Part shown: one piece after another, positions 1-64,000 of the stretch | Position numbering within the stretch: the first letter of the stretch is position 1 | Layout of the letters: every line of letters begins with the position of its first letter | From: an uncultured Verrucomicrobia subdivision 3 bacterium | GTDB taxonomy: Bacteria > Verrucomicrobiota > Verrucomicrobiia > Limisphaerales > UBA11358 | NCBI GenBank assembly: GCA_903835255.1 | Contig: CAILMI010000055.1 | Location: 1 to 64,000, forward strand | Reading direction: 5' to 3' | DNA: 64,000 bases | Made by a program: the position numbers and the translations under genes | The notes under the pieces: model-generated | Databases searched by the model: none | The model's input: the letters and a program-made list of their open reading frames with translations, nothing else | Told to the model about the DNA's origin: nothing

Positions 1-3000
1 ATCGTTGGTCTGCAGCGTCGCCAATCTCACTTTTACCCCCTGAGTGGCATACCGCACCAGGCTGTCGCTGCCCGCCACCGGCGCAGAATTGATGTTCTGA
101 TCGGGCGCCAGCGCGTTGGTGGTGCCCAGGAAGTTGCCGTCCCCAGCATATTCCGTCACCACGGTATGGGTGGTGTGGGAGAGGCTGGCGATGCTGTAGC
201 TGGCGATGCCAGCGGTCAGGGTGCCCGAACCGGCCACGCTGCCATCGATGCGGAAGTTGACCGAGCCGGTGGGTGTGCCAGCGCCCGGTGAGACCGCTCC
301 CAGCGTCAACGTAAAGGTCACGCTCGAACCTGCTGCCGCCGGATTGGCCGAGGACGTGAGCGCTTGAGTCAGACTCGCCTTACCCACCATCACGCTCACC
401 GTGTTGGTCGCCACGGTGTAATTCACCGTATCCCCCGGCGTGAAAGTCACCAGCACATTTGTCACGCCCACGTTGGGAACCCGTGTCGGATATACAAAGT
501 TCGTCGACGCCATCACCACCATAGCGCCCGCCAGATTTGTGAACACCCCGCCCGTAACAACCGAACTCGCCAGTGTCTGGCCGTACATAATTCCACTCGC
601 CACCGGTGACGTCGCTGCAATCGGCGTCCCCCGGCTGATCGTGAGGGTGGTGCTGCCGTTGGTTACTCCGTTCAGGTTGGCATCGCCGACGTAAGCGTAG
701 GTGACAGCATAAACTCCGTTGGGAACGGTTGCCGTCGGGAAAGCCACACTGAACGCTCCAGCACCGCCCACCACTGACGCATTGGTCGCCAGCCCGTTGA
801 TCGTCACAGTCACCACTTCTCCATTCGTCGGATACAGGGGACCGTCGGCGCTCACCGTGCCGCTCAAGGTCACCGTCGGAGTGCCGTATGCGATGCTCTG
901 ACTGGCAGTCACCCCGGAGATCGTCGGTGTGGCCTTGCTAATCTGTTGTACCTGCGTGGCCGAAGTGATCGCGCTCGGCGAAGTGCTCGCCGCCGTGATC
1001 GTGGGCGTGCCTGCTTTTGAGTCCTGATAGGTGAAGCTGACGCTGCTGAAACCATTAGTGAGGATCAGCGGACTGGCAGGAGTGAATGTCACCGGCCCCG
1101 CTGAACTGCTCGATAAGGTCACCGTGCGATTGGCATCCGCTGTGTTGGTGTTGCCGAACGCGTCCCGTCGCTGAACGGTGAGAGTCGCGGACACCGCCCC
1201 CGCCGTATTGGTCACCGGCGCGGTCGTAAACACAAGCTGGCTCGCCGCTGCCGGAGTCACTCCCACATTGCCGCTCAGCCCGGTCTTAGAGTTCCCATCC
1301 GTTGCGGTGACCGTGACGGTCTGGGCCACAGTGTCCTTGGTGCTGATGGTAAAAGTGCCTGAAGCGAGCGTCTTGTTGGCGTCGCCAAACATGCCGTTGC
1401 CATCGCTGTCAAATTGGGCGCTCCCGCTGCTGGTCATGGCGACCGAGGTGGCGCTATCGTCGGGCACGGTCTGATTTAAAATATCCCTGGCTGTCACCGT
1501 CGTGTTGAATGCGACGCCGGCGGTCTGCGGTGAGGTGGCGCTGATGGTGTAGCCGTTGATGATCTGCTCGCCGATGGCAAAATCGCCGAAGGCCGTCAGG
1601 TTGGTGGCGCCGGTGCTGGTTGACCCTCGCGCGCCGGTGGAGGTGGCGGCCCAGGCACTGCCGCTGTAGCGACGGGTCACCAATTTGGAGATTGCGGCGG
1701 CGCTGTCCACATCGCCTGACTGGAAGCTGAAGGTCGGGTCGCATGCGGAAACCACGAGACCGCTGGCGGTCAATGTCCAGTAGCGGTTCACGCTTTTGGC
1801 CGAGTTGAGCCCGTTGGTGGCGGCCGTCGTCCCCGGATGATCGCCTGCCGTGGTCTTGGCCAGTAAGGTGCCCGCGGTGGTCACATTTAACGCCGCGAGG
1901 CTGACCGGCGTGTAATTGGTGTCGCCAATGGGGTAGGTAAAGGACTGTCCGCTGCCAGTGCTGAACGCTTTCTGCAAATTGCCGCGAATATAGCTGTTGC
2001 TGCTGGCACCGACCGTGACGGCGTTGGTGGAAAGATTAATTTGATTGGTCCCGGTGACGATATCCCCAGAGGTCAGTGTCAGGACGCCGTTGGTGACCGT
2101 CACGTTAGTGGCGAGAATTAAATCGCCGCTGTTGTTGAGGGTCAGGTTGGTTAAAACCGTCGGGCTGAAGGGAAGTTCCGGGCCGTTGGTCACGCCTATG
2201 ATTCCTTGATAGCTCACACCGATCGTGGCGCCGAAGGTGGGAGCCGCGGAAATCCATCCGGTGTAGCGGGTGATAAGGCCGCCGCGGGCCATCGTGAGCA
2301 GGGAGGAGACGGCAGTGAACTTGCCGACGCCGAGGGTGAGATTAGTCAGGGTGGTTGCGCGGTTCAGGGTCACTCCGGCTGAATTGGTGATGATTACATT
2401 CCCGGTGACCGTCGCGGGCAGGCCGTTGCTGGTGAATTGCGCGGTCGTGCCGTTATAAATGTAATGGGCCGCGGGGTTGAAATTCCGCGTGGTGGTTTGG
2501 ATGTTTCCAAACGCACCGGTCGATGCAATGCCCGAAGCGGAGCCGATACCCAAGGTGCTGCCCGCCTGATTGGTGAACGTGCCGGTGCCGCTGATGATTT
2601 GGTTTCCCATCTGTAAGCTGGAGCCATTTATGAGGGTGCACGTTGCGCCGACGGTGAAGTTGGTACGAGCTATTACCAACCCTGTGGTGTTTGAATTAAT
2701 CACACTGCTGAAGGCGCAGACTTGAGATCCCGCGATATCCTGGTCATCGCTGCCATTGAACACGACAGTGGTGGCAGAGGGGGAAAAAACAGGACTGCCG
2801 TTGTTAGTCAAACTACCGGCGATGGCGATGGTATTGGCCGCGGTGTTAAACCCAGGGTCAACTGCGTTATCAATCAGCATATCGAAGAACCTGTAAGTGC
2901 CGGGGCTCGCAAATCCACCTGGGCCGGCACTGGCTGTAAATTGAATCGTGCCACCGGAGCAGGCAAAATTGGCTGGGGTTGTCGGTTTGTAGTCATGGGA

Positions 3001-3714
3001 TATATTCAAAAGCCCGCCAGAGACTGCCATCGTGCCTGTGCCGGTGAGATCCTTTATTGCGTTGGTGCCGCCCGATTGTCGGAGCGACCCATTGACCACG
3101 ATGGAATCCGATAGCGCGGTGGCCGTATTTGCTGCCATCCAGATCAAGCCGCCGGAATTAGTCAGCACCCCACCCGAGTTGATGGTTAGCGTGTTGTTAC
3201 AAACAAAAATACCGGCCGATTGCTGGAGCGTGCCGCTCAGTGAAACGGCACCCTGGATGGAGTTTGAGCCTCCAGTTTGAATAAAAAAAGTTCCTGCATT
3301 GAACGTCCCAGCCCCAGTAGCAATCGTTCCCCCGGAATTAGTCACAGCAGAAGTGCCGGACATGGTCAAAGTTCCGGACAAATTCAAAGCTCCACCGGAT
3401 ACAGTGAGGGTCGCCGCCGCACCGGTGCCGGTCGCGCCCATACTGATGGAGGTACCCACCGCTGAACCGCTTGAGATGATCGGATAGCGGCTGTTGCCGT
3501 TGGTCAGTGTCAACGTGTCTGCGGCCGCGGGCGTGTTAGTGGGCGACCAGTTGCCGCCCGTGTTCCAGCCCGTGTCCGTTGCGCCGGTCCAAGTCCGCGC
3601 CGTGCCCGCGGCTGAACAGGTCCAGGCGCTCGCTAGAGCTATCAAAAAAATCCCGTTGAAAAAAACAGATCTCCCGAAGCTGTTTTTTAAAAATTGGATG
3701 CGGGGGGAATTCAC
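1..3714 (-). CDS. Giant secreted autotransporter-strand repeat protein with Ig-like domains (C-terminus outside window)
   Basis: The reverse frame is open without a stop from 3813 to the window edge, so at least 1,238 residues are visible and the C-terminus is missing. A signal-peptide-like segment (FNGIFLIALASAW, then an Ala/Gly cleavage area) precedes the motif TWTGATDTGWNTGGNW, typical of autotransporter-associated beta-strand repeat proteins. Next come about 550 residues of Gly/Ser/Thr/Asn-rich beta-helix-like sequence, then Ig-like modules (for example ASQSIAYGTPTVTLSG) and a cadherin/Big_9-like stretch (SAPVAGSDS) at the edge. No in-frame ATG exists before about 3441. GTG at 3714 gives the best signal peptide and TTG at 3777 is an alternative. 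Likely a surface or secreted adhesion/matrix protein; this role is inferred from domain type only. Confidence 0.8.
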   Translation of the reverse strand, partial: MNSPRIQFLKNSFGRSVFFNGIFLIALASAWTCSAAGTARTWTGATDTGWNTGGNWSPTNTPAAADTLTLTNGNSRYPIISSGSAVGTSISMGATGTGAAATLTVSGGALNLSGTLTMSGTSAVTNSGGTIATGAGTFNAGTFFIQTGGSNSIQGAVSLSGTLQQSAGIFVCNNTLTINSGGVLTNSGGLIWMAANTATALSDSIVVNGSLRQSGGTNAIKDLTGTGTMAVSGGLLNISHDYKPTTPANFACSGGTIQFTASAGPGGFASPGTYRFFDMLIDNAVDPGFNTAANTIAIAGSLTNNGSPVFSPSATTVVFNGSDDQDIAGSQVCAFSSVINSNTTGLVIARTNFTVGATCTLINGSSLQMGNQIISGTGTFTNQAGSTLGIGSASGIASTGAFGNIQTTTRNFNPAAHYIYNGTTAQFTSNGLPATVTGNVIITNSAGVTLNRATTLTNLTLGVGKFTAVSSLLTMARGGLITRYTGWISAAPTFGATIGVSYQGIIGVTNGPELPFSPTVLTNLTLNNSGDLILATNVTVTNGVLTLTSGDIVTGTNQINLSTNAVTVGASSNSYIRGNLQKAFSTGSGQSFTYPIGDTNYTPVSLAALNVTTAGTLLAKTTAGDHPGTTAATNGLNSAKSVNRYWTLTASGLVVSACDPTFSFQSGDVDSAAAISKLVTRRYSGSAWAATSTGARGSTSTGATNLTAFGDFAIGEQIINGYTISATSPQTAGVAFNTTVTARDILNQTVPDDSATSVAMTSSGSAQFDSDGNGMFGDANKTLASGTFTISTKDTVAQTVTVTATDGNSKTGLSGNVGVTPAAASQLVFTTAPVTNTAGAVSATLTVQRRDAFGNTNTADANRTVTLSSSSAGPVTFTPASPLILTNGFSSVSFTYQDSKAGTPTITAASTSPSAITSATQVQQISKATPTISGVTASQSIAYGTPTVTLSGTVSADGPLYPTNGEVVTVTINGLATNASVVGGAGAFSVAFPTATVPNGVYAVTYAYVGDANLNGVTNGSTTLTISRGTPIAATSPVASGIMYGQTLASSVVTGGVFTNLAGAMVVMASTNFVYPTRVPNVGVTNVLVTFTPGDTVNYTVATNTVSVMVGKASLTQALTSSANPAAAGSSVTFTLTLGAVSPGAGTPTGSVNFRIDGSVAGSGTLTAGIASYSIASLSHTTHTVVTEYAGDGNFLGTTNALAPDQNINSAPVAGSDSLVRYATQGVKVRLATLQTND

Positions 3715-4365
3715 CGCGTCTCGGCCAGAGATACGGATGGAGATCGCCGCCCTCAAATGGATAAGCCCGCTTTTCAAAATGAAATTTTTTTGGTTCTCAC
3801 AGCCTGCCTCCCTTTAAAAACTTCCCGGTCTTCCGAGCCGTCCCTTTTCCTGGAAATGCCGAACACGGATGAGTTCCTGATGAACTTTGAGGCTGGAGAC
3901 TAAGAGGGCGCGCGTGCGGCGCCTATCGGCAAGCTGGGACTCCGCTCAGTGGGGAAAGTCTTATTAGAACTAAAGAATTCACCCGGCATCCGCTTCTGAA
4001 AAAAAACGGGAGGTATGGGCACGGAGGGTGTTGCGTCGATTTTTTAAACGGGCCCCACTGGCGTGGGCTGGGTGTATCCACTGGATTTTTTGGCTTTTAA
4101 AAGACAGGGGTCCTCGCTTCGGGGACCGGGGGTTGCCGTCCGTTAGAGCCTGTCTGAAAATGTGGGGGGGGGGGCGGGCATCCCTGCCAGCCGTAGAAGC
4201 AGTGCGTCCAGCCCGATGAAAAAAACCGCACGCATTGCAATCACGGTCTTGCAGTGTTCTGGCGCACCTTTCATCGGAAAGAATGGGAAATGGCCCCTCC
4301 TCTCCCATGAGAATGGGAACGGACGGGAGAAGACAGGGGCGATCTCAAGTGGCGCGAACGCGCAC
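3715..4365. other. Intergenic region without a convincing gene
   Basis: About 650 bases lie between the giant surface-protein gene and the EVE gene. Short ORFs occur on both strands but have no recognisable domain, signal peptide or ribosome-binding site. The right part holds a G-run near 4163-4174 and a hairpin near 4109-4127. The left part should contain the promoter of the giant protein; I could not identify a clear -35/-10 pair. Confidence 0.5.
4097..4127 (-). terminator. Possible terminator downstream of the EVE gene
   Basis: On the minus strand the hairpin GGTCCCCG/CGAGGACC (one G-T pair, three-base loop, 4109-4127) is followed by CCCTGTCTTTTAAAA, a short T-tract. It lies about 240 bases past the EVE stop codon. 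The U-tract is weak, so this is tentative. Confidence 0.35.
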
Positions 4366-4785
4366 TCAGGCTGGAATCTTCGTGCCGGACACTTCTAAAA
4401 GATGGCGAAATTGAACTGGTGTCAGCGGCGTCACCGACAGCCGCGATTGTTTCACCAGCGGCATCTCCCGCAGCACCGCGTCGGCCTTGATGTCTTCTAG
4501 CCCCACCGGGCGGACGAGGGCCCGCACGGGAACCAGGTCCACACAGGACCAGTCCCCTTCCGTGGCGGTGGCATCGGCATAAAACTCCCGGGCCACCCGG
4601 GCCACTCCCACCACCTGCTTCTCGGTGACGCTGTGATAGAAGCAGACTAAGTCGCCGGATTTCATGGCGCGCAGATTATTCCGCGCCTGGAAGTTCCGCA
4701 CGCCGGTCCACGCCGTCCGCCCATCCTTGACCAATGCCGCCCACGCATAGGCGGCGGGTTCTGATTTGACGAGCCAGTAATTCAT
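4366..4785 (-). CDS. EVE domain-containing protein (THYN1-like)
   Basis: This 139-residue protein is one EVE domain, a PUA-like fold related to thymocyte nuclear protein 1 and thought to bind modified nucleobases in nucleic acid. It starts MNYWLVKSEP, the standard EVE beginning. It continues with WTGVRNFQARNNLRAMKSGD and the FYHS element, which form the usual recognition pocket, and ends near LLEVSG. Length and motif order match the bacterial family. It is divergent from the neighbouring yggS, with about 80 bases between the starts. The physiological substrate of bacterial EVE proteins is not settled, so no pathway is assigned. Confidence 0.9.
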   Translation of the reverse strand: MNYWLVKSEPAAYAWAALVKDGRTAWTGVRNFQARNNLRAMKSGDLVCFYHSVTEKQVVGVARVAREFYADATATEGDWSCVDLVPVRALVRPVGLEDIKADAVLREMPLVKQSRLSVTPLTPVQFRHLLEVSGTKIPA

Positions 4786-4868
4786 GCCCGGATTTTAACC
4801 GCGGTTTAAAAGGGATGCACGCGGATAAAATCGTTTCGCCTCCCCTGCCCGTCTGGCAGACTCCGGCC

Positions 4869-5561
4869 ATGGATTTGGCCGCCAACCTGGAATTGATTCG
4901 CCAGCGCATCACCGCCGCCTGCAACCGCAGCGGGCGCACGCCGGATTCCGTCACCCTGATGGCCGTGACTAAAACCCAGCTGCCTGAAACCGTGGGCGCC
5001 GCCGCCGATCTTGGGCTGATGTTGTTCGGCGAAAACAAAGTGCAGGAGGCGAAAGCCAAAATCCCCCTGTGCTCCGGCAAGCTTCGCTGGCATTTCATCG
5101 GCCATCTGCAATCCAACAAGTGCCGCGACGCCGTCCACTGCTTTGAGATGATCCAGAGCGTGGACAGCCTCTCCCTGGCGCAGGAAATCAGCCGGCGCGC
5201 TGGCGAGGCGGGCAGGACGATGCCGGTGCTGCTGGAGGTCAATCTGGCCGGCGAGGCGAGCAAGTTCGGCTATCGGCCGGAGGCGCTGCTGGGCGAATTG
5301 GATTCGCTCCGGGCACTGCAGCGGATCGAAATTCAGGGATTGATGACCGTGCCGCCGTGGACGCCTGAGCCCGAGCTTTCACGGCCTTACTTCCGGCAGC
5401 TGCGCGAATTAAAAGCGGAATGCGAGCAGAGGCTGGGATATGGGCTGCCTCATTTGAGCATGGGCATGAGCGGCGATTTCGAAGTGGCCATTGAAGAGGG
5501 ATCCACGCTGGTGCGGGTGGGGACTGCCCTGTTCGGCCCGCGCCGGTCCAAAACCGTCTAG
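4869..5561 (+). CDS. yggS: YggS/PLPBP family pyridoxal phosphate homeostasis protein
   Basis: A 230-residue single-domain fold-type III PLP-binding protein that helps maintain free vitamin B6 and amino-acid balance without known enzymatic activity. Visible family elements are AVTKTQ (the PLP lysine), GENKVQEA, WHFIGHLQSNK, SVDSL, LLEVNLAGEASKFG, IQGLMTVPPW and LSMGMSGDFEVAIEEG followed by RVGTALFG. The frame is open upstream to 4815, but ATG 4869 puts the start 35 residues before the PLP lysine, as expected; the upstream extension has no family resemblance. pdxH, encoding the last B6 biosynthesis step, is 12 kb away, so the two are not an operon. Confidence 0.95.
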   Translation: MDLAANLELIRQRITAACNRSGRTPDSVTLMAVTKTQLPETVGAAADLGLMLFGENKVQEAKAKIPLCSGKLRWHFIGHLQSNKCRDAVHCFEMIQSVDSLSLAQEISRRAGEAGRTMPVLLEVNLAGEASKFGYRPEALLGELDSLRALQRIEIQGLMTVPPWTPEPELSRPYFRQLRELKAECEQRLGYGLPHLSMGMSGDFEVAIEEGSTLVRVGTALFGPRRSKTV

Positions 5562-5618
5562 CCCGCCCGCCGCTGGATCCAGCTCGAAATTCATTCCAGA
5601 CGGGTCGAACCCAAGTCC

Positions 5619-5819
5619 GTTAAACCGGAATTCCGAAGCGAGCTTTTGTGAAAAATGAATAAGACAGCGCGCTGCGCTGTCCCCGCCCGCGCGGAGCGGG
5701 TGGGACAAAGTGTGCCCGGTTTCACGCGCCACCCGCTTGTTTCGGCGCCTGACACTGCGCTCGGCGACCGGGACGGCGCAGCGCGCCTTCCCTACCCCAT
5801 TTCGGAATTCGGGTTAAAA
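5619..5819. repeat. MITE-like element with terminal inverted repeats, copy 1
   Basis: A roughly 200-base non-coding element. Its left end (5619-5637) and right end (5801-5819) are inverted repeats matching at 16 of 19 positions, with the core GAATTCCGAA. The inside carries GC-rich palindromes, including TGCGCTCGGCGACC and GACGGCGCAGCGCGCC. A second copy sits at 50062-50243 with the same ends and the same internal blocks. No transposase is encoded. The right terminal repeat supplies the TAA stop of the multicopper oxidase gene on the minus strand. Mobility is inferred from structure only. Confidence 0.7.
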
Positions 5820-8540
5820 TTTCCGCAACTGAGTCTGGGCCTTATTATTCATGCCAATCGAGGTGAAGGCAGTTTCGCGGGACTTCCACCAACAGGCAAT
5901 CACCGGTTCCGACGGACCGTTCGGAAGCGATTGATAGGTGGCGGCAATGTTCACGGCGCGTTTCAAGTCTCCAAAAGGACGAAAGGTCAGCGTGGGAACG
6001 GGAGCAGCCTCCTCGGCCGGTGGATAGACCTCCATCACCCCCGCCATGGCGTGCATCATGGTGTCTTCCAAGAGATCGTGCACATTCCAAACGGACACAG
6101 TTCCAACATTGGCCCCCTGCTCCGGAGTCCCTACAAGATTGGGATAATAGCTAGGAATGTTCGAAGGGGCGAGATAGCCGACTGCCACCCGCAGTCCCTC
6201 GGTGCTCTTCGGATCGCCGAGCGTCTGGGTGAAGCACTTCATCGGATCCTCGGCGCCCTCAACAATGTCACGCCCGCTGAGCGCCGTCACAATAGCCTCC
6301 CGCCCACGCCCCGCCGAGACGATGATGTCATCATAATTGTCCGCGTCGACATCGCCGATGGCGACATTCACGCCATGCGGGAAAATTCCGGGAAGAACGT
6401 TGGTGAACACCCGGATTAAATTCCCGGAAGTATCAAAGAGTTTGACCGTGGCATTGCCGCGCGCACGGGAACCGACCGCCACCCGGACCGAGCCATCCGC
6501 ACTCACCCCGCCCACCGCCACGCTCACGCCCGCAATGCCGGCCTTGCCCGAAAACGCCTTAAACGACGCCGACGGCACCAGCGATCCGTTGGTGTATATC
6601 TTCACCCACGACTTCCCCGCACCCGTCCCGATCGCCATCGTGTCTTTCACCGTCAGGGTCTTATATACCGCATTGGCCTCATCGGCATTCGCCGGAAGAG
6701 GGTCCGGCAATTGAATCCCATTTGTGTCCGTGCCGATGCCCGATGCCGCCACAACCGGGAAACCCGGGAAAGGTCGGAGGGTGGCCAGGGAATCCCCCTG
6801 GCCATTGAGAACCAGCGTCCCCCGATCGGCAGCGGTGGCCAGCGCCAGACGCTTTCCATCCCTGCCTCCATACTGGAAAACTGGGGACATCATCCCCTCA
6901 TCTTCGTGCTCCAAGATGTGACAATGCCAGACGTACTTGCCCGGGTAGTTCTGCACCCGGAACCGAACCGTCACGCTGGAGAATGCGGGGACCATGATCA
7001 CATCCAGCGGCGACACATAGTTGACCGCATTGAAAAAAGGAAGATTATCCAACGAGGGATAGACAGGGAACCCCCCCACTTGTGTGACAATAAAATTTCC
7101 CTGATGGATATGAAACGGATGATTCAGGGGACCCGCATTGAGAATGGTCCACTCCTGGACGGTCCCGATTTCGAGTTGCGGCATCACTCCCTCGCCAAAC
7201 TTTTTGCCATTGATGTAAAAATGATCGATGCCGGAATCCCCATTGATGGCATTCCCGCCCTGCTGGAGACTAAAAAATGTTTTAACATCCGGGATGGCAC
7301 TCCACAGCGGGTCTTCCACCTGGTTGGTAAACACCGGCAAGGCATTGGTCACGGGATCGCCCTCGACCACGATGGTCGCCAGAACATAGTACAGGGGCGA
7401 ACCGTTATTGGAATAGTCGCGCGCCGGAGCCTCCTCGCCGCCCCACCCGTCGATCAGATAGAACGTGCCCGTGTTCGTCGGGGCCTGCACCACCAGGCTC
7501 ATCCGGTTGCCCGTTCCCAGCAATGACTGAGAAGCAATATCGGATATCCGGATCAGGTCGGGTCCGAGGGTGCCGGTGTACGGATGAACAAAGGCGCTAT
7601 TCCCGTCCCGGGCGATGATGGTTGCCGTCCAGGGATGCGCAAGATTTTCATCGGCAATAATCGGACAAATCGCGCCCCGGGCAGAGAGCATGCCCATGTT
7701 CCAGACCTGCGCTTCATTGGGCCGAATCCGGATGATCGGGTTCATCTGGCCATTAATCCGCTTCTGCCACCCGGCGGTGGCATTGGTTCCATAATCACTC
7801 GAAGAAAGAGCGGCCATCTTGTTGCTCTGAAGATTCACTTCCGAGAACGCCATGGCGATCTCGCGCAGCTGCCCCTTGTATTGGGGCCAGGCATCCAGCG
7901 GATCTCCCACCATAATGAAGCCCGCCAATCCGCCCTGCACCTGCCATTTGCTCACTTCGTGCACGTGCGGGTGATACCAGTTCAGCCCCACGCTGTTCTC
8001 ATAGCGCTCAACCGGAATCACCACCTCCATCGTGTGCGGATGGTACGGATGCGGATGCAACTGGACGTAGATATTATCCGCCTGGCTCAAACAGGGCGCG
8101 TGTGAGCCGTGATAATGGAAGTTTGAGGTGAAAATGGGATTGGACGGATCATTGGTGCCGGCCAGCTCATTATGAAGATGAATCTTCAGGGTGTCACCGG
8201 GCTGCAATTGCAGCATCGTTCCAGGAAATCCAGCGTCGTAACCATCCCACCGATACGCCATCGCATAATAAGGACCATTCGTGTCCGGGTTGCTATAAAT
8301 CGCCTCGCCCCCATAGTAAATGGGGTTAACACCAAAGCCGGCAGTAACCATGTCCACATCCGCTTCCAGAACGCCATTCGTGCTGCGAATCACGTCCATC
8401 TCACGCAAATCCTGCTGCGTGTAAGAATAGTTGTCCGGAAAAATAAGATTGGGCGCCGCCGCAAATCCAACGCCCCCCTGACAAGCCATCCAAACCCCCG
8501 CCCCGACAAAAATTTTTAAGGCAAAATTTAGCTTTTTCAT
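5814..8540 (-). CDS. Secreted multicopper oxidase with C-terminal FG-GAP/VCBS-like region
   Basis: A 908-residue exported protein. The signal peptide begins MKKLNFALK and ends near GFAAAPN; this ATG is preferred over one 13 codons upstream. The N-terminal about 560 residues are cupredoxin domains with all four copper motifs: HYHGSH, WYHPHVHE, HPFHIHQ and HCHILEHEDEGMM, giving a type 1 site with an axial Met and the trinuclear cluster. It probably oxidises a phenolic, metal or organic substrate with O2 in the periplasm or outside; the substrate cannot be told. The remaining about 300 residues hold FG-GAP/VCBS-like repeats (VAIGDVDADNYDDIIVSAG), usually beta-propellers. The stop codon lies inside an inverted-repeat element, so the C-terminus may have been altered by its insertion. 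Confidence 0.9.
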   Translation of the reverse strand: MKKLNFALKIFVGAGVWMACQGGVGFAAAPNLIFPDNYSYTQQDLREMDVIRSTNGVLEADVDMVTAGFGVNPIYYGGEAIYSNPDTNGPYYAMAYRWDGYDAGFPGTMLQLQPGDTLKIHLHNELAGTNDPSNPIFTSNFHYHGSHAPCLSQADNIYVQLHPHPYHPHTMEVVIPVERYENSVGLNWYHPHVHEVSKWQVQGGLAGFIMVGDPLDAWPQYKGQLREIAMAFSEVNLQSNKMAALSSSDYGTNATAGWQKRINGQMNPIIRIRPNEAQVWNMGMLSARGAICPIIADENLAHPWTATIIARDGNSAFVHPYTGTLGPDLIRISDIASQSLLGTGNRMSLVVQAPTNTGTFYLIDGWGGEEAPARDYSNNGSPLYYVLATIVVEGDPVTNALPVFTNQVEDPLWSAIPDVKTFFSLQQGGNAINGDSGIDHFYINGKKFGEGVMPQLEIGTVQEWTILNAGPLNHPFHIHQGNFIVTQVGGFPVYPSLDNLPFFNAVNYVSPLDVIMVPAFSSVTVRFRVQNYPGKYVWHCHILEHEDEGMMSPVFQYGGRDGKRLALATAADRGTLVLNGQGDSLATLRPFPGFPVVAASGIGTDTNGIQLPDPLPANADEANAVYKTLTVKDTMAIGTGAGKSWVKIYTNGSLVPSASFKAFSGKAGIAGVSVAVGGVSADGSVRVAVGSRARGNATVKLFDTSGNLIRVFTNVLPGIFPHGVNVAIGDVDADNYDDIIVSAGRGREAIVTALSGRDIVEGAEDPMKCFTQTLGDPKSTEGLRVAVGYLAPSNIPSYYPNLVGTPEQGANVGTVSVWNVHDLLEDTMMHAMAGVMEVYPPAEEAAPVPTLTFRPFGDLKRAVNIAATYQSLPNGPSEPVIACWWKSRETAFTSIGMNNKAQTQLRKF

Positions 8541-8555
8541 AATTAAATAAACTTT

Positions 8556-8573
8556 AAAAAAAAGGGGGGGGGG
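8556..8573. other. A8-G10 homopolymer tract in the multicopper oxidase leader
   Basis: Eight A residues are followed directly by ten G residues, 15 to 33 bases upstream of the multicopper oxidase ATG (C10-T8 on its sense strand). No Shine-Dalgarno sequence is visible between tract and start. Such tracts can change length by slippage and so alter expression, but they are also places where assemblies err. Confidence 0.6.
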
Positions 8574-8697
8574 AATCAAGTATTTTTTAACAATCCGTCC
8601 TAAAAATTGCAGCGGTGAAGCAAAGAAGCGGACCTGCTGAGGGCAAACCCGTATATAAAGCCCTAAGAATTACCCCCTGGAACGAGAGCCACCCGCT

Positions 8698-9042
8698 TTA
8701 TTGGTCGCGGACTTCATCTCCCACCCGGGCGTCGCCTGAGACAATGTCCGCCACGGTATTGTCTTCATCCTGGGGTCCCGTAACGCGGAGAGCGGCCACC
8801 TTCAATCCGGCCCGGTAGAGGAAGAGGGTTTGATCTACCGGAGGGACCGGGGACATGGGAAAATTCAGCACCACAAACCGGCCGGCCTGATTATAAGCCG
8901 CCACGCGGCCGGCGAGCGACTCGGCGGACGTGACAATGGCGGCCGCCGGGGCGGACAGCCCCGCGGTCGAGGCGCGATGATGGGCGCAGCCGGAGAGAAC
9001 CATCAGGGCGGTCAGCAGGATCAGCGATGCGAGCCATTTCAT
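8698..9042 (-). CDS. Small predicted lipoprotein, function unknown
   Basis: A 114-residue protein with a classic lipoprotein signal: a short basic start (MKW), a hydrophobic core LASLILLTALMVLSG and lipobox LSGC with Cys19, followed by HH. The mature part contains FVVLNFPMSPVPP and a C-terminal segment (LKVAALRVTGPQDEDNTVADI, then SGDARVGDEV) that resembles the small beta-rich lipoproteins with a 'VTGP..DNTVADIVSG' pattern seen in Verrucomicrobia. I do not recognise a named family. It is likely anchored to a membrane on the periplasmic side. The preceding EamA gene is on the same strand with a gap of about 130 bases. Confidence 0.75.
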   Translation of the reverse strand: MKWLASLILLTALMVLSGCAHHRASTAGLSAPAAAIVTSAESLAGRVAAYNQAGRFVVLNFPMSPVPPVDQTLFLYRAGLKVAALRVTGPQDEDNTVADIVSGDARVGDEVRDQ

Positions 9043-9170
9043 GGCAATAGTAAAACGCGCACCGGCGGCCAGGTCAATTCACGATTCCACTGAGGAGAGG
9101 CGCACTTCCGCCGCCCGATCCCCTGCAGGGATATTTCGAGCGATTCGAAAAGCGAAAAAGATAAACATCC

Positions 9171-10088
9171 TCAGAAGCTTTCCGGGAGCCGGAAGATTTT
9201 CGCCCAGTCCACCTGACCGAGGGCCACGCCGGCGACGATCAGCGCCATGGCCATGCAGAACGTCGGGGTGACCGGTTCCCCCAGGGTCAGCCAGACCCAC
9301 GCCGTGGTGGTGAGGGGGATGAAGTTATTGAACAGCATCACGCGGCTGGTGCGCCAGTGGCGCAGCGCGGAATTCCACAGGGCGTAGGGCACCACCCCGC
9401 CGAAAAAGATGCAGAACGACTGAACCCCCAGATGCGGCGCATCCAGCACGAGACCGTGCCGGGCCACCTCCCAGCAACCGAAGGGCAGCAGCCAGATGCC
9501 GGACATCCACATGGCATTGGCGGCGATTTGCACGCCCGGAAGATGCGTGGAGAGAATCCGGCTCTGATGATTGTAATTGGCCCAGAGCAGGCTGGACGCC
9601 AGACCGCAAAACTCCCCTTCCAGGCTGGTGCTGGAGGTTTTCAGCGAGGGCCAGAACAGCACCACCACGCCGGCCACGGCCAGCAAGGCCGCCCCATAGC
9701 GACGAACGGTGGCCCAATTCCGGCCCGGGCGCTCCTCCCAAAGCAGCGCCCAAATCGGAGACGCCCCCAGGTACAGCGCCACATGCGACGCCGCCGTGAG
9801 ATGCAATGCCCAGCAAAAAGCCGTGACATAGGCAGCCAGGCTCAATCCGCCCCGGCACCACAGGGAACGGCGGAGCGCCGGCGTGAGTGTCCGACTGTTC
9901 CCCAGCCAACGGGTGAAGCGGAGAACGCCTAGGAGAACAAAGCCCGCCAGCAGAAACCGCGTGCTGCCCGTCCAGAGTGGGGGCCAGGTTTCCACCAGCC
10001 ATTTGGTGCCGGCATTGTTGCCGCCCCATAAAACAACGACCACCAGGAGGCTGCCAGCAATCGCCGAGCTGTTTTTCGATTCCAACAC
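9171..10088 (-). CDS. EamA/DMT-superfamily transporter
   Basis: A 305-residue hydrophobic protein with about ten predicted membrane segments in two EamA halves, the usual drug/metabolite transporter design. Segments include GSLLVVVVLWGGNNAGTKW near the N-terminus, then FLLAGFVLLGVL, AYVTAFCWALHL, ALYLGASPIWALLW and, in the second half, FNNFIPLTTTAWVWLTLGEP and FCMAMALIVAGVALGQ. This family exports amino acids, metabolites or drugs, but the substrate cannot be inferred. The start used is GTG at 10088. It is divergent from the rhodanese gene, with an 80-base gap likely holding both promoters. Confidence 0.9.
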   Translation of the reverse strand: MLESKNSSAIAGSLLVVVVLWGGNNAGTKWLVETWPPLWTGSTRFLLAGFVLLGVLRFTRWLGNSRTLTPALRRSLWCRGGLSLAAYVTAFCWALHLTAASHVALYLGASPIWALLWEERPGRNWATVRRYGAALLAVAGVVVLFWPSLKTSSTSLEGEFCGLASSLLWANYNHQSRILSTHLPGVQIAANAMWMSGIWLLPFGCWEVARHGLVLDAPHLGVQSFCIFFGGVVPYALWNSALRHWRTSRVMLFNNFIPLTTTAWVWLTLGEPVTPTFCMAMALIVAGVALGQVDWAKIFRLPESF

Positions 10089-10167
10089 GCGGCGACTTTA
10101 ATCCATTGAGATGAGGATGCGATCCAAATTTGATTGACCCGCACCCCGAGGCCTTTACTTTCAGGAC

Positions 10168-10536
10168 ATGGATCATTCCCCTGGCTTTCTCAAAGTGGTG
10201 GCCGATGCCCAAACCCGCATCCGCGAAATCTCGATCGACCAGACCCGCGCGTGGTTGTCGCAAAACCCCAAAATCGTCCTGCTGGATGTGCGCGAGGATT
10301 CCGAGTGGAGCGCCGGCCACGCCGCCCAGGCCGTCCACCTTGGCCGGGGCGTGCTGGAGAGGGATTTGGAAAAACGCTTCCCGGATATGAATACCGAAAT
10401 CATCCTGTATTGCGGCGGCGGCTTCCGCTCCGCCTTGGCCTGCGATGCGGCCCAGAAAATGGGCTACCGCAACGTCCACTCGCTCATCGGCGGCTACAAG
10501 GGACTGGTCGCTGCGGGATGGCCGATCACCACCTGA
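10168..10536 (+). CDS. Single-domain rhodanese-like sulfurtransferase
   Basis: A 122-residue cytoplasmic protein consisting of one rhodanese domain. IVLLDVREDSEWSAGHAAQA is the N-terminal rhodanese signature, and YCGGGFRSA gives the catalytic cysteine (Cys82) in a six-residue active loop. GGYKGLVAAGWPI closes the fold. These proteins carry persulfide sulfur to acceptors such as thiouridine, molybdopterin or cyanide; the acceptor here is unknown. It precedes the SRP RNA gene by about 65 bases on the same strand. Confidence 0.93.
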   Translation: MDHSPGFLKVVADAQTRIREISIDQTRAWLSQNPKIVLLDVREDSEWSAGHAAQAVHLGRGVLERDLEKRFPDMNTEIILYCGGGFRSALACDAAQKMGYRNVHSLIGGYKGLVAAGWPITT

Positions 10537-10600
10537 CGGAGGCAGTGACCCTCCCGCGCTTTAGCTCGACAAGCGACGGGGGCTTCGGCACAGTTTCAGC

Positions 10601-10692
10601 GTCAGGGCCCATGGAATGTGGACTTACGAACCCCGCCAGGGCCGGAAGGCAGCAACGGTAGTTTGCTCCGTATCTGCCGTGGTCACCCTGAC
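10601..10692 (+). ncRNA. ffs: Bacterial small signal recognition particle RNA (4.5S type)
   Basis: The apical domain carries the conserved SRP hairpin: GCCAGGGCCGGAAGG followed by CAGCAACGGTA, with the GGAA tetraloop and the asymmetric AGCA internal loop that binds Ffh. The flanks pair as a long rod: GTCAGGG at 10601 with CCCTGAC ending at 10692, then CCATGG with CCGTGG inside. Size, about 92 nt, matches the short bacterial form without an Alu domain. It targets nascent inner-membrane and secreted proteins with Ffh and FtsY. Its 3' end is 10 bases from the dnaX start. Confidence 0.93.
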
Positions 10693-10702
10693 ATTTATTT
10701 TT

Positions 10703-12511
10703 GTGTCCTATCAAGTCATCGCCCGCAAATATCGCCCGCAGCGTTTCTCCGACGTGGTCGGCCAAGAGCACGTCACCCAGACGCTCGCCAACGCCATCAC
10801 CCAGAAGCGCATCGCCCACGCCTACCTCTTCTGCGGCCCGCGCGGCACAGGCAAGACCACCGTCGCCCGCATCTTCGCCAAATGCCTGAACTGCACGGGC
10901 GGCCCGAAGGTGGAGTTTGATGACACCGATCCGCGCTGCATTGAAATCACCGAGGGCCGCGCGCTGGACGTGCTGGAAATCGACGGCGCCAGCAACAACG
11001 GCGTGGAACAGGTCCGCGAGCTCCGCGAGACCTGCAAGTACTCCCCCGCCCATTCGCCGTACAAGATCTACATCATCGACGAGGTTCACATGCTTTCCAC
11101 CGCGGCGTTCAATGCGCTGCTAAAAACCCTGGAAGAGCCCCCCGCGCACGTGAAGTTCATGTTCGCCACGACCGATCCCGAAAAGGTCCTGCCGACCATC
11201 CTCTCGCGCTGCCAGCGCTTTGATTTGCGCCGGATCCCCGCCGCGCTCATTGTCCAGCATCTCGCGCACATCGCCGGATTGGAGAAGGTCACCATCGACC
11301 CTGCGGCGCTGCATGCAATCGCCCGCGGAGCCGACGGGGGCATGCGGGACGCCGAGTCCACCCTGGACCAGCTGATCAGCTTCTGCGGGAACACGATCGA
11401 GGAAGCGGATGTGCTCTCGATGTTCGGGCTGGCTGCACAGAGCCAGATTCTCGGATTGAGCCAGGCGATTCTGGCGGGAGAAATTCAGACCGCGCTGACG
11501 CTGCTGAATGAACTCGCCCAGAACGGCAAGGACCTCGGGCGGCTGCTCTCAGATCTGCTGAGCCATTTCCGCAACCTGCTCCTGTTCCAGGTGTCGCGGG
11601 GGGACCTGAACCTGCTCGATGTTTCCGAGGCGGAAGTGGCGGCGATGAAAGCGCAGGCGCCCCTGGCCGGAACCGAAGCGCTGACGCGGGTGCTGGAGGT
11701 GCTGTCGGATGCCGAGCTGCGCCTGCGCGACACCGCCTCCAAAAAAATATTACTCGAAATCACCGCGCTCAAAGCCATCGAAGCGCGCAACGCCATCAGC
11801 CTGGAAACCGTTTTGCAGCAGCTCAATCAGTTGCGCGACACGGCAGGAAGCCCCGCTACCGCAGCCCCTACGGCCGCCCCGCGGCCGGCGGCTGTCAGGC
11901 CGGAACCGGCACGTGCTCCTGCCCCGCAAAAAACGATCCCAACGACGCCTCCGGCTCCCGCACCCGTGCCCGCCGCCGAGCTGCCGGTGCCGGCATCGCT
12001 GGCGGAATTGCCCGCCGGCGAGGTTGACCTTGCCGGCCTATGGACGCAACTGGTGGAGGCCGTCGGCCGCGTTAGCCCGTTCACCCGCAGTTATCTGGTG
12101 GACGCCGCTCCGGTCTCGTTTGTGAAAAAAATCCTGGTCATCGGCTATGACCCGGAATTCCAAGATCACCTCGGCCTGGTGGACAATGCACGGAACCACA
12201 CGCTGCTCCAGACCAAACTGGCCGAACTCGGCCATGCTGGCAGCCAGATCAAATTCATAAAAACCGAGGCCCGGCCTGCTCCGGCAAAGCCCCCGGCTGC
12301 AACTGCCGCACCGGCCGCACCAACTGCGTCTCCCGCGGCCGCCCCGCGCAGCGCCTCCGCCGCTGCCCCCAAGCGCGCCGAGAGCGCGCCGGTCGTCGCC
12401 GCAAAAAAAGCTGCGCCGGTGCCGTTCAGCCAGGACACTTTCAAGAACGATCCCCTGATACAAAAAGCCCTGGAAATTTTTAAAGGCCGGATTGTGGAAG
12501 TCCGTAACTAA
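10703..12511 (+). CDS. dnaX: DNA polymerase III subunit gamma/tau
   Basis: A 602-residue clamp-loader subunit. The start is GTG 10703, giving (M)SYQVIARKYRPQRFSDVVGQ, the universal DnaX beginning. A longer in-frame extension to 10616 would run through the SRP RNA and is rejected. Visible are Walker A GPRGTGKTT, a Cys cluster (CLNC and a downstream Cys), Walker B with sensor IIDEVHMLSTAAFNALLKTL, and the SRC arginine-finger motif ILSRCQRFDLR. Domain III follows. From about residue 385 comes an Ala/Pro-rich linker, then a tau-like C-terminal domain (TQLVEAVGRVSPFTRSYL) and a second Ala/Pro linker. No slippery A-tract for gamma production stands out. It is followed 21 bases later by ybaB, as in many bacteria. 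Confidence 0.97.
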   Translation: MSYQVIARKYRPQRFSDVVGQEHVTQTLANAITQKRIAHAYLFCGPRGTGKTTVARIFAKCLNCTGGPKVEFDDTDPRCIEITEGRALDVLEIDGASNNGVEQVRELRETCKYSPAHSPYKIYIIDEVHMLSTAAFNALLKTLEEPPAHVKFMFATTDPEKVLPTILSRCQRFDLRRIPAALIVQHLAHIAGLEKVTIDPAALHAIARGADGGMRDAESTLDQLISFCGNTIEEADVLSMFGLAAQSQILGLSQAILAGEIQTALTLLNELAQNGKDLGRLLSDLLSHFRNLLLFQVSRGDLNLLDVSEAEVAAMKAQAPLAGTEALTRVLEVLSDAELRLRDTASKKILLEITALKAIEARNAISLETVLQQLNQLRDTAGSPATAAPTAAPRPAAVRPEPARAPAPQKTIPTTPPAPAPVPAAELPVPASLAELPAGEVDLAGLWTQLVEAVGRVSPFTRSYLVDAAPVSFVKKILVIGYDPEFQDHLGLVDNARNHTLLQTKLAELGHAGSQIKFIKTEARPAPAKPPAATAAPAAPTASPAAAPRSASAAAPKRAESAPVVAAKKAAPVPFSQDTFKNDPLIQKALEIFKGRIVEVRN

Positions 12512-12532
12512 TCCCCCATCCCCTGGAATATC

Positions 12533-12841
12533 ATGTCCAACATTGGAAAATTAATGAAGCAGGCGGCGCGGATGCAGCAGCAGATGGAAGAGGTGCAGGC
12601 CCAGCTCGCCGCGCGCACGGTGGAAGCCACCAGCGGCGGCGGCGCGGTCAAGGTCACCGCCAAATGCGATGGCACCCTCGTTTCCGTCCGGATTGACCCG
12701 CAGGCCCTCGCCCCCTCGGATGCCCAGTTTCTGGAAGACTTGATTCTGACCGCTGCCAATCAGGCGCTCGGCCAGGCCAAGGCCATTTCGAATGCGGAGA
12801 TGGGCCGTATCACGGCGGGCATGAATCTGCCGGGCATGTGA
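12533..12841 (+). CDS. ybaB: YbaB/EbfC family nucleoid-associated protein
   Basis: A 102-residue protein starting MSNIGKLMKQAARMQQQMEE with the typical N-terminal amphipathic helix (QLAARTVEAT), then a GGGAVKVTAKCDGTLVSVRI sheet and a C-terminal helix (ANQALGQAKAISNAEMGRIT). These are the hallmarks of the dimeric DNA-binding YbaB/EbfC family. The dnaX-ybaB-recR order is widely conserved and links it to DNA maintenance. It lies 21 bases after dnaX and 64 before recR. Confidence 0.95.
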   Translation: MSNIGKLMKQAARMQQQMEEVQAQLAARTVEATSGGGAVKVTAKCDGTLVSVRIDPQALAPSDAQFLEDLILTAANQALGQAKAISNAEMGRITAGMNLPGM

Positions 12842-12905
12842 CACTTTTGAAATACGGGGTGCACGGGCCGTCTGCGCGCCGCCGCCTTATTCATTAATCA
12901 ACGCC

Positions 12906-13502
12906 ATGCTCCCCGACGCCATCACGCAGCTCGTCGCCGTCTTCGCCAAACTTCCCGGAGTGGGGCCTCGTTCCGCCGAACGCATCGCCCTCCATCTCGT
13001 GCAGACCGATGTCCCCCTCGTGAAACAGCTGGCGGACACAATCCTGCACGCGCGCGACAAGATCCAGCTCTGCACGACCTGCGGCGCGTTGACGGAGAAA
13101 TCCCCCTGCCGCATCTGCGACGATGCGCGGCGCGACGCCTCGCTGCTCTGCATCGTGGAGCGCGCGGTGGACATTTTAAGCGTCGAAAAGTCCGGCACCT
13201 TTCGCGGTAAGTTCCACGTGCTGGGCGGCAAAATCTCGCCGCTCGACGGCGTGGAGCCGGACGATCTGCGCATTGCCGAGCTAGAAAAACGCCTCGCCCA
13301 CGAGCCCGTCCGGGAAATCGTCATCGCGCTGGGGACAGATGTGGAGGGCGACGCGACGAGTTTTTATCTGGCCAAGCGGCTGGCGCGCAGCGGCCTCATG
13401 GTTTCACGCATCGCCTACGGCCTGCCGGCGGGCAGCGGCCTGGAATTTGCCGACGAACTCACCCTCAGCCGCGCGCTGGAGGGACGCAGGGAGATGCTGT
13501 GA
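12906..13502 (+). CDS. recR: Recombination mediator RecR
   Basis: A 198-residue protein of normal length. The domains are an N-terminal helix-hairpin-helix (LPGVGPRSAERIALHL), a four-Cys zinc finger (CTTCGALTEKSPCRIC), a Toprim domain (LCIVERAVDILSVEKSG through LGGKISPLDGVEPDDL) and a C-terminal Walker-like region (LPAGSGLEFADELTLSRALEG). With RecO it loads RecA onto gapped DNA. The stop codon overlaps the next gene's GTG start by four bases, suggesting translational coupling. Confidence 0.97.
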   Translation: MLPDAITQLVAVFAKLPGVGPRSAERIALHLVQTDVPLVKQLADTILHARDKIQLCTTCGALTEKSPCRICDDARRDASLLCIVERAVDILSVEKSGTFRGKFHVLGGKISPLDGVEPDDLRIAELEKRLAHEPVREIVIALGTDVEGDATSFYLAKRLARSGLMVSRIAYGLPAGSGLEFADELTLSRALEGRREML

Positions 13503-14101
13503 GCTCACCCATCGTCGCCTTCGATCTCGGCAAGGTCCTGGTGGATTTTGACTATGCGATCGCCGCCCGAGGGATTGCGGCCCGCTGCACACGGCCGCCG
13601 GAAAACCTGCACGCGTTTCTCGGCAGCTCGCCGCTGCTCATCGGATATGAAACGGGGAGCCTGACGCGACAGGAGTTTTTCGAGGCCGTCTGTCAGGCCA
13701 CGGGTTTTCTGGGGGGGCTCGAAGAATTCGGGGGTTTTTTTGCGGACATCTTCACGGCCATCCCCCCGATGCTTGAACTGCATGCGGGCCTGCGCCGGCG
13801 CGGCATCGCCACCTACATTTTCTCCAATACTAACGACTTAGCCATTGAGCATATCCGGCGCTGCTTCCCGTTCTTTCAGAAATTCGAAGGCTATATTTTC
13901 TCCTACGAGGTCAGGTCCATGAAACCGGACGAGCCCATCTATCTGGCGCTCGAGCAGATGACCGGCAAACGCGGTGGCGATATTATTTATATCGATGACC
14001 GCGCCGAAAACATCGCCGCCGGCGCCGCGCGCGGCTGGCGGACGATATGGCATGAATCCCCGAGCCAATCCTGCGAGGCTTTTAAAAAATTAGGGCTGTA
14101 G
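13499..14101 (+). CDS. HAD-superfamily hydrolase (YihX/epoxide hydrolase N-like)
   Basis: A 200-residue cytoplasmic HAD phosphatase of the type with an alpha-helical C1 cap. The start is GTG inside the recR stop (4-base overlap). Motif I is altered from DxDxT to FDLGKVLVDFD, where the first Asp is the nucleophile, as in the YihX/Gph-like group. Motif II is IFSNTND, the motif III lysine is in SMKPDEPIY, and motif IV is IYIDDRAENIAAG. It probably dephosphorylates a small sugar phosphate; the substrate is unknown. It ends just before the bidirectional hairpin. Confidence 0.9.
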   Translation: MSSPIVAFDLGKVLVDFDYAIAARGIAARCTRPPENLHAFLGSSPLLIGYETGSLTRQEFFEAVCQATGFLGGLEEFGGFFADIFTAIPPMLELHAGLRRRGIATYIFSNTNDLAIEHIRRCFPFFQKFEGYIFSYEVRSMKPDEPIYLALEQMTGKRGGDIIYIDDRAENIAAGAARGWRTIWHESPSQSCEAFKKLGL

Positions 14102-14110
14102 AACGGAGGC

Positions 14111-14147
14111 AAAAAAAACGGCGCGGACCCCTGTCCGCGCCGTTTAT
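14111..14147. terminator. Bidirectional intrinsic terminator
   Basis: A perfect 11-bp stem, ACGGCGCGGAC/GTCCGCGCCGT (14118-14143), with a CCCT loop. It is flanked by an A8 run on the left and TTTATCT on the right, so it can work on both strands. It separates the convergent HAD hydrolase (plus) and glutamine synthetase (minus) genes. Confidence 0.85.
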
Positions 14148-14167
14148 CTCTCCCAGTTAGGAAATGA

Positions 14168-15196
14168 TTACTTTTTGATGGGCACCGTGGCGATGGTCTG
14201 CAAGATGCGACCGGCAATCTTGTAGGGGTCGCCCTGGGAATTCGGCCGGCGATCTTCCAGGTAGCCCTTGTACCCGTTGTTCACAAAGCTGTGCGGGATA
14301 CGGATGGAGGCGCCGCGGTTGGCCACGCCGTAGTTAAACTTGTCGATGGACTGGGTTTCATGCAGGCCGGTCAGGCGCAGATGATTGTCCGGGCCATAAA
14401 CGGCGATGTGCTCGTTTTTGTATTTGTCGAAGGCGGCCATGAGAGCCTCGAAATATTCCTTGCCGCCGACCTCGCGCATGTGGTCGGTGGAGAAGTTGGA
14501 GTGCATGCCCGAGCCGTTCCAGTCCACGTCCTTGCCCAGCGGCTTGCAGTGATAGACCACATCGACGCCGTATTTTTCGCAGAGGCGAGCCAGAAGGTAG
14601 CGGGCCACCCAGACCTGGTCAGCGGCGCTTTTGGAGCCCTTGCCGAAAACCTGGAATTCCCACTGACCCTTGGCGACTTCCGCATTGATGCCCTCATGAT
14701 TGATGCCGGCATCCAAGCAGAGGTCCAAATGCGTGTCCACGATTTCGCGGGCGATATCGCCCACGTTCTTGTAGCCCACGCCGGTGTAATATTCGCCCTG
14801 GGGCGGGGGGAAACCGCCGCCCTTGGGGAACCCCAGCGGCACGCCGTCCTTGTAGAGAAAATATTCCTGCTCGAAGCCGAACCAGGCGCCGGCGTCATCA
14901 AGGATGGTGGCGCGGGCATTGGTGGGATGCGGCGTCTTGCAATCGGGCATCATGACTTCGCACATCACGATGACGCCGTTTTTCTTGGAGGTGTCCGGAT
15001 AGACGGCCACGGGCTTGAGCATGCAGTCGGAGCTGCGGCCCTCGGCCTGGCGCGTTGAGCTGCCGTCAAAGCCCCACATCGGAAGTTCCTCGAGCTTGGG
15101 AAAGGTTTTGAATTCCTTGATTTGTGTTTTGCCCCGGAGGTTGGCGACGGGTTCATAGCCGTCGAGCCAGATGTATTCTAATTTGTATTTTGCCAT
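14168..15196 (-). CDS. glnII: Glutamine synthetase, type II (eukaryote-like)
   Basis: A 342-residue enzyme making glutamine from glutamate, ammonia and ATP. The start [16 protein letters not shown] is chosen over an upstream in-frame ATG because it matches the family N-terminus. The beta-grasp domain holds [18 protein letters not shown]; the catalytic domain holds FGFEQEYFL, the active-site element [16 protein letters not shown], and NRGASIRIP near the C-terminus. Its length is that of GSII (about 340-370) rather than the about 470 of bacterial GSI, and the GSI adenylylation motif is absent. It probably belongs to nitrogen assimilation. Convergent with the HAD gene. Confidence 0.95.
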
Positions 15197-15306
15197 GTGC
15201 GTGATGGTTTTGGTTGTCGGTTTGCGCCCGGAAAACGCCCGCCTGAAGTGCACTAGCGGGTTTCAGTCGTCCTGCGACCCCGTTTTTTTATCAGGGGCGA
15301 TGCCTT

Positions 15307-15325
15307 GCAGCAAGAACATTGCTGC
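15307..15325. promoter_or_regulatory. Perfect inverted repeat between glnII and miaB
   Basis: GCAGCAA and TTGCTGC are separated by GAACA, a perfect 7-bp dyad about 110 bases upstream of the glnII start and about 200 upstream of miaB. Its symmetry and place suggest an operator for a dimeric regulator of glutamine synthetase, but it could also be a small hairpin. No T-tract follows. Confidence 0.35.
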
Positions 15326-15521
15326 CCCCACCTGAGATTCCGGCAGGGAGTGGGAATTTCAGGTTTGGGGATTTCCCCGGTGTTTTGAGAGGGTATTTTG
15401 CTGCTAGGAAATGCCGGGCGCGCGCTTTGGAGCCCGAAATACTTCGACCGTAAGCCTCCCCCCGCTGGGAGAATTCAACTTTTCAACCTTCCTCCGGCCG
15501 CATACTCTGACCGCTGAAATC

Positions 15522-16874
15522 ATGCCCAGTGTTTTCATCAAGACCTACGGTTGCCAGATGAACGAGCGCGACAGCGAAGCCGTCGCCGCCCAGCTCGTGG
15601 CTAAGGGCTATTCCCTGGCCCCGACGGAGGCCGCCGCGGACGTGGTGCTCCTGAACACCTGCAGCGTCCGCGACCTCGCCGAGCAGAAGGCGATCAACAA
15701 GATGCGGAATCTCGTCGGCACGGCCCGGAAAGATCGGCCCGGACAGATTCTCGGATACCTCGGCTGCATGGCGCAAAGCCGCGGGAAAGAGCTGATTGAG
15801 ACATTGCCCGATGTGGACCTCGTTCTCGGCACGCAAAAGTTCCATCGCGCCGCGGAATACCTCGACGAACTCCTCGCCGGGAAGCGCGAGCACATTGTGG
15901 ACATTGGCGTCGAGGCGAAAAGCGAAGCGACCATCCGCGAGCATCTGCTCAACGGCAGCGCCAAGACCTCCGTGTCCGCCTTCGTCAGCATCATGCAGGG
16001 CTGCAATCAATACTGCACCTTCTGCATCGTGCCCTACACCCGCGGGGAGGAGCGCAGCCGCACCATCCCCGATCTCCTCGCCGAATGCCGCGAACTGGTG
16101 GCGCGGGGGGTGCGGGAAATCACCCTGCTCGGCCAAATTGTTACCAGCTACGGGAAGCGCGATGTGCCCGCGCTCGACGGGAAATCCGCGTTTGTCCAAC
16201 TGCTGGATGCCGTCCACGGGATTGACGGCCTGGAGCGCATCCGCTTCACCTCGCCCCATCCCAAAGGCTACGGCGACGATCTGGTGGAGGCCTATGCGCG
16301 CCTGCCCAAGCTGTGCGAGAGCGCCCATATACCGCTGCAAAGCGGAAGCGACCGGCTGCTCAAGCTCATGCATCGCGGCTACACGCGCGCCCGCTTTCTC
16401 GACATCGTGGAAAAACTCCGCCGGTCCAAGCCGGGCATCGGCATCACCACCGATATCATCGTCGGCTTTCCGGGCGAGACCGAGGAGGATTTTGAACAGA
16501 CGCTCGCGCTCTGCCGGGAGGTGCAGTTTGATAATGCCTACATCTTCAAATATTCGCCGCGCCGGGACACCCCCGCCGCCGCCATGCCCGACCAAGTGCC
16601 CCAGTCCATCCGCGAGGAACGCAACCATCGCCTGCTCGACCTGGTGAATGAAATCGCCGCGCGCAAATACGACGGGTTCATCGGGCGGCGGGTGCAGATT
16701 CTGGTGGAAGGGCCGAGCAAGAAAAATGCCGCGCGCTACACCGGCCGCACGCGCTGCAACCGCATCGTGCTGTTTGACGGCAGCGCCCGCCACCAGGGGC
16801 AGCTCATGGACGTTAACATCGAGCGCACCGGCTCCTTCACCCTCTACGGCGATCCGGCGGTGGTGGGCTTGTAG
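15522..16874 (+). CDS. miaB: tRNA-2-methylthio-N6-isopentenyladenosine synthase MiaB
   Basis: A 450-residue radical-SAM methylthiotransferase acting on position 37 of tRNAs reading UNN codons. The start at 15522 gives MPSVFIKTYGCQMNERDS; an in-frame extension to 15411 is not conserved. The MTTase domain cysteines are in YGCQMN, NTCSVRD and GCMAQ. The radical-SAM cluster is CNQYCTFC, followed by IVPYTRGEERSR. The C-terminal TRAM domain includes RYTGRTRCNRIVLFDG. Order and spacing of the two [4Fe-4S] sites match MiaB rather than RimO or MtaB. A 93-base gap separates it from the next gene. Confidence 0.96.
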   Translation: MPSVFIKTYGCQMNERDSEAVAAQLVAKGYSLAPTEAAADVVLLNTCSVRDLAEQKAINKMRNLVGTARKDRPGQILGYLGCMAQSRGKELIETLPDVDLVLGTQKFHRAAEYLDELLAGKREHIVDIGVEAKSEATIREHLLNGSAKTSVSAFVSIMQGCNQYCTFCIVPYTRGEERSRTIPDLLAECRELVARGVREITLLGQIVTSYGKRDVPALDGKSAFVQLLDAVHGIDGLERIRFTSPHPKGYGDDLVEAYARLPKLCESAHIPLQSGSDRLLKLMHRGYTRARFLDIVEKLRRSKPGIGITTDIIVGFPGETEEDFEQTLALCREVQFDNAYIFKYSPRRDTPAAAMPDQVPQSIREERNHRLLDLVNEIAARKYDGFIGRRVQILVEGPSKKNAARYTGRTRCNRIVLFDGSARHQGQLMDVNIERTGSFTLYGDPAVVGL

Positions 16875-16967
16875 TCGCCCAGCGGCTGGAAACCGGGGAT
16901 GGGGCGGGAATAAACGGATTGATTTTCTTCGTGCCCACCGGGGTGAATTCATGGTTTAATTTTCAAG

Positions 16968-17522
16968 ATGACATTGTCCCTTCTTTCCATCCTGCTCGGG
17001 GCAGGCCTGGCCGTGCCGCAGGTCTATGCGCTGACCCATCCCGCCCGATTCAACGCCGCCGCGCGCCGGCTGCCACGCCACCTGCCGACGGGCATCGCGC
17101 TTATGCTGGTCGGCACCGCGTGCTTTCTGTGGATTGTCCATCAGGAGCCGATCGCAGATTTCTCGGCCTACAAACCGGTCATGCTGGCTGCCTTTGCCGC
17201 CGTGGGCGTGTTGACCTGCGTCTTCGTCCAGGACTTTCTGGCCGTGCGCGGGCTAGCCATCCTCCTGCTGCTCCTGGGCAAGGTGATGGTGGACACCGGG
17301 CGCCCGCATCTGAGCGCCTCTCCGTGGGTGCTGGTCATCCAGGCTTGGGCTTATATCCTCATTCTCGCCGGCATCGGGTTCACCATCACCCCGTGGAAAT
17401 TCCGCGACTGTCTGGACTGGGCGACGGCCACCGAAGCGCGCACCCGGCGGTTGAGCGCCCTGCGTCTGGGATTTGCAGGGACGCTGGTGATTCTGGGGCT
17501 GACCGTCTTCCGGGGGATGTGA
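16968..17522 (+). CDS. Uncharacterised integral membrane protein
   Basis: A 184-residue protein with about five predicted membrane helices: LSLLSILLGAGLAVPQVYAL, LPTGIALMLVGTACFLWIV, PVMLAAFAAVGVLTCVFVQ, LAILLLLLGKVMVD with WVLVIQAWAYILILAGIGF, and a final LGFAGTLVILGLTVF. Hydrophilic loops are short. I do not recognise a family and no catalytic motif is evident. The stop codon is one base from the pdxH start, so the two genes are very likely co-transcribed and translationally coupled; a functional link with vitamin B6 metabolism is possible but unproven. Confidence 0.8.
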   Translation: MTLSLLSILLGAGLAVPQVYALTHPARFNAAARRLPRHLPTGIALMLVGTACFLWIVHQEPIADFSAYKPVMLAAFAAVGVLTCVFVQDFLAVRGLAILLLLLGKVMVDTGRPHLSASPWVLVIQAWAYILILAGIGFTITPWKFRDCLDWATATEARTRRLSALRLGFAGTLVILGLTVFRGM

Positions 17523-17523
17523 G

Positions 17524-18228
17524 ATGAACCTATCCGATTTCCGCGAAGACTACCGGCAGGGCGCACTCGATAGCGCCGGACTGGACGCCAATCCCCTCGC
17601 GCAGTTCGAGTCGTGGTTCCGGCAGGCAACAGGCGAGACCGCGCAGAGCCGCTGGCGGAAAATCGGCATTGCCCTCTACAAGCTCTGGAGCGCTCTGGGG
17701 AACCACCGGCCGGCCGACATCAACGCGATGACACTGGCCACGGTCGACGCCTCCGGCAAGCCGTCCACGCGGACGGTGCTGCTGAAGGGGGTGGACGCCC
17801 GCGGCTTCCTTTTTTTCACGAACTACGACAGCCGCAAGGGTCGCGAACTGGCTGCCAATCCCAACGCCGCCCTCACGTTTTTCTGGCCGGACTTGGAGCG
17901 GCAGGTGTGTGTGGCTGGGACGGTCGCCAAACTGCCGGCGGCCGAATCCGAGACGTATTTCCGGAGCCGGCCGCGCGGAAGCCGCCTTGCGGCCTGGGCC
18001 TCCGAGCAAAGCCAGCCCGTTCCCGACCGCGCCGCTCTGGAAGCCCGATGGCGCGAACTGGAAACGACCTTCGCCGCGGATATTCCCCTGCCCCCCAACT
18101 GGGGTGGATTTGTCTTGAAGCCCGAGCGGATCGAATTCTGGCAGGGACGCCCGAGCCGGCTGCATGACCGGTTCAGCTACACCCTCGAGGCGGATGGATT
18201 CTGGAAAAGGGAACGTCTCTCGCCGTGA
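17524..18228 (+). CDS. pdxH: Pyridoxamine/pyridoxine 5'-phosphate oxidase
   Basis: A 234-residue FMN-dependent oxidase catalysing the last step of pyridoxal 5'-phosphate formation. Visible motifs are RTVLLKGVDARGFLFFTNYD and SRKGREL (FMN and substrate binding), FFWPDLERQVCVAG, SRPRGSRLAAWASEQSQPV, WGGFVLKPERIEFWQG and the C-terminal RLHDRFSY, which ends in the characteristic segment with W and R/L/P. Length and order match PdxH. The start is ATG one base after the preceding stop. Confidence 0.96.
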   Translation: MNLSDFREDYRQGALDSAGLDANPLAQFESWFRQATGETAQSRWRKIGIALYKLWSALGNHRPADINAMTLATVDASGKPSTRTVLLKGVDARGFLFFTNYDSRKGRELAANPNAALTFFWPDLERQVCVAGTVAKLPAAESETYFRSRPRGSRLAAWASEQSQPVPDRAALEARWRELETTFAADIPLPPNWGGFVLKPERIEFWQGRPSRLHDRFSYTLEADGFWKRERLSP

Positions 18229-18254
18229 CATCCCGCCCCGCTTCTGAAAGCCGG

Positions 18255-19121
18255 CTAGAATTTATAGGTGATGCCGCTGACGAGTTTGACGTCGTTTTTC
18301 TGGCGGCCGGCGGCGGGCATGTTGTTGAAGTTGTCGACCAGAAATGTTTTAAGGCTGAACGATTTTGAAATGGCGGATTCGACACCCACTTCGACGTTCA
18401 TGATGTAATTTTGGAACTGATTGACCTGCGGCAGGATTTCGACGCTTTCCCAGAGGCGGGCATTGATGCCGCCAAACTTTTGTTCCATGCGTTCGGCCAG
18501 ACGCAGGGATGCGTAGTTCTCATCCACCTCCCCCAGGCGCTGGTTCACAAAGCTGGAACCCAATTCTCCCGCCAGCGTGGTATTGGTGTTCTTGAAGAAA
18601 TAATAACCGGCACCGGGACCCATGGTCACCCGGTATTGCAGATCCGCCACCCCGTCGTGCAATGCCTCAATGCGGGCGTAGGCGTAGAACTTGTCGTCGA
18701 AGAGATGGTTGTACTGGCCGAAACCGTGGAGGCTGTCCACGTCCTTCACGGAATTGTTCACGCCATAGGCGCCGTCCGCCCCGAGCCCGATTTCATTTTC
18801 GGTTTTTTTCCGATGCGTCTGAGCCCCGCCGGTGACCAACAGCGTGGAACTGTTGCCGCCGGTCAGGGTGAGCCCTGCGGTCACACTGCTTTCCCACGGG
18901 TTCGGTTCGGAAGCGAGCAGCCCGCCCGCGGCCGAATTTGTCGCAGATCCAATGGAGGAAACCAGGTTCGTCACCGTCACCGTGTTGGTCACAGTGACCG
19001 TCACAATGTTGGTCAGAGTGACGACGGTCTGCCCGAATGCATCCGGGGATAAACCTAGCCCCAGACTCAGGGCGGCCCATAAAACCAAGGCGTTTCCCCT
19101 CATAAAAACAGCCCGAAACAT
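18255..19121 (-). CDS. DUF481 outer-membrane beta-barrel protein (YdiY-like)
   Basis: A 288-residue exported protein. After a signal peptide (LVLWAALSLGLGLSPDAFGQ) comes a Thr/Val/Asn stretch (TNIVTVTVTNTVTVTN) and then a DUF481 barrel: PWESSVTAGLTLTGGNSST, alternating hydrophobic strands such as FYAYARIEALHDGVADLQYR, GPGAGYYFF and a last strand VKLVSGITYKF ending in Phe, as outer-membrane porins do. DUF481 proteins include a salt-induced E. coli outer-membrane protein; function is otherwise unknown. The in-frame TTG at 19142 would overlap the gyrA stop. ATG 19121 is preferred, and ATG 19103 is also possible. It is probably read through from gyrA. Confidence 0.85.
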   Translation of the reverse strand: MFRAVFMRGNALVLWAALSLGLGLSPDAFGQTVVTLTNIVTVTVTNTVTVTNLVSSIGSATNSAAGGLLASEPNPWESSVTAGLTLTGGNSSTLLVTGGAQTHRKKTENEIGLGADGAYGVNNSVKDVDSLHGFGQYNHLFDDKFYAYARIEALHDGVADLQYRVTMGPGAGYYFFKNTNTTLAGELGSSFVNQRLGEVDENYASLRLAERMEQKFGGINARLWESVEILPQVNQFQNYIMNVEVGVESAISKSFSLKTFLVDNFNNMPAAGRQKNDVKLVSGITYKF

Positions 19122-19138
19122 CGCGTTAAGCGGAAAAA

Positions 19139-21814
19139 TCAAACCGCCGGATCGCCTTCCACCGGGGCTTCCCCGGCATCCTCGCCAATGACTTGGGCAA
19201 TGGCCTGCAGCTTGTCGCCCGCATCAAGGTTCACCAGTTTCACGCCCATCGTGTTGCGGCCGGCTTCCCGGATGCCCTGGACCGGAATGCGCACCATCTG
19301 CCCGCCGGTGGTGATGAGCATGATCTCGTCCGAGTCGCGCACGGTAAGCGCCCCTACGACACCGCCGGTCTTATCCCCGGTTTTCATGGTGATGATTCCC
19401 TTGCCCCCGCGCGACTGGACGCGGTACTCGTCAAAACCGGTGCGCTTGCCAATGCCGTTGATGCCCGCCACGAGCAGCGCGGCATCGGGAACAACGACGG
19501 TTGCGGCGACGAGGGCGTCCCCGGGCTCCAGATTGATGCCGCGCACGCCGCCGGCGGAACGTCCCATCGACCGCACATCCGCCTCGCTGAAGCGGATGCT
19601 CATCCCGTCCTTGGTGATCAGCACCACGTCGTCGCCGGGATCCTTCACCTCGCTGTTTTCGACGATGCTGCCGCGCGTCAGCTTCACCTCGATCAGGGCG
19701 TCGCCGGGCTCGATGCCGATGGCGATGATGCCGCCCTTTCGCACATTGGAGAATTCGTTGAGGGAGGTTTTCTTCACCGTGCCCTGCTGGGTGGCAAAGA
19801 ATAGTTCGCCCGACTGCGACCACGTCGCGTCCTCCTTGTTGGCGTCGGTCTTGGAAAGAATGCGGATCAGGGCGGCCACCTTTTCGTCGGCTTTCAATTC
19901 CAGAAGATTGGCAATGCTCCGGCCCTTGGCCGCCCGGCCCATGTCGGGAATCTCATGCACGCGCTCCACATAAACGCGGCCCGTGTTGGTGAAGAACATC
20001 AGATAATCATGCGTGCTCGCGGTGAACAAATGTTCGACAAAATCATTGTCATCGGGCGTCTCCCCCTCCTTGGTCGTCATGCCAATGACCCCCTTGCCGC
20101 CGCGCCGCTGGGCGCGATACTGGCTGACATTGGTGCGCTTGAGCAGTCCGTTGTGGGTGAGCGTGATGATGACGCCCTCATTGGCGATGAGATCTTCGAT
20201 GGCGATTTCGCCCTCGTCGGGGACGATTTCCGTCTTGCGCGGGGTGGCGTGTTTTTCCTTGATGGCCTGGAGCTCGGCTTTGATGATGGCCATCACCCGG
20301 GATTCCTTGGCCAGGATGTCGAGCAGGTCCTTGATGATCTCTATCAGCGCCTTGTATTCCTTGTCCACCTTGTCCATTTCCAAGCCCGTCAGCTGATACA
20401 GGCGCAGTTCCAGGACCGCATCCACCTGCCGCTCGGTCAGCGCGTAACGCCCCGCCTCCAGGCGCGCTTCGCTGCGGATCAAAATGCCCCATTGCTCCAC
20501 CTGCGCGCGCGACCATTCGAACGCGAGCAGCTTGACGCGCGCCTCCTCGCGATTCTTGCTGGAGCGGATGATGTGGATGAACTCGTCGAGGTTCGAGAGG
20601 GCCACGATGTAGCCTTCCAGCAACTCGGCCCGCTCTTCGGCCTTGCGCAGCTCAAACCGCGTGCGCCGCAAGACCACCTCGCGCCGATGCTCGATGTAGC
20701 ACTGGATGATTTCCTTCAGGTTGAGCGTCTTCGGGCGCCCATGATCAATTGCCAGCGCGTTGACACTGAAGGAGACCTCCAGCTGCGTGTGCTGAAATAA
20801 TTTGGCGATGACGACCTTGGGGTTGGCATCGCGCTTGAGCTCGATGACCAGCCGGCAATGCTCGTCGGACTCATTGCGCATCGCGGAGATTTCCGTGATG
20901 ATTTTTTCATTCACGAGGTTCGCGATCTGCTCCTCGAGCCCCGCGCGATTAACGTTGTAGGGGATCTCCGTGATGACGAGCTGCTCGCGGTTACCCTTCA
21001 TCTCCTCCAACCCGATCCGTCCGCGCAGCTTGAGGCTGCCCTTGCCGGTGGTAAAATAATTCTTGATGCCCTCAATGCCGCAGAGGAATCCGCCGGTCGG
21101 AAAATCCGCGCCCTTGATGAACTTCATCAGCTCGGGAATGGTGATCTCCGGACTGTCAATCTGCGCGCAGATGCCATCCACGACCTCCCCCAGGTTGTGA
21201 GGCGCCATATTGGTGGCCATGCCGACGGCGATGCCGGTGCCGCCATTGACGAGCAGGTTCGGAAACGCGGCGGGGAACACTTTCGGCTCAGTGAGGCGCT
21301 CGTCGTAATTCGGAACGAAGTCCACCGTGTCCTTCTCCATGTCCTGCATCAGGGCCGCGCCCAGATGCGTCAGGCGCGCCTCGGTATAACGCATCGCCGC
21401 CGGCGGATCATTTTCGACGGAACCGAAGTTGCCCTTGCCGTCCACGAGCTTCTCGCGCATCGCCCACGGCTGCGCCATGTGCACCAGCGTTGGGTAGATT
21501 ACCGCCTCGCCGTGCGGATGATAGTTGCCGGAGGTGTCGCCGCAGATCTTCGCACACTTGTAGGGCTTGCGTCCGGGAAACAGCGACAGCTCGTGCATCG
21601 CGTAAAGGATCCGGCGCTGCGAGGGCTTCAAGCCGTCCCGCACGTCGGGCAGCGCGCGCGATATAATCACCGACATCGAATAGTCGAGGAACGAGTTCTT
21701 GATCTCGTCGGCGACGTTGATCTTGGAAATCTTCTCGCCCTGCGTGTAGGCGCCGCCGCTGGGCTGCGGTTCCGGCGGAAGGGGAGAGGCTGTGGGTTCA
21801 GTTTCGTCTGGCAT
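19139..21814 (-). CDS. gyrA: DNA gyrase subunit A
   Basis: An 891-residue breakage-reunion subunit. The catalytic tyrosine is Tyr143 in AAMRYTEARL, with LPDVRDGLKPSQRRILYAM before it. The C-terminal beta-pinwheel contains a GyrA-box-like element, QRRGGKGVIGM, which is needed for wrapping and supercoiling and marks this as GyrA rather than ParC. The quinolone-determining helix reads NYHPHGEAVIYPTL, so the positions equal to E. coli Ser83 and Asp87 are Ala and Pro. It lies 31 bases downstream of gyrB in the same direction, as an operon. Confidence 0.96.
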   Translation of the reverse strand: MPDETEPTASPLPPEPQPSGGAYTQGEKISKINVADEIKNSFLDYSMSVIISRALPDVRDGLKPSQRRILYAMHELSLFPGRKPYKCAKICGDTSGNYHPHGEAVIYPTLVHMAQPWAMREKLVDGKGNFGSVENDPPAAMRYTEARLTHLGAALMQDMEKDTVDFVPNYDERLTEPKVFPAAFPNLLVNGGTGIAVGMATNMAPHNLGEVVDGICAQIDSPEITIPELMKFIKGADFPTGGFLCGIEGIKNYFTTGKGSLKLRGRIGLEEMKGNREQLVITEIPYNVNRAGLEEQIANLVNEKIITEISAMRNESDEHCRLVIELKRDANPKVVIAKLFQHTQLEVSFSVNALAIDHGRPKTLNLKEIIQCYIEHRREVVLRRTRFELRKAEERAELLEGYIVALSNLDEFIHIIRSSKNREEARVKLLAFEWSRAQVEQWGILIRSEARLEAGRYALTERQVDAVLELRLYQLTGLEMDKVDKEYKALIEIIKDLLDILAKESRVMAIIKAELQAIKEKHATPRKTEIVPDEGEIAIEDLIANEGVIITLTHNGLLKRTNVSQYRAQRRGGKGVIGMTTKEGETPDDNDFVEHLFTASTHDYLMFFTNTGRVYVERVHEIPDMGRAAKGRSIANLLELKADEKVAALIRILSKTDANKEDATWSQSGELFFATQQGTVKKTSLNEFSNVRKGGIIAIGIEPGDALIEVKLTRGSIVENSEVKDPGDDVVLITKDGMSIRFSEADVRSMGRSAGGVRGINLEPGDALVAATVVVPDAALLVAGINGIGKRTGFDEYRVQSRGGKGIITMKTGDKTGGVVGALTVRDSDEIMLITTGGQMVRIPVQGIREAGRNTMGVKLVNLDAGDKLQAIAQVIGEDAGEAPVEGDPAV

Positions 21815-21845
21815 GATGCGGATTCTTGAAAAAAATTAGGTGCGA

Positions 21846-24727
<2,882 letters not shown>

Positions 24728-27700
24728 ATGAGTAAAGACAAAATCAAGCCGCAGGCCCCCAAAACGCCGGCGGCCCGGACCCCGGACCTCAAACCAGCCC
24801 CTGCCAAAGTCCCCCCGCTGTTCCGCAAAATGGACTGGCTGGGGATGGCGGTTACTTTCGGCCTGGTATGGACGGCCTATCTGCTGACGCTGGCGCCGGA
24901 AGTGACATTGGAAGATTCCGGCGAACTGTGCACGGCCTCATTTTACGCGGGGATCCCGCATCCCCCGGGCTATCCGTTCTGGGCGATTTATTCGTGGCTG
25001 TGGACGGTGATTGTCCCCTTCGGCAACGTGGCCTGGCGCGTGGAGGTGGGCCAGTCTTTCGCCAGCGCGATGGCGTGCGGCTTGGTTTCCTTCATGGTCT
25101 CGCGCGGCAGCAGCATGCTCATCGAAGGGATCGAGGAGCTGAAAGGCATGAACCGCAAATGGGAGAACCTCATCTGCATCGTCACAGGCATCGTCGCAGG
25201 GCTGTTGCTGGGATTTGATGGTTTCATGTGGAAAGAGTCCGTGGTGGTAAACCGCATTTCCATTTTTGACGTTCCGTGGATTATGGTGGTGGCGCTCTGC
25301 CTCATGCGCTGGATCTATGCGCCGCACCAGCGGCGCTACCTTTACATCGGGATGTTTTTCTTTGGCGTGTGCGCCACCATTCACCAGACGATGCTGGTGG
25401 CGGCAATGGGCATTGAAGTTTGCATCGCCTTTGCCCTGCCCCGGCTGGGCCGCGATCTGCTTTTGGGCAACAGCATCGTTTATGTGACAGGGCTTCTGGC
25501 GTTGAGCTCCAAAAGCGTTCCCGCGCTGAGCGCCTTGAGCCCGATGTTTATCACCATTTTCCACATGGTGGGTCTGGGCTCGCTGGCGGGCTGCTTTTGG
25601 TTGAGCCTTAAGACCAAAAGTGTGGGCACCGAATGGAAATCGGTTTTATTCATGGGGCTGCTCTGGCTGCTCGGCGCTTCATTTTATTTTTTCGAGCCCC
25701 TCTCCGGCATGACCTGCCCACCGATGCAGTGGGGTTATCCGCGCACGGTGGAGGGATTTTTTCACGCCCTTTCCCGCGGCCAGTACGAAAAATCGAACCC
25801 CACGGATATTTTTAACGACCCGATGCGCTTCATCATGCAGCTGGGCCTGCTCGTGGATGGACTCGCGCAATCCTTCAGCTGGGTCTGCCTCTTCATCGCG
25901 CTGCTGCCGCTCTTCTTCCTGTTCAAAATGAAAAACCGGGAGCGTTCCTGGATTATCGGACTCGTTTCCATCTATCTCTGCATCGGCGTGCTGTTGACGA
26001 TCATCATGAACACCTCGCCCGACCGGCAACAGGCGGAGTTGTGCCGGGTGTTTTTCACCGCTTCCCACGCGATAGTCGCCATCCTTCTGGGTTACGGACT
26101 GGCTTTGTTATCGGCCTACATGGCCACCCATTACCAGAGTTTTCGACGCTGGGGGTTCCTGGGGGGCGGCATCGCTCTGATACTGGCCATGGATGGCCTC
26201 GTGGATGCGGCAGGCAAGCTGTACTTCGGCCCCGCCGGAAAAATCCACCTCAGCGAACTGCCCCACTGGGTGGCGCAAGCCTTTGCCAAGGACCAATACG
26301 GCCTGCCCATTTTCGCCAACCTCATTCTGGTGGCGATCTCCGTTATCTTCCTTCTGTCGCTTCTGATCTACCGACGGCGCGGTCCGGTCCTGATCCTGCT
26401 CCTGATTTTTCTGGCCATGCCGGTCTGGTCAGGTCTCTCCCACTGGTACAAAAGCGAGCAGCGCAACCACTGGTTCGGCTACTGGTTCGGCCACGACATG
26501 TTCACGCCCCCCTTCGAGGGACCGGACGGCCAGTTCAGCTACGACCCCAAGCTGCGGGCCGAAGCCCTGAAAGGCCCCAAAGGCAACCTCGTTTATCCCG
26601 AAATGACGCGCGACGCGATCGTCTTCGGCGGCACCGATCCGGGCCGTTTCTGTCCGACTTACATGATTTTCTGCGAAAGCTTCATCCCGCACAGCTGCCA
26701 GCCTAAGCAGGACCAGAATTTCGACCGCCGCGATTGTTATCTGATCACCCAGAACGCCCTCGCGGACGGCACCTATCTGGATTATCTGCGTTCCCAATAC
26801 TTCCGCAGCCAGCAGCAGGACCCGCCCTTCTTCCGGGAATTCGTGAAACTGCTGGGTGAAAAAAATCCCCTGGTCCGCAGCCTATCCAGCCTCGCCTACA
26901 CGGTGCTGGATGTGCCGTTCACCAAGCTGGGCGCCAAGGTGGAAGCCCGGCGCCGGGCAGAGGGGGTCTATCCGCCCAAGGAAATCTACATCCCGTCCCC
27001 TCAGGATTCGCAGGAATGCTTCCAGCAGTACACAGAGGATGTCGCCCGCCGCCAGGCCCAGGGCCAGCTGCGTCCGGGTGAAAACGTCAACGTGGAGGGA
27101 GGCCGCGTGCAGGTATCCGGACAGGTGGCGGTGATGATGATCAACGGCCTGCTGTGCAAGGTCATTTTTGACCGCAACCCGACCAACGAATTTTTTATCG
27201 AGGAAAGCTTCCCGCTCGAATGGATGTATCCGTACCAGACCCCGTTTGGCGTCATCATGAAAATCAACCGCGAGCCGCTGACATCGCTGCCCCCGGAAGT
27301 TTTCAAGCGCGATCACGAGTTCTGGAGCAAGTATTCCGAGCGGCTCATCGGCAACTGGATCACCTACGATACCAAGCCGCAGGAAATCGCCGACTTCTCC
27401 CAGAAGCTGTATGTCGGGAACAACTACGCCGGGTTCAAGGGCGACCGAAAATTCATCCGGGATGATGGCGGCCAAAAGGCCTTTTCCAAACTGCGCAGCT
27501 CCATTGCCGGCATCTACGCGTGGCGTCTCGGCCAGTATTGCCCTCCGGAATACCGCCCTAAAAACGAGGCGGAAACGCAGGCCCTAATCCGGGAGGCAGA
27601 CTTCGCCTTTAAGCAGGCCTTTGCCTTCTGCCCTTACAGCCCGGAGGCGGTCTATCGCTACGTCAACTTCCTCCTCCAGTTCAATCGATTGGAAGACGCG

Positions 27701-28300
27701 CTCATTGTTGCTCAGACGTGCATCCAGCTGGATCCCTACAATGACCAGATTAAAAACCTCATCAACCAGCTCCAGGAGTTCAAAAAACAATCCGCCTCGC
27801 GCAGCCAACTCCAGGAACAACTCCAAAAGATGCAGGGGGAAGCCGCCGCCCACCCCGCCAATTTCCAGAACATCCTGGCCCTGGGCAGCCTTTATACCCA
27901 GATGCAGGAGACCAACCGCAGCGCCGAGCTGTTCCTTCAGGCCGCCCAGCAGATCGACACGGCGCTCGCCGATCCCAAGGTGGCAACGGCCTCGGTCACC
28001 GCCATGGCTCAGATCTGCGCCACGATCGGCGATTATCCCAAACTTGAAACCGTGCTGCAAAAACTGGTCGCCCTCGAGCCCGGCCAGCCTGAACCCCGCT
28101 ACGATCTGGCCGCGCTCCAGGCTATTACCGGCAAAAATGACCTCGCCCTGCAAAACCTCCGGGGTGCCATCACCATGAGTTCCCAGCGGCTTGTGACCAA
28201 TGCCGCCGCGCGCAACCTGATCAGCGAAGCCCGCAGCGACCCGCGCTTCAACCCCATCCGCGCTCTTCCAGAATTCTTATCACTCATCCCCGCTTCCTGA
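24728..28300 (+). CDS. DUF2723 (TMEM260-like) membrane protein with C-terminal TPR domain
   Basis: A 1,190-residue protein. The N-terminus is a cytosolic Pro/Lys-rich tail, then a DUF2723 multi-spanning domain beginning MAVTFGLVWTAYLLTLAPEV and followed by LEDSGELCTASFYAGIPHPP. That pattern resembles GT-C protein O-mannosyltransferases and human TMEM260. About twelve hydrophobic segments run to about residue 570. A large soluble section (about 580-940) follows, containing WFGYWFGHDMF. The C-terminal about 240 residues are TPR-like (FAFCPYSPEAVYRYVNFLLQ and three to four further repeats). The likely role is glycosylation of exported proteins or surface polymers, based on family analogy. Confidence 0.88.
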   Translation: MSKDKIKPQAPKTPAARTPDLKPAPAKVPPLFRKMDWLGMAVTFGLVWTAYLLTLAPEVTLEDSGELCTASFYAGIPHPPGYPFWAIYSWLWTVIVPFGNVAWRVEVGQSFASAMACGLVSFMVSRGSSMLIEGIEELKGMNRKWENLICIVTGIVAGLLLGFDGFMWKESVVVNRISIFDVPWIMVVALCLMRWIYAPHQRRYLYIGMFFFGVCATIHQTMLVAAMGIEVCIAFALPRLGRDLLLGNSIVYVTGLLALSSKSVPALSALSPMFITIFHMVGLGSLAGCFWLSLKTKSVGTEWKSVLFMGLLWLLGASFYFFEPLSGMTCPPMQWGYPRTVEGFFHALSRGQYEKSNPTDIFNDPMRFIMQLGLLVDGLAQSFSWVCLFIALLPLFFLFKMKNRERSWIIGLVSIYLCIGVLLTIIMNTSPDRQQAELCRVFFTASHAIVAILLGYGLALLSAYMATHYQSFRRWGFLGGGIALILAMDGLVDAAGKLYFGPAGKIHLSELPHWVAQAFAKDQYGLPIFANLILVAISVIFLLSLLIYRRRGPVLILLLIFLAMPVWSGLSHWYKSEQRNHWFGYWFGHDMFTPPFEGPDGQFSYDPKLRAEALKGPKGNLVYPEMTRDAIVFGGTDPGRFCPTYMIFCESFIPHSCQPKQDQNFDRRDCYLITQNALADGTYLDYLRSQYFRSQQQDPPFFREFVKLLGEKNPLVRSLSSLAYTVLDVPFTKLGAKVEARRRAEGVYPPKEIYIPSPQDSQECFQQYTEDVARRQAQGQLRPGENVNVEGGRVQVSGQVAVMMINGLLCKVIFDRNPTNEFFIEESFPLEWMYPYQTPFGVIMKINREPLTSLPPEVFKRDHEFWSKYSERLIGNWITYDTKPQEIADFSQKLYVGNNYAGFKGDRKFIRDDGGQKAFSKLRSSIAGIYAWRLGQYCPPEYRPKNEAETQALIREADFAFKQAFAFCPYSPEAVYRYVNFLLQFNRLEDALIVAQTCIQLDPYNDQIKNLINQLQEFKKQSASRSQLQEQLQKMQGEAAAHPANFQNILALGSLYTQMQETNRSAELFLQAAQQIDTALADPKVATASVTAMAQICATIGDYPKLETVLQKLVALEPGQPEPRYDLAALQAITGKNDLALQNLRGAITMSSQRLVTNAAARNLISEARSDPRFNPIRALPEFLSLIPAS

Positions 28301-28397
28301 AACCGACGCGAACGCGCCGCCTCATCCCAGTTGCCAATCCTGACGGATGGTTTAGACTGCCGTCTCAATGGGTGCTTTGACCCTCTGAAACATTTCC

Positions 28398-28955
28398 ATG
28401 AAGAACAAGAACGAACCTATTTCCAACACGACGGACGGCGCCCCCGCAGAACTGACGCCGGAGCAGCAGACCGAGATCCAAGCCAAGGCGGCCAAGGCCG
28501 ACGAGCATTGGGACCGGTTGCTGCGGGTGACGGCGGACTTTGAGAATTTCAAGAAACGCGCTGCCCGTGAACGGACGGAAGCCATTCAGTTTGCCAACGC
28601 CTCCCTGTTTCAAAAACTACTGCCCATTCTGGATAGTTTTGAGATGGCGCAGGTTGCCACCCAGACCGCTCAGGCGCCACAGGGCGGCATCGCCTCCCTG
28701 CAGGCAGGCATCACCATGATCCAGCAGCAGATCAAGGGCATTTTGGCCGAATCCGGCCTGGAAGAAGTGGATGCCAGCGGAAAACCTTTTGACCCCAACT
28801 TTCACGAGGCCATCTCGCAACAGGAAAGCGACAGCGTGCCGGAAGGCAACGTGCTGCAGCAGGTCCGGAAGGGTTACAAGCTGCGCGAGCGGCTACTCCG
28901 CCCGGCCGGCGTGATTGTGGCAAAAAAGCCGGCCGCGGAATCTGCTGCGGCCTGA
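28398..28955 (+). CDS. grpE: GrpE nucleotide-exchange factor
   Basis: A 185-residue cytoplasmic co-chaperone that drives ADP release from DnaK. The N-terminal helix (ELTPEQQTEIQAKAAKADEH) leads to LLRVTADFENFKKRAARER, the conserved GrpE coiled coil. The C-terminal beta-domain contains VDASGKPFDPNFHEAISQQE and VRKGYKLRERLLRPAGVIVA. Length and signature order are normal. dnaK and dnaJ are not adjacent in this window; the upstream DUF2723 gene ends about 100 bases before. Confidence 0.96.
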   Translation: MKNKNEPISNTTDGAPAELTPEQQTEIQAKAAKADEHWDRLLRVTADFENFKKRAARERTEAIQFANASLFQKLLPILDSFEMAQVATQTAQAPQGGIASLQAGITMIQQQIKGILAESGLEEVDASGKPFDPNFHEAISQQESDSVPEGNVLQQVRKGYKLRERLLRPAGVIVAKKPAAESAAA

Positions 28956-29001
28956 CCGCCCCAGCCGGAACACACCCAAGGCTCCTGATCCTGGCCGCCC
29001 G

Positions 29002-30405
29002 TCAAACGGTTCTCCACGGGGCCCGGTATTCCCGCGTCATCAGCCGACTCGCCTCCGTATCATCCAAAATCATTTCACTGGCAGTGTCCCAGCGGATTTT
29101 CCTGCCCGTCAGCAGGGAGATCAGCCCCAGATGACCGGGGATGGCCGAGTGATGTGCCGTCTCCACCGGCGCCAGGGTGGGCTGCCGGGATTTGACACAA
29201 TCCAGAAAATTTCGCCAGTGACCGGGGGATTTGTATAATTTGGTCGTGCGCAGCGCTTCGGGCAGGGACTTGCCTTTTTTCCAAGCGGGATTAGAAGCGT
29301 CAAATCCGCCGGGGTTGGCTTTATCAACCTCGCTACGGTTCACCAATACCCATCCATCAGTCCCAATCCATTTGGTGCCGCCCTGGATGTCGTCGTGTCC
29401 GCCCGCGATGATCATGGTGATGTCCTGCGGGTACTTCAGTTCAATCCGGTATCGGGTGCAGGTATTCCAGAGGGCGTTGGGCGCGGGGAATTCCCCATGG
29501 CCCTCGATCTCTGAAGGTCCGGAATGGTCAAAGCCCAGCCCCCAATGGGCGATGTCCACATGATGGCCAACCCAATCGAGCAGCTGTCCGCCGCCCGTGT
29601 TGTAATTCCAGCGCCAGTTCATGAACACGCGCTGCCGGATGTAGGGCTCCATCTGGGACGGCCCAATCCAGGTGTTGTAATCCAGCTCGGCGGGCGGCGC
29701 GGTGACGGCGAGGTCCCATTCGGGCGTGCCCGGCACCACCTTGGAAAGATCGTCAATTTTTCCAGGCAACTCAGCCAGCTTCGCAATTAACTCCGGCGCG
29801 GTGTGAGCAAAATCCTTATGCCCCGAAGGCAGACCCACTTCGACGCGGGTGACCTTCCCGATGAGGCCGCTGCGGACAATCTCCGCCGCTTTGCGGAACT
29901 GAGCCTGCGACCGCTGCCAGGAGCCGGTCTGCCAAATAATCTTGTTTTTCTGGACGGCACGGACAATGGATTGCTGTTCCGCAATGGTTTTAGCGAGCGG
30001 CTTTTCACCGTAAATATCCAGCCCTCTCCGGGCCGCCTCCGTGGCCACCAGCTCATGCCAGTGATCCGGCACCGCTAGCATCACCGCATCCAAATCCTCG
30101 CGCGCCATCATTTCCCGATAATCGTGATAGGCCGCGCAGTCCTTGTTATCGTAATGCTGATTGATGGTGTCCACCGCCTTCTGCAGATTGACCTGGTTCA
30201 AGTCGCAGGCAGCAATAACCTGGCAGTCCTTCTCCGCAAGAAACGAACGGGTGTTATGAGGCCCCTGCATCCCCCAGCCGACGATGCCCAGATTAATGCG
30301 ATTGGAGGGACGAGGCCTCCGGCCGGTTCCGGTGGCGCAGCCCGGCAAAATCAGCGGCAAAACAAGAGCAGCCCCGGTGGTGGTCAGAAAATGACGGCGA
30401 TTCAT
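29002..30405 (-). CDS. Tat-exported Gfo/Idh/MocA family oxidoreductase (1 of 3)
   Basis: A 467-residue NAD(P)-binding oxidoreductase. The Tat signal MNRRHFLTTTGAALVLPLI is followed by LPGCATG, a lipobox-like LPGC. The Rossmann part includes INLGIVGWGMQGPHNTRSFL and VMLAVPDHWHELVATEAARR, then the family EKPLA motif in IYGEKPLAKTIAEQ. The C-terminal GFO_IDH_MocA domain has DYNTWIGPSQMEPY and LLDWVGHHVDIAHWGLGFD. Such exported members are abundant in Verrucomicrobia and Planctomycetes and are thought to process sugars or glycosides outside the cytoplasm; the substrate here is unknown. Convergent with grpE. Confidence 0.93.
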   Translation of the reverse strand: MNRRHFLTTTGAALVLPLILPGCATGTGRRPRPSNRINLGIVGWGMQGPHNTRSFLAEKDCQVIAACDLNQVNLQKAVDTINQHYDNKDCAAYHDYREMMAREDLDAVMLAVPDHWHELVATEAARRGLDIYGEKPLAKTIAEQQSIVRAVQKNKIIWQTGSWQRSQAQFRKAAEIVRSGLIGKVTRVEVGLPSGHKDFAHTAPELIAKLAELPGKIDDLSKVVPGTPEWDLAVTAPPAELDYNTWIGPSQMEPYIRQRVFMNWRWNYNTGGGQLLDWVGHHVDIAHWGLGFDHSGPSEIEGHGEFPAPNALWNTCTRYRIELKYPQDITMIIAGGHDDIQGGTKWIGTDGWVLVNRSEVDKANPGGFDASNPAWKKGKSLPEALRTTKLYKSPGHWRNFLDCVKSRQPTLAPVETAHHSAIPGHLGLISLLTGRKIRWDTASEMILDDTEASRLMTREYRAPWRTV

Positions 30406-30511
30406 TTGACTTGAGTGTTTTTTAAAGATGCGGTGCGCGCACTGTTATAGACGGTGCCGAAGAATTATTCACCAAAAGATTTAAAATTTCCGCTGAAGCA
30501 TCCCCGCCGGC

Positions 30512-31336
30512 TTACACGGTCATCGGCCGAACACGGCCTCCGCGCCATCCCCCGCCCTGGTTCAAGAAAACCAACCAGTCCGACCGATCCCCGACAATCT
30601 CCAGGAGCTCTGCCTCGCCCCCGACCATGCAGGCCGTCGAGAGGGCGTCCGATTCAGCGCCGGTTCCTGTGAGGGCCCACGCGCGATGCTGTCGATGCGC
30701 GGGCTGGGCCGTGCGCGGATCCAAAATATGCGCACCTTTCACTGCCAGCCCCGAACCGCTCAGGGAACAATCCGTCAGCCAGTACCGCTGGGCGGAGTTA
30801 TTCTCACCCAGGCCGCAAGACCACCCGGGCGTTCCCGCCGGCCCCGCGCCCGCGAGAATGCTGCTGCCGCCCGCCACCAGCAGAAAAGAGGGGCAATCCC
30901 ATTCCCTCAAGACCTCCGCCATCCGGTCCAGCGCAAAGCCCTTGCCAATCGCCCCCAAATCGAACTCCAGCCGCCCGCCGTCGCAGCGAATGGAAGATGA
31001 CTCCTGCCGCAGGCTCCAGCGCGGCCGCTGCGGCTGATTCTGCAGCGCGGCCGCCGTCACAGAAAATGCCCCGCGCGTGGCCGACTCCATTTTTTCCGCA
31101 ATCTCCAGACAGGCAAACACGGGCTCACTCAGGCGCAGCTCCTCGCCGGGCGCCAGCTGCGCAATCCGGGCAATGTCGCTGTTCTCCCGGAAACGGCTCA
31201 ATCTGGATTCCAAGTCATCCGTCATCGCAAACGCCGCCTGAGCCGCTTGCGCCGCATAGGGTTTCTCCGCGCCGGCAATGCGCACCTGAAATTGCGTCGC
31301 CATCGCAGAATGATGGAAGACATGAATATCACTCAT
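30512..31336 (-). CDS. apbE: FAD:protein FMN transferase (ApbE)
   Basis: A 274-residue ApbE-family flavin transferase that attaches FMN to a Thr in the RNF/NQR-type motif of redox proteins. Visible motifs are MATQFQVRI, SRFRENSDIARIAQ, FDLGAIGKGFALDRMAEVL (the family's core nucleotide-binding loop), VAGGSSILAG, GLAVKGAHILDPRTAQP and the Mg-binding/active region TGTGAESDALSTACMVGG. No signal peptide is evident, unlike many exported ApbE proteins. The start at 31336 is chosen over one 14 codons upstream. No flavoprotein acceptor is encoded nearby. Confidence 0.93.
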   Translation of the reverse strand: MSDIHVFHHSAMATQFQVRIAGAEKPYAAQAAQAAFAMTDDLESRLSRFRENSDIARIAQLAPGEELRLSEPVFACLEIAEKMESATRGAFSVTAAALQNQPQRPRWSLRQESSSIRCDGGRLEFDLGAIGKGFALDRMAEVLREWDCPSFLLVAGGSSILAGAGPAGTPGWSCGLGENNSAQRYWLTDCSLSGSGLAVKGAHILDPRTAQPAHRQHRAWALTGTGAESDALSTACMVGGEAELLEIVGDRSDWLVFLNQGGGWRGGRVRPMTV

Positions 31337-31420
31337 GGCACATGAAAGAGAATCCGCTGGGAAAATCGTGGGCGGCAACGACGCCGATGGACGCCCGACA
31401 GCGGGCGCCCCAATGCAAGA

Positions 31421-32953
31421 TCAGGGTTCAGGGGCGACCTCCTTCATCCGGGGCACCCATAAAATCAGCACCACTTCCGGGCGGACGCCGAAAAACTCCG
31501 GCCGGAATTCCTTCAGCCGCTCCGTCAACCCGGCGGGAACCTCCGCCGCGGTGATGAAAAAATCCGCCCGGCCGGGATCCTGCCCCGGCTGCCAGAAACC
31601 CGTCTGCGAAAACGTGCGCAGATACCACGGCAGCGGCCACGCATCCGTGGCGACCACGGCAATGCGGGGGGATGCCACATTCTTTTGGCGGGCCAACTCT
31701 TGCAGCCGCGGCGCCAGCCGCAACAAATCCCCGCCGGTATGCGCATAGGCGTAGGGATTTTTTTCATCGGACGGACCCAGGAACACCCGCTGCCGCAGGT
31801 CAGAGGCCAAGAAGAAACCCCAAACCCCCAGTCCCGCCACCACCCCTGCTCGGGCAAAGCCTCTCGGACGGGCAACCCAAAGCCATTGGACGGCCAGGCC
31901 CGCAAGGATCGACAGCGGGAGCCAGAGGTTTAAAGCCAGCCAAGGTGTTTTATAGGGAATGGCACTGTAAATTCCAGCGACGAGCACGGTGTAGACGAGC
32001 AGCCCGAATCGGCGACCGGATTTGAGCGCGCTAAAAAAACCCAGAGCGGCCAGGCCGAGCAGTGCCGCCCCTGCTCCGCTGCCTCCGAGGAGGGCCAGAT
32101 AATACCCGCAGGATTTCTCGTGCCCCTGCCCACCGGCGCGCGCGGCAGCATGGGACACGGCGCGCAGTAAATCAGAAAAGGCGGATCCGTTTTGACCGAA
32201 CCAGGTGAACAACAGAATCAGGGCGACCCCGAAAACGGCGGACGCCGTGAGGATTTTTTTTATCGCTGCCCTAGGCTCTTGCCCGGCGTTTTCCAGGAAT
32301 CCTTTTGACCGAGCCGCAGCCCTGCCCGCAGGCCCAAAACGGACGAATAGCAGCGCCGCCGCCAGCGCGCCCAAGTGAATGACCGCGGTTTCCTTACACG
32401 CGAGCAGCAGCGCGGCACAGAAACCTGTCAGCGCGGCGGACCCAACCCCTTTGGCCTTGAGCGCGCGCCCTCCTGACAAAATCAAAGCGAGTGTGACCGC
32501 AATAAACAGGGTTTCATGAATAAAATAGCGGCTGTAATAAACCGGCAGCGGAGCGAAGGCGAACAGCAGGGCAGCCACCAGGCAGGCGGTGAACCCGAAC
32601 ATCTCCACGCCCGCCCCGAATAATAAAACCATGACTGCCCCGGTCACCGCGGGAACCCGGCGCACCTGCGATTCGGTGAGGTCCGCGAATTGCTTCACAC
32701 CCAGAAACCGCACCGCCGGCAGAGTTTCGGCAGCGAGCGCCGGGCCATGCCGGTCCTGCGGATCATATTGAAACGGTTTCCCGGCAAGCAACTGACCCAG
32801 CACGAAGGCGTTGACCGCTTCATCCGTGTGCATCGGTCGCTCGCCGAGCTGAGGAAGACGCACTGCTAGGGCGAGTGCGGCCAGAGCGATAAAACAGGCC
32901 CATCGGATTTTAAGGGAGGGCAAGGGCGTCAAGGGATTGGCGGAAGACGACAA
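31421..32953 (-). CDS. GT39-like membrane glycosyltransferase (TIGR03663-type)
   Basis: A 510-residue protein with about ten membrane helices, starting WACFIALAALALAVRLPQLG and then ERPMHTDEAVNAFVLGQLL, the acidic DE motif of GT-C/PMT enzymes. Other elements are DPQDRHGPAL and VYYSRYFIHETLFIAVTLAL, a combination seen in the TIGR03663 family. It likely transfers a sugar from a lipid carrier to an acceptor outside the inner membrane. The start is TTG 32953 with a strong GGGAGG site about 12 bases upstream, so the unusual codon is credible. C-terminal soluble part RTFSQTGFWQPGQDPGR. The gene lies 84 bases upstream of apbE. Confidence 0.85.
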   Translation of the reverse strand: MSSSANPLTPLPSLKIRWACFIALAALALAVRLPQLGERPMHTDEAVNAFVLGQLLAGKPFQYDPQDRHGPALAAETLPAVRFLGVKQFADLTESQVRRVPAVTGAVMVLLFGAGVEMFGFTACLVAALLFAFAPLPVYYSRYFIHETLFIAVTLALILSGGRALKAKGVGSAALTGFCAALLLACKETAVIHLGALAAALLFVRFGPAGRAAARSKGFLENAGQEPRAAIKKILTASAVFGVALILLFTWFGQNGSAFSDLLRAVSHAAARAGGQGHEKSCGYYLALLGGSGAGAALLGLAALGFFSALKSGRRFGLLVYTVLVAGIYSAIPYKTPWLALNLWLPLSILAGLAVQWLWVARPRGFARAGVVAGLGVWGFFLASDLRQRVFLGPSDEKNPYAYAHTGGDLLRLAPRLQELARQKNVASPRIAVVATDAWPLPWYLRTFSQTGFWQPGQDPGRADFFITAAEVPAGLTERLKEFRPEFFGVRPEVVLILWVPRMKEVAPEP

Positions 32954-33002
32954 TGATTTTCACTCCCTCCCCGCTCGCGGCAAAGAACGAGGAAAGAGCC
33001 AT

Positions 33003-33653
33003 TCAGGCAGCGGGCCGCCCGAACACTTCCACCTCGATATAGTGGTTCATTTTATTGGTGGTATTACCTTGGGAATACAGCCGGACGTAGCGACCCTTGG
33101 CACCCTTGGCCTCCACCCATTTGCCCTTGTAACTTTCAATGTAGGCCAGATCCTTGCCCGTCCCGACGGTATCATCAAATAGGGTGGCCACGTCTTTTTG
33201 AAAGGTCGGATCGCTGGAAACCTGCACCACGACATCCAAGTAAACCCGCTCCTGCGAATGGAAATGCCAAAGGACGACGGCGGAGAGGACCGCCTCTTTT
33301 TCCAGGTCGATCTGCACCCATTGCCGGCCCGGCCCGAGTTCGACCCAGGAGCCCTCGTCGCCTTCCTTGTCCCCGTCGGTGATCAGGTCGAGCGAGCCCA
33401 TCACGGGGTCATTGTCACTGGCGGTGACCTTCTTACCATTGGCCAGATTCACCGTCCCGGCGGGAACCAGAAAATCCGCATGGACCGCCTTGGTTTTCGG
33501 CTCCAAGTTGGACACATCTTTAATCGGGACCGGCGTGCCCACAAACAGCGGCTTGGGCAGCTCGGTTTTCAAAACCATCTGATCCTCCGCAGCCACGCAG
33601 GTCACCGCGCCCGCCGCAATCAAAACAGACATTTTAATCAGGAATGAATTCAT
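33003..33653 (-). CDS. Secreted discoidin-like (F5/8 type C fold) protein
   Basis: A 216-residue exported protein with signal peptide MNSFLIKMSVLIAAGAVTCV then AAEDQMVL. The core resembles an F5/8 type C carbohydrate-binding sandwich: NLANGKKVTASDNDP, LDLITDGDKEGDEGSWVELG, then WVQIDLEKEAVLSAVVLWHF, and KGRYVRLYSQGN near the C-terminus. It has no catalytic domain, so it probably binds glycans or a surface polymer. The gene follows the adjacent Gfo/Idh/MocA gene by 12 bases, suggesting one operon with it and the DoxX-like protein. Confidence 0.85.
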   Translation of the reverse strand: MNSFLIKMSVLIAAGAVTCVAAEDQMVLKTELPKPLFVGTPVPIKDVSNLEPKTKAVHADFLVPAGTVNLANGKKVTASDNDPVMGSLDLITDGDKEGDEGSWVELGPGRQWVQIDLEKEAVLSAVVLWHFHSQERVYLDVVVQVSSDPTFQKDVATLFDDTVGTGKDLAYIESYKGKWVEAKGAKGRYVRLYSQGNTTNKMNHYIEVEVFGRPAA

Positions 33654-33665
33654 AGAAAACGGATG

Positions 33666-35012
33666 TTATGCTTGGGTTTCTTCAGGGGTGATGGCAATGG
33701 TTTTCCGCTCCGCAATGGCTTCATTCGCCTTGTGGATCACATACTCACTGGCAAAGGCCTCGTCGGCTGGACAATTCAAGCGAACCCCGCCCCGGATAGC
33801 CTTGAAAAAGTTTTCCAGGTGCGGCTGATGGATTTTTTTATTAAACGTGACCGGAATCTCATACTGAAGAAGCGGCGCCGTTTCCCGGACATCCACTTTT
33901 TCGGCTTCCCCGGACGCCGCCGCCGTTGCGCTGGCGCGCAGATAGCTCTTGGCGACCAAATCGTCCCAGGCCGGCGCCCGGTCTTCCCGGTACAGCTTGG
34001 TGATCAGCGGGCTCTCGGACATTTTAATGGTCCCCTCGTCGCCCATGAACATCTCAAAATAACCCCCGCCCGCGCTGGTCGTGGTTAGCACTTCATAAAA
34101 CGCGCGCGCCGTCCCGGTCGGCAGCGGGTATTCATAGATCACCATCGCGTTGTCATACCACTCGTGGTTCTTGTAGTAATCCACGCCGCCGCTGGCCATC
34201 ACCGACGAGGGCATGACGCCAAACCACCAGTTAAAGATGTCAATCTGATGCGCCCCCAAGTCCGACAGCGGGCCGCCTCCCAGCCCCTTGAACCAGCGCC
34301 AGTTCCGAAACTGGTGCATGTCCTTGTAGCCATAGCGGGCCAGCGCCTCAGGCGTCATCGTAAACTTTTTCGGCCAGCCCAAATCCTCCGTCACCGCCCG
34401 GTTCCACTGTCCATTGGCGGCGGTCAGCCGGCCGCACAGCTTGGAATCGCGCAACAGACGGTTGAGCGCAAACTGATAGCGCGGGTTACTGCGACGCTGA
34501 TGCCCGATCTGCAGCAGCCGCCCCGTTTCCCGCATGGTCCGGACCATCGAGCGCGCCCCCTCGATGGTGTTGCTCATCATCTTCTCGCAGTACACGTCCA
34601 AGCCCGCCTTCAGACAGGCATTGGTGACCGGCGCGTGCCAGAAATCCGGGGTGGCCACGATAACCGCCTGCAAATCCTTTTCATGCGCGAGCAAGTCTTC
34701 GTAACTCTCGTACCCCCGCACCTCCACGCCCTGACTCTTGAGCCGGCGCACGTTGCTGTCGCGATTGTAACTCCAGATGTCCACGAGGGCTACCAGCCGG
34801 ATCCCCTCAATCACCAACAGCGAATCCAGCAGCACCTGACCCTGGGCGCCGCAGCCGATGAGCGCCACGTTGATCTTGTTCAGCACCGATTCCTGAGGCG
34901 CCGCCGCCGGCGACGAGGCGGACTCTGGACGACAGGAAGTCAGCAGCAAGCCCGCCCCCGCCGCGACGGTGGTGCCCAGAAATTCCCGGCGGGTGACGGG
35001 TTGGTTCACCAT
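33666..35012 (-). CDS. Tat-exported Gfo/Idh/MocA family oxidoreductase (2 of 3)
   Basis: A 448-residue protein with a Tat signal TRREFLGTTVAAGAGLLLTS then Cys (lipobox LLTSC). The Rossmann domain shows INVALIGCGAQGQVLLDSLL and a VIVATPDFWHAPVTNACLKAG motif, then CEKMMSNTIEGARS, in which the usual EKP is EKM. The C-terminal domain has NWRWFKGLGGGPLSDLGAHQ and FNWWFGVMPSS, matching exported GFO/IDH/MocA members. The start overlaps the DoxX-like stop by seven bases and the discoidin-like gene follows 12 bases later, so these three are likely translated as a unit. Substrate unknown. Confidence 0.93.
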   Translation of the reverse strand: MVNQPVTRREFLGTTVAAGAGLLLTSCRPESASSPAAAPQESVLNKINVALIGCGAQGQVLLDSLLVIEGIRLVALVDIWSYNRDSNVRRLKSQGVEVRGYESYEDLLAHEKDLQAVIVATPDFWHAPVTNACLKAGLDVYCEKMMSNTIEGARSMVRTMRETGRLLQIGHQRRSNPRYQFALNRLLRDSKLCGRLTAANGQWNRAVTEDLGWPKKFTMTPEALARYGYKDMHQFRNWRWFKGLGGGPLSDLGAHQIDIFNWWFGVMPSSVMASGGVDYYKNHEWYDNAMVIYEYPLPTGTARAFYEVLTTTSAGGGYFEMFMGDEGTIKMSESPLITKLYREDRAPAWDDLVAKSYLRASATAAASGEAEKVDVRETAPLLQYEIPVTFNKKIHQPHLENFFKAIRGGVRLNCPADEAFASEYVIHKANEAIAERKTIAITPEETQA

Positions 35013-35548
35013 TTTCGGATCAGCACGTGCCGGTTGTGTTGGGCCAGCATCAGGGCCATTGCCACGAGGGCGACATGGATCCCCAGCCAGGCGATGCCGT
35101 CATTCTGGCCGATCAAACTCAACCCCACGGTCAGCGCGATGTAAATCAGCCCCTGCAGAAAAAGCGAAATCCGCGTGCCCAGCCCTAGCAAGAGCATCAC
35201 CCCGGTCAGAATCAGCGCCGGGCCCAGCAAATTGTTGAAAGCCGTCAGGGCGAAATGCGGCAGCAGGGGTTCATTGGCAAACTTGACTTTCAAGGAGGCC
35301 GGGATCCCGTTGTAATTGGCCAGCGCATAGTATTTCACCTTGACGTCCACCACCGCGTTGGGATCGGCCAAGCCCGTGGCCGGATCGATCAGGGGCTGCT
35401 GGACCGTGACATAGGCTCCAAATTTCTCGAGGCCCGCCAGTATCGCGCGCACCGCCAGCCAGCCGCGCAGCAGCAGGAAGGCAAGCACCGCATCCCTGCT
35501 GGAAGTTCCACTCGGAAGGGCATCCTTCAGTTCGTTGGATTTATTCAT
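35006..35548 (-). CDS. DoxX-like inner-membrane protein
   Basis: A 180-residue protein with four hydrophobic helices: VLAFLLLRGWLAVRAILAGL with the E-K-F-G turn after it, LTAFNNLLGPALILTGVMLL, RISLFLQGLIYIALTVGLSL and IAWLGIHVALVAMALMLA. It ends AQHNRHVLIRKW. This matches the DoxX-like group of quinone-linked membrane proteins, although the periplasmic loop is longer than usual. The ATG at 35548 is preferred over the open extension to 35650, which is rich in basic residues and lacks family resemblance. It begins the operon with the Gfo/Idh/MocA protein. Confidence 0.8.
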   Translation of the reverse strand: MNKSNELKDALPSGTSSRDAVLAFLLLRGWLAVRAILAGLEKFGAYVTVQQPLIDPATGLADPNAVVDVKVKYYALANYNGIPASLKVKFANEPLLPHFALTAFNNLLGPALILTGVMLLLGLGTRISLFLQGLIYIALTVGLSLIGQNDGIAWLGIHVALVAMALMLAQHNRHVLIRKW

Positions 35549-35875
35549 ATGTTCACAGTGACACTTCAATGTTCTAACCAACCCCCCCTCGGTTTCAAGT
35601 TTTTTCAAGACTATTTTTAGGGGGTCAGAAGGGCTTCCCAAAAAATACAATTACCCAAAAAAAATTAACCGGCGCGGGATTATTGCTCGCCTGATTTTTG
35701 TCTCCACTCAAGACTTTCCCGACAAATATCTACCATCACCATTCCTCCCGTTTGCCCGCGACACTTGTGGCGCCGGCACAAAGGAAACGGCATGAGCTGC
35801 AGCGCGAAAGCCGCGCGCAGGGAGACCCATTCACTCCGCCAGGAATGAGCGCGTTTTTGAAGGGGGGCGCCACAG
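35549..35875. other. Intergenic region between the DoxX-like and AraC genes
   Basis: About 330 bases with no convincing gene. Short ORFs here overlap the AraC C-terminus and carry no motif. The right part lies downstream of the AraC stop. The left part should carry the promoter of the DoxX operon; a TTCAAG direct repeat and a C-run/G-run pair near 35583-35624 are visible but not clearly regulatory. Confidence 0.45.
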
Positions 35876-36871
35876 CTAATTGCGTGCGATGACCTGCGTG
35901 GGCGTGCGCAGAGGATAGAGTCCAGGACAGCAACCATAGGTGTCATGGAAGGCCTGGCTGAAATGGCTCAAGCTCGAGTACCCCACCTCGAGCGCGGCCT
36001 CGGTGACATTAAATTTTCCCGATCTCAATAGCTCCGCCGCGCGCTCCATCCGCAGCTGTCGGGTGTATTGCGGGATGGTCATGCCGTTGGCGGCGGAGAA
36101 GGTGCGGCTCAGATGAAACGGGCTGCATCCAACCAGCCGGCCGAGTTCCTCCAGCGTGGGCGGTTCCGCGAGCTTTTCCCGCAGCAGAGCGATCACCTTC
36201 TCCGCACGCACCGCCGAGATTTGCTGCTGCCGCTGACAGAACAGCTCCTGACCGCCGGGCGCCACGAAGAAGAATTCCGCCGCCACCTCCAGCGCCTTGG
36301 CCTGGTACCAGATGGACTGGGCCAGCGCCAGCACCGGCGCGTCGCGCAGGCTCGCCAGCAACTGCTGCTGCCGGCTGGTCAGGCGCGTGGGCGGAGCGAC
36401 ATCCGATTTCGACGCATGCCCGTCCACGACCTCCCGCACCAGCGGATGCAGCGAGGCGCCCACCCCGCCCAGATGCCGCTGGAGAAAATCGAAGGACATC
36501 TCGACGGTGAGAAACTGGTGCCGCTGCCGGGCCGAGCGCGTGGCGGGCAGCGTCTGCTCGCCGCGACGATAAAAACCCGCCGTGAGCGGCGCGAACAAAA
36601 CCGGCTCCTTGCCGGAACCCACCCGACCTTCGCCGGCCAGGTTCAGGCAGACTTCGATGCTGCCGGGATGGAAACTTTTCCCCCAGTCAAATTCCGCACC
36701 TGCCTTGAAATCATGCCATTCGAAGCTCACGCCTGCGCCCTGCACGCTGCCGTGCAAATGCTGCCATCCAGCGCCGACCCCGTGCCACGCCGGGCGCTCG
36801 GTGAAGGACGGCGCGCCAGGAATCTTCCCGGCGCGGGGGGCGGGATCAGGACGTTTGGAGGACTTCGGCAC
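35876..36871 (-). CDS. AraC-family transcriptional regulator
   Basis: A 331-residue regulator with an N-terminal effector/dimer domain (GVSFEWHDFKAGAEFDWGKS, a cupin-like start) and a C-terminal double HTH: RAEKVIALLREKLAEPPTLE, then ELGRLVGCSPFHLSRTFSA and FNVTEAALEVGYSSLSHFSQ with FHDTYGCCPGLY, the classic AraC signature. The reading frame extends upstream to 37270 but would overlap the divergent outer-membrane gene. GTG 36871 gives a sensible start. Divergent to the metal-uptake cluster with a 115-base gap, so it is a candidate regulator of it. Confidence 0.9.
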   Translation of the reverse strand: MPKSSKRPDPAPRAGKIPGAPSFTERPAWHGVGAGWQHLHGSVQGAGVSFEWHDFKAGAEFDWGKSFHPGSIEVCLNLAGEGRVGSGKEPVLFAPLTAGFYRRGEQTLPATRSARQRHQFLTVEMSFDFLQRHLGGVGASLHPLVREVVDGHASKSDVAPPTRLTSRQQQLLASLRDAPVLALAQSIWYQAKALEVAAEFFFVAPGGQELFCQRQQQISAVRAEKVIALLREKLAEPPTLEELGRLVGCSPFHLSRTFSAANGMTIPQYTRQLRMERAAELLRSGKFNVTEAALEVGYSSLSHFSQAFHDTYGCCPGLYPLRTPTQVIARN

Positions 36872-36986
36872 GCCGACACTCTGCCAATGTTCCCCGCGCC
36901 GGGCAAATACCTTATACCGCAAGTCGCCGACAAATTTAAGCAAACGAACGAAAGCAAACAAAAATTCACCTGCTATTATTAGCGTC

Positions 36987-37901
36987 GTGAAATTTAAAAT
37001 AAAGACTGTCTCTTGTGTTTTCGGGGTATTGACCGCCGCAGCTGTCGCCGAAACAACGGGACTCGCGGATGAGGAGGAGGCGGTGACGCACGCCGCCAGA
37101 TTGACCGCCGCGCCAAATACGCGGTATGGATTTTTCGACGGCCTCGACCATCGCAGTTCGTATGGGCAGGGAATTTTTCCCGAGCCACTGCTCGTGGGCG
37201 AAACCGACGTTGAAAATGAAGTTCGCCTCGACTGGCTCCACACGGAAGCAAACGCCCAACAGAGTGACACCGTTAATCTGGAGCTGGAACAAAGTTTCGG
37301 CCTGATGACGCTGGAATTGGAAGTGCCTTACGAATGCACCGCCGCCGCCGGACAGAGCGCCCAGCAGGGCATTGGGAACATTGACCTAGGCGCGCGGCAT
37401 CCGTTTTATCAGTTGGTCGCGGCAAATAATTTCTGGGACACCACGGTCGGCGCTGCCGTGGAAGTCGGCATCCCAGTCAACTCCGACGTCAGCAAGAACA
37501 CCGAGTTCGTCCCCAAGCTTTTCAACAACCTGCGGGTCGGCCACCATTTCACGTTCCAGACTTTGCTCGGTTACGCCACGATGTTCGGTGGCGGCGACGA
37601 AGGCGGACTGCAGACGTTTGAATCCGGTTTTGTTTTCGGCTACACGCTCCCACAGGAGGAACTGCCCCTGCCCGGGGTTCAGCAGTTAATTCCGATATTG
37701 GAAGTTATTAGTGACACGCAGATGAACCACGGCGATTCCGGTCACACGAGCCTCGTCGGCGATGCGGGCTTTCGCGCCAACCTCAAAACTATCGGCGGAT
37801 TGCAGCCGCGGCTTGGGCTTGGATTTGTCTTCCCCATGAACAATAATGCCCGTGCCGATACGCATTGGGGTATCATCTCGAGCCTCGTGTTTGAATATTG
37901 A
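36987..37901 (+). CDS. Outer-membrane beta-barrel protein of the metal-uptake cluster
   Basis: A 304-residue exported protein. GTG 36987 gives a signal peptide (MKFKIKTVSCVFGVLTAAAV) leading to a mature part with regular amphipathic strands: LELEQSFGLMTLELEVPYEC, FWDTTVGAAVEVGIPVNSDV, FTFQTLLGYATMFGGGDEGG, and a last strand ending SSLVFEY, the aromatic C-terminal signature of outer-membrane barrels. No named family is recognised. It is the first gene of a run of seven on the plus strand (Rieske protein, small secreted protein, porin, ZnuA-like, ZnuB-like, sugar dehydrogenase). Confidence 0.8.
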   Translation: MKFKIKTVSCVFGVLTAAAVAETTGLADEEEAVTHAARLTAAPNTRYGFFDGLDHRSSYGQGIFPEPLLVGETDVENEVRLDWLHTEANAQQSDTVNLELEQSFGLMTLELEVPYECTAAAGQSAQQGIGNIDLGARHPFYQLVAANNFWDTTVGAAVEVGIPVNSDVSKNTEFVPKLFNNLRVGHHFTFQTLLGYATMFGGGDEGGLQTFESGFVFGYTLPQEELPLPGVQQLIPILEVISDTQMNHGDSGHTSLVGDAGFRANLKTIGGLQPRLGLGFVFPMNNNARADTHWGIISSLVFEY

Positions 37902-37905
37902 AACG

Positions 37906-38310
37906 ATGAGCATCAACCGCCGACAATTTCTGCTGCTGACTGCGGGGCTGGCCGCCGGTTGCAAGAACATGGGGGATGGCGGCGGCGTAACGCCGGCAAC
38001 ACCCGGACGCATGGTCAATGCCGGACCGGCCAGCCACTACGCCACTGATGGGGTTTACAGTCATTTTCGCGACCAGGGATTCTTTGTGATCCGCCACGGC
38101 GAAAAATTATTCGCTCTCTCGTCCTTCTGCACGCATCGCAAATGCAAGCTTAACGCGGAGCCGGACCATTCCTTCTACTGCAAATGTCATGGCTCAACCT
38201 TCGACCCGGCCGGGCATGTCACGCTTGGGCCGGCACGGCGGGATTTGCCGGTGCTAAATACGGTCACGGATGAGTCGGGTCAAATGCTGGTGCAAGTTCC
38301 TGCACTTTAA
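37906..38310 (+). CDS. Rieske [2Fe-2S] lipoprotein
   Basis: A 134-residue protein with a twin-arginine-like start NRRQFLLLTAGLAAGC: NRRQF is followed by a lipobox LAAGC (Cys19). The Rieske fold follows: CTHRKC (ligands Cys75 and His77) and CKCHGSTFD (ligands Cys92 and His95). Cys80 and Cys94 are placed as in the disulfide of bc1-type Rieske proteins. It should therefore carry a high-potential cluster in the periplasm. The start ATG lies 4 bases after the previous stop. Its place between metal-transport genes is odd, since no partner oxidoreductase, cytochrome b or oxygenase is present. Confidence 0.93.
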   Translation: MSINRRQFLLLTAGLAAGCKNMGDGGGVTPATPGRMVNAGPASHYATDGVYSHFRDQGFFVIRHGEKLFALSSFCTHRKCKLNAEPDHSFYCKCHGSTFDPAGHVTLGPARRDLPVLNTVTDESGQMLVQVPAL

Positions 38311-38361
38311 AACCTGTTGCCAACAACACGATATTTGCAATCATTGAGCGCGGCACGTTCA

Positions 38362-38691
38362 GTGAAAAGTGTAAAACAAATAATTGTTCCATCAGGCAAA
38401 GCGGCTTTGTCCACTTTACTGGCAGCCTTGGTGCTGGCGCTGAACGGACTGGCTGCCTCGCCGGTTTTGCACGAACTCCTCCACGCGGACGCGGATCACG
38501 TCAGCCATGCGTGCTCGGTAACGCTTTTTTCTCATGGCCAGATTGACTCGTCCAGCGGCGAGGTTGCAGCGGCCGTGCCGACCGCTCTCATCAAGGCAAT
38601 TCCATGCCGCTTTTTTTCATACTTCCCCAGCGGGATTGCACACCTGCCGCCGGGTCGCGCCCCCCCTCCAGCCTCTTCTTTACCCGCTTAA
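38362..38691 (+). CDS. Small secreted His/Cys-containing protein, function unknown
   Basis: A 109-residue protein. GTG 38362 gives a signal/anchor segment (KAALSTLLAALVLALNGLAA) followed by SPVLHELLHADADHVSHACS, with His and Cys arranged as in metal-binding segments; FSHGQID lies a few residues further. The rest is Pro-rich. The frame is open to a TTG at 38317, but that start has no signal peptide. I recall similar small proteins in other Verrucomicrobia, without a named family. It sits between the Rieske gene and the porin. Binding of Zn or another transition metal is inferred from residues and neighbours. Confidence 0.6.
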   Translation: MKSVKQIIVPSGKAALSTLLAALVLALNGLAASPVLHELLHADADHVSHACSVTLFSHGQIDSSSGEVAAAVPTALIKAIPCRFFSYFPSGIAHLPPGRAPPPASSLPA

Positions 38692-38788
38692 TGGTCCGGT
38701 CAGCCTCGGCTGATTGGCTTTCCCGTTGGTTAATCCGTTATTGAACAAGCGGCTACAATCTTGTGGCCGTTTGGATTGGAGAAGGAAT

Positions 38789-40261
38789 ATGAAACTAAAA
38801 TTGATTCTAGGGTTGTCCTCTGCTCTCAGCTTGATCGGTACCCCCATTCAAGCCGAGGAGACAAATGAAGTGGCGCAGTTGAAGCAGATGCTATTGCAGA
38901 TGCAGGAAAAGTTTGAGCAAAATCAAAGTGAACAACGCCAGCAACTGGAAAGCCTGCGTCGCGAGCTGGCGGCCTTGCAATCAAACCAAGTCACGAACGA
39001 CAATCCGGTGACCGGGGCGTCCTCCAACACCGCCGCGCAATTGGAACCATCGCCGCCTTCCTCCAGAACCCTGCTGCCAGCGACCAATTCACTGTCAGCT
39101 CCGCTCACCCTCGTCCGTTCCGACTCAGCCTATATGAACATCAGCTTCGATGTGTTGATAGCTGCTGGGGGATCCACGGCGGCCGATCCGGCGGGACAAT
39201 TGGAACTAGGCGACCATGATCCCAGCAACAACGGATTCTCCTTACGCAACGCGGAAATCGCCATCGACGGCGCAGTGGACCCCTATTTCAAGGGCTACGG
39301 GAATATCGTCTATAAGCTGGATCAGAATAACGAAACCGGGGCCGAACTGGAAGAGGCCTACCTGGTGTCCACCGCACTGCCAGACAATTTGCAGCTCAAA
39401 GCCGGCCAGTTCTTTGCCGCGTTTGGGCGACAAAATTCGCAGCACCCACACCAATGGTCGTTTGTAGACCAGCCCATCATCCTGAATCGCACCCTAGGGC
39501 CGGACGGGCTGCGCAATGTCGGCGCGCAACTGTCCTGGCTAGCGCCGACGCCATTTTACACGGAAGCATATCTTGGCGTCTTCAATGGCCAAGGCGGAAC
39601 GGCCTTCAGTTTCCGAAATGAAGGCGAGGACGTGGACGGCGTACCGCGCGTCCATGGTCGCGAGACCTTGGACCGCACTTTACGCGGACCGGGGGATTTG
39701 CTTATGGCGCCACGTATCACCTCCTCCTTTGAATTGACGGACGAACAAACATTGGTTGCCGGAGCGTCGGCGGCATTTGGACCGAACGATACGGGCACCG
39801 GCAAACGCACCGAGATTTACGGGGTGGATTTGTATTGGAAATGGAAGCCCGCCAACGCAAATGCGGGGTTCCCCTTTGTGTCATGGCAGACCGAGGCGAA
39901 CTATCAACGCTTCCAAGCCGCCGCTAACCTGACGAACGCGCCCGCGGGATATGCAAGCCTACCGGCAGAGACGCTGGAAGATTGGGGGATTTATTCGCAG
40001 GTGCTATGGGGCTTCCGGGAACGCTGGACCGCCGGTTTGCGGGGTGAATATGCCAACGGCAACAAGGGCAGCTATGATCCATCCGATATTTACCGCAATG
40101 AACGCACCCGGCTTTCACCCATGCTCGCCTTCTTCCCGAGCGAATTTTCCAAGGTCCGCCTGCAGTGCAACTACGACCACGGCACCCTGTTCGGCAACCA
40201 GTTTTCGGTATGGCTCCAGCTGGAATTTCTGCTGGGCGCGCACGGTGCGCACAAATTCTAA
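38789..40261 (+). CDS. Porin-like outer-membrane protein with N-terminal coiled coil
   Basis: A 490-residue exported protein. The start ATG 38789 has a GAAGGA ribosome-binding site and a signal peptide (MKLKLILGLSSALSLIGTPI, then QAEE). It continues with a heptad coiled coil (VAQLKQMLLQMQEKFEQNQS, then REL repeats) and a Ser/Pro/Thr linker. The barrel resembles OprO/OprP-like phosphate-type porins: SLRNAEIAIDGAVDPYFKGY, DNLQLKAGQFFAAFGRQNSQ, and a final strand QLEFLLGAHGAHKF. It probably passes small solutes across the outer membrane for the ABC system encoded downstream. Selectivity is not predictable. Confidence 0.88.
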   Translation: MKLKLILGLSSALSLIGTPIQAEETNEVAQLKQMLLQMQEKFEQNQSEQRQQLESLRRELAALQSNQVTNDNPVTGASSNTAAQLEPSPPSSRTLLPATNSLSAPLTLVRSDSAYMNISFDVLIAAGGSTAADPAGQLELGDHDPSNNGFSLRNAEIAIDGAVDPYFKGYGNIVYKLDQNNETGAELEEAYLVSTALPDNLQLKAGQFFAAFGRQNSQHPHQWSFVDQPIILNRTLGPDGLRNVGAQLSWLAPTPFYTEAYLGVFNGQGGTAFSFRNEGEDVDGVPRVHGRETLDRTLRGPGDLLMAPRITSSFELTDEQTLVAGASAAFGPNDTGTGKRTEIYGVDLYWKWKPANANAGFPFVSWQTEANYQRFQAAANLTNAPAGYASLPAETLEDWGIYSQVLWGFRERWTAGLRGEYANGNKGSYDPSDIYRNERTRLSPMLAFFPSEFSKVRLQCNYDHGTLFGNQFSVWLQLEFLLGAHGAHKF

Positions 40262-40283
40262 AACTACAAGCGGACCTACAATC

Positions 40284-41195
40284 ATGAAACATATTGCCCC
40301 TGTCCTATTGACACTGCAGCTGCTTTCGTCCGCCGCAAACGCAAGACTTAACGTCGTGGCCACAACGCCCGATATCGCTTCCATCGCCAGAGTCATTGGG
40401 GATGATAAAATCGAGCTGACAACCCTGGCGAAACCTACTGAAGACCCCCACTTCGTGGACGCCAAGCCCAGCTTCATCGTGAAGCTGAACCATGCCGATG
40501 TGCTCATTGAGGGCGGAGCCGGTCTGGAAGCCGGCTGGCTGCCTGCCTTGCTGGATCAATCACGCAACGAGAAACTCGCATCCGGCGCCCCCGGCCGCAT
40601 CGCCTGCTCCCAAGGGGTTCGACTGCTCGAAGTGCCAGCCTCGCTCGACCGCGCTAAAGGCGACATCCACTCGGCGGGCAATCCTCATTATCTGGCCGAC
40701 CCCGTCAATGCGAAGGTCGTGGCACAGCATATCGCGGAATCCCTCTGTCTGCTCGACCCGAAATCAGCGGCTACTTTTCAAGGCAATTTGAGCCAATTCA
40801 ACACTGAAATTGACAACAAATTAGCAGGCTGGAAAAAAACACTCGCCCCATTTCAAGGCCGGGAGCTGGCCGCTTATCATAATTCATGGCTATATTTTGG
40901 CGAATGTTTCGAGTTAAAAATCGACTTATTTCTGGAACCCAAGCCGGGAATCCCGCCCACGCCGGCGCACCTCGGCCAGATTATCAAAAAAATGAAAGCC
41001 ATGCATGTCAACACCGTCATCGTGGATCCCTACTTAAACCGGAAAACTGCCGAAACCGTCGCCCGGAACACCGGCGCCACCGTCGTGGATGTGACACAAT
41101 TCCCCGGTGGCGTCAAAGGGACCGAAGGAGGCTACATCCAAATGATGAATCAGACGGTAAACTTGCTGGCCGAGTCACTGATCAAAAAAAATTAA
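40284..41195 (+). CDS. Metal ABC transporter substrate-binding protein (ZnuA-like)
   Basis: A 303-residue periplasmic binding protein of cluster A-I (Zn/Mn/Fe). A signal peptide (LLTLQLLSSAANA) precedes the mature protein beginning RLNVVATTPD. Metal-ligand positions are visible: EDPHFVDAKPS (His56), GNPHYLADP, YHNSWLYFGE and VDPYLNRKTAE. A His-rich loop typical of high-capacity ZnuA is absent, so Zn versus Mn is undecided. The gene is 22 bases after the porin stop and 21 before the permease. Confidence 0.93.
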   Translation: MKHIAPVLLTLQLLSSAANARLNVVATTPDIASIARVIGDDKIELTTLAKPTEDPHFVDAKPSFIVKLNHADVLIEGGAGLEAGWLPALLDQSRNEKLASGAPGRIACSQGVRLLEVPASLDRAKGDIHSAGNPHYLADPVNAKVVAQHIAESLCLLDPKSAATFQGNLSQFNTEIDNKLAGWKKTLAPFQGRELAAYHNSWLYFGECFELKIDLFLEPKPGIPPTPAHLGQIIKKMKAMHVNTVIVDPYLNRKTAETVARNTGATVVDVTQFPGGVKGTEGGYIQMMNQTVNLLAESLIKKN

Positions 41196-41216
41196 AGGTC
41201 AAAGGAGGACGACATT

Positions 41217-42059
41217 ATGAGCGAAATGTTTATGTTGATGAAGTGGCCGCTGGTCGCGTGCCTCTTGCTACCTGGGATTCTGGTCTATCTCGGACTCCAC
41301 ATCGTGCGGCGCGAGGTTATCTTTGTGGACCTTGCACTGGCTCAGGCGGCAGCCCTGGGAACGTGCCTCGCCCTATTGCTTGGCCATGAATCGGGCGATT
41401 GGCAGACTTACCTCTGGTCGTTTGGCTTCACACTCGTCGGCGCAGCGGTTTTCGCGATGACACGAACACAGGGGCGTCACCGCGTGCCTCAGGAGGCGCT
41501 GATAGGGACTGTCTATGTTGTAGCCGCCGCTCTGGGAATCCTACTCTTGAGCCGCAACGCGAAAGGCAATGAAGAATTGCGCCACACCCTGATCGGCGAC
41601 GTCTTATTGGTCAGCCCTGATCAAGTTCTTACAACCTCCCTCATTTACCTAATCATCGGGACGGTGCATTTCGCGTTTAGGAAACAATTTCTGCTGATTT
41701 CCTTCGAACCGGAACGCGCCGCATCCGAAGGCCTTGCGATACGCTGGTGGGATTTTTTGTTCTACGCCCTTTTCGGTTTAGTTGTCACCAGCTTTGTGCA
41801 AATTGGAGGCGTCCTGATGGTCTTTTCCTACCTTGTGATACCTGCGGTTTGCGCCAGCTTGCTTGCCCAAAAGCTGAGGTCCTTGATTATCATCGGCTGG
41901 ACGGTAGCGACCCTGAGCAGTGTGATCGGCTTAACAATCGCCTACCAATTTGATTTTCCGACTGGCGCCACCATCGTCTGCTCATTGGGGTCTCTACTGG
42001 TTCTGACCTTGGTTGGATCCTGCTTTAAAAAACCACTGATCGTTTCCAGCTTGCGGTAA
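41217..42059 (+). CDS. Metal ABC transporter permease (ZnuB/MntB-like)
   Basis: A 280-residue inner-membrane permease with about eight helices. It starts with a strong AAAGGAGG site and MSEMFMLMKWPLVACLLLPG, and shows GLHIVRREVIFVDLALAQAA, the ABC-3 permease signature around the first cytoplasmic loop, then FVQIGGVLMVFSYLVIPAVC. It forms the channel for metal uptake with the preceding binding protein. No ATP-binding subunit follows, although such permeases require one; the next gene is a sugar dehydrogenase. Confidence 0.92.
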   Translation: MSEMFMLMKWPLVACLLLPGILVYLGLHIVRREVIFVDLALAQAAALGTCLALLLGHESGDWQTYLWSFGFTLVGAAVFAMTRTQGRHRVPQEALIGTVYVVAAALGILLLSRNAKGNEELRHTLIGDVLLVSPDQVLTTSLIYLIIGTVHFAFRKQFLLISFEPERAASEGLAIRWWDFLFYALFGLVVTSFVQIGGVLMVFSYLVIPAVCASLLAQKLRSLIIIGWTVATLSSVIGLTIAYQFDFPTGATIVCSLGSLLVLTLVGSCFKKPLIVSSLR

Positions 42060-42106
42060 AAGTTTGACGGCGCGGGCACGGCAGAGAATCCTATGCACGT
42101 TTCGCT

Positions 42107-45001
42107 GTGATCCGAACACTTTTCAAAAATTGTTTACGGCTATATCTCCTTGCACTGCTGGGCGGGATTCTCGGGTCCGCACACGCCAAACCCTACGGCC
42201 TCGCTCACCGCCCGGACGCCGGCGCCTTTCTAGACGGAGCTATGCCTGAGGTCGCCCCCGCCATTTCGGGCAACTGGTCGGCGGTGGTCGCCTTCACCAA
42301 CCTCCTCTTCACCAACTGCACCGGCCTGACCTCAGTGCCCGGCACCGACACTCTCTGCGTCTGGGAACGCGAGGGCCGCATCTGGACCTTTGCCAACTCG
42401 CCGGAGGCGACGGAAAAAAAACTGGTCCTCGACTTGAGCAACCAATGCCAGGGCTGGGATGATTCCGGCCTGCTGGGCATCGCCTTTCATCCGGGCTTTG
42501 CGACCAATCATTTCCTATTTGTCTATTACACCTGGGTCAAGCCGGGCACGGTTACCGGCTCGCCCACCTCCCGTCCGGTACCCAACCTGCCCGACACCTA
42601 TCACGACCGGCTCGAACGCTACACCCTGGATGCGAGCGGCGTCGCCCTGCCCGGCTCGGCGACAATTTTCTTAGACCTCACCAACCAGACCGTCTGGCAT
42701 CACGGCGGCGGCCTGTTCTTTCATCCCACCAACGGCTTCCTTTATTGGACGGATGGCGACAACTCCGTCGGCGACAATAACCAAATCCTCACCAAAAGCC
42801 TCTACTCTGGGGTCTTCCGGGTGGACACGGAATGCCGCGGCGGCAGCGTCAGCCACGCCCCGCCCCGGCAGCCCACCGCCGGATTCACGGCCCATTATTT
42901 TATTCCCAACGACAATCCGTTCGTCGGTCAGCCGGGCGTCTTGGAGGAGTTCTTCTGCCTCGGGCTGCGCAGCCCGCATCGGATGACCCTGGATCCGCCC
43001 ACCGGGAGGATTTTCATCGGCGACGTCGGCGAAAGCGCGCGGGAAGAGATCGACGTGATTGAACCCGGCGAGTCCGGCCTGAATTTTCAGTGGAACCGCT
43101 GCGAGGGCACGCTCGGGAAAATGACGGACCCCTTCCCCGGCACCAGCCGCCCTCCGGTGCTGGATTATTCGCACAGCGAAGGCCGCGCCGTGATCGGCGG
43201 CTACGTGTACCGGGGCCGGGAATTCGCCCACGATCTCGGCGGCAAATATATTTTCGGCGACAACGTGGTGCGCACCATCTGGGCGCTCGACGAGACGACC
43301 ACGCCTTTCACGAAGACCCTGCTCTGCACCCTGCCCAAGGGCACCGGGCCGAATGCGGGGACGGATTATACGGGACTCTCGTCCTTTGGCACGGATGCGG
43401 CGGGCGAACTCTACCTCTGCCAGATGAGCAGCATCGGCGGGCGCATTTACCGGCTCCAACGCGGCGGTCCCCCGCCCCCGAAAAAAAGCCTCCCCAAACT
43501 GCTCTCCCAAACTGGCGCCTTCGCCTCGCTCGAAGCGCTGACGCCCGCCAACGCGCTCATCCCTTACGCGGTCAACTCCCCCCTGTGGTCCGATGGCGCG
43601 GTAAAAACCCGCTGGTTCACGGTGCCGACGAATAGCACCATCGGCTTCGCAGCCACCGGGGAATGGGATTTCCCGGCCGGCTCCGTGTTCGTGAAGCACT
43701 TCGACCTGCCAGTGGACGACACCAACCCGAAAATGCTGCAGCGCCTCGAAACGCGCCTGCTCGTCTGCGACACCAACGGGAGCGTCTATGGCGCCAGCTA
43801 TCGATGGCGGGCTGACCACCGCGATGCGGACCTGGTATCCGTGGGCGTCACGGAGGATATCGCCATCCGGACGGCAACCGGCTCGCGGGTGCAGCAGTGG
43901 TTTTATCCTGGCCGGCAGGATTGCCTCACCTGTCACACGCCTGTCTCCGGCGGCGTGCTCGGCGCGAACACGCGACAGTTCAACCGCGATTTCCAATATC
44001 CCGGGGGAATCACCGACAATCAGCTGCGCGCCCTGAATCATCTCGGGCTTTTCAATCCGGCACTTGATGAAAAAAAGATTCCCCGGCTCTCCAAACTGGC
44101 TGCCATCACGGACCCGCATGCGTCGCTCAACCTGCGCATCCGCTCCTATCTGGACGCGAACTGCGCCATGTGCCACCGGCCCGGCGGCGCCGGGGCGTTT
44201 TTCGACGCGCGCTTCGACACGCCGCTGGCCCGGCAGAACCTCATCAACGGCCCAGTGCAGAACCCCCTCGGGATCGCCGGCGCCCGGGTCATCGCGCCCG
44301 GCGCCCCCGGCAAATCCATCCTGCTCCAGCGGATCCGCGTTGCGGGTGAAAATCAGATGCCGCCGCTCGGCCGGAATGTTGTGGATGAAAAAGCCGTGGC
44401 CGTGTTTGAACAATGGATCCGGGAGCTCTCCGCCGCAGCCCCCACCTTGCCGCGGGGCTGGTCGGAGGGGGACATCGGCGACGTGGGACTGACTGGTGAA
44501 ACGACGTATCTGAACGGCAGCTTTCATCTCCTGTCCTCCGGCAGCGACCTGTGGGAGAGCGCCGACTCATTCCGTTTTGTTTACCAATCGCTTTCGGGGA
44601 ATGGACAGATCCTCGCGCGGATCGAGTCGTTCCAATTCACCGATCCGTGGGCAAAGGCAGGCGTGATGCTGCGCGACACAACCGCGGCCGGGTCGAAATA
44701 CGCCTTTGTGGGATTCACCGGCCAAGGCGGCTCCGTGTTCCAGTCCCGAGCGGCGGCGGACTCCGCCACGGCCAGTGCTGACGGCCCGGACGCCCGATTG
44801 CCGCACTGGCTGAAGCTGGTCCGGAACGGGGATGTGTTCACCGGATACACCTCTGCCGATGGGCAAGCGTGGACCCCTGTCGGCAGCGCCACCGTGGCGA
44901 TGGGTAAAAAAATCCTATTTGGACTGGCTGTCACCGCGCACAACAACTCCGTCCTCAACTCCACGCTGTTCACCCACGTGGCCGTCTCCCCGGACAAATA
45001 G
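42107..45001 (+). CDS. PQQ-type sugar dehydrogenase fused to a diheme cytochrome c and a C-terminal sandwich domain
   Basis: A 964-residue exported protein. A signal peptide (LYLLALLGGILGSAHA) leads into a glucose/sorbosone dehydrogenase beta-propeller (about 40-450) with FTNCTGLTSVPGTDTLCVWE, LLGIAFHPGF and SPHRMTLDPPTGRIFIGDVG. The middle resembles the SO2930-type diheme family (NALIPYAVNSPLWSDGAVKT), with heme motifs CLTCH at residue 606 and CAMCH at 686. The last 150 residues form a DUF1349/LamG-like sandwich (GNGQILARIESFQFTDPWAK). It probably oxidises aldoses and passes electrons to a respiratory acceptor. GTG 42107 overlaps the stop of a five-codon ATG ORF. Confidence 0.9.
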   Translation: MIRTLFKNCLRLYLLALLGGILGSAHAKPYGLAHRPDAGAFLDGAMPEVAPAISGNWSAVVAFTNLLFTNCTGLTSVPGTDTLCVWEREGRIWTFANSPEATEKKLVLDLSNQCQGWDDSGLLGIAFHPGFATNHFLFVYYTWVKPGTVTGSPTSRPVPNLPDTYHDRLERYTLDASGVALPGSATIFLDLTNQTVWHHGGGLFFHPTNGFLYWTDGDNSVGDNNQILTKSLYSGVFRVDTECRGGSVSHAPPRQPTAGFTAHYFIPNDNPFVGQPGVLEEFFCLGLRSPHRMTLDPPTGRIFIGDVGESAREEIDVIEPGESGLNFQWNRCEGTLGKMTDPFPGTSRPPVLDYSHSEGRAVIGGYVYRGREFAHDLGGKYIFGDNVVRTIWALDETTTPFTKTLLCTLPKGTGPNAGTDYTGLSSFGTDAAGELYLCQMSSIGGRIYRLQRGGPPPPKKSLPKLLSQTGAFASLEALTPANALIPYAVNSPLWSDGAVKTRWFTVPTNSTIGFAATGEWDFPAGSVFVKHFDLPVDDTNPKMLQRLETRLLVCDTNGSVYGASYRWRADHRDADLVSVGVTEDIAIRTATGSRVQQWFYPGRQDCLTCHTPVSGGVLGANTRQFNRDFQYPGGITDNQLRALNHLGLFNPALDEKKIPRLSKLAAITDPHASLNLRIRSYLDANCAMCHRPGGAGAFFDARFDTPLARQNLINGPVQNPLGIAGARVIAPGAPGKSILLQRIRVAGENQMPPLGRNVVDEKAVAVFEQWIRELSAAAPTLPRGWSEGDIGDVGLTGETTYLNGSFHLLSSGSDLWESADSFRFVYQSLSGNGQILARIESFQFTDPWAKAGVMLRDTTAAGSKYAFVGFTGQGGSVFQSRAAADSATASADGPDARLPHWLKLVRNGDVFTGYTSADGQAWTPVGSATVAMGKKILFGLAVTAHNNSVLNSTLFTHVAVSPDK

Positions 45002-45006
45002 GGACA

Positions 45007-45065
45007 ACGCGCCCGGAGTGACACGCCCTACCGCCACCACGCCAAGCCAGCGGGTCGATGGACCC
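45007..45065. repeat. Intergenic repeat, copy A
   Basis: Shares GCCAAGCCAGCGGGTCG and the flanking GAGTGAC...CGCCCTACC block with 45316-45371. The repeat contains a partial palindrome around GGCGCGC...GCGCC. It looks like a dispersed intergenic palindrome (REP-like). Confidence 0.7.
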
Positions 45066-45250
45066 CCACTACAAAGATAAAGACTGAGACACGAATTACA
45101 CGAAGGAACACGAAATGGGGACGGGGAAATTTTTACCGCAAAGAACGCAAAGAACGGCAGGGGCTGAAGACACGAATCCAAACTAGACACGCATTGACGC
45201 GAATTAGAGAAATATGTCAAAAACATGCTATGACCTGTTTACGTGGGTAG

Positions 45251-45272
45251 GGCGGGCAGTCCCCTGCCCGCC
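45251..45272. repeat. Perfect hairpin GGCGGGCAG/CTGCCCGCC
   Basis: A 9-bp stem with a TCCC loop. No T-tract follows, so it is more likely a REP-type palindrome than a terminator. Similar GC hairpins are common between genes in this phylum (established impression, not checked here). Confidence 0.65.
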
Positions 45273-45315
45273 GCGATTGCCAACCCACGCGTACGCGTAC
45301 GGATTGACCGCGACG

Positions 45316-45371
45316 GCGCGCACAGAGTGACGCGCCCTACCACCACGCCAAGCCAGCGGGTCGCTGGACCC
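45316..45371. repeat. Intergenic repeat, copy B
   Basis: About 56 bases, nearly identical to copy A (GTCGATGG versus GTCGCTGG and a few other differences), 310 bases downstream. It begins with a palindrome-like GCGCGCACAGAGTGACGCGCC. Confidence 0.7.
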
Positions 45372-45741
45372 ACTGAAGAAGACCAGACACGCATTGCACG
45401 AATTGACGCGAATTCATTGGAGCGTCACCTCTCCCCGCTCATGCTTTCGCGGGGCGAGGGGGAGAACCTGAGCTTGGCCTGCGTCGTTCGGCGGGTGACC
45501 GTTTTAATTAAAATCTCCATTCTGAAATTAAGAGGGGGATTCAGCAGCAAGGTGCCGCTGCCTTCTCTCCCTCTCTTCCATGAAAGGGAGGAGAGGGCGG
45601 GGACAGGAGGCGCTTAGAGACGGCCGAAGGACTCCGAGAGCATGGCCCAGTTCGGAATTCGGGTTAAGAGCGAGAGCGTTCCAACGCTGCAACGCTTTCA
45701 GCGCCATCTCCACCACCGTCCGGCCCCGAGCCCAATAAAGC

Positions 45742-45900
45742 CGCACAACGCAGTACAAGAAAGACATCAAGCGGGCCGGCAAGCGCGGCAAAGATTTGGA
45801 ATAAATTAAAGCCGTGCTTGACCTGTTGATTGCCGGCAAAGAACTGCCAACACAATTAAAGGATCATCCCTTACACAGCAACTTTGCCGGCAGCTGTTAG
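45742..45900 (+). pseudogene. Remnant of a YafQ/RelE-family toxin gene
   Basis: Translating from CGC 45742 gives RTTQYKKDIKRAGKRGKDLE, a TAA at 45802, then IKAVLDLLIAGKELPTQLKD and HPLHSNFAGSC before TAG at 45898. This matches the YafQ mRNA-interferase pattern: YKKDYKRAKKRGKD, a helix with L..LP, and DH.L.GN. The relic lacks a start codon, has one internal stop, and ends before the catalytic C-terminus (usually GYRECHI...DWLLIY). No antitoxin remnant was recognised upstream. Part of a former toxin-antitoxin module, now decayed. Confidence 0.8.
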
Positions 45901-45926
45901 CAATCCACGCGGGCTGATTTGCAATG

Positions 45927-45955
45927 ACGGCGCGCACGGAGTGAGGCGCCCTACC
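45927..45955. repeat. Intergenic repeat, partial copy C
   Basis: Shares the left part of copies A/B (GGCGCGCACGGAGTGAGGCGCC then CTACC), which forms a short GGCGC/GCGCC palindrome. It lies just after the toxin relic. Confidence 0.55.
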
Positions 45956-46133
45956 TGTCCCACAGTTGCCTAGGACTGCTATAGACTTCCCTTATCCACC
46001 TCAAACGTCTGACACAAAAACTAAAAGGGATTGAACAGAATCCTGGTCGCACACCAAAATCATCAGCTGGCATTGACCGGGGGGATCGTAAAAATGCCTT
46101 GCCCCGCCGCGCTTCCAACGGGTAATCATTCCT

Positions 46134-48389
46134 ATGCCGCTGACGCCTCACTCGCCCCCCGACCCGCTTATCCCGCTCGTTGCGGATCTGGACGGCACGC
46201 TGATCCGGACCGACTTATTGTGGGAACACCTGGCCCGGCTGCTGCGGCGGAATCCGTTCTGGCTCTTGCCTGTCGTGCTCTGGTGGATGCGCGGACGCGC
46301 CCGCCTGAAACAGCAGCTTGCGCGCCGCGTTGAAATCGATCCTGCCACGCTGCCCTATCACGAGGAATTCCTCGCGTGGCTCCGCGCCGAAAAAGCCGCC
46401 GGGCGGACCCTGATCCTTGCCACCGCATCCGATCTAAAGATGGCTCTGCCGGTGGCCCGGCATGTGGGGCTGTTTGACGAAGTGATGGCCAGCGATGGAA
46501 AAACCAATCTGCGCAGCGGTAACAAACTCCAGGCGCTGACGGCAAAGTTCGGGCCGCGCGGCTTTGATTACGCCGGCAATTCCTCCGCCGATTTCACCGT
46601 GTGGCGCGGCGCCCGCACCGCCATCGTCGTCAATGCCAGCCGGTCCGTCCTCAGGAAAGCCGCAGACGGCACAGCCCTGGGGCCGACGTTCAATGCGGGC
46701 TATTCGCGGTTTTTGATTCTGGGCCGTTTCCTGAATGAACTGTTTCTCCGGAGCGGCTATCTCGGCGCCGCCGGTGCCGGCCTGCTCTTGGCGGGGGCAT
46801 TCCCCAATCACAGCGTCGCCGGCTTGGCGTGGATCGCGCCCGCCCTGATATTGGCCTGCGCCCAGGGCAAGGCCCCGGGCGATGCCTTTCGCGTCGGGTA
46901 TGTGGCGGGTCTTTTCTTCTGGCTGGCCTCCCTCACCTGGCTCCTGCGGATTCCCGTGGCGGGCTACCCGGTGCTGGCCTGGGGAGCCCTGAGCGCGTTT
47001 GTGGCGCTTTATTTTGCCGTCTGGGTCTGGCTGCTGGCCGGAAAAATTGGGGTCGGCACCTGGAGCCAGCGCACGCTCTGGTCACTGGCTGGCGCGGCGG
47101 CCTGGGTGGGACTGGAGATGGTCCGCGCACGATTCCTCGGCGGATTTCCATGGAACCTTCTGGGGACTTCCCAATACGAGCTCACCCCGCTCATTCAGAT
47201 CGCGTCCGTCACTGGAGTCTATGGCATCTCATTCCTGATCGTGTGGACGTCGCTGTCGCTGCTGTCGGCGGCGCGCGCCATCCTCTCCCAACCGGCCTCC
47301 CGCTTTAACTGGCAGCCGGAAGTGTTTCTGCCTCTCACCGTCGTCGCGCTCCTGTTCGCCGCCGGCACCCTTCAACTCCGTCCGCCGCCGGCGTCCGATT
47401 CCGACCCCGCCCCGTGGCGCATCACCCTGATTCAACCCAGCGTCCCGCAAACATTAATCTGGGACTCCGGCGCCAACGCCAGCCGCTTCCAGCAACTGAT
47501 GACGCTCACCGAGCAGGCCCTGGCGGCTTCCCGCTCCGCACTGCCTCGCAGTCCGGGCAATGGACTGAAGGGGGGCACTGACCTGCTAATCTGGCCGGAA
47601 TCCGCGCTCCCAGAATTGAATCAGGCCAGCTACGCCGCCATCACCAACCTCGTGGTACGGAACGGCGTCTGGATGATTTTTAACGCGGATGATGTCGTCT
47701 GGAAATCAAACTCCCAAGACCGGAACGATTACGACGTGTTCAACGCCGCGTTCCTATTCAATCCGGAGGGGAAACTGGCCGGCGTGTACCACAAACAAAA
47801 ACTCGTCATCTTCGGCGAATACATCCCGCTCGTGCGCTGGCTCCCGTTTATAAAGTGGTTCACGCCCATCGAAGGCGGCTATCAGGCGGGCGACCGGCCC
47901 GGCGGATTCGAACTGAACGCTCCCGGCGACCCGGGGCAGCCGGGCGTCGCGCCGCGCCGGTCGGTCCGCGCCGCGCCGCTGATTTGCTTTGAGGACATGT
48001 TTCCGCAGACCGCGCGTGCCGCCGCCGGCGGCACGGACTTTCTCGTGAACCTGACCAATGACGGCTGGTTTGGGGAAGGCGCCGAGCAATGGCAGCAGGC
48101 CGCCTCCGCCGTGTTCCGCGCCGTTGAAAATGGACTGCCTCTCGTGCGCGCCTGCAACGATGGGGTGACCTGCTGGATTGATGGCCGGGGACGGATGCGC
48201 CAGGTTTTCAGGGATGCCCGCGGCGGCATTTACGGATCCGGCTGGATGACCCTCGATCTTCCGGGGACGGCTCCTGCCCCCACATTTTACAACCGGCAGG
48301 GCGACCTCTTCGGATGGGTGTGCGGGATGATTACGGCAGGAGTTTTAATCCACCGCATCCGCGCCGCACGGGCATTACGCCGAGGCTAG
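46134..48389 (+). CDS. lnt: HAD-phosphatase/apolipoprotein N-acyltransferase fusion
   Basis: A 751-residue protein joining two families. Residues 14 to about 180 form a HAD domain: VADLDGTLIRTD (Asp18, Asp20), ILATASDLK and DYAGNSSAD. This is the type usually fused to UbiA prenyltransferases. Residues about 200-410 contain hydrophobic helices, then the nitrilase-like catalytic domain of Lnt with Glu489 (WPESALP), Lys554 (HKQKLVIFGEY) and Cys618 (LICFEDMFP). One helix ends the protein. Lnt adds the third acyl chain to outer-membrane lipoproteins; the reaction of the HAD part is unknown. The frame is continuous, with no stop or shift between the parts. Confidence 0.93.
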   Translation: MPLTPHSPPDPLIPLVADLDGTLIRTDLLWEHLARLLRRNPFWLLPVVLWWMRGRARLKQQLARRVEIDPATLPYHEEFLAWLRAEKAAGRTLILATASDLKMALPVARHVGLFDEVMASDGKTNLRSGNKLQALTAKFGPRGFDYAGNSSADFTVWRGARTAIVVNASRSVLRKAADGTALGPTFNAGYSRFLILGRFLNELFLRSGYLGAAGAGLLLAGAFPNHSVAGLAWIAPALILACAQGKAPGDAFRVGYVAGLFFWLASLTWLLRIPVAGYPVLAWGALSAFVALYFAVWVWLLAGKIGVGTWSQRTLWSLAGAAAWVGLEMVRARFLGGFPWNLLGTSQYELTPLIQIASVTGVYGISFLIVWTSLSLLSAARAILSQPASRFNWQPEVFLPLTVVALLFAAGTLQLRPPPASDSDPAPWRITLIQPSVPQTLIWDSGANASRFQQLMTLTEQALAASRSALPRSPGNGLKGGTDLLIWPESALPELNQASYAAITNLVVRNGVWMIFNADDVVWKSNSQDRNDYDVFNAAFLFNPEGKLAGVYHKQKLVIFGEYIPLVRWLPFIKWFTPIEGGYQAGDRPGGFELNAPGDPGQPGVAPRRSVRAAPLICFEDMFPQTARAAAGGTDFLVNLTNDGWFGEGAEQWQQAASAVFRAVENGLPLVRACNDGVTCWIDGRGRMRQVFRDARGGIYGSGWMTLDLPGTAPAPTFYNRQGDLFGWVCGMITAGVLIHRIRAARALRRG

Positions 48390-48417
48390 ACCGCCATTCA
48401 GCCTGAGTTTAAAATCA

Positions 48418-48446
48418 ACAAACTCTTTTTGCACAAACTCTTTTTG
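48418..48446. repeat. Short direct repeat ACAAACTCTTTTTG x2
   Basis: Two 14-base copies with a 15-base period, about 40 bases upstream of the next gene. A candidate operator or chance duplication. Confidence 0.3.
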
Positions 48447-48484
48447 AAGTTGAATCCGCCTGAAGCGCCCATTAATTTTAAACT

Positions 48485-49984
48485 ATGCAACCGACGACGC
48501 CCTCTCGCCCGCTTCACTGGAACCGGCGCCATTTTCTCAAGACGACCACGCTCGCCGCCGGCATGGTGGCATTCGGTGTTCCGACGCTGCTGCGCGGAAA
48601 AAACCTGAACAGCAAGCTGAACATCGCCACCATCGGAGCGGGGGGCAAGGGCGAGAGCGACACGGACCATTGCAGCAGTGAAAACATCATCGCCTTATGT
48701 GATGTGGACAGCGAGCACTGCGCGAAACAGTTGAAGAAATATCCGGCGGCGAAGTTCTACCGGGATTTCCGCGTCCTGTTCGACCAGCTCGGCAACGAAA
48801 TCGATGCGGTAATTGTCTCCACCCCGGACCATCTCCACGCCATAGCCGAATCACACGCGATGAAGCTCGGCAAACATGTCTACGGCCAGAAGCCGCTCAC
48901 CCAGACGATTCATGAAGCGCGCCACCTGAGCCAACTGGCTCACCAGACCGGCGTCGTCACCCAGATGGGCAATCAAGGGAGCGCGGCGGACGGCCTGCGC
49001 CGGGCAGTGGAATGCCTTCAGGCGGGCCTCATCGGCCAAGTGCATGAAGTTCATATCTGGACGAACCGCCCGGTATGGCCTCAGGGAATTGACCGTCCGC
49101 CGGGAGCCGATCCCGTGCCGCCCACGCTGGACTGGGATCTCTGGCTGGGACCTGCTCCGGTCCGACCTTATAAAAGGAGGGTGTATCATCCCTTCAACTG
49201 GCGCAGCTGGCTGGATTTTGGCACGGGCGCCTTGGGCGACATGGCCTGCCACACCGTGAACATGACGTTCCGGGCGCTGAACCTCGGATATCCTTCTGAG
49301 GTAGAGGCAACGCCATTGGGCGGGATGAACGGGGAGACGTATCCGATCGGCTCAAAAATCCGCTTCCAATTTCCAGCGCGCAAAACAGAAGTGCCCGCCG
49401 TCCACCGGTCGTTTTTTCACCGCCGGGACACCTTACATCAGGACCCCGTCACGCTCTGGTGGTATGACGGCGGCCGGCCGAATTCCAACCCCAATACCCG
49501 GGGCCGCCATGACGGCAGCAGCAAGCCGCCAGCCGATCTGACGGCGGACATCGCCGAGATGCTCGGCGAAATCCCCGGCAGCGGCTGCCTGCTCATCGGC
49601 GACCAGGGCGCCGTGTTTTCGCCGGACGATTACGGCAATGATTTTTTTGTGAAGCGGACGGGTGAAAAAAAATTCATCCATTACAAAAAGCATCCTGCCG
49701 TGACGGAAATTCCGCAATCCCTGCCGCGCAACCCGTTCACCGGCGACACCGATTACCGGCATCATCAGGAATGGATCGCCGCGATTAAGGCGGGCAAACC
49801 GGAGATGTGCTACTCGCGCTTTGCCATCGGCGCGCAGCTCACTGAGATCATGCTGCTCGGCTGCGTGGCCCTGCGCGTCGGACGGAAAATCCAGTGGGAT
49901 GGCCCGGCCATGCGCGCCCGCAACTGCCCAGAAGCCGACGCGTTCATCCGTCGGGACAACCGCGCGGGCTGGATACTGTCCTAA
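48485..49984 (+). CDS. Tat-exported Gfo/Idh/MocA family oxidoreductase (3 of 3)
   Basis: A 499-residue protein with the Tat signal NRRHFLKTTTLAAGMVAFGV. The NAD-binding region shows KLNIATIGAGGKGESDTDHC and DAVIVSTPDHLHAIAESHAM, then the KPL motif as YGQKPLTQTIHEARHLSQLA. The C-terminal domain has LDWDLWLGPAPVRPYKRRVY and RSWLDFGTGALGDMACHTVN. This matches a well-populated exported subgroup. Substrate unknown. It stands alone after the HAD-Lnt gene with a 95-base gap. Confidence 0.93.
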   Translation: MQPTTPSRPLHWNRRHFLKTTTLAAGMVAFGVPTLLRGKNLNSKLNIATIGAGGKGESDTDHCSSENIIALCDVDSEHCAKQLKKYPAAKFYRDFRVLFDQLGNEIDAVIVSTPDHLHAIAESHAMKLGKHVYGQKPLTQTIHEARHLSQLAHQTGVVTQMGNQGSAADGLRRAVECLQAGLIGQVHEVHIWTNRPVWPQGIDRPPGADPVPPTLDWDLWLGPAPVRPYKRRVYHPFNWRSWLDFGTGALGDMACHTVNMTFRALNLGYPSEVEATPLGGMNGETYPIGSKIRFQFPARKTEVPAVHRSFFHRRDTLHQDPVTLWWYDGGRPNSNPNTRGRHDGSSKPPADLTADIAEMLGEIPGSGCLLIGDQGAVFSPDDYGNDFFVKRTGEKKFIHYKKHPAVTEIPQSLPRNPFTGDTDYRHHQEWIAAIKAGKPEMCYSRFAIGAQLTEIMLLGCVALRVGRKIQWDGPAMRARNCPEADAFIRRDNRAGWILS

Positions 49985-49985
49985 A

Positions 49986-50003
49986 CCCGATCCCCGAATC
50001 GGG
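49986..50003 (+). terminator. Possible terminator after the third Gfo/Idh/MocA gene
   Basis: CCCGAT/ATCGGG, a 6-bp stem with a CCCCGA loop, one base after the stop codon; AATTGTTT follows about 12 bases later. The stem is short, so confidence is low. Confidence 0.35.
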
Positions 50004-50061
50004 CTGGGCTGGAATTGTTTAATAATTTAACTGGGCACACCCGCGGAGCGAAGCGACCTTG

Positions 50062-50243
50062 ATTAAACCCGAATTCCGAAACGAGGTCTTGCCCTCTAGG
50101 GATAGAGCCATAGCGCGGAGCAGGCAAAAAAAAATGTGCAGGGTTTCACGCGCGACCCCGCTCATTTCGTCGCCTGGCGCTGCGCTCGGCGACCAGGACG
50201 GCGCAGCGCGCCATTCCTACCCATTTCGGATTTCGAATTAAAA
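50062..50243. repeat. MITE-like element with terminal inverted repeats, copy 2
   Basis: The ends (50062-50080 and 50225-50243) are inverted repeats matching at 14 of 19 positions with GAATTCCGAA/TTCGGATTTC. The internal blocks TGCGCTCGGCGACC and GACGGCGCAGCGCGCC are shared with copy 1 at 5619-5819. No protein is encoded. The copies have diverged, so neither is a recent insertion. Confidence 0.7.
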
Positions 50244-50425
50244 CAATGATCTCCCCCTCTGTGTCCACAGGATGGGAGCTAACTTAACTTTGGCCCATCG
50301 ACGGGCAGGAGCCGATTCCAAGGTGCGGCTGAGCACTGCTGGAAAAGCAATCGATCGGTTTCTTTTATAGACACGGAACCTTTCCGGCCCCTCTTCCCTA
50401 AAAAATTTCTCGTCTTAGGATCCGA

Positions 50426-52264
50426 CTACTTCAGCACCTTCTCGAGCAACTCGTTTAAGCGGCTCAACATGGCGCGGGGATCTTCGAGCAATCCGGCGGC
50501 CACACGGGCGTTGTCGAGAATCTGCTCGGCGACACTTGCGGCGAGGGCGTTATCCGTCCGCCGCACGGCATCAAGCCGCGCGAGGATGGGGTGAGCGGGG
50601 TTGATTTCAAAATCCGGCTTGGGAGCGACCGGTTCCGGGCCGTCCTGCTTCATGGCTTTCATGATACGCCGCATGCTGGCGGTCATGAATTTATCCGAGT
50701 CCACGACCACGGCCGGGCTTTCGACCAGGCGCCGGGAGGCGCGGACTTCGCTGACCTTGTCCCCGAGCGTTTCCTTGAGCCACCGGGCCAGTTCCCCGGA
50801 GGCCTCCTCGGACAGACCTCCCGGCTTGGGAGCGCTCAGGTTGAGCTCGGCTTTTTCCGCGAGCTTGAGCGATTTGCCGTCGAAGGCGCGGAGATGTTCC
50901 ATCACGAATTCGTCCCAGGCGTCGTAGAGGAACAGCACCTCCCAGCCGCGCTCCTTGAACACCTCAAAATAGGGGCTGGCCTCGGCGGCGGCGCGATTGG
51001 CGGCGAGCAGGCAATAGATCTCGGTCTGATCGGAAGGCAGGCGCTTCACGTAATCCGCCAGAGAGGTGGACTGGCCCGGCGCGAGGGCGGAGGATTCATA
51101 GCGCAGCAGTTTGCCGAGCGCCTCCTTATGGGTGAAATCGGTGACAACGCCTTCCTTGAGGAAACGCTGATACTCGGCGTAAAACTTCGCGTAGCTCTCG
51201 GGCGCCTTCTCGGATTGCTCCTCGAGGAATTTCAGGAAACGGCCCGTCAACACCCGGTTCAACTTCTGGAGGAGAGAGGTGTCCTGCATCGTCTCGCGGG
51301 AGATGTTCAGCGGCAAATCTTCGCTGTCCACCACGCCCTTCAGGAAGCGGAGCCATTCGGGAAACAGGCCTTTGGCCTTGGACTGGATCAGGACCTTGCG
51401 GCAGTACAGGTTCACCTCGGAATCCATCCGGCCCATGCCGAGCGTTTCAAAGTTGCGAGACGGCACGAACAGCAGCGACTGGATGGACAGCGGAGCGTCC
51501 GCAGAAAACGAGAGGCGGAACAGCGGTTTCTCGTGATCGTGCCCGACGAAGGTGTAAAACTCGTTGTATTCCTCCTCGGTGATTTCATTTTTATTACGCG
51601 CCCAGATGGCTTGGACCGTGTTGAGGCGCTTGGCATTGAGCTCGATCGGGAACGGCACAAAGCTGGAATACCGCTGGATGACTCCTTCGATCGTGCCTGT
51701 CTGGGAAAACGATTTGGCATCGTCTTTCAGTTCAAGCGTGATCCGGGTGCCGCGCGCCAGATCGGCGGCGGGCGCGAGGTCATAGCCGCCCATGCCTTCG
51801 CTGGTCCACTGCCACCCCTGCTCTTCCGGCGCAAAGGAGCGGCTCCAGACCGTCACCCGCTTGGCCACCATGAACGCCGAGTAGAACCCCACGCCGAACT
51901 GCCCGATCAGGCCCGCATCCGGCTTCTTATCCTCGGCGAGCTGCTTGAGAAAGGCCTTGGTGCCCGAATGCGCGATGGTGCCGAGATTCTCCACCAGTTC
52001 GCCATGGGTCATGCCCAGGCCGGTGTCGGTGATGGTGATGGTGCCTGCCGATTCGTCCGTGGTCACGAGGATGGCCGGGGCGATCTCCGCCTGATAAACG
52101 GGCTGGCCGGAGGATTGGTGGAACCGCAGTTTCTCGCAGGCGTCCGCGGCATTGGAAACCAACTCGCGCACGAAGATTTCTTTGTCGGTGTAGAGGGAAT
52201 GAATGACGATGTTCAGCAGCTGCTGAATCTCCGCCTGAAAATGGTGGGTCTCGTGTTGACTCAT
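50426..52264 (-). CDS. htpG: Chaperone protein HtpG (Hsp90)
   Basis: A 612-residue dimeric ATP-dependent chaperone. The N-terminal ATPase domain shows VIHSLYTDKEIFVRELVSNA then ADACEKLRF, DTGLGMT, GTIAHSGTKAFLKQLAED and IGQFGVGFYSAFMVAKRVTV. The middle domain has SLLFVPSRNF and NISRETMQD. The C-terminal dimerisation domain is present and the length is normal. It lies 93 bases downstream of coaE on the same strand. Confidence 0.97.
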   Translation of the reverse strand: MSQHETHHFQAEIQQLLNIVIHSLYTDKEIFVRELVSNAADACEKLRFHQSSGQPVYQAEIAPAILVTTDESAGTITITDTGLGMTHGELVENLGTIAHSGTKAFLKQLAEDKKPDAGLIGQFGVGFYSAFMVAKRVTVWSRSFAPEEQGWQWTSEGMGGYDLAPAADLARGTRITLELKDDAKSFSQTGTIEGVIQRYSSFVPFPIELNAKRLNTVQAIWARNKNEITEEEYNEFYTFVGHDHEKPLFRLSFSADAPLSIQSLLFVPSRNFETLGMGRMDSEVNLYCRKVLIQSKAKGLFPEWLRFLKGVVDSEDLPLNISRETMQDTSLLQKLNRVLTGRFLKFLEEQSEKAPESYAKFYAEYQRFLKEGVVTDFTHKEALGKLLRYESSALAPGQSTSLADYVKRLPSDQTEIYCLLAANRAAAEASPYFEVFKERGWEVLFLYDAWDEFVMEHLRAFDGKSLKLAEKAELNLSAPKPGGLSEEASGELARWLKETLGDKVSEVRASRRLVESPAVVVDSDKFMTASMRRIMKAMKQDGPEPVAPKPDFEINPAHPILARLDAVRRTDNALAASVAEQILDNARVAAGLLEDPRAMLSRLNELLEKVLK

Positions 52265-52357
52265 AAGGCCTGTTTACTTAAACAACGGCGACCTTCAGGT
52301 CAAGCGGACAGGCGGTATTTTGGACGCTGAAATCCAGCCGGCCTGGCACCGGGGACT

Positions 52358-52948
52358 TCAGGCCCCAAGTTTCCGGAGGTGCTGCTGGATCTGCTGATGA
52401 TGGACTTCCAGCAGCCCTTCGGTCCAGACGACGAAATCCGCGCGGGCGATTTTCTGTTCGATGGGCCACTGGGCGGCGATGCGCTGGCGACTGTGGTCGG
52501 GGGCCCAGCCGCGGGCGGCCAGGCGTTCCCATTGAGCTTCGGACGAGCAGGCAACGCAGAGAATTTTCTCAAAAGACGATTCCGCCTCAGTTTCAAACAG
52601 GAGGGGGATCACCACCACCGCCAGCGGGTGGGCGGCCCCGCGCCAGACCTCAAGCTGATCAAGCCAGGCCTGGCGGATGCGCGGGTGCAGGATGCCCTCC
52701 AGCTTCCGGCGGGCGATGGCATCTGAGAAAATAATTCGGGCAAGCTCCTCGCGACGGAGGGCGCCATCGGAGCCCACGATGGAACTGCCGAACTGGAGGC
52801 GGATTTCGTCGAGGGCGGGTTCGCCGGGCTGGACCAGCTGCGCTGCCAGGTGATCGGTGTCCACCACGGGAATGCCCTGACCGCGCAGGAAATCGGCCGC
52901 GGTGGATTTGCCCATGCCCACGCCGCCGGTGAGGCCCCAGACTTTCAT
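52358..52948 (-). CDS. coaE: Dephospho-CoA kinase
   Basis: A 196-residue P-loop kinase completing coenzyme A synthesis. Walker A is GLTGGVGMGKSTAADFL, followed by IPVVDTDHLAAQLV and the lid region with ARRKLEGILHPRIRQAWLDQ. LAVVVIPLLFET is a conserved strand with the base-binding area. Length matches the family. It begins 12 bases after the stop of the giant secreted gene upstream, which suggests co-transcription. Confidence 0.96.
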   Translation of the reverse strand: MKVWGLTGGVGMGKSTAADFLRGQGIPVVDTDHLAAQLVQPGEPALDEIRLQFGSSIVGSDGALRREELARIIFSDAIARRKLEGILHPRIRQAWLDQLEVWRGAAHPLAVVVIPLLFETEAESSFEKILCVACSSEAQWERLAARGWAPDHSRQRIAAQWPIEQKIARADFVVWTEGLLEVHHQQIQQHLRKLGA

Positions 52949-52960
52949 CGGTCAGGCCAA

Positions 52961-55900
52961 TTAAAGTCCGGTCGATTCCGGATCCACCCGCACTCGGTAG
53001 TAACGAGGGGAAGAAGGATTAATCGCCTCATTCAGGGTGGTGGTGATGGGCGCGTGAGGCGGAGGTGTTGCCGTGACGAAGTTGGTCAGGACCATCCAAG
53101 GCGATCCCAGGCTGGTGGTGTAGTAAACGGTGTTGGTGGCCAGAGGGATAGTTTGCCACGAGATCTGCACAAAGGAGGAAGACGGCGCCAGGGTCAGCGT
53201 CAGGTTCACATTGGTGGATTCAAAGTAGGGGGTGGAATCCTGACTGTTCGGAGTCCCATCGCGATCTGAATCGGGGATCGAGGTGGTCGAGAGCTGGAGC
53301 TGCGGCACTTTAACGGCGCTGCCCAAGGGAAGATTATTGGGATCGTAATATCCGGCATAATTGGTGACCCAGCGGAGGTGGTCCCCGTTCTTATGGTTGA
53401 TAGAGTCCGAAACATCACTGCCATCGATGTAGGCTTTGGCGTAATAAATCACCAGATTTGTGTTGAAGGAAAGCGACTTCAGGTTTCCGTTGGTATCGCG
53501 GGCGGTGGCCTGGTCCAGAAATTCCAAATAATCCACGTACAGCGCATTGCTCACGCCGGTGCCGGTAAAATAGAACAGCGTGGAAGGAGCTGCTCCCAAC
53601 GCATCCAAAATTAACGCACCCACGGCGGCATTGTTGGTGTATCCGGCGGGGTCTGCGCCGCGATCCTGACCCGCCCACACGTTGACCACTTTTTTACTCA
53701 CCGGAGCCTCGCTCCAGATGGTGGTGCGGCGCAAATCTCCGGTGGCGGGTTTGATGGGCAATTTGATGCCATTGTTCCCCGCGGCGGAGCCCAGATACCA
53801 GATGTTATCATTGGTCGAATCCCCGTCCGTGAGCCGGTTGGTCACCTGCAAGGTCATCGACCGCCCGGCGTCGATGATGGTGCCACTGACATCCAGAGTG
53901 TCGGAGGTAATCCCGACATCAAGAGTTGCATCGATGGAGCCGTTGGTCAGCACAGCCGTCTGAGAAGAGAGGTTAAAACTGCCGGCGCCGTTGGAGAACG
54001 TGCCGCTGTTGGCAAAGTAGGTGGAATAGATGGTTGAACCCACGTCCGAGAACAGGCCGTTATTGACAATGGCCGTGTAAGGCGCAAAGACGGAAGAGGT
54101 GTTGGTTGCTCCTGGAAAGAAGTTCGATCCACCGATCAATGTGCCCGCCCCGCTCCAAGCCAGGTGCGACGAGGTGGTGGATGCGATAACGGCATTGCCT
54201 GCCGCCCCAGAAACAATGGCGGTCACCGTGAAGGCGTGATTGGTCAGTTTGCTCGCCGTGACGCTGGTGCTGGGCTTGGTTCCGCTGCTGTAGACCGTTC
54301 CGGAGCCGGTCCCGTAATTGATGGCAGCGATCAGATTGCTGAGGGAGCCGTCAAAGAGAGTGCCAATTTTGACCTGATTGGTCGCCCCTGATTTCAGCGT
54401 GCTTACAAAGGTATAAACCGCCGACCCGATGGTGACCGTCTCATTGGTCGCCACATTGCCACCGCCGGAGAGGTAATTGGTCCCCCCTAAAAACGACAGC
54501 CGGTTGGTTGCCGCCGCCAAAGGCGTGCCGGGCAGCACCGTCACCACGGGGTCCGTGCCGCTGAAAACAGTGAGACCTGGCAGGCGGATGGCCCCATTGT
54601 TGGTGAGGTAGCGGAGATTGGGTGTGGCAGTGGCCCACGGCGTGGTTCCATAAAGCAGATTCAATTCACCCACCTGTGACCCGGCGCCGATGCCAACGCC
54701 ATTGGTGGTCAGCGTCAGGCTGCGAGCATCCGTGCTGAACGTGCGCAGGACGTTTAGCACATCGCTGATGACGAGGTCATTGGTGGCGTGCAATTTCAAA
54801 TCCTGCACCTGAGGCTGGGTGAAGGGAACCAGCTGACTGCTGCTAACAATCATGACTCGAAAATCATTAGTGACACCATCGATGACCTGCAGCCAGCGGG
54901 TGCTCCACGCCTGGATATTCCCGCTCCAGTTCGGCAGGGTGGATTGCAGAAGGTTGGAGACCGCCAAGGATCCGTTGGTCACCCCTAGATTCAGGTCGGA
55001 ATAGGGGGAAGCGATCTCGGCACCGGCCGAGCCATCAAACTGATTGGTAGCTGTCAGGGATAGATAGTTATGCCCGCTGATCTGAGCCAGATCCATGTTC
55101 AGGCTCTTGCTGGCCGCAATTTGGATACGTCCAGGGAGATTGGTCAGGGCGCCGCTGGGATTCGACGCGGAGGCATTGGTGGGCGTGGAAGTCGCAATCA
55201 GCTGTGCGTTCATGTATGAAAATCGATTCGTAATGGCCCCCAGAGGAAACACATCCAAAAAGCCCTCGGCTGCGGGGGTGTCAAAGATCAAAGGAAAATC
55301 CGATGTCTCCAACGTGAAGTTCTCCGGCACCCCACCCACCACCGTCACATTGGTGGCTGCACCGAGCATGTAATTATTATCGAGATAGAGGTAATTTTCG
55401 ATCACATCGCCCGTAGCAGTATCCGTATAGGAAGCAGACCATTCAATATTAACCCCCCCGTTGCTCAAGTCAGGCGGTCTGAAGTAAACCGAGTAAGGGA
55501 TGTCAGGGTTATCATTCTGAATGAAGACCGCCCGGTAGATGATGTTGCTGGTGGTCAGAGAATCGTCTTTGACATCAAAATAAGCTATAGAATCAAACAA
55601 AGAGACCACCTTGTTGGCGGTGGGCGAATAGGAGGAAGTGGCATTAAATTCACCCAAATCTGTTCCCGGATTCCAGTCGGCATTGGTGTCCACCCCCACC
55701 GTCCCCGTACTGCTGACACTGGGAGAATTATAGAACGTGAAATCCTGGGCACTGCCCATGCTCAAGGTCGCGCGGGTCAGATCCACATTTTGGCCGGTCA
55801 GCTGGATGAAGCCGTCATTGCCGGTCTGAATCACCCCGGGGCTGATCAGGTTCGTCGCCGACACGATGCATTGTCCTTGGGAGCCGGAGGTAACGGTGCC

Positions 55901-56335
55901 TGGGTTATAAAAGGTGTCTGCAGGGAGATGGGAAGCAAGGGAGTTGGTGGTCTGCTGATCAAAACGGATACCGGATCCGAAGGTTCCAAAAGTGCCGTAA
56001 TACGAAACAAAATTCCCAAAATACGGCGACCCCACCGTCATGGTCCCGTTGTTGGTGTAGAACAGCGTGTTCATCGGCTCATAAAACACCGCATTGGCAG
56101 AGAAACCACTGAAGGTCACATTAAAATCTCCTTCATTGTCAAAAGCCCTTGCATCAATGATCGGAGGGGGATTGCCCGGAACGGAGTAGTCCACAGCTCC
56201 TAGATTTTGGTACAGGGCATCCGTTGCCGTTGCAACCCGGACGGGCGCCACGCCGAAGATCAGGCAGGCTAGGAGCCCTGACAGGTAACCGCACCGGTGC
56301 AGGATGGAATGACTCAAATGGGCGAAACTGTTCAT
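52961..56335 (-). CDS. Giant secreted protein of unknown function (trio member 1)
   Basis: A 1,124-residue exported protein. A signal peptide (CGYLSGLLACLIFGVAPVRV) precedes ATATDALYQNLGAVDYS. The mature protein is rich in Thr/Asn/Ser and repeats beta-strand-like phrases (AATNRLSFLGGTNYLSGGGN and SGGNVATNETVTIGSA). Near the C-terminus are a TSP3-like calcium motif (DSDRDGTPNSQDSTP) and LAPSSSFVQISWQTIPLATN followed by SPRYYRVRVDPES, an end resembling other verrucomicrobial extracellular proteins. No catalytic domain is recognised. Its ATG overlaps the preceding stop as ATGA. A filamentous, adhesive or matrix role is plausible but unproven. Confidence 0.85.
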   Translation of the reverse strand: MNSFAHLSHSILHRCGYLSGLLACLIFGVAPVRVATATDALYQNLGAVDYSVPGNPPPIIDARAFDNEGDFNVTFSGFSANAVFYEPMNTLFYTNNGTMTVGSPYFGNFVSYYGTFGTFGSGIRFDQQTTNSLASHLPADTFYNPGTVTSGSQGQCIVSATNLISPGVIQTGNDGFIQLTGQNVDLTRATLSMGSAQDFTFYNSPSVSSTGTVGVDTNADWNPGTDLGEFNATSSYSPTANKVVSLFDSIAYFDVKDDSLTTSNIIYRAVFIQNDNPDIPYSVYFRPPDLSNGGVNIEWSASYTDTATGDVIENYLYLDNNYMLGAATNVTVVGGVPENFTLETSDFPLIFDTPAAEGFLDVFPLGAITNRFSYMNAQLIATSTPTNASASNPSGALTNLPGRIQIAASKSLNMDLAQISGHNYLSLTATNQFDGSAGAEIASPYSDLNLGVTNGSLAVSNLLQSTLPNWSGNIQAWSTRWLQVIDGVTNDFRVMIVSSSQLVPFTQPQVQDLKLHATNDLVISDVLNVLRTFSTDARSLTLTTNGVGIGAGSQVGELNLLYGTTPWATATPNLRYLTNNGAIRLPGLTVFSGTDPVVTVLPGTPLAAATNRLSFLGGTNYLSGGGNVATNETVTIGSAVYTFVSTLKSGATNQVKIGTLFDGSLSNLIAAINYGTGSGTVYSSGTKPSTSVTASKLTNHAFTVTAIVSGAAGNAVIASTTSSHLAWSGAGTLIGGSNFFPGATNTSSVFAPYTAIVNNGLFSDVGSTIYSTYFANSGTFSNGAGSFNLSSQTAVLTNGSIDATLDVGITSDTLDVSGTIIDAGRSMTLQVTNRLTDGDSTNDNIWYLGSAAGNNGIKLPIKPATGDLRRTTIWSEAPVSKKVVNVWAGQDRGADPAGYTNNAAVGALILDALGAAPSTLFYFTGTGVSNALYVDYLEFLDQATARDTNGNLKSLSFNTNLVIYYAKAYIDGSDVSDSINHKNGDHLRWVTNYAGYYDPNNLPLGSAVKVPQLQLSTTSIPDSDRDGTPNSQDSTPYFESTNVNLTLTLAPSSSFVQISWQTIPLATNTVYYTTSLGSPWMVLTNFVTATPPPHAPITTTLNEAINPSSPRYYRVRVDPESTGL

Positions 56336-58608
56336 TGGATAATTAGGGTATAATTCCACTGCACGGTTTGCGACAGGGAATCGGTCAACTCCACGATAAA
56401 ATCAAACGTGCCGGACTGGGTGGGCGTTCCAGACAGAATCCCCCCCGACGACAAGAAGAGACCGTCAGGCAGGCTGCCGGAACGCGCCGCCAGCGACCAA
56501 GCGAACGGCGGGGCAAATGATCCCCCGCTGGCCGTGAAAAACGCCCCCGGATAGACTTCCCCTTGGACCCCGGACGGGAGATCTGCAGGCGACGGACTGA
56601 CACTGACGAGAATTTGATTTTCAAGATTGCCAATGCTCGTGCCATTGGGATACAGCACGGGTTCATTGGTGGAACTGTCAAATGAAGCCCAGGTGAGCCT
56701 TGACACCTGGGTAAATTCGCTTAGAAACTCATTGGTTGAGAGGAAATTGAACGCCAGGCTGCCATTCTCAAAAACACTACCGACTTTGTTATAAGTAATG
56801 ATGGTCGGCGTCTCAATGGTTCCCGGCCCGGCCAGACCTGTGAGGACATTTCCCTGATTAAAACTAATGCTCCTGGAAAGCGACGGGACAACCGGATAAT
56901 TGTTATTCACTGTCGCTAAGTCCTGGGCGGTCAGCAGAAAATCGGGGGCGGTGACGACGCGAGTGAACTTCCGGGAGGCGACCTTGCTATTCGCCACATA
57001 TCCCATGGTGTAGGTGTTGGTGATGGGCTGGAAGAACTGGCCGATCAGCGAATCATAGTTCGCCCGAACGAACTTGACGTTTTCGATGCCCTGGTAGAGG
57101 CCCGCTGCATTGCTGGCAGTAAGGGTGCATTCCACCGGATAAACCACATAGATGTAGTTGGTGAAATAGCTGACCGAGTACTGCGAATAGGCGTAGGCGG
57201 TGGTGTTGGTGGTGGCCGTCACATTGGTGCTGACCCCGGTGATCACATTGGTTGTCGCCAAGATATTTGTTTGAAGGGTCCGGACAAAGTTGACGGGACA
57301 CTGGTCGGGCGGAAGGACATAGTAATCCCCGGACGGCACATTGGTGTAGGTGACGGTCTTGGAGGTGACATTGGTCTTGGAGGGGCTTCCCAGAGGCGCC
57401 CCATTCACCGGAGCCACGGTGGCGGTGTACAGATTGATTACGGTGTTGGAACTGTAATGATTGGTGACGACGTTGGCGAACGTGGTCACATAAATGGACT
57501 GGGGATAGTAAGTATAATTCGTGTAAGTCTTGAGGTGAGGGGCGGTGCCGAGCGGTTCGCCGTTGTAATTCGTGTAATAGGAGGAGACCACCGTGTTGGT
57601 GGCGAGGATGAAATAATTGGAAGAGGAAGCCACAATCACCCCCGGGAACAGGGTCTGCAGGGTGGCCGGATCGTTGGTGCGCGAGGAACTCACCAGCTGC
57701 CCAAGATCGTAGGTGCCATAGCCCAAAGGCAGATTGGCATTGGTCGGATACAATTGCTGAAAGCTGGTATTGGTGGTGATGAGTGTCATCAGGGCGCCAT
57801 TGGCTGGGCTTTCTAGATTAATGTTATTGGTCCGGAGCAGGTAGCGCAATCCGCCCACATCGTCCCGGGTCAATCCTTGATAAAACCCGCCAGCACCCAA
57901 TCCCCCTCCGAGCGAGGCGATGGCGGTGTAGGTTTGAGCGTAGGGATCCACCGGAAACTCCACCGCTTCCGCCAGAGGATTCGCGCCGGTGCAGAACTCA
58001 TAAATACTATAGCTATAGAGCGTCCCGTTCACGTAGGACGAGTACTGGATCTGACCCGTCGGACTGGGCACGGGGTCCAGATTTCGCTGCACCACCAAAT
58101 ACAATTCATCCAGGGGGCACGTGCCGTTTGCGGGCAAGGACCGCTCATGAAGGGTCCACGTGTAACGGTCGGGCTCGGCCAGGCCCATCTGCTCCATCAT
58201 CAGAGAGAGGGTCGTAGACTTTAAATCCGTCAGCCCGAGTGCGGAAGCGGTGTAGTTGATGCCCTGGGCCGACAGGGGAAATTCGGACAGGGTGCTGGAA
58301 TAGCTCGACACGTTGGTCAGTGCGTTCAGGATGGAAAAAGAGCCATCCACGGCCGCCACCCCGTTGGAACCAAAGTATTCCAGAAAATTGGCATCGCAGG
58401 TGTAATACAGCACCGGCGTATTCCGGCGATATTCCTCGCCGATGTTTTTCGGGGCCACCAGGTCGCCCGCCAATCCGTAGCCGATGACCGGCACCTGCCA
58501 CGCATCGCCGCCATTCCCAATGGGGCCGGCCGGCGCAAAGGCCCAGACGGTTTGGAGTCCCGCCGCCAGCAGCGCCGCCCACAAAAACTGTTTAATCAAT
58601 TGCCGCAT
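56332..58608 (-). CDS. Giant secreted protein of unknown function (trio member 2)
   Basis: A 758-residue exported protein. A signal peptide (LIKQFLWAALLAAGLQTVWA) leads to FAPAGPIGNGGDAWQVP. Regions include DPYAQTYTAIASLGGGLGAG then GFYQGLTRDDVGGLRYLLRT, and a long Tyr/Thr/Asn-rich middle (for example YYTNYNGEPLG and TTNTTAYAY). The C-terminus is a putative Ig (He_PIG-like) domain: SGVQGEVYPGAFFTASGGSF and GILSGTPTQSGTFDFIVELT. Start 58608 is preferred over an open frame to 58695. It begins 10 bases after the preceding stop and overlaps trio member 1 by four. I do not recognise the function. Confidence 0.83.
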   Translation of the reverse strand: MRQLIKQFLWAALLAAGLQTVWAFAPAGPIGNGGDAWQVPVIGYGLAGDLVAPKNIGEEYRRNTPVLYYTCDANFLEYFGSNGVAAVDGSFSILNALTNVSSYSSTLSEFPLSAQGINYTASALGLTDLKSTTLSLMMEQMGLAEPDRYTWTLHERSLPANGTCPLDELYLVVQRNLDPVPSPTGQIQYSSYVNGTLYSYSIYEFCTGANPLAEAVEFPVDPYAQTYTAIASLGGGLGAGGFYQGLTRDDVGGLRYLLRTNNINLESPANGALMTLITTNTSFQQLYPTNANLPLGYGTYDLGQLVSSSRTNDPATLQTLFPGVIVASSSNYFILATNTVVSSYYTNYNGEPLGTAPHLKTYTNYTYYPQSIYVTTFANVVTNHYSSNTVINLYTATVAPVNGAPLGSPSKTNVTSKTVTYTNVPSGDYYVLPPDQCPVNFVRTLQTNILATTNVITGVSTNVTATTNTTAYAYSQYSVSYFTNYIYVVYPVECTLTASNAAGLYQGIENVKFVRANYDSLIGQFFQPITNTYTMGYVANSKVASRKFTRVVTAPDFLLTAQDLATVNNNYPVVPSLSRSISFNQGNVLTGLAGPGTIETPTIITYNKVGSVFENGSLAFNFLSTNEFLSEFTQVSRLTWASFDSSTNEPVLYPNGTSIGNLENQILVSVSPSPADLPSGVQGEVYPGAFFTASGGSFAPPFAWSLAARSGSLPDGLFLSSGGILSGTPTQSGTFDFIVELTDSLSQTVQWNYTLIIQ

Positions 58609-58618
58609 ACAATAGTCA

Positions 58619-60589
58619 TTAGCGCAGAAGCACAACCCGGTAATAGCCCACCGTGCCGCCCCCGACATAGATTGAATCATAGCTTCCCGCGGCAAACCGG
58701 GTGGACCCCAGATTGCTCCATGATTTAAAATCGGTGCTCATCTGCACCTGATACTTCTGGCCCGACACCGTCGGCCAGTTCAGGTACAGGCCCTGAGCCG
58801 TGTTGGACAAGCGCACCTTCAGGGCGCTGGCGCCGTTCGTGGGCACCGTGCCGGAAAGAAATTCCTGAGCCGTGCTCACCCCATCGCCGTCACTGTCCGC
58901 CCCCGCCACAGGCCACAGACTGATGTCGGCCCCATAATACTGGCTCATCCATTCAAAGGGGATTCCGCCCCAGTTCAGACCGCTCCAGGTAGTTCCACTG
59001 GCGGAAGGGGATAGCGCCGCGGTGCGTCCGTCGATGGTGACATAATCCACCCGAAAGGAATGGGTGCTGCTGGCGGTCAGACCATTGGCTGCTGTCATCG
59101 TCCACGTATTGCTTGAGGTGATGGCGACCGGGGTTGCAGCGCCATCCACGTAGACTTCGTAACTGGAAACAGGAATACCCGAGAGCAACGGCCAGGAAAC
59201 CTGCAACAGCGGCTGGTAAAGCCCGTTGGTCCCTAGCGTGAACGGGGCGAAAACAAACGGGGCGGCCATCGGCTGCAATGCCGACGTGACATTCAGGAAG
59301 CGTTGGGCCATCAGATCAAAATTGTTCGGCGAGCCAGCAAAGCTTGTCCAGGCCACCACAAACTGGCTCACCCCGTCCGAGGCCACGACCGGCTGCAGCT
59401 GCTGGCTGATGGTGGTATCGTTCACGCAAAACTCGTCCCCCACCCGCACGCTGCCCTGATGCACAAACTGTCCGAAAACCCCCTCGCGGGAGCCGTCCTG
59501 GCCGAGGCTGGTCCAGACCACCTGGCAGTCGCCGCCGATGGCGCTGAGGCGCGGCGCGTATTGATCCCCAGTCACATGGGTATTGACGCGGGCGACTGCG
59601 CCCCCGAGGCCGGCGCTCGAAAAGGTCCGGGTAAAGATATCCATTCCGTTGTTGGGCTCCGCCATGTCCTTAGCGCTCCAGACCACCATGAAACTGCCAT
59701 CGGCCAGCGCCGCCACGGCGGGATTGGCGCAGGGATTGGAGCCGGTATTGACGAGGAATTCATTCCCCACAGCCACGCCGTTGCTGGCGAACAAGCGGGC
59801 ATAGATATCCACGCTGGGCGTCACCACGGCGCCGGCGGCGGCGTAGGTGGTATTGGAGCCCAGCGAAGGCGACCCCACGCGTTGCTGTTCAGAAACCCAA
59901 ACCGCCACGAACTGACCATTTTTCAGGGCCGCCAGAACCGGCGTCCGCTGGTTGTAATTCGTGAACTGGTTGATGCGGAATTCATTAACGACGCTGGCGC
60001 CGGCGGGGGAAAGGATTCGGGCATAGACATCCTGCAGGCTGTTGGAGCTGGCTTGGTTGTAGCTGGACCAGGCCACCACCACATTGCTGTTATTGAGGGT
60101 GGCGACCACGGGGTTGATCTGGAAATCATTGCTGGACAGGCTGACCACGAGGTCGGTGGTAGTGAGAAACGTGTTGGTCGGGGTCAGAAACCGGGCAAAG
60201 ATATGCTGGTAACCCTTGAGTCCGCCCTGCCACACAAACACCGCTCCGCCGTTCTTGAGGAGAGACACTTGGGGATTTTCCTGGTCATTAGTGCCCTGCC
60301 GGTTCACTCGGAAGGGACTGAGCGTTCCGGAAAGCGTGCTATCCAACCGCCGGGCACTCACGCCCCAGCCGCTGCCGTCCGTGAGGTTATCCTGCCAGAC
60401 GAGAAAGCCGCCAGAGGGCGTCACTGCCGCCGCCGGAAAAACCTGATCGCCAGGCAGAGAGCCGATGACAGAATATTCGCTGCCGTTGGCGGTGTAATAG
60501 TTGGTCTGCGCCGAAACAAGTGCTGGCGCCCCGAGGAACGCGGCCAACCCCAGCCCGGCAACCATCCGGCGGATGAAAAACAAAGACAT
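58619..60589 (-). CDS. Giant secreted protein of unknown function (trio member 3)
   Basis: A 656-residue exported protein. A signal peptide (FIRRMVAGLGLAAFLGAPAL) precedes VSAQTNYYTANGSEYSVIGS. Six or more repeats of the type GGFLVWQDNLTDGSGWGVSA and FVWQGGLKGYQHIFARFL suggest a beta-propeller or lectin-like array. A fibronectin-like segment (VSSYEVYVDGAATPVAITSS), a TSP3-like DSDGDGVSTAQEFLSG motif and a beta C-terminus (QMSTDFKSWSNLG) follow. Start 60589 is preferred to 60706. It is first of the trio and lies 136 bases after the exonuclease gene. It probably acts outside the cell. Confidence 0.83.
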   Translation of the reverse strand: MSLFFIRRMVAGLGLAAFLGAPALVSAQTNYYTANGSEYSVIGSLPGDQVFPAAAVTPSGGFLVWQDNLTDGSGWGVSARRLDSTLSGTLSPFRVNRQGTNDQENPQVSLLKNGGAVFVWQGGLKGYQHIFARFLTPTNTFLTTTDLVVSLSSNDFQINPVVATLNNSNVVVAWSSYNQASSNSLQDVYARILSPAGASVVNEFRINQFTNYNQRTPVLAALKNGQFVAVWVSEQQRVGSPSLGSNTTYAAAGAVVTPSVDIYARLFASNGVAVGNEFLVNTGSNPCANPAVAALADGSFMVVWSAKDMAEPNNGMDIFTRTFSSAGLGGAVARVNTHVTGDQYAPRLSAIGGDCQVVWTSLGQDGSREGVFGQFVHQGSVRVGDEFCVNDTTISQQLQPVVASDGVSQFVVAWTSFAGSPNNFDLMAQRFLNVTSALQPMAAPFVFAPFTLGTNGLYQPLLQVSWPLLSGIPVSSYEVYVDGAATPVAITSSNTWTMTAANGLTASSTHSFRVDYVTIDGRTAALSPSASGTTWSGLNWGGIPFEWMSQYYGADISLWPVAGADSDGDGVSTAQEFLSGTVPTNGASALKVRLSNTAQGLYLNWPTVSGQKYQVQMSTDFKSWSNLGSTRFAAGSYDSIYVGGGTVGYYRVVLLR

Positions 60590-60725
60590 AAAAGATTTGG
60601 CCTCTGATCGGCGCGCCGCGCCGGACCCGACAAACACCGGGGCAGAGCCATCGCGACACGCGCGCTGGCCCGTCAACCCATCCCGCATCCGGCTTGGAAA
60701 CTTCATCGTCTAAAAAATCCAAAAA

Positions 60726-61634
60726 CTAAATTAAAGCCACCTGACGCAGCCGGGGCTGCTCTTTCAACGCTTCCAGCATTCCCCGGAAGCCCCAGCGCGC
60801 GAACAACTCGCCCAACCGCTCCGCATCACCCGGTTTTTCCGCCAGATTTTCAGGCGAAAAATCGCACGGCAAATCGTCCTGCAACCGAACCAGCTTCACA
60901 TTCCGCTCCAGCACCGCCGCCGACGCGCGCAGGGAGGCCTGCAGCTTTTCCTGCTTCACTTCCGGCAACCGCCCCAGCAGCCCGGTCACCGAGCCGAACC
61001 GTTTGAGCAAGTCGGTGGCGGTTTTGGGCCCGACCCCGGGCACGCCCGGAATATTATCCACGCTGTCCCCCATGAGGGCCAGCCAGTCCACAATTTGCGA
61101 CGGCTCCACGCCGGTCTTGGCCCGGACCTGTTCATCCGTCCACACCATTTCGCTCTTGTCATTGGGGTTCAACAACCCCACCTGCGGCGAAACCAACTGC
61201 ATAAAATCCTTATCCGAACTGGCGATGACCACCGCCATGCCCCGGTCCGATGCCTGCTTTGCAAGGCACGCAATGTAATCGTCCGCTTCCACGCCGTCGC
61301 GCCGGAACGATTCGATGCCCGCCGCATTCAGATAACTCACAATCTCGTCCAGCTGCGGCCTCAACTCGGCCGGCATCTCCGGGCGCTGCTGCTTGTACCC
61401 CGGCAGCGCGGCCATCCGTACTTCACTCAGGCCCCCGTCCCACACCACCATTCCGTGCGTCGGCTTGAGCAACGCCCGCATCTTGCCCAGCATCTTGACG
61501 AATCCGTAAATGGCATTCGTCGGCTCTCCCGACGGCGACCGCAATTCGCGAATCGCATGGAACGCCCGATACGCATAGGCGTGTCCGTCAACAATCAGCA
61601 ATCGGTTCAAAACGTTATCCAAGCGCCCTGCCAT
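60726..61634 (-). CDS. Stand-alone 5'-3' exonuclease (DNA polymerase I N-domain/FEN type)
   Basis: A 302-residue nuclease. The family start LLIVDGHAYAYRAFHAIREL includes the first metal-binding Asp. It has PTNAIYGFVKMLGKMRALL, VEADDYIACLAKQASDRGM (acidic cluster), VIASSDKDFMQLVSPQVGLL and the helix-hairpin-helix IPGVPGVGPKTATDLLKRFG. It resembles the 5' nuclease domain of Pol I but lacks the polymerase part, like phage T5 or ExoIX-type enzymes. It would remove 5' flaps or RNA primers. Start 61634 is preferred over an extension to 61757 that would overlap the secretin ORF. Confidence 0.93.
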   Translation of the reverse strand: MAGRLDNVLNRLLIVDGHAYAYRAFHAIRELRSPSGEPTNAIYGFVKMLGKMRALLKPTHGMVVWDGGLSEVRMAALPGYKQQRPEMPAELRPQLDEIVSYLNAAGIESFRRDGVEADDYIACLAKQASDRGMAVVIASSDKDFMQLVSPQVGLLNPNDKSEMVWTDEQVRAKTGVEPSQIVDWLALMGDSVDNIPGVPGVGPKTATDLLKRFGSVTGLLGRLPEVKQEKLQASLRASAAVLERNVKLVRLQDDLPCDFSPENLAEKPGDAERLGELFARWGFRGMLEALKEQPRLRQVALI

Positions 61635-61656
61635 CCCCCCAATGACCGCATCCCCT

Positions 61657-62313
61657 TTAAGGCTTTGCCAGCGCGGCCGGCGGCCCCGGCTGAAAGGTCT
61701 GCCCTGGCACCACGGGCTGCGACGGAATGGCGGTCTGGCTGAACGGCAATTCGTCATCGGAATGCACCCGGTTTCCCGCCGGATCCACGATGGTGGCGGT
61801 CACGAAAATCATCAGATTCTTTTTGGCCACCACTTTGGAGGAGCTCTGAAACAGTCGGCCCAGCACCGGCAAGTTGCCCAGCATGGGCACCATGTCCTTG
61901 GTGCTGAGCGTGGCGGAAGAAATCAGGCCGCCGATCACAATCGTCTGGTTGTCCCAGATGTTCACGGTGGTGACGACCTGACGGACGGAAAAGATCGGCA
62001 AACTGGTGGGCAATTGGACCACATTCAATCCGCCCGTGACATCGGGGACCGGCGGGGGATCCTGATAGCCCGCAAACTCCGTCAGCGACGGGATAAGCGT
62101 CAGATTGATGGTGTAACCGTCGGACAAGACATAGGGGACGACATCCAGCACCGGACCGGTCTCCACCTGCTGGGTAATGGGCGTGATGGCCGAGACGCCG
62201 GGGTTATTGTTCACCACCTGAGCCTGCGCGCGCTGAACCCCGTCATTCGTGGCCCACAATAACAACGCCGAAAAGGTCAGTCGGAAGACCGTATTTGCCT
62301 TGAGTGCTTTCAT
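61657..62313 (-). CDS. C-terminal half of a split secretin, with its own signal peptide
   Basis: A 218-residue exported protein. MKALKANTVFRLTFSALLLWAT continues to an AQA|QV-type cleavage site at about residue 31. The mature part is the second half of the secretin (PF00263) domain: TGPVLDVVPYVLSDGYTINL, PIFSVRQVVTTVNIWDNQTI, VIGGLISS, VPMLGNLPVLGRLFQSSSKV and LMIFVTATIVDPAGNRVHSD. The N-domains and the first half of the secretin domain are absent; they are in the ORF just upstream (gap 19 bases). Both halves would have to co-assemble to make a complete barrel. The absence of a frameshift remedy is explained in the findings. Confidence 0.85.
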   Translation of the reverse strand: MKALKANTVFRLTFSALLLWATNDGVQRAQAQVVNNNPGVSAITPITQQVETGPVLDVVPYVLSDGYTINLTLIPSLTEFAGYQDPPPVPDVTGGLNVVQLPTSLPIFSVRQVVTTVNIWDNQTIVIGGLISSATLSTKDMVPMLGNLPVLGRLFQSSSKVVAKKNLMIFVTATIVDPAGNRVHSDDELPFSQTAIPSQPVVPGQTFQPGPPAALAKP

Positions 62314-62332
62314 TTTTAACTGGTAATTAAAA

Positions 62333-64000
62333 TTATTGGGTGGTGCCGGTGGTGGTGGAAGCCGTGCCCTGCTGGAAGTCATAGCCGGTGACAACGAAAA
62401 TCAGGCGGGTCGCGCGCATCTGAGTCTGGCGCCCGCTGGTGGTCACCACTTCCGGTTCCGCAAGTGTCTCGGACCCCGAGCGCTGCTCGATCGCCTTGAT
62501 CACCACCCGGAAGTTGGGATCGGTCATGATTCCCGTGACCGTCGCCAGCGCGGGGGCGCCGAGCGGATTGCGGAGGCCTCCCGTCACGAGCTGATCCCCC
62601 GAACTCCCGGCAATCTGACTCGCCGTCGTATTTCCGGGAAAGGTGCCCAGAGGATTGGCGGAGGAGACGGGCGTGTTCAGCGACGGCGCACTGCCGCCGT
62701 TGGCGACCACGTTGCCATTCACAAAATTACCCAGATACCAGTCAAAGCCCAAAGCCGAATTATCATCCTGCATGATTTCAATAAAGCGGGATTTAATGTG
62801 GACCTGTGGGGCCACGCGGTTCAGCACCTCAATGGCATTTTCAATCGTGTCGAGATCCTGGGCGGTGCCGCGGACAAACAATTCCCCGAGGCGATCGTTG
62901 AAAAAGAGACTTTTACCCAGGCCGCCCGGCGTGGACGAATCCAGGTTCACCCCCAGCGTGGAAAAGAACAGGCGGGCCTGAGTGCTGATGTCCACCGTGT
63001 CACCCACTGTCGTCACATAATTGAGCCCACCATTGCCGCTGCTGTTGCCGCCGCTGCTCCCATTACCGCCGCTGCTACCGGTGCTGCCGCGGCTGCCGCC
63101 GCTGCTGTTACCACCGCTGCCACCGCTGCCATTGTTGTTGCCGCCGGCTACATTGACGATGGGGACTGTGGCGCCATAGTTTCCGCTTCCGCCGCTGTTA
63201 CCGCCGCCGCTATTGCCACCGCCGCTGCTGCCGCCACCGCTGCCGCCTCCGCTGCTGCCGCCGCTGCTCCCGCCACTGCTGCCCCCGCCGCTGCCGCCAC
63301 TGGAATTACCCGTGGAGCCAAAGCTCTGGGAGGAAACGGCCTGCAACCCCTGCATGAAAGTATTGGGATCCACCCTGAAATGGCGACTGTAAAGGGTCGG
63401 GGTTTCCGCGCCCTTGGATGAAAAAATGATCGCATAATCGACCACGCTGTACTTGATGGGATGATCTGCCACTTGGCAAATAGCTTCGAGGACATCCGCA
63501 AGACGGATATCGGTCAGGGCCGGATTGATTTTAATGACCACCGCGTTCAGGTCCACCGATTCTGCGGCCGCGGGAGCGGCAGGAGCCGCGGGCAGCCCCG
63601 TGGTGGGATCGACGGCGGAAGCTCCGAGCAAACCGCCTCCAGCTGGGGTGGAAAGGGTGGCCACCGAATTATCAGGATTGGGATTGATGAGGAAATTAAT
63701 ACCCCGCTTATCCGGATCGCGGATTTTGGATTGTTCGCTCAAATTGCGAACCACTTCACTCAAGGGCAGCCCGTCGTAAAAGGCGTCCAGGCGGATGCGA
63801 TTGAGCTTGTTCATGATGACCTGGCGGCCAGCGCCGGTGTAGATCAAGTTGGTCGTCGCAAAGGCATTGGGGACGGGCAGCCCCGTGTTGGGACCGACAT
63901 GTTCCCAGGTCTTTTCCACCTGCACCAGGCGTTCGCTGCTGGCCGACTGATGGAGCCTCTCATCACGGGCAAACCGGGCCTGCTTGGTCAAATTCAAATA
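62333..64000 (-). CDS. N-terminal and central part of a split type II-like secretin (5' end outside window)
   Basis: 555 residues are visible and the N-terminus lies outside the window. The order is LDAFYDGLPLSEVVRNLSEQ (N0/STN-like); an N1-like segment DIRLADVLEAICQVADHPIK; a Gly/Ser-rich low-complexity stretch of about 100 residues; an N3-like ring LFVRGTAQDLDTIENAIEVL; and the first half of the secretin domain, VAPQVHIKSRFIEIMQDDNS to EPEVVTTSGRQTQMR. It ends ATRLIFVVTGYDFQQG and TTTGTTQ before TAA. The remaining secretin strands are in the next ORF. It probably forms part of an outer-membrane type II secretion or pilus channel. A TTG at 63997 is not a credible start. Confidence 0.88.
   Translation of the reverse strand, partial: YLNLTKQARFARDERLHQSASSERLVQVEKTWEHVGPNTGLPVPNAFATTNLIYTGAGRQVIMNKLNRIRLDAFYDGLPLSEVVRNLSEQSKIRDPDKRGINFLINPNPDNSVATLSTPAGGGLLGASAVDPTTGLPAAPAAPAAAESVDLNAVVIKINPALTDIRLADVLEAICQVADHPIKYSVVDYAIIFSSKGAETPTLYSRHFRVDPNTFMQGLQAVSSQSFGSTGNSSGGSGGGSSGGSSGGSSGGGSGGGSSGGGNSGGGNSGGSGNYGATVPIVNVAGGNNNGSGGSGGNSSGGSRGSTGSSGGNGSSGGNSSGNGGLNYVTTVGDTVDISTQARLFFSTLGVNLDSSTPGGLGKSLFFNDRLGELFVRGTAQDLDTIENAIEVLNRVAPQVHIKSRFIEIMQDDNSALGFDWYLGNFVNGNVVANGGSAPSLNTPVSSANPLGTFPGNTTASQIAGSSGDQLVTGGLRNPLGAPALATVTGIMTDPNFRVVIKAIEQRSGSETLAEPEVVTTSGRQTQMRATRLIFVVTGYDFQQGTASTTTGTTQ

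Follow-up and report, generated by a model that had tools for sequence, protein, structure and literature searches.

At the edge of the window, the 64 000-nucleotide stretch of DNA from an uncultured Verrucomicrobia subdivision 3 bacterium analyzed here, two adjacent genes on the reverse strand carry between them the parts of a secretin (Table 1). Gene 1 runs past the window edge: the full gene starts at an ATG at contig position 64615 and encodes 760 amino acids with a signal peptide of its own, and the TTG start in the window is an edge effect. Its product is ordered as signal peptide and TPR region (with Pfam TPR matches), periplasmic N domains, a Gly/Ser-rich linker, an N3-like domain and a partial secretin domain reaching the first strand of Gate 1, and it ends in ...RLIFVVTGYDFQQGTASTTTGTTQ (stop codon, 62333-62335). 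Between the N domains lies a long Gly/Ser-rich low-complexity stretch (window 63050-63310), whose counterparts at two related loci, L145 and L146, are Gly/Tyr- or Met/Gly-rich and of other lengths. Gene 2 starts at an ATG at 62313, 19 bases past the gene 1 stop and in the +1 frame, and stops at 61657. Its N-terminus reads MKALKANTVFRLTFSALLLWATNDGVQRAQA/QVVNNN..., and the signal peptide is followed by the second Gate 1 strand, Gate 2, the remaining barrel strands and a C-terminal tail. An initial reading of the DNA made without database searches (the sequence-only reading) had described two ORFs, the first ending at 62333 and the second beginning 19 bases later in a different frame, and this layout was recovered exactly. 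Downstream of gene 2, an ORF resembling a 5'-3' exonuclease of the DNA polymerase I type (60726-61757, reverse strand) overlaps the end of gene 2 as listed; a likely internal start at about 61637 avoids the overlap.

Table 1. Coordinates of the secretin gene pair in the window and of related genes at other loci
Feature	Position	Strand	Remarks
Gene 1, part in the window	62333..64000	-	Signal peptide, TPR repeats, N domains, start of secretin domain
Gene 2	61657..62313	-	218 aa; signal peptide and C-terminal rest of secretin domain
Break between the genes (19-base spacer and gene 2 ATG)	62311..62332	-	
Predicted Sec signal peptide of gene 2	62221..62313	-	31 aa, cleavage after AQA; read from sequence
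First Gate 1 strand, gene 1 (TRLIFVVTG)	62384..62410	-	From alignment; first residue is Thr at the hinge-glycine position
C-terminal tail of gene 1 after the VTG turn (YDFQQGTASTTTGTTQ)	62336..62383	-	Low-complexity, Thr/Gly-rich
21-residue N-terminal arm of mature gene 2 product (QVVNNNPGVSAITPITQQVET)	62158..62220	-	Leads to the second hinge glycine
Second Gate 1 hinge glycine, gene 2 (TGPVLDVVP)	62155..62157	-	Aligns with XcpD G496 and f1 pIV G297
Gene 1 with Peptidase_S74	L145:4856-7648, L146:2904-5642, L150:4558-7554	+	Three split loci

On its own, gene 2 matched the secretin profile PF00263 over positions 41-169 (E 3.7e-26). The share of gene 1 fell below the reporting level in the window protein, and gene 1 of relatives matched positions 1-38 (E 1.4e-5) and 1-41; the complete domain is present only in the two genes jointly, with the break at about position 40. 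The claim that both ORFs share one PF00263 domain stood directly for gene 2 and, for gene 1, through its relatives and the alignment of intact relatives to solved secretins, but not for the window protein of gene 1 by itself. The Amuc_1098 family profile NF042912 matched gene 1 over positions 19-383 and a second stretch and gene 2 over positions 637-804 of 805, both ends of the profile being matched in order by the locus. The scores of the two proteins (217.8 and 122.9 bits) and that of an intact orthologue (297 bits) are all below the curated cut-off of 750 bits in one protein, and by sequence the locus is filed as Amuc_1098-like, a distant relative of that kind and not a member of the equivalog.

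The operon reads PilM-like, Amuc_1100-like, Amuc_1099-like (a small membrane protein), gene 1 and gene 2. The PilM-like neighbour scored 476.9 bits against the Amuc_1101 family (cut-off 650) and 145.8 bits against TIGR01175 PilM (above the cut-off of 133), and the Amuc_1100-like neighbour scored 52.7 bits against the Amuc_1100 family, under the cut-off of 180; the Amuc_1099-like protein gave no family match and is named after its position in the operon. The locus, in its PilM/Amuc_1100-like operon, is not part of a type III secretion cluster. The source genome (70 contigs, 97% complete) contains T4P-type ATPases (8 PF00437 (T2SSE) matches) and 45 prepilin-like N termini with an N-methylation motif. 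Two other secretins were found, on contigs C20 and C33, which are weakly related to the split locus (E 4.0e-18 or weaker, compared with 4.3e-139 for the split locus itself), and the split pair is the genome's only secretin of the Amuc_1098 type.

Secretins form 12-15-mer outer-membrane channels, and their pore domains are 56-60-stranded double barrels built from single chains. In XcpD, the central gate (Gate 1) lies between hinge glycines 466 and 496 (PMC10550240), the gate hinge glycine of Vibrio GspD is G453 (PMC7545093), and the hinges of f1 pIV are at 267 and 297, with the loop 275-289 disordered (PMC8563730). When intact relatives of the window locus were aligned to solved secretins, the cut fell in the loop after GspD EVPVITG. 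The first hinge glycine aligned eight residues before the G of VTG, and the VTG glycine was accordingly rejected as the gate hinge; the second aligned with the G of VGIKLKVKP, which corresponds to the G of TGPVLDVVP in gene 2. For the XcpD numbering we assumed a signal peptide of 34 residues. The query used for numbering the hinges was a PulD sequence, taken partly from print, and the numbering stands because this query is all but identical to 6hcg. The structures 5wq9 (G453A mutant) and 5wq8 (wild type) differ at exactly the first hinge position. In the Amuc_1098-like family this position is not a glycine (Thr in the window, as against G453 in Vibrio GspD and G466 in Pseudomonas XcpD), and the second hinge glycine is invariant in both alignments (A2 and A3). 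Gene 2 also has invariant pore motifs.

In an AlphaFold model of the intact relative L036, strands 221-232 and 260-280 flank a loop (235-258) with pLDDT below 50. The confidence of this model is moderate (mean pLDDT 66, pTM 0.45), as is that of a model of gene 2 alone (mean pLDDT 62, pTM 0.33), and Foldseek matched the L036 model to 40 secretin chains at E < 0.001. From the hinge alignment, the L036 model and the Foldseek matches, the cut maps to the tip of Gate 1, a disordered loop of the central gate that runs from one hinge to the other, and the free ends would lie in the lumen. The join had been put, from the sequence alone, at a 'VTG / DV.P' point in the secretin core, a point that does align inside Gate 1 of the solved secretins.

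Relatives of the locus were present in all 49 genomes of the genus that were searched, where 46 orthologous loci were assessed, the rest being missing or more distant paralogues. The secretin is split at 32 of the 46 and intact at 14. Every split locus of the genus has the same break point, with the two genes adjacent on one strand. With gene 1 as the reference, gene 2 is in frame 0 in 11 of these loci, in frame 1 in 7 and in frame 2 in 14, and even the closest relative of the window locus has a different offset (2, against 1 at the window locus). Between the stop of gene 1 and the ATG of gene 2, relatives mostly have 14-41 bases, with a maximum of 208. Across the order (320 genomes) we found 53 split loci in seven families, a minority among intact ones; in addition to the genus, the split occurs in six further families (f11, f19, f34, f35, f37 and f51). 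The named records of the same group are metagenome assemblies labelled Limisphaerales or Verrucomicrobia subdivision 3. Of the matches listed from 388 genomes sampled across the phylum, about 155 came from outside the order and were intact save for a few short frames, one of which (222 aa) was traced to a contig end. Genes cut by contig ends likewise accounted for an apparent split outside the order (G384) and for short frames inside it (G210, G217, G244, G063, G297, G214 and G277). The two-gene arrangement is repeated across dozens of genomes and is thus far from a chance event, and because the matches listed outside the order are intact, the deeper ancestor was probably intact as well.

Several loci differed from this general pattern. 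In the assembly with L148 (genome G096), gene 1 is broken into several frames and gene 2 is intact, either through error or through real decay. The secretin at L049, L050, L051 and L083 is an intact, more distant one of the same type, about 52-56% identical to gene 2, and no PilM-, Amuc_1100- or Amuc_1099-like neighbours were detected in the fetched stretch.

In each of the 50 split loci that were measured, gene 2 carries a signal peptide, as called from hydropathy and a cleavage motif rather than by a trained predictor, which bears out the convincing signal peptide first noticed on the second ORF. The maximum 12-residue hydropathy (Kyte-Doolittle) before the second hinge averages 2.48 in split loci (n=50) compared with 0.72 in the loop of intact ones (n=46); the script used an earlier ATG than the likely one for the window locus and a few others, and the scored stretch was unchanged. 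Values of dN/dS were around 0.05-0.17 for both halves in most sufficiently diverged pairs, and the pore parts of the two genes in the window gave 0.094 and 0.083 against the nearest relative, the signal peptide evolving faster. The pairs L052/L081 and L081/L071 reached 0.4 and 0.7, weak estimates with few synonymous changes. Judging from these sequence comparisons, both halves are under purifying selection.

Past VTG, the gene 1 tails of split loci are 12-45 residues long (median 20), Gly/Thr-rich and around 1% charged. The gene 2 arm, from the predicted cleavage site to the second hinge, has 21 residues in nearly all split loci and across families, and in the same place the intact genes of the order have a Gly/Asn/Ser-rich loop of 34-49 residues, which is shorter in distant paralogues. 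As a test for a scar, we looked for the motif [VI][NQ][NQ] in the arm, which is present in 29 of the 50 split loci and in 12 of the 46 intact ones, a difference that is suggestive only. Three split loci from two families (L145, L146 and L150) have a Peptidase_S74 domain at the gate end of gene 1, past the Gly-rich tail (E 2e-13 to 4e-9); among the matches listed, these are the only ones that span both the pore strand and Peptidase_S74. This domain (endosialidase chaperone), which has an SDRNLK-type start in the three loci, is common elsewhere in these genomes; among the matches listed, it is fused to a secretin in these three loci only.

Taken together, we consider it very likely (a probability of roughly 0.87) that the locus encodes an Amuc_1098/PilQ-type, T4P-like outer-membrane secretin as two co-assembling, Sec-exported proteins. 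That gene 1 is instead decaying as a secretin, with gene 2 left as a remnant or doing another job (for example, as an assembly factor) and the pilus using another secretin, appears unlikely: the genome does hold two further secretins, and in some relatives there is another paralogue of the same type, more distantly related, but neither of the other two secretins here is of the Amuc_1098 type, dN/dS is low in the pore-domain parts of both genes, gene 2 retains the invariant pore motifs and the split operon is complete. We give somewhat less credence still to each half forming a homo-oligomer of its own, as a simplified channel or ring. Their separate signal peptides would permit independent export; gene 1, however, would then end after one Gate 1 strand and gene 2 begin with its partner, although both strands flank the same loop in the intact model and each subunit of a solved secretin contributes four inner and four outer strands (PMC10550240).

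Programmed frameshifting or stop readthrough, by which both frames would be fused into one protein, is very improbable. At the end of gene 1 in the window, the second frame has no stop over 68 bases, but frameshifting as the link is excluded by the frame offset, which can be 0, 1 or 2 and changes from the window locus to its closest relative; the stop-to-ATG spacing varies as well, and a fusion product would contain an internal signal peptide. That the locus is an ordinary secretin gene with an error of sequencing or assembly, or with a recent frameshift, agrees with the intact orthologues at 14 loci of the genus but has a negligible chance of being correct, and is rejected because the split recurs in many independent assemblies and the frames vary; purifying selection also speaks against it, as does the full signal peptide that takes the place of the Gly-rich loop of intact genes. 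Gene fission with two exported products rather than a frameshift, as the sequence-only reading had it, is thus supported by conservation, signal peptides, frame offsets and dN below dS. That reading had also held that relatives with a single ORF would count against it; some relatives are indeed intact, but because these branch among the split loci in the trees and carry a linker of their own, they point to fission and fusion and not to error.

A tree built from the three proteins encoded next to the pair in the operon requires 14 changes of the split state, and well-supported branches force 10 of these; a pore-domain tree from which the cut region was left out requires 9, of which 4 are forced. 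A single clade of split loci was rejected on both the operon-marker tree (AU p 1.2e-7) and the pore-domain tree (AU p 6.8e-6). The two trees disagree with each other. Most intact pore domains of the genus (FSF[ND]NG type) cluster in the pore tree (FastTree support 0.99), and the operons of intact genus loci are interleaved with split ones. We read this as probable swapping of the secretin 3' segment between operons, together with repeated fission or fusion. The nearly constant length of the gene 2 arm suggests that only a small number of fissions gave rise to the gene 2 start seen today, followed by re-fusion or exchange. Among individual loci, L035-L043, L045 and L046 have intact pore halves that mostly cluster while the rest of their operons do not, which suggests 3' recombination between lineages.

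In the two-chain secretin that we favour, each protein would be exported by Sec and then cleaved by signal peptidase, the gene 1 product supplying the TPR region, the N domains and the beginning of the pore domain, and the gene 2 product the remaining pore domain. The halves would join in the periplasm or the outer membrane, where the strands beside the cut would pair like those of a single-chain secretin. Each protomer's two chains would meet as antiparallel Gate 1 strands, giving a ring with two chains per protomer. The covalent break falls at the apex of the central-gate loop, a region that is disordered in known secretins, and because it would lie in this lumenal tip the barrel could form without a continuous loop. 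Such a free-ended gate might be looser or wider, or might open by parting. Conservation and structure lead us to infer the co-assembly of the two proteins. It is a more doubtful suggestion that the cut is itself functional, with two-chain hairpins that part or swing aside and so make a gate whose opening differs from that in single-chain secretins, free ends that carry modules such as Peptidase_S74, and adaptive switching between the split and fused states.

Among the closest known counterparts is Amuc_1098/PilQ of Akkermansia muciniphila (NF042912; PMC4960237), which shares the TPR N terminus and the secretin domain, in a similar operon with the PilM-like Amuc_1101, an Amuc_1100-like protein and a small membrane protein (PMC4960237). 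Amuc_1098, however, is a single polypeptide of 907 residues, whereas the window locus encodes two, cut at Gate 1. The solved secretins GspD, PilQ, XcpD and f1 pIV have the same pore domain, Gate 1 position and second hinge glycine, but all are single chains, and their first hinge glycine is lost in the window (Thr). A secretin role divided over two genes is already known from RhcC1/RhcC2 of the rhizobial and Pseudomonas syringae T3SS-2 (PMC3459982, PMC3574062, PMC4500985, PMC3973906), in which RhcC2 is a whole secretin domain of Tad origin and RhcC1 the N-terminal remnant of another secretin (PMC3459982). Unlike these, the halves in the window share one origin and are divided within the pore domain; a C-terminal gene with the whole secretin domain, as in the Rhc-type layout, was not found at this locus, where the cut is within PF00263. 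TadB/TadC, the product of a fission of the inner-membrane platform (PMC6668835), is similar in that a component of a type IV filament machine was fissioned and kept as tandem genes, but there the split is between two repeated domains of a platform, and is neither in a secretin nor within a domain. We found no earlier report of a secretin cut in its pore domain in the open-licence literature that was searched.

A cut at the gate tip that occurs in nature, is widespread and can be reversed in evolution would mean that secretins do not need a continuous gate loop. With intact and cut relatives to compare, the locus would offer a natural split-protein system for studying gate opening and barrel assembly. 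In the Verrucomicrobiota, pilus secretins may be missed or truncated by gene finders and domain counts.
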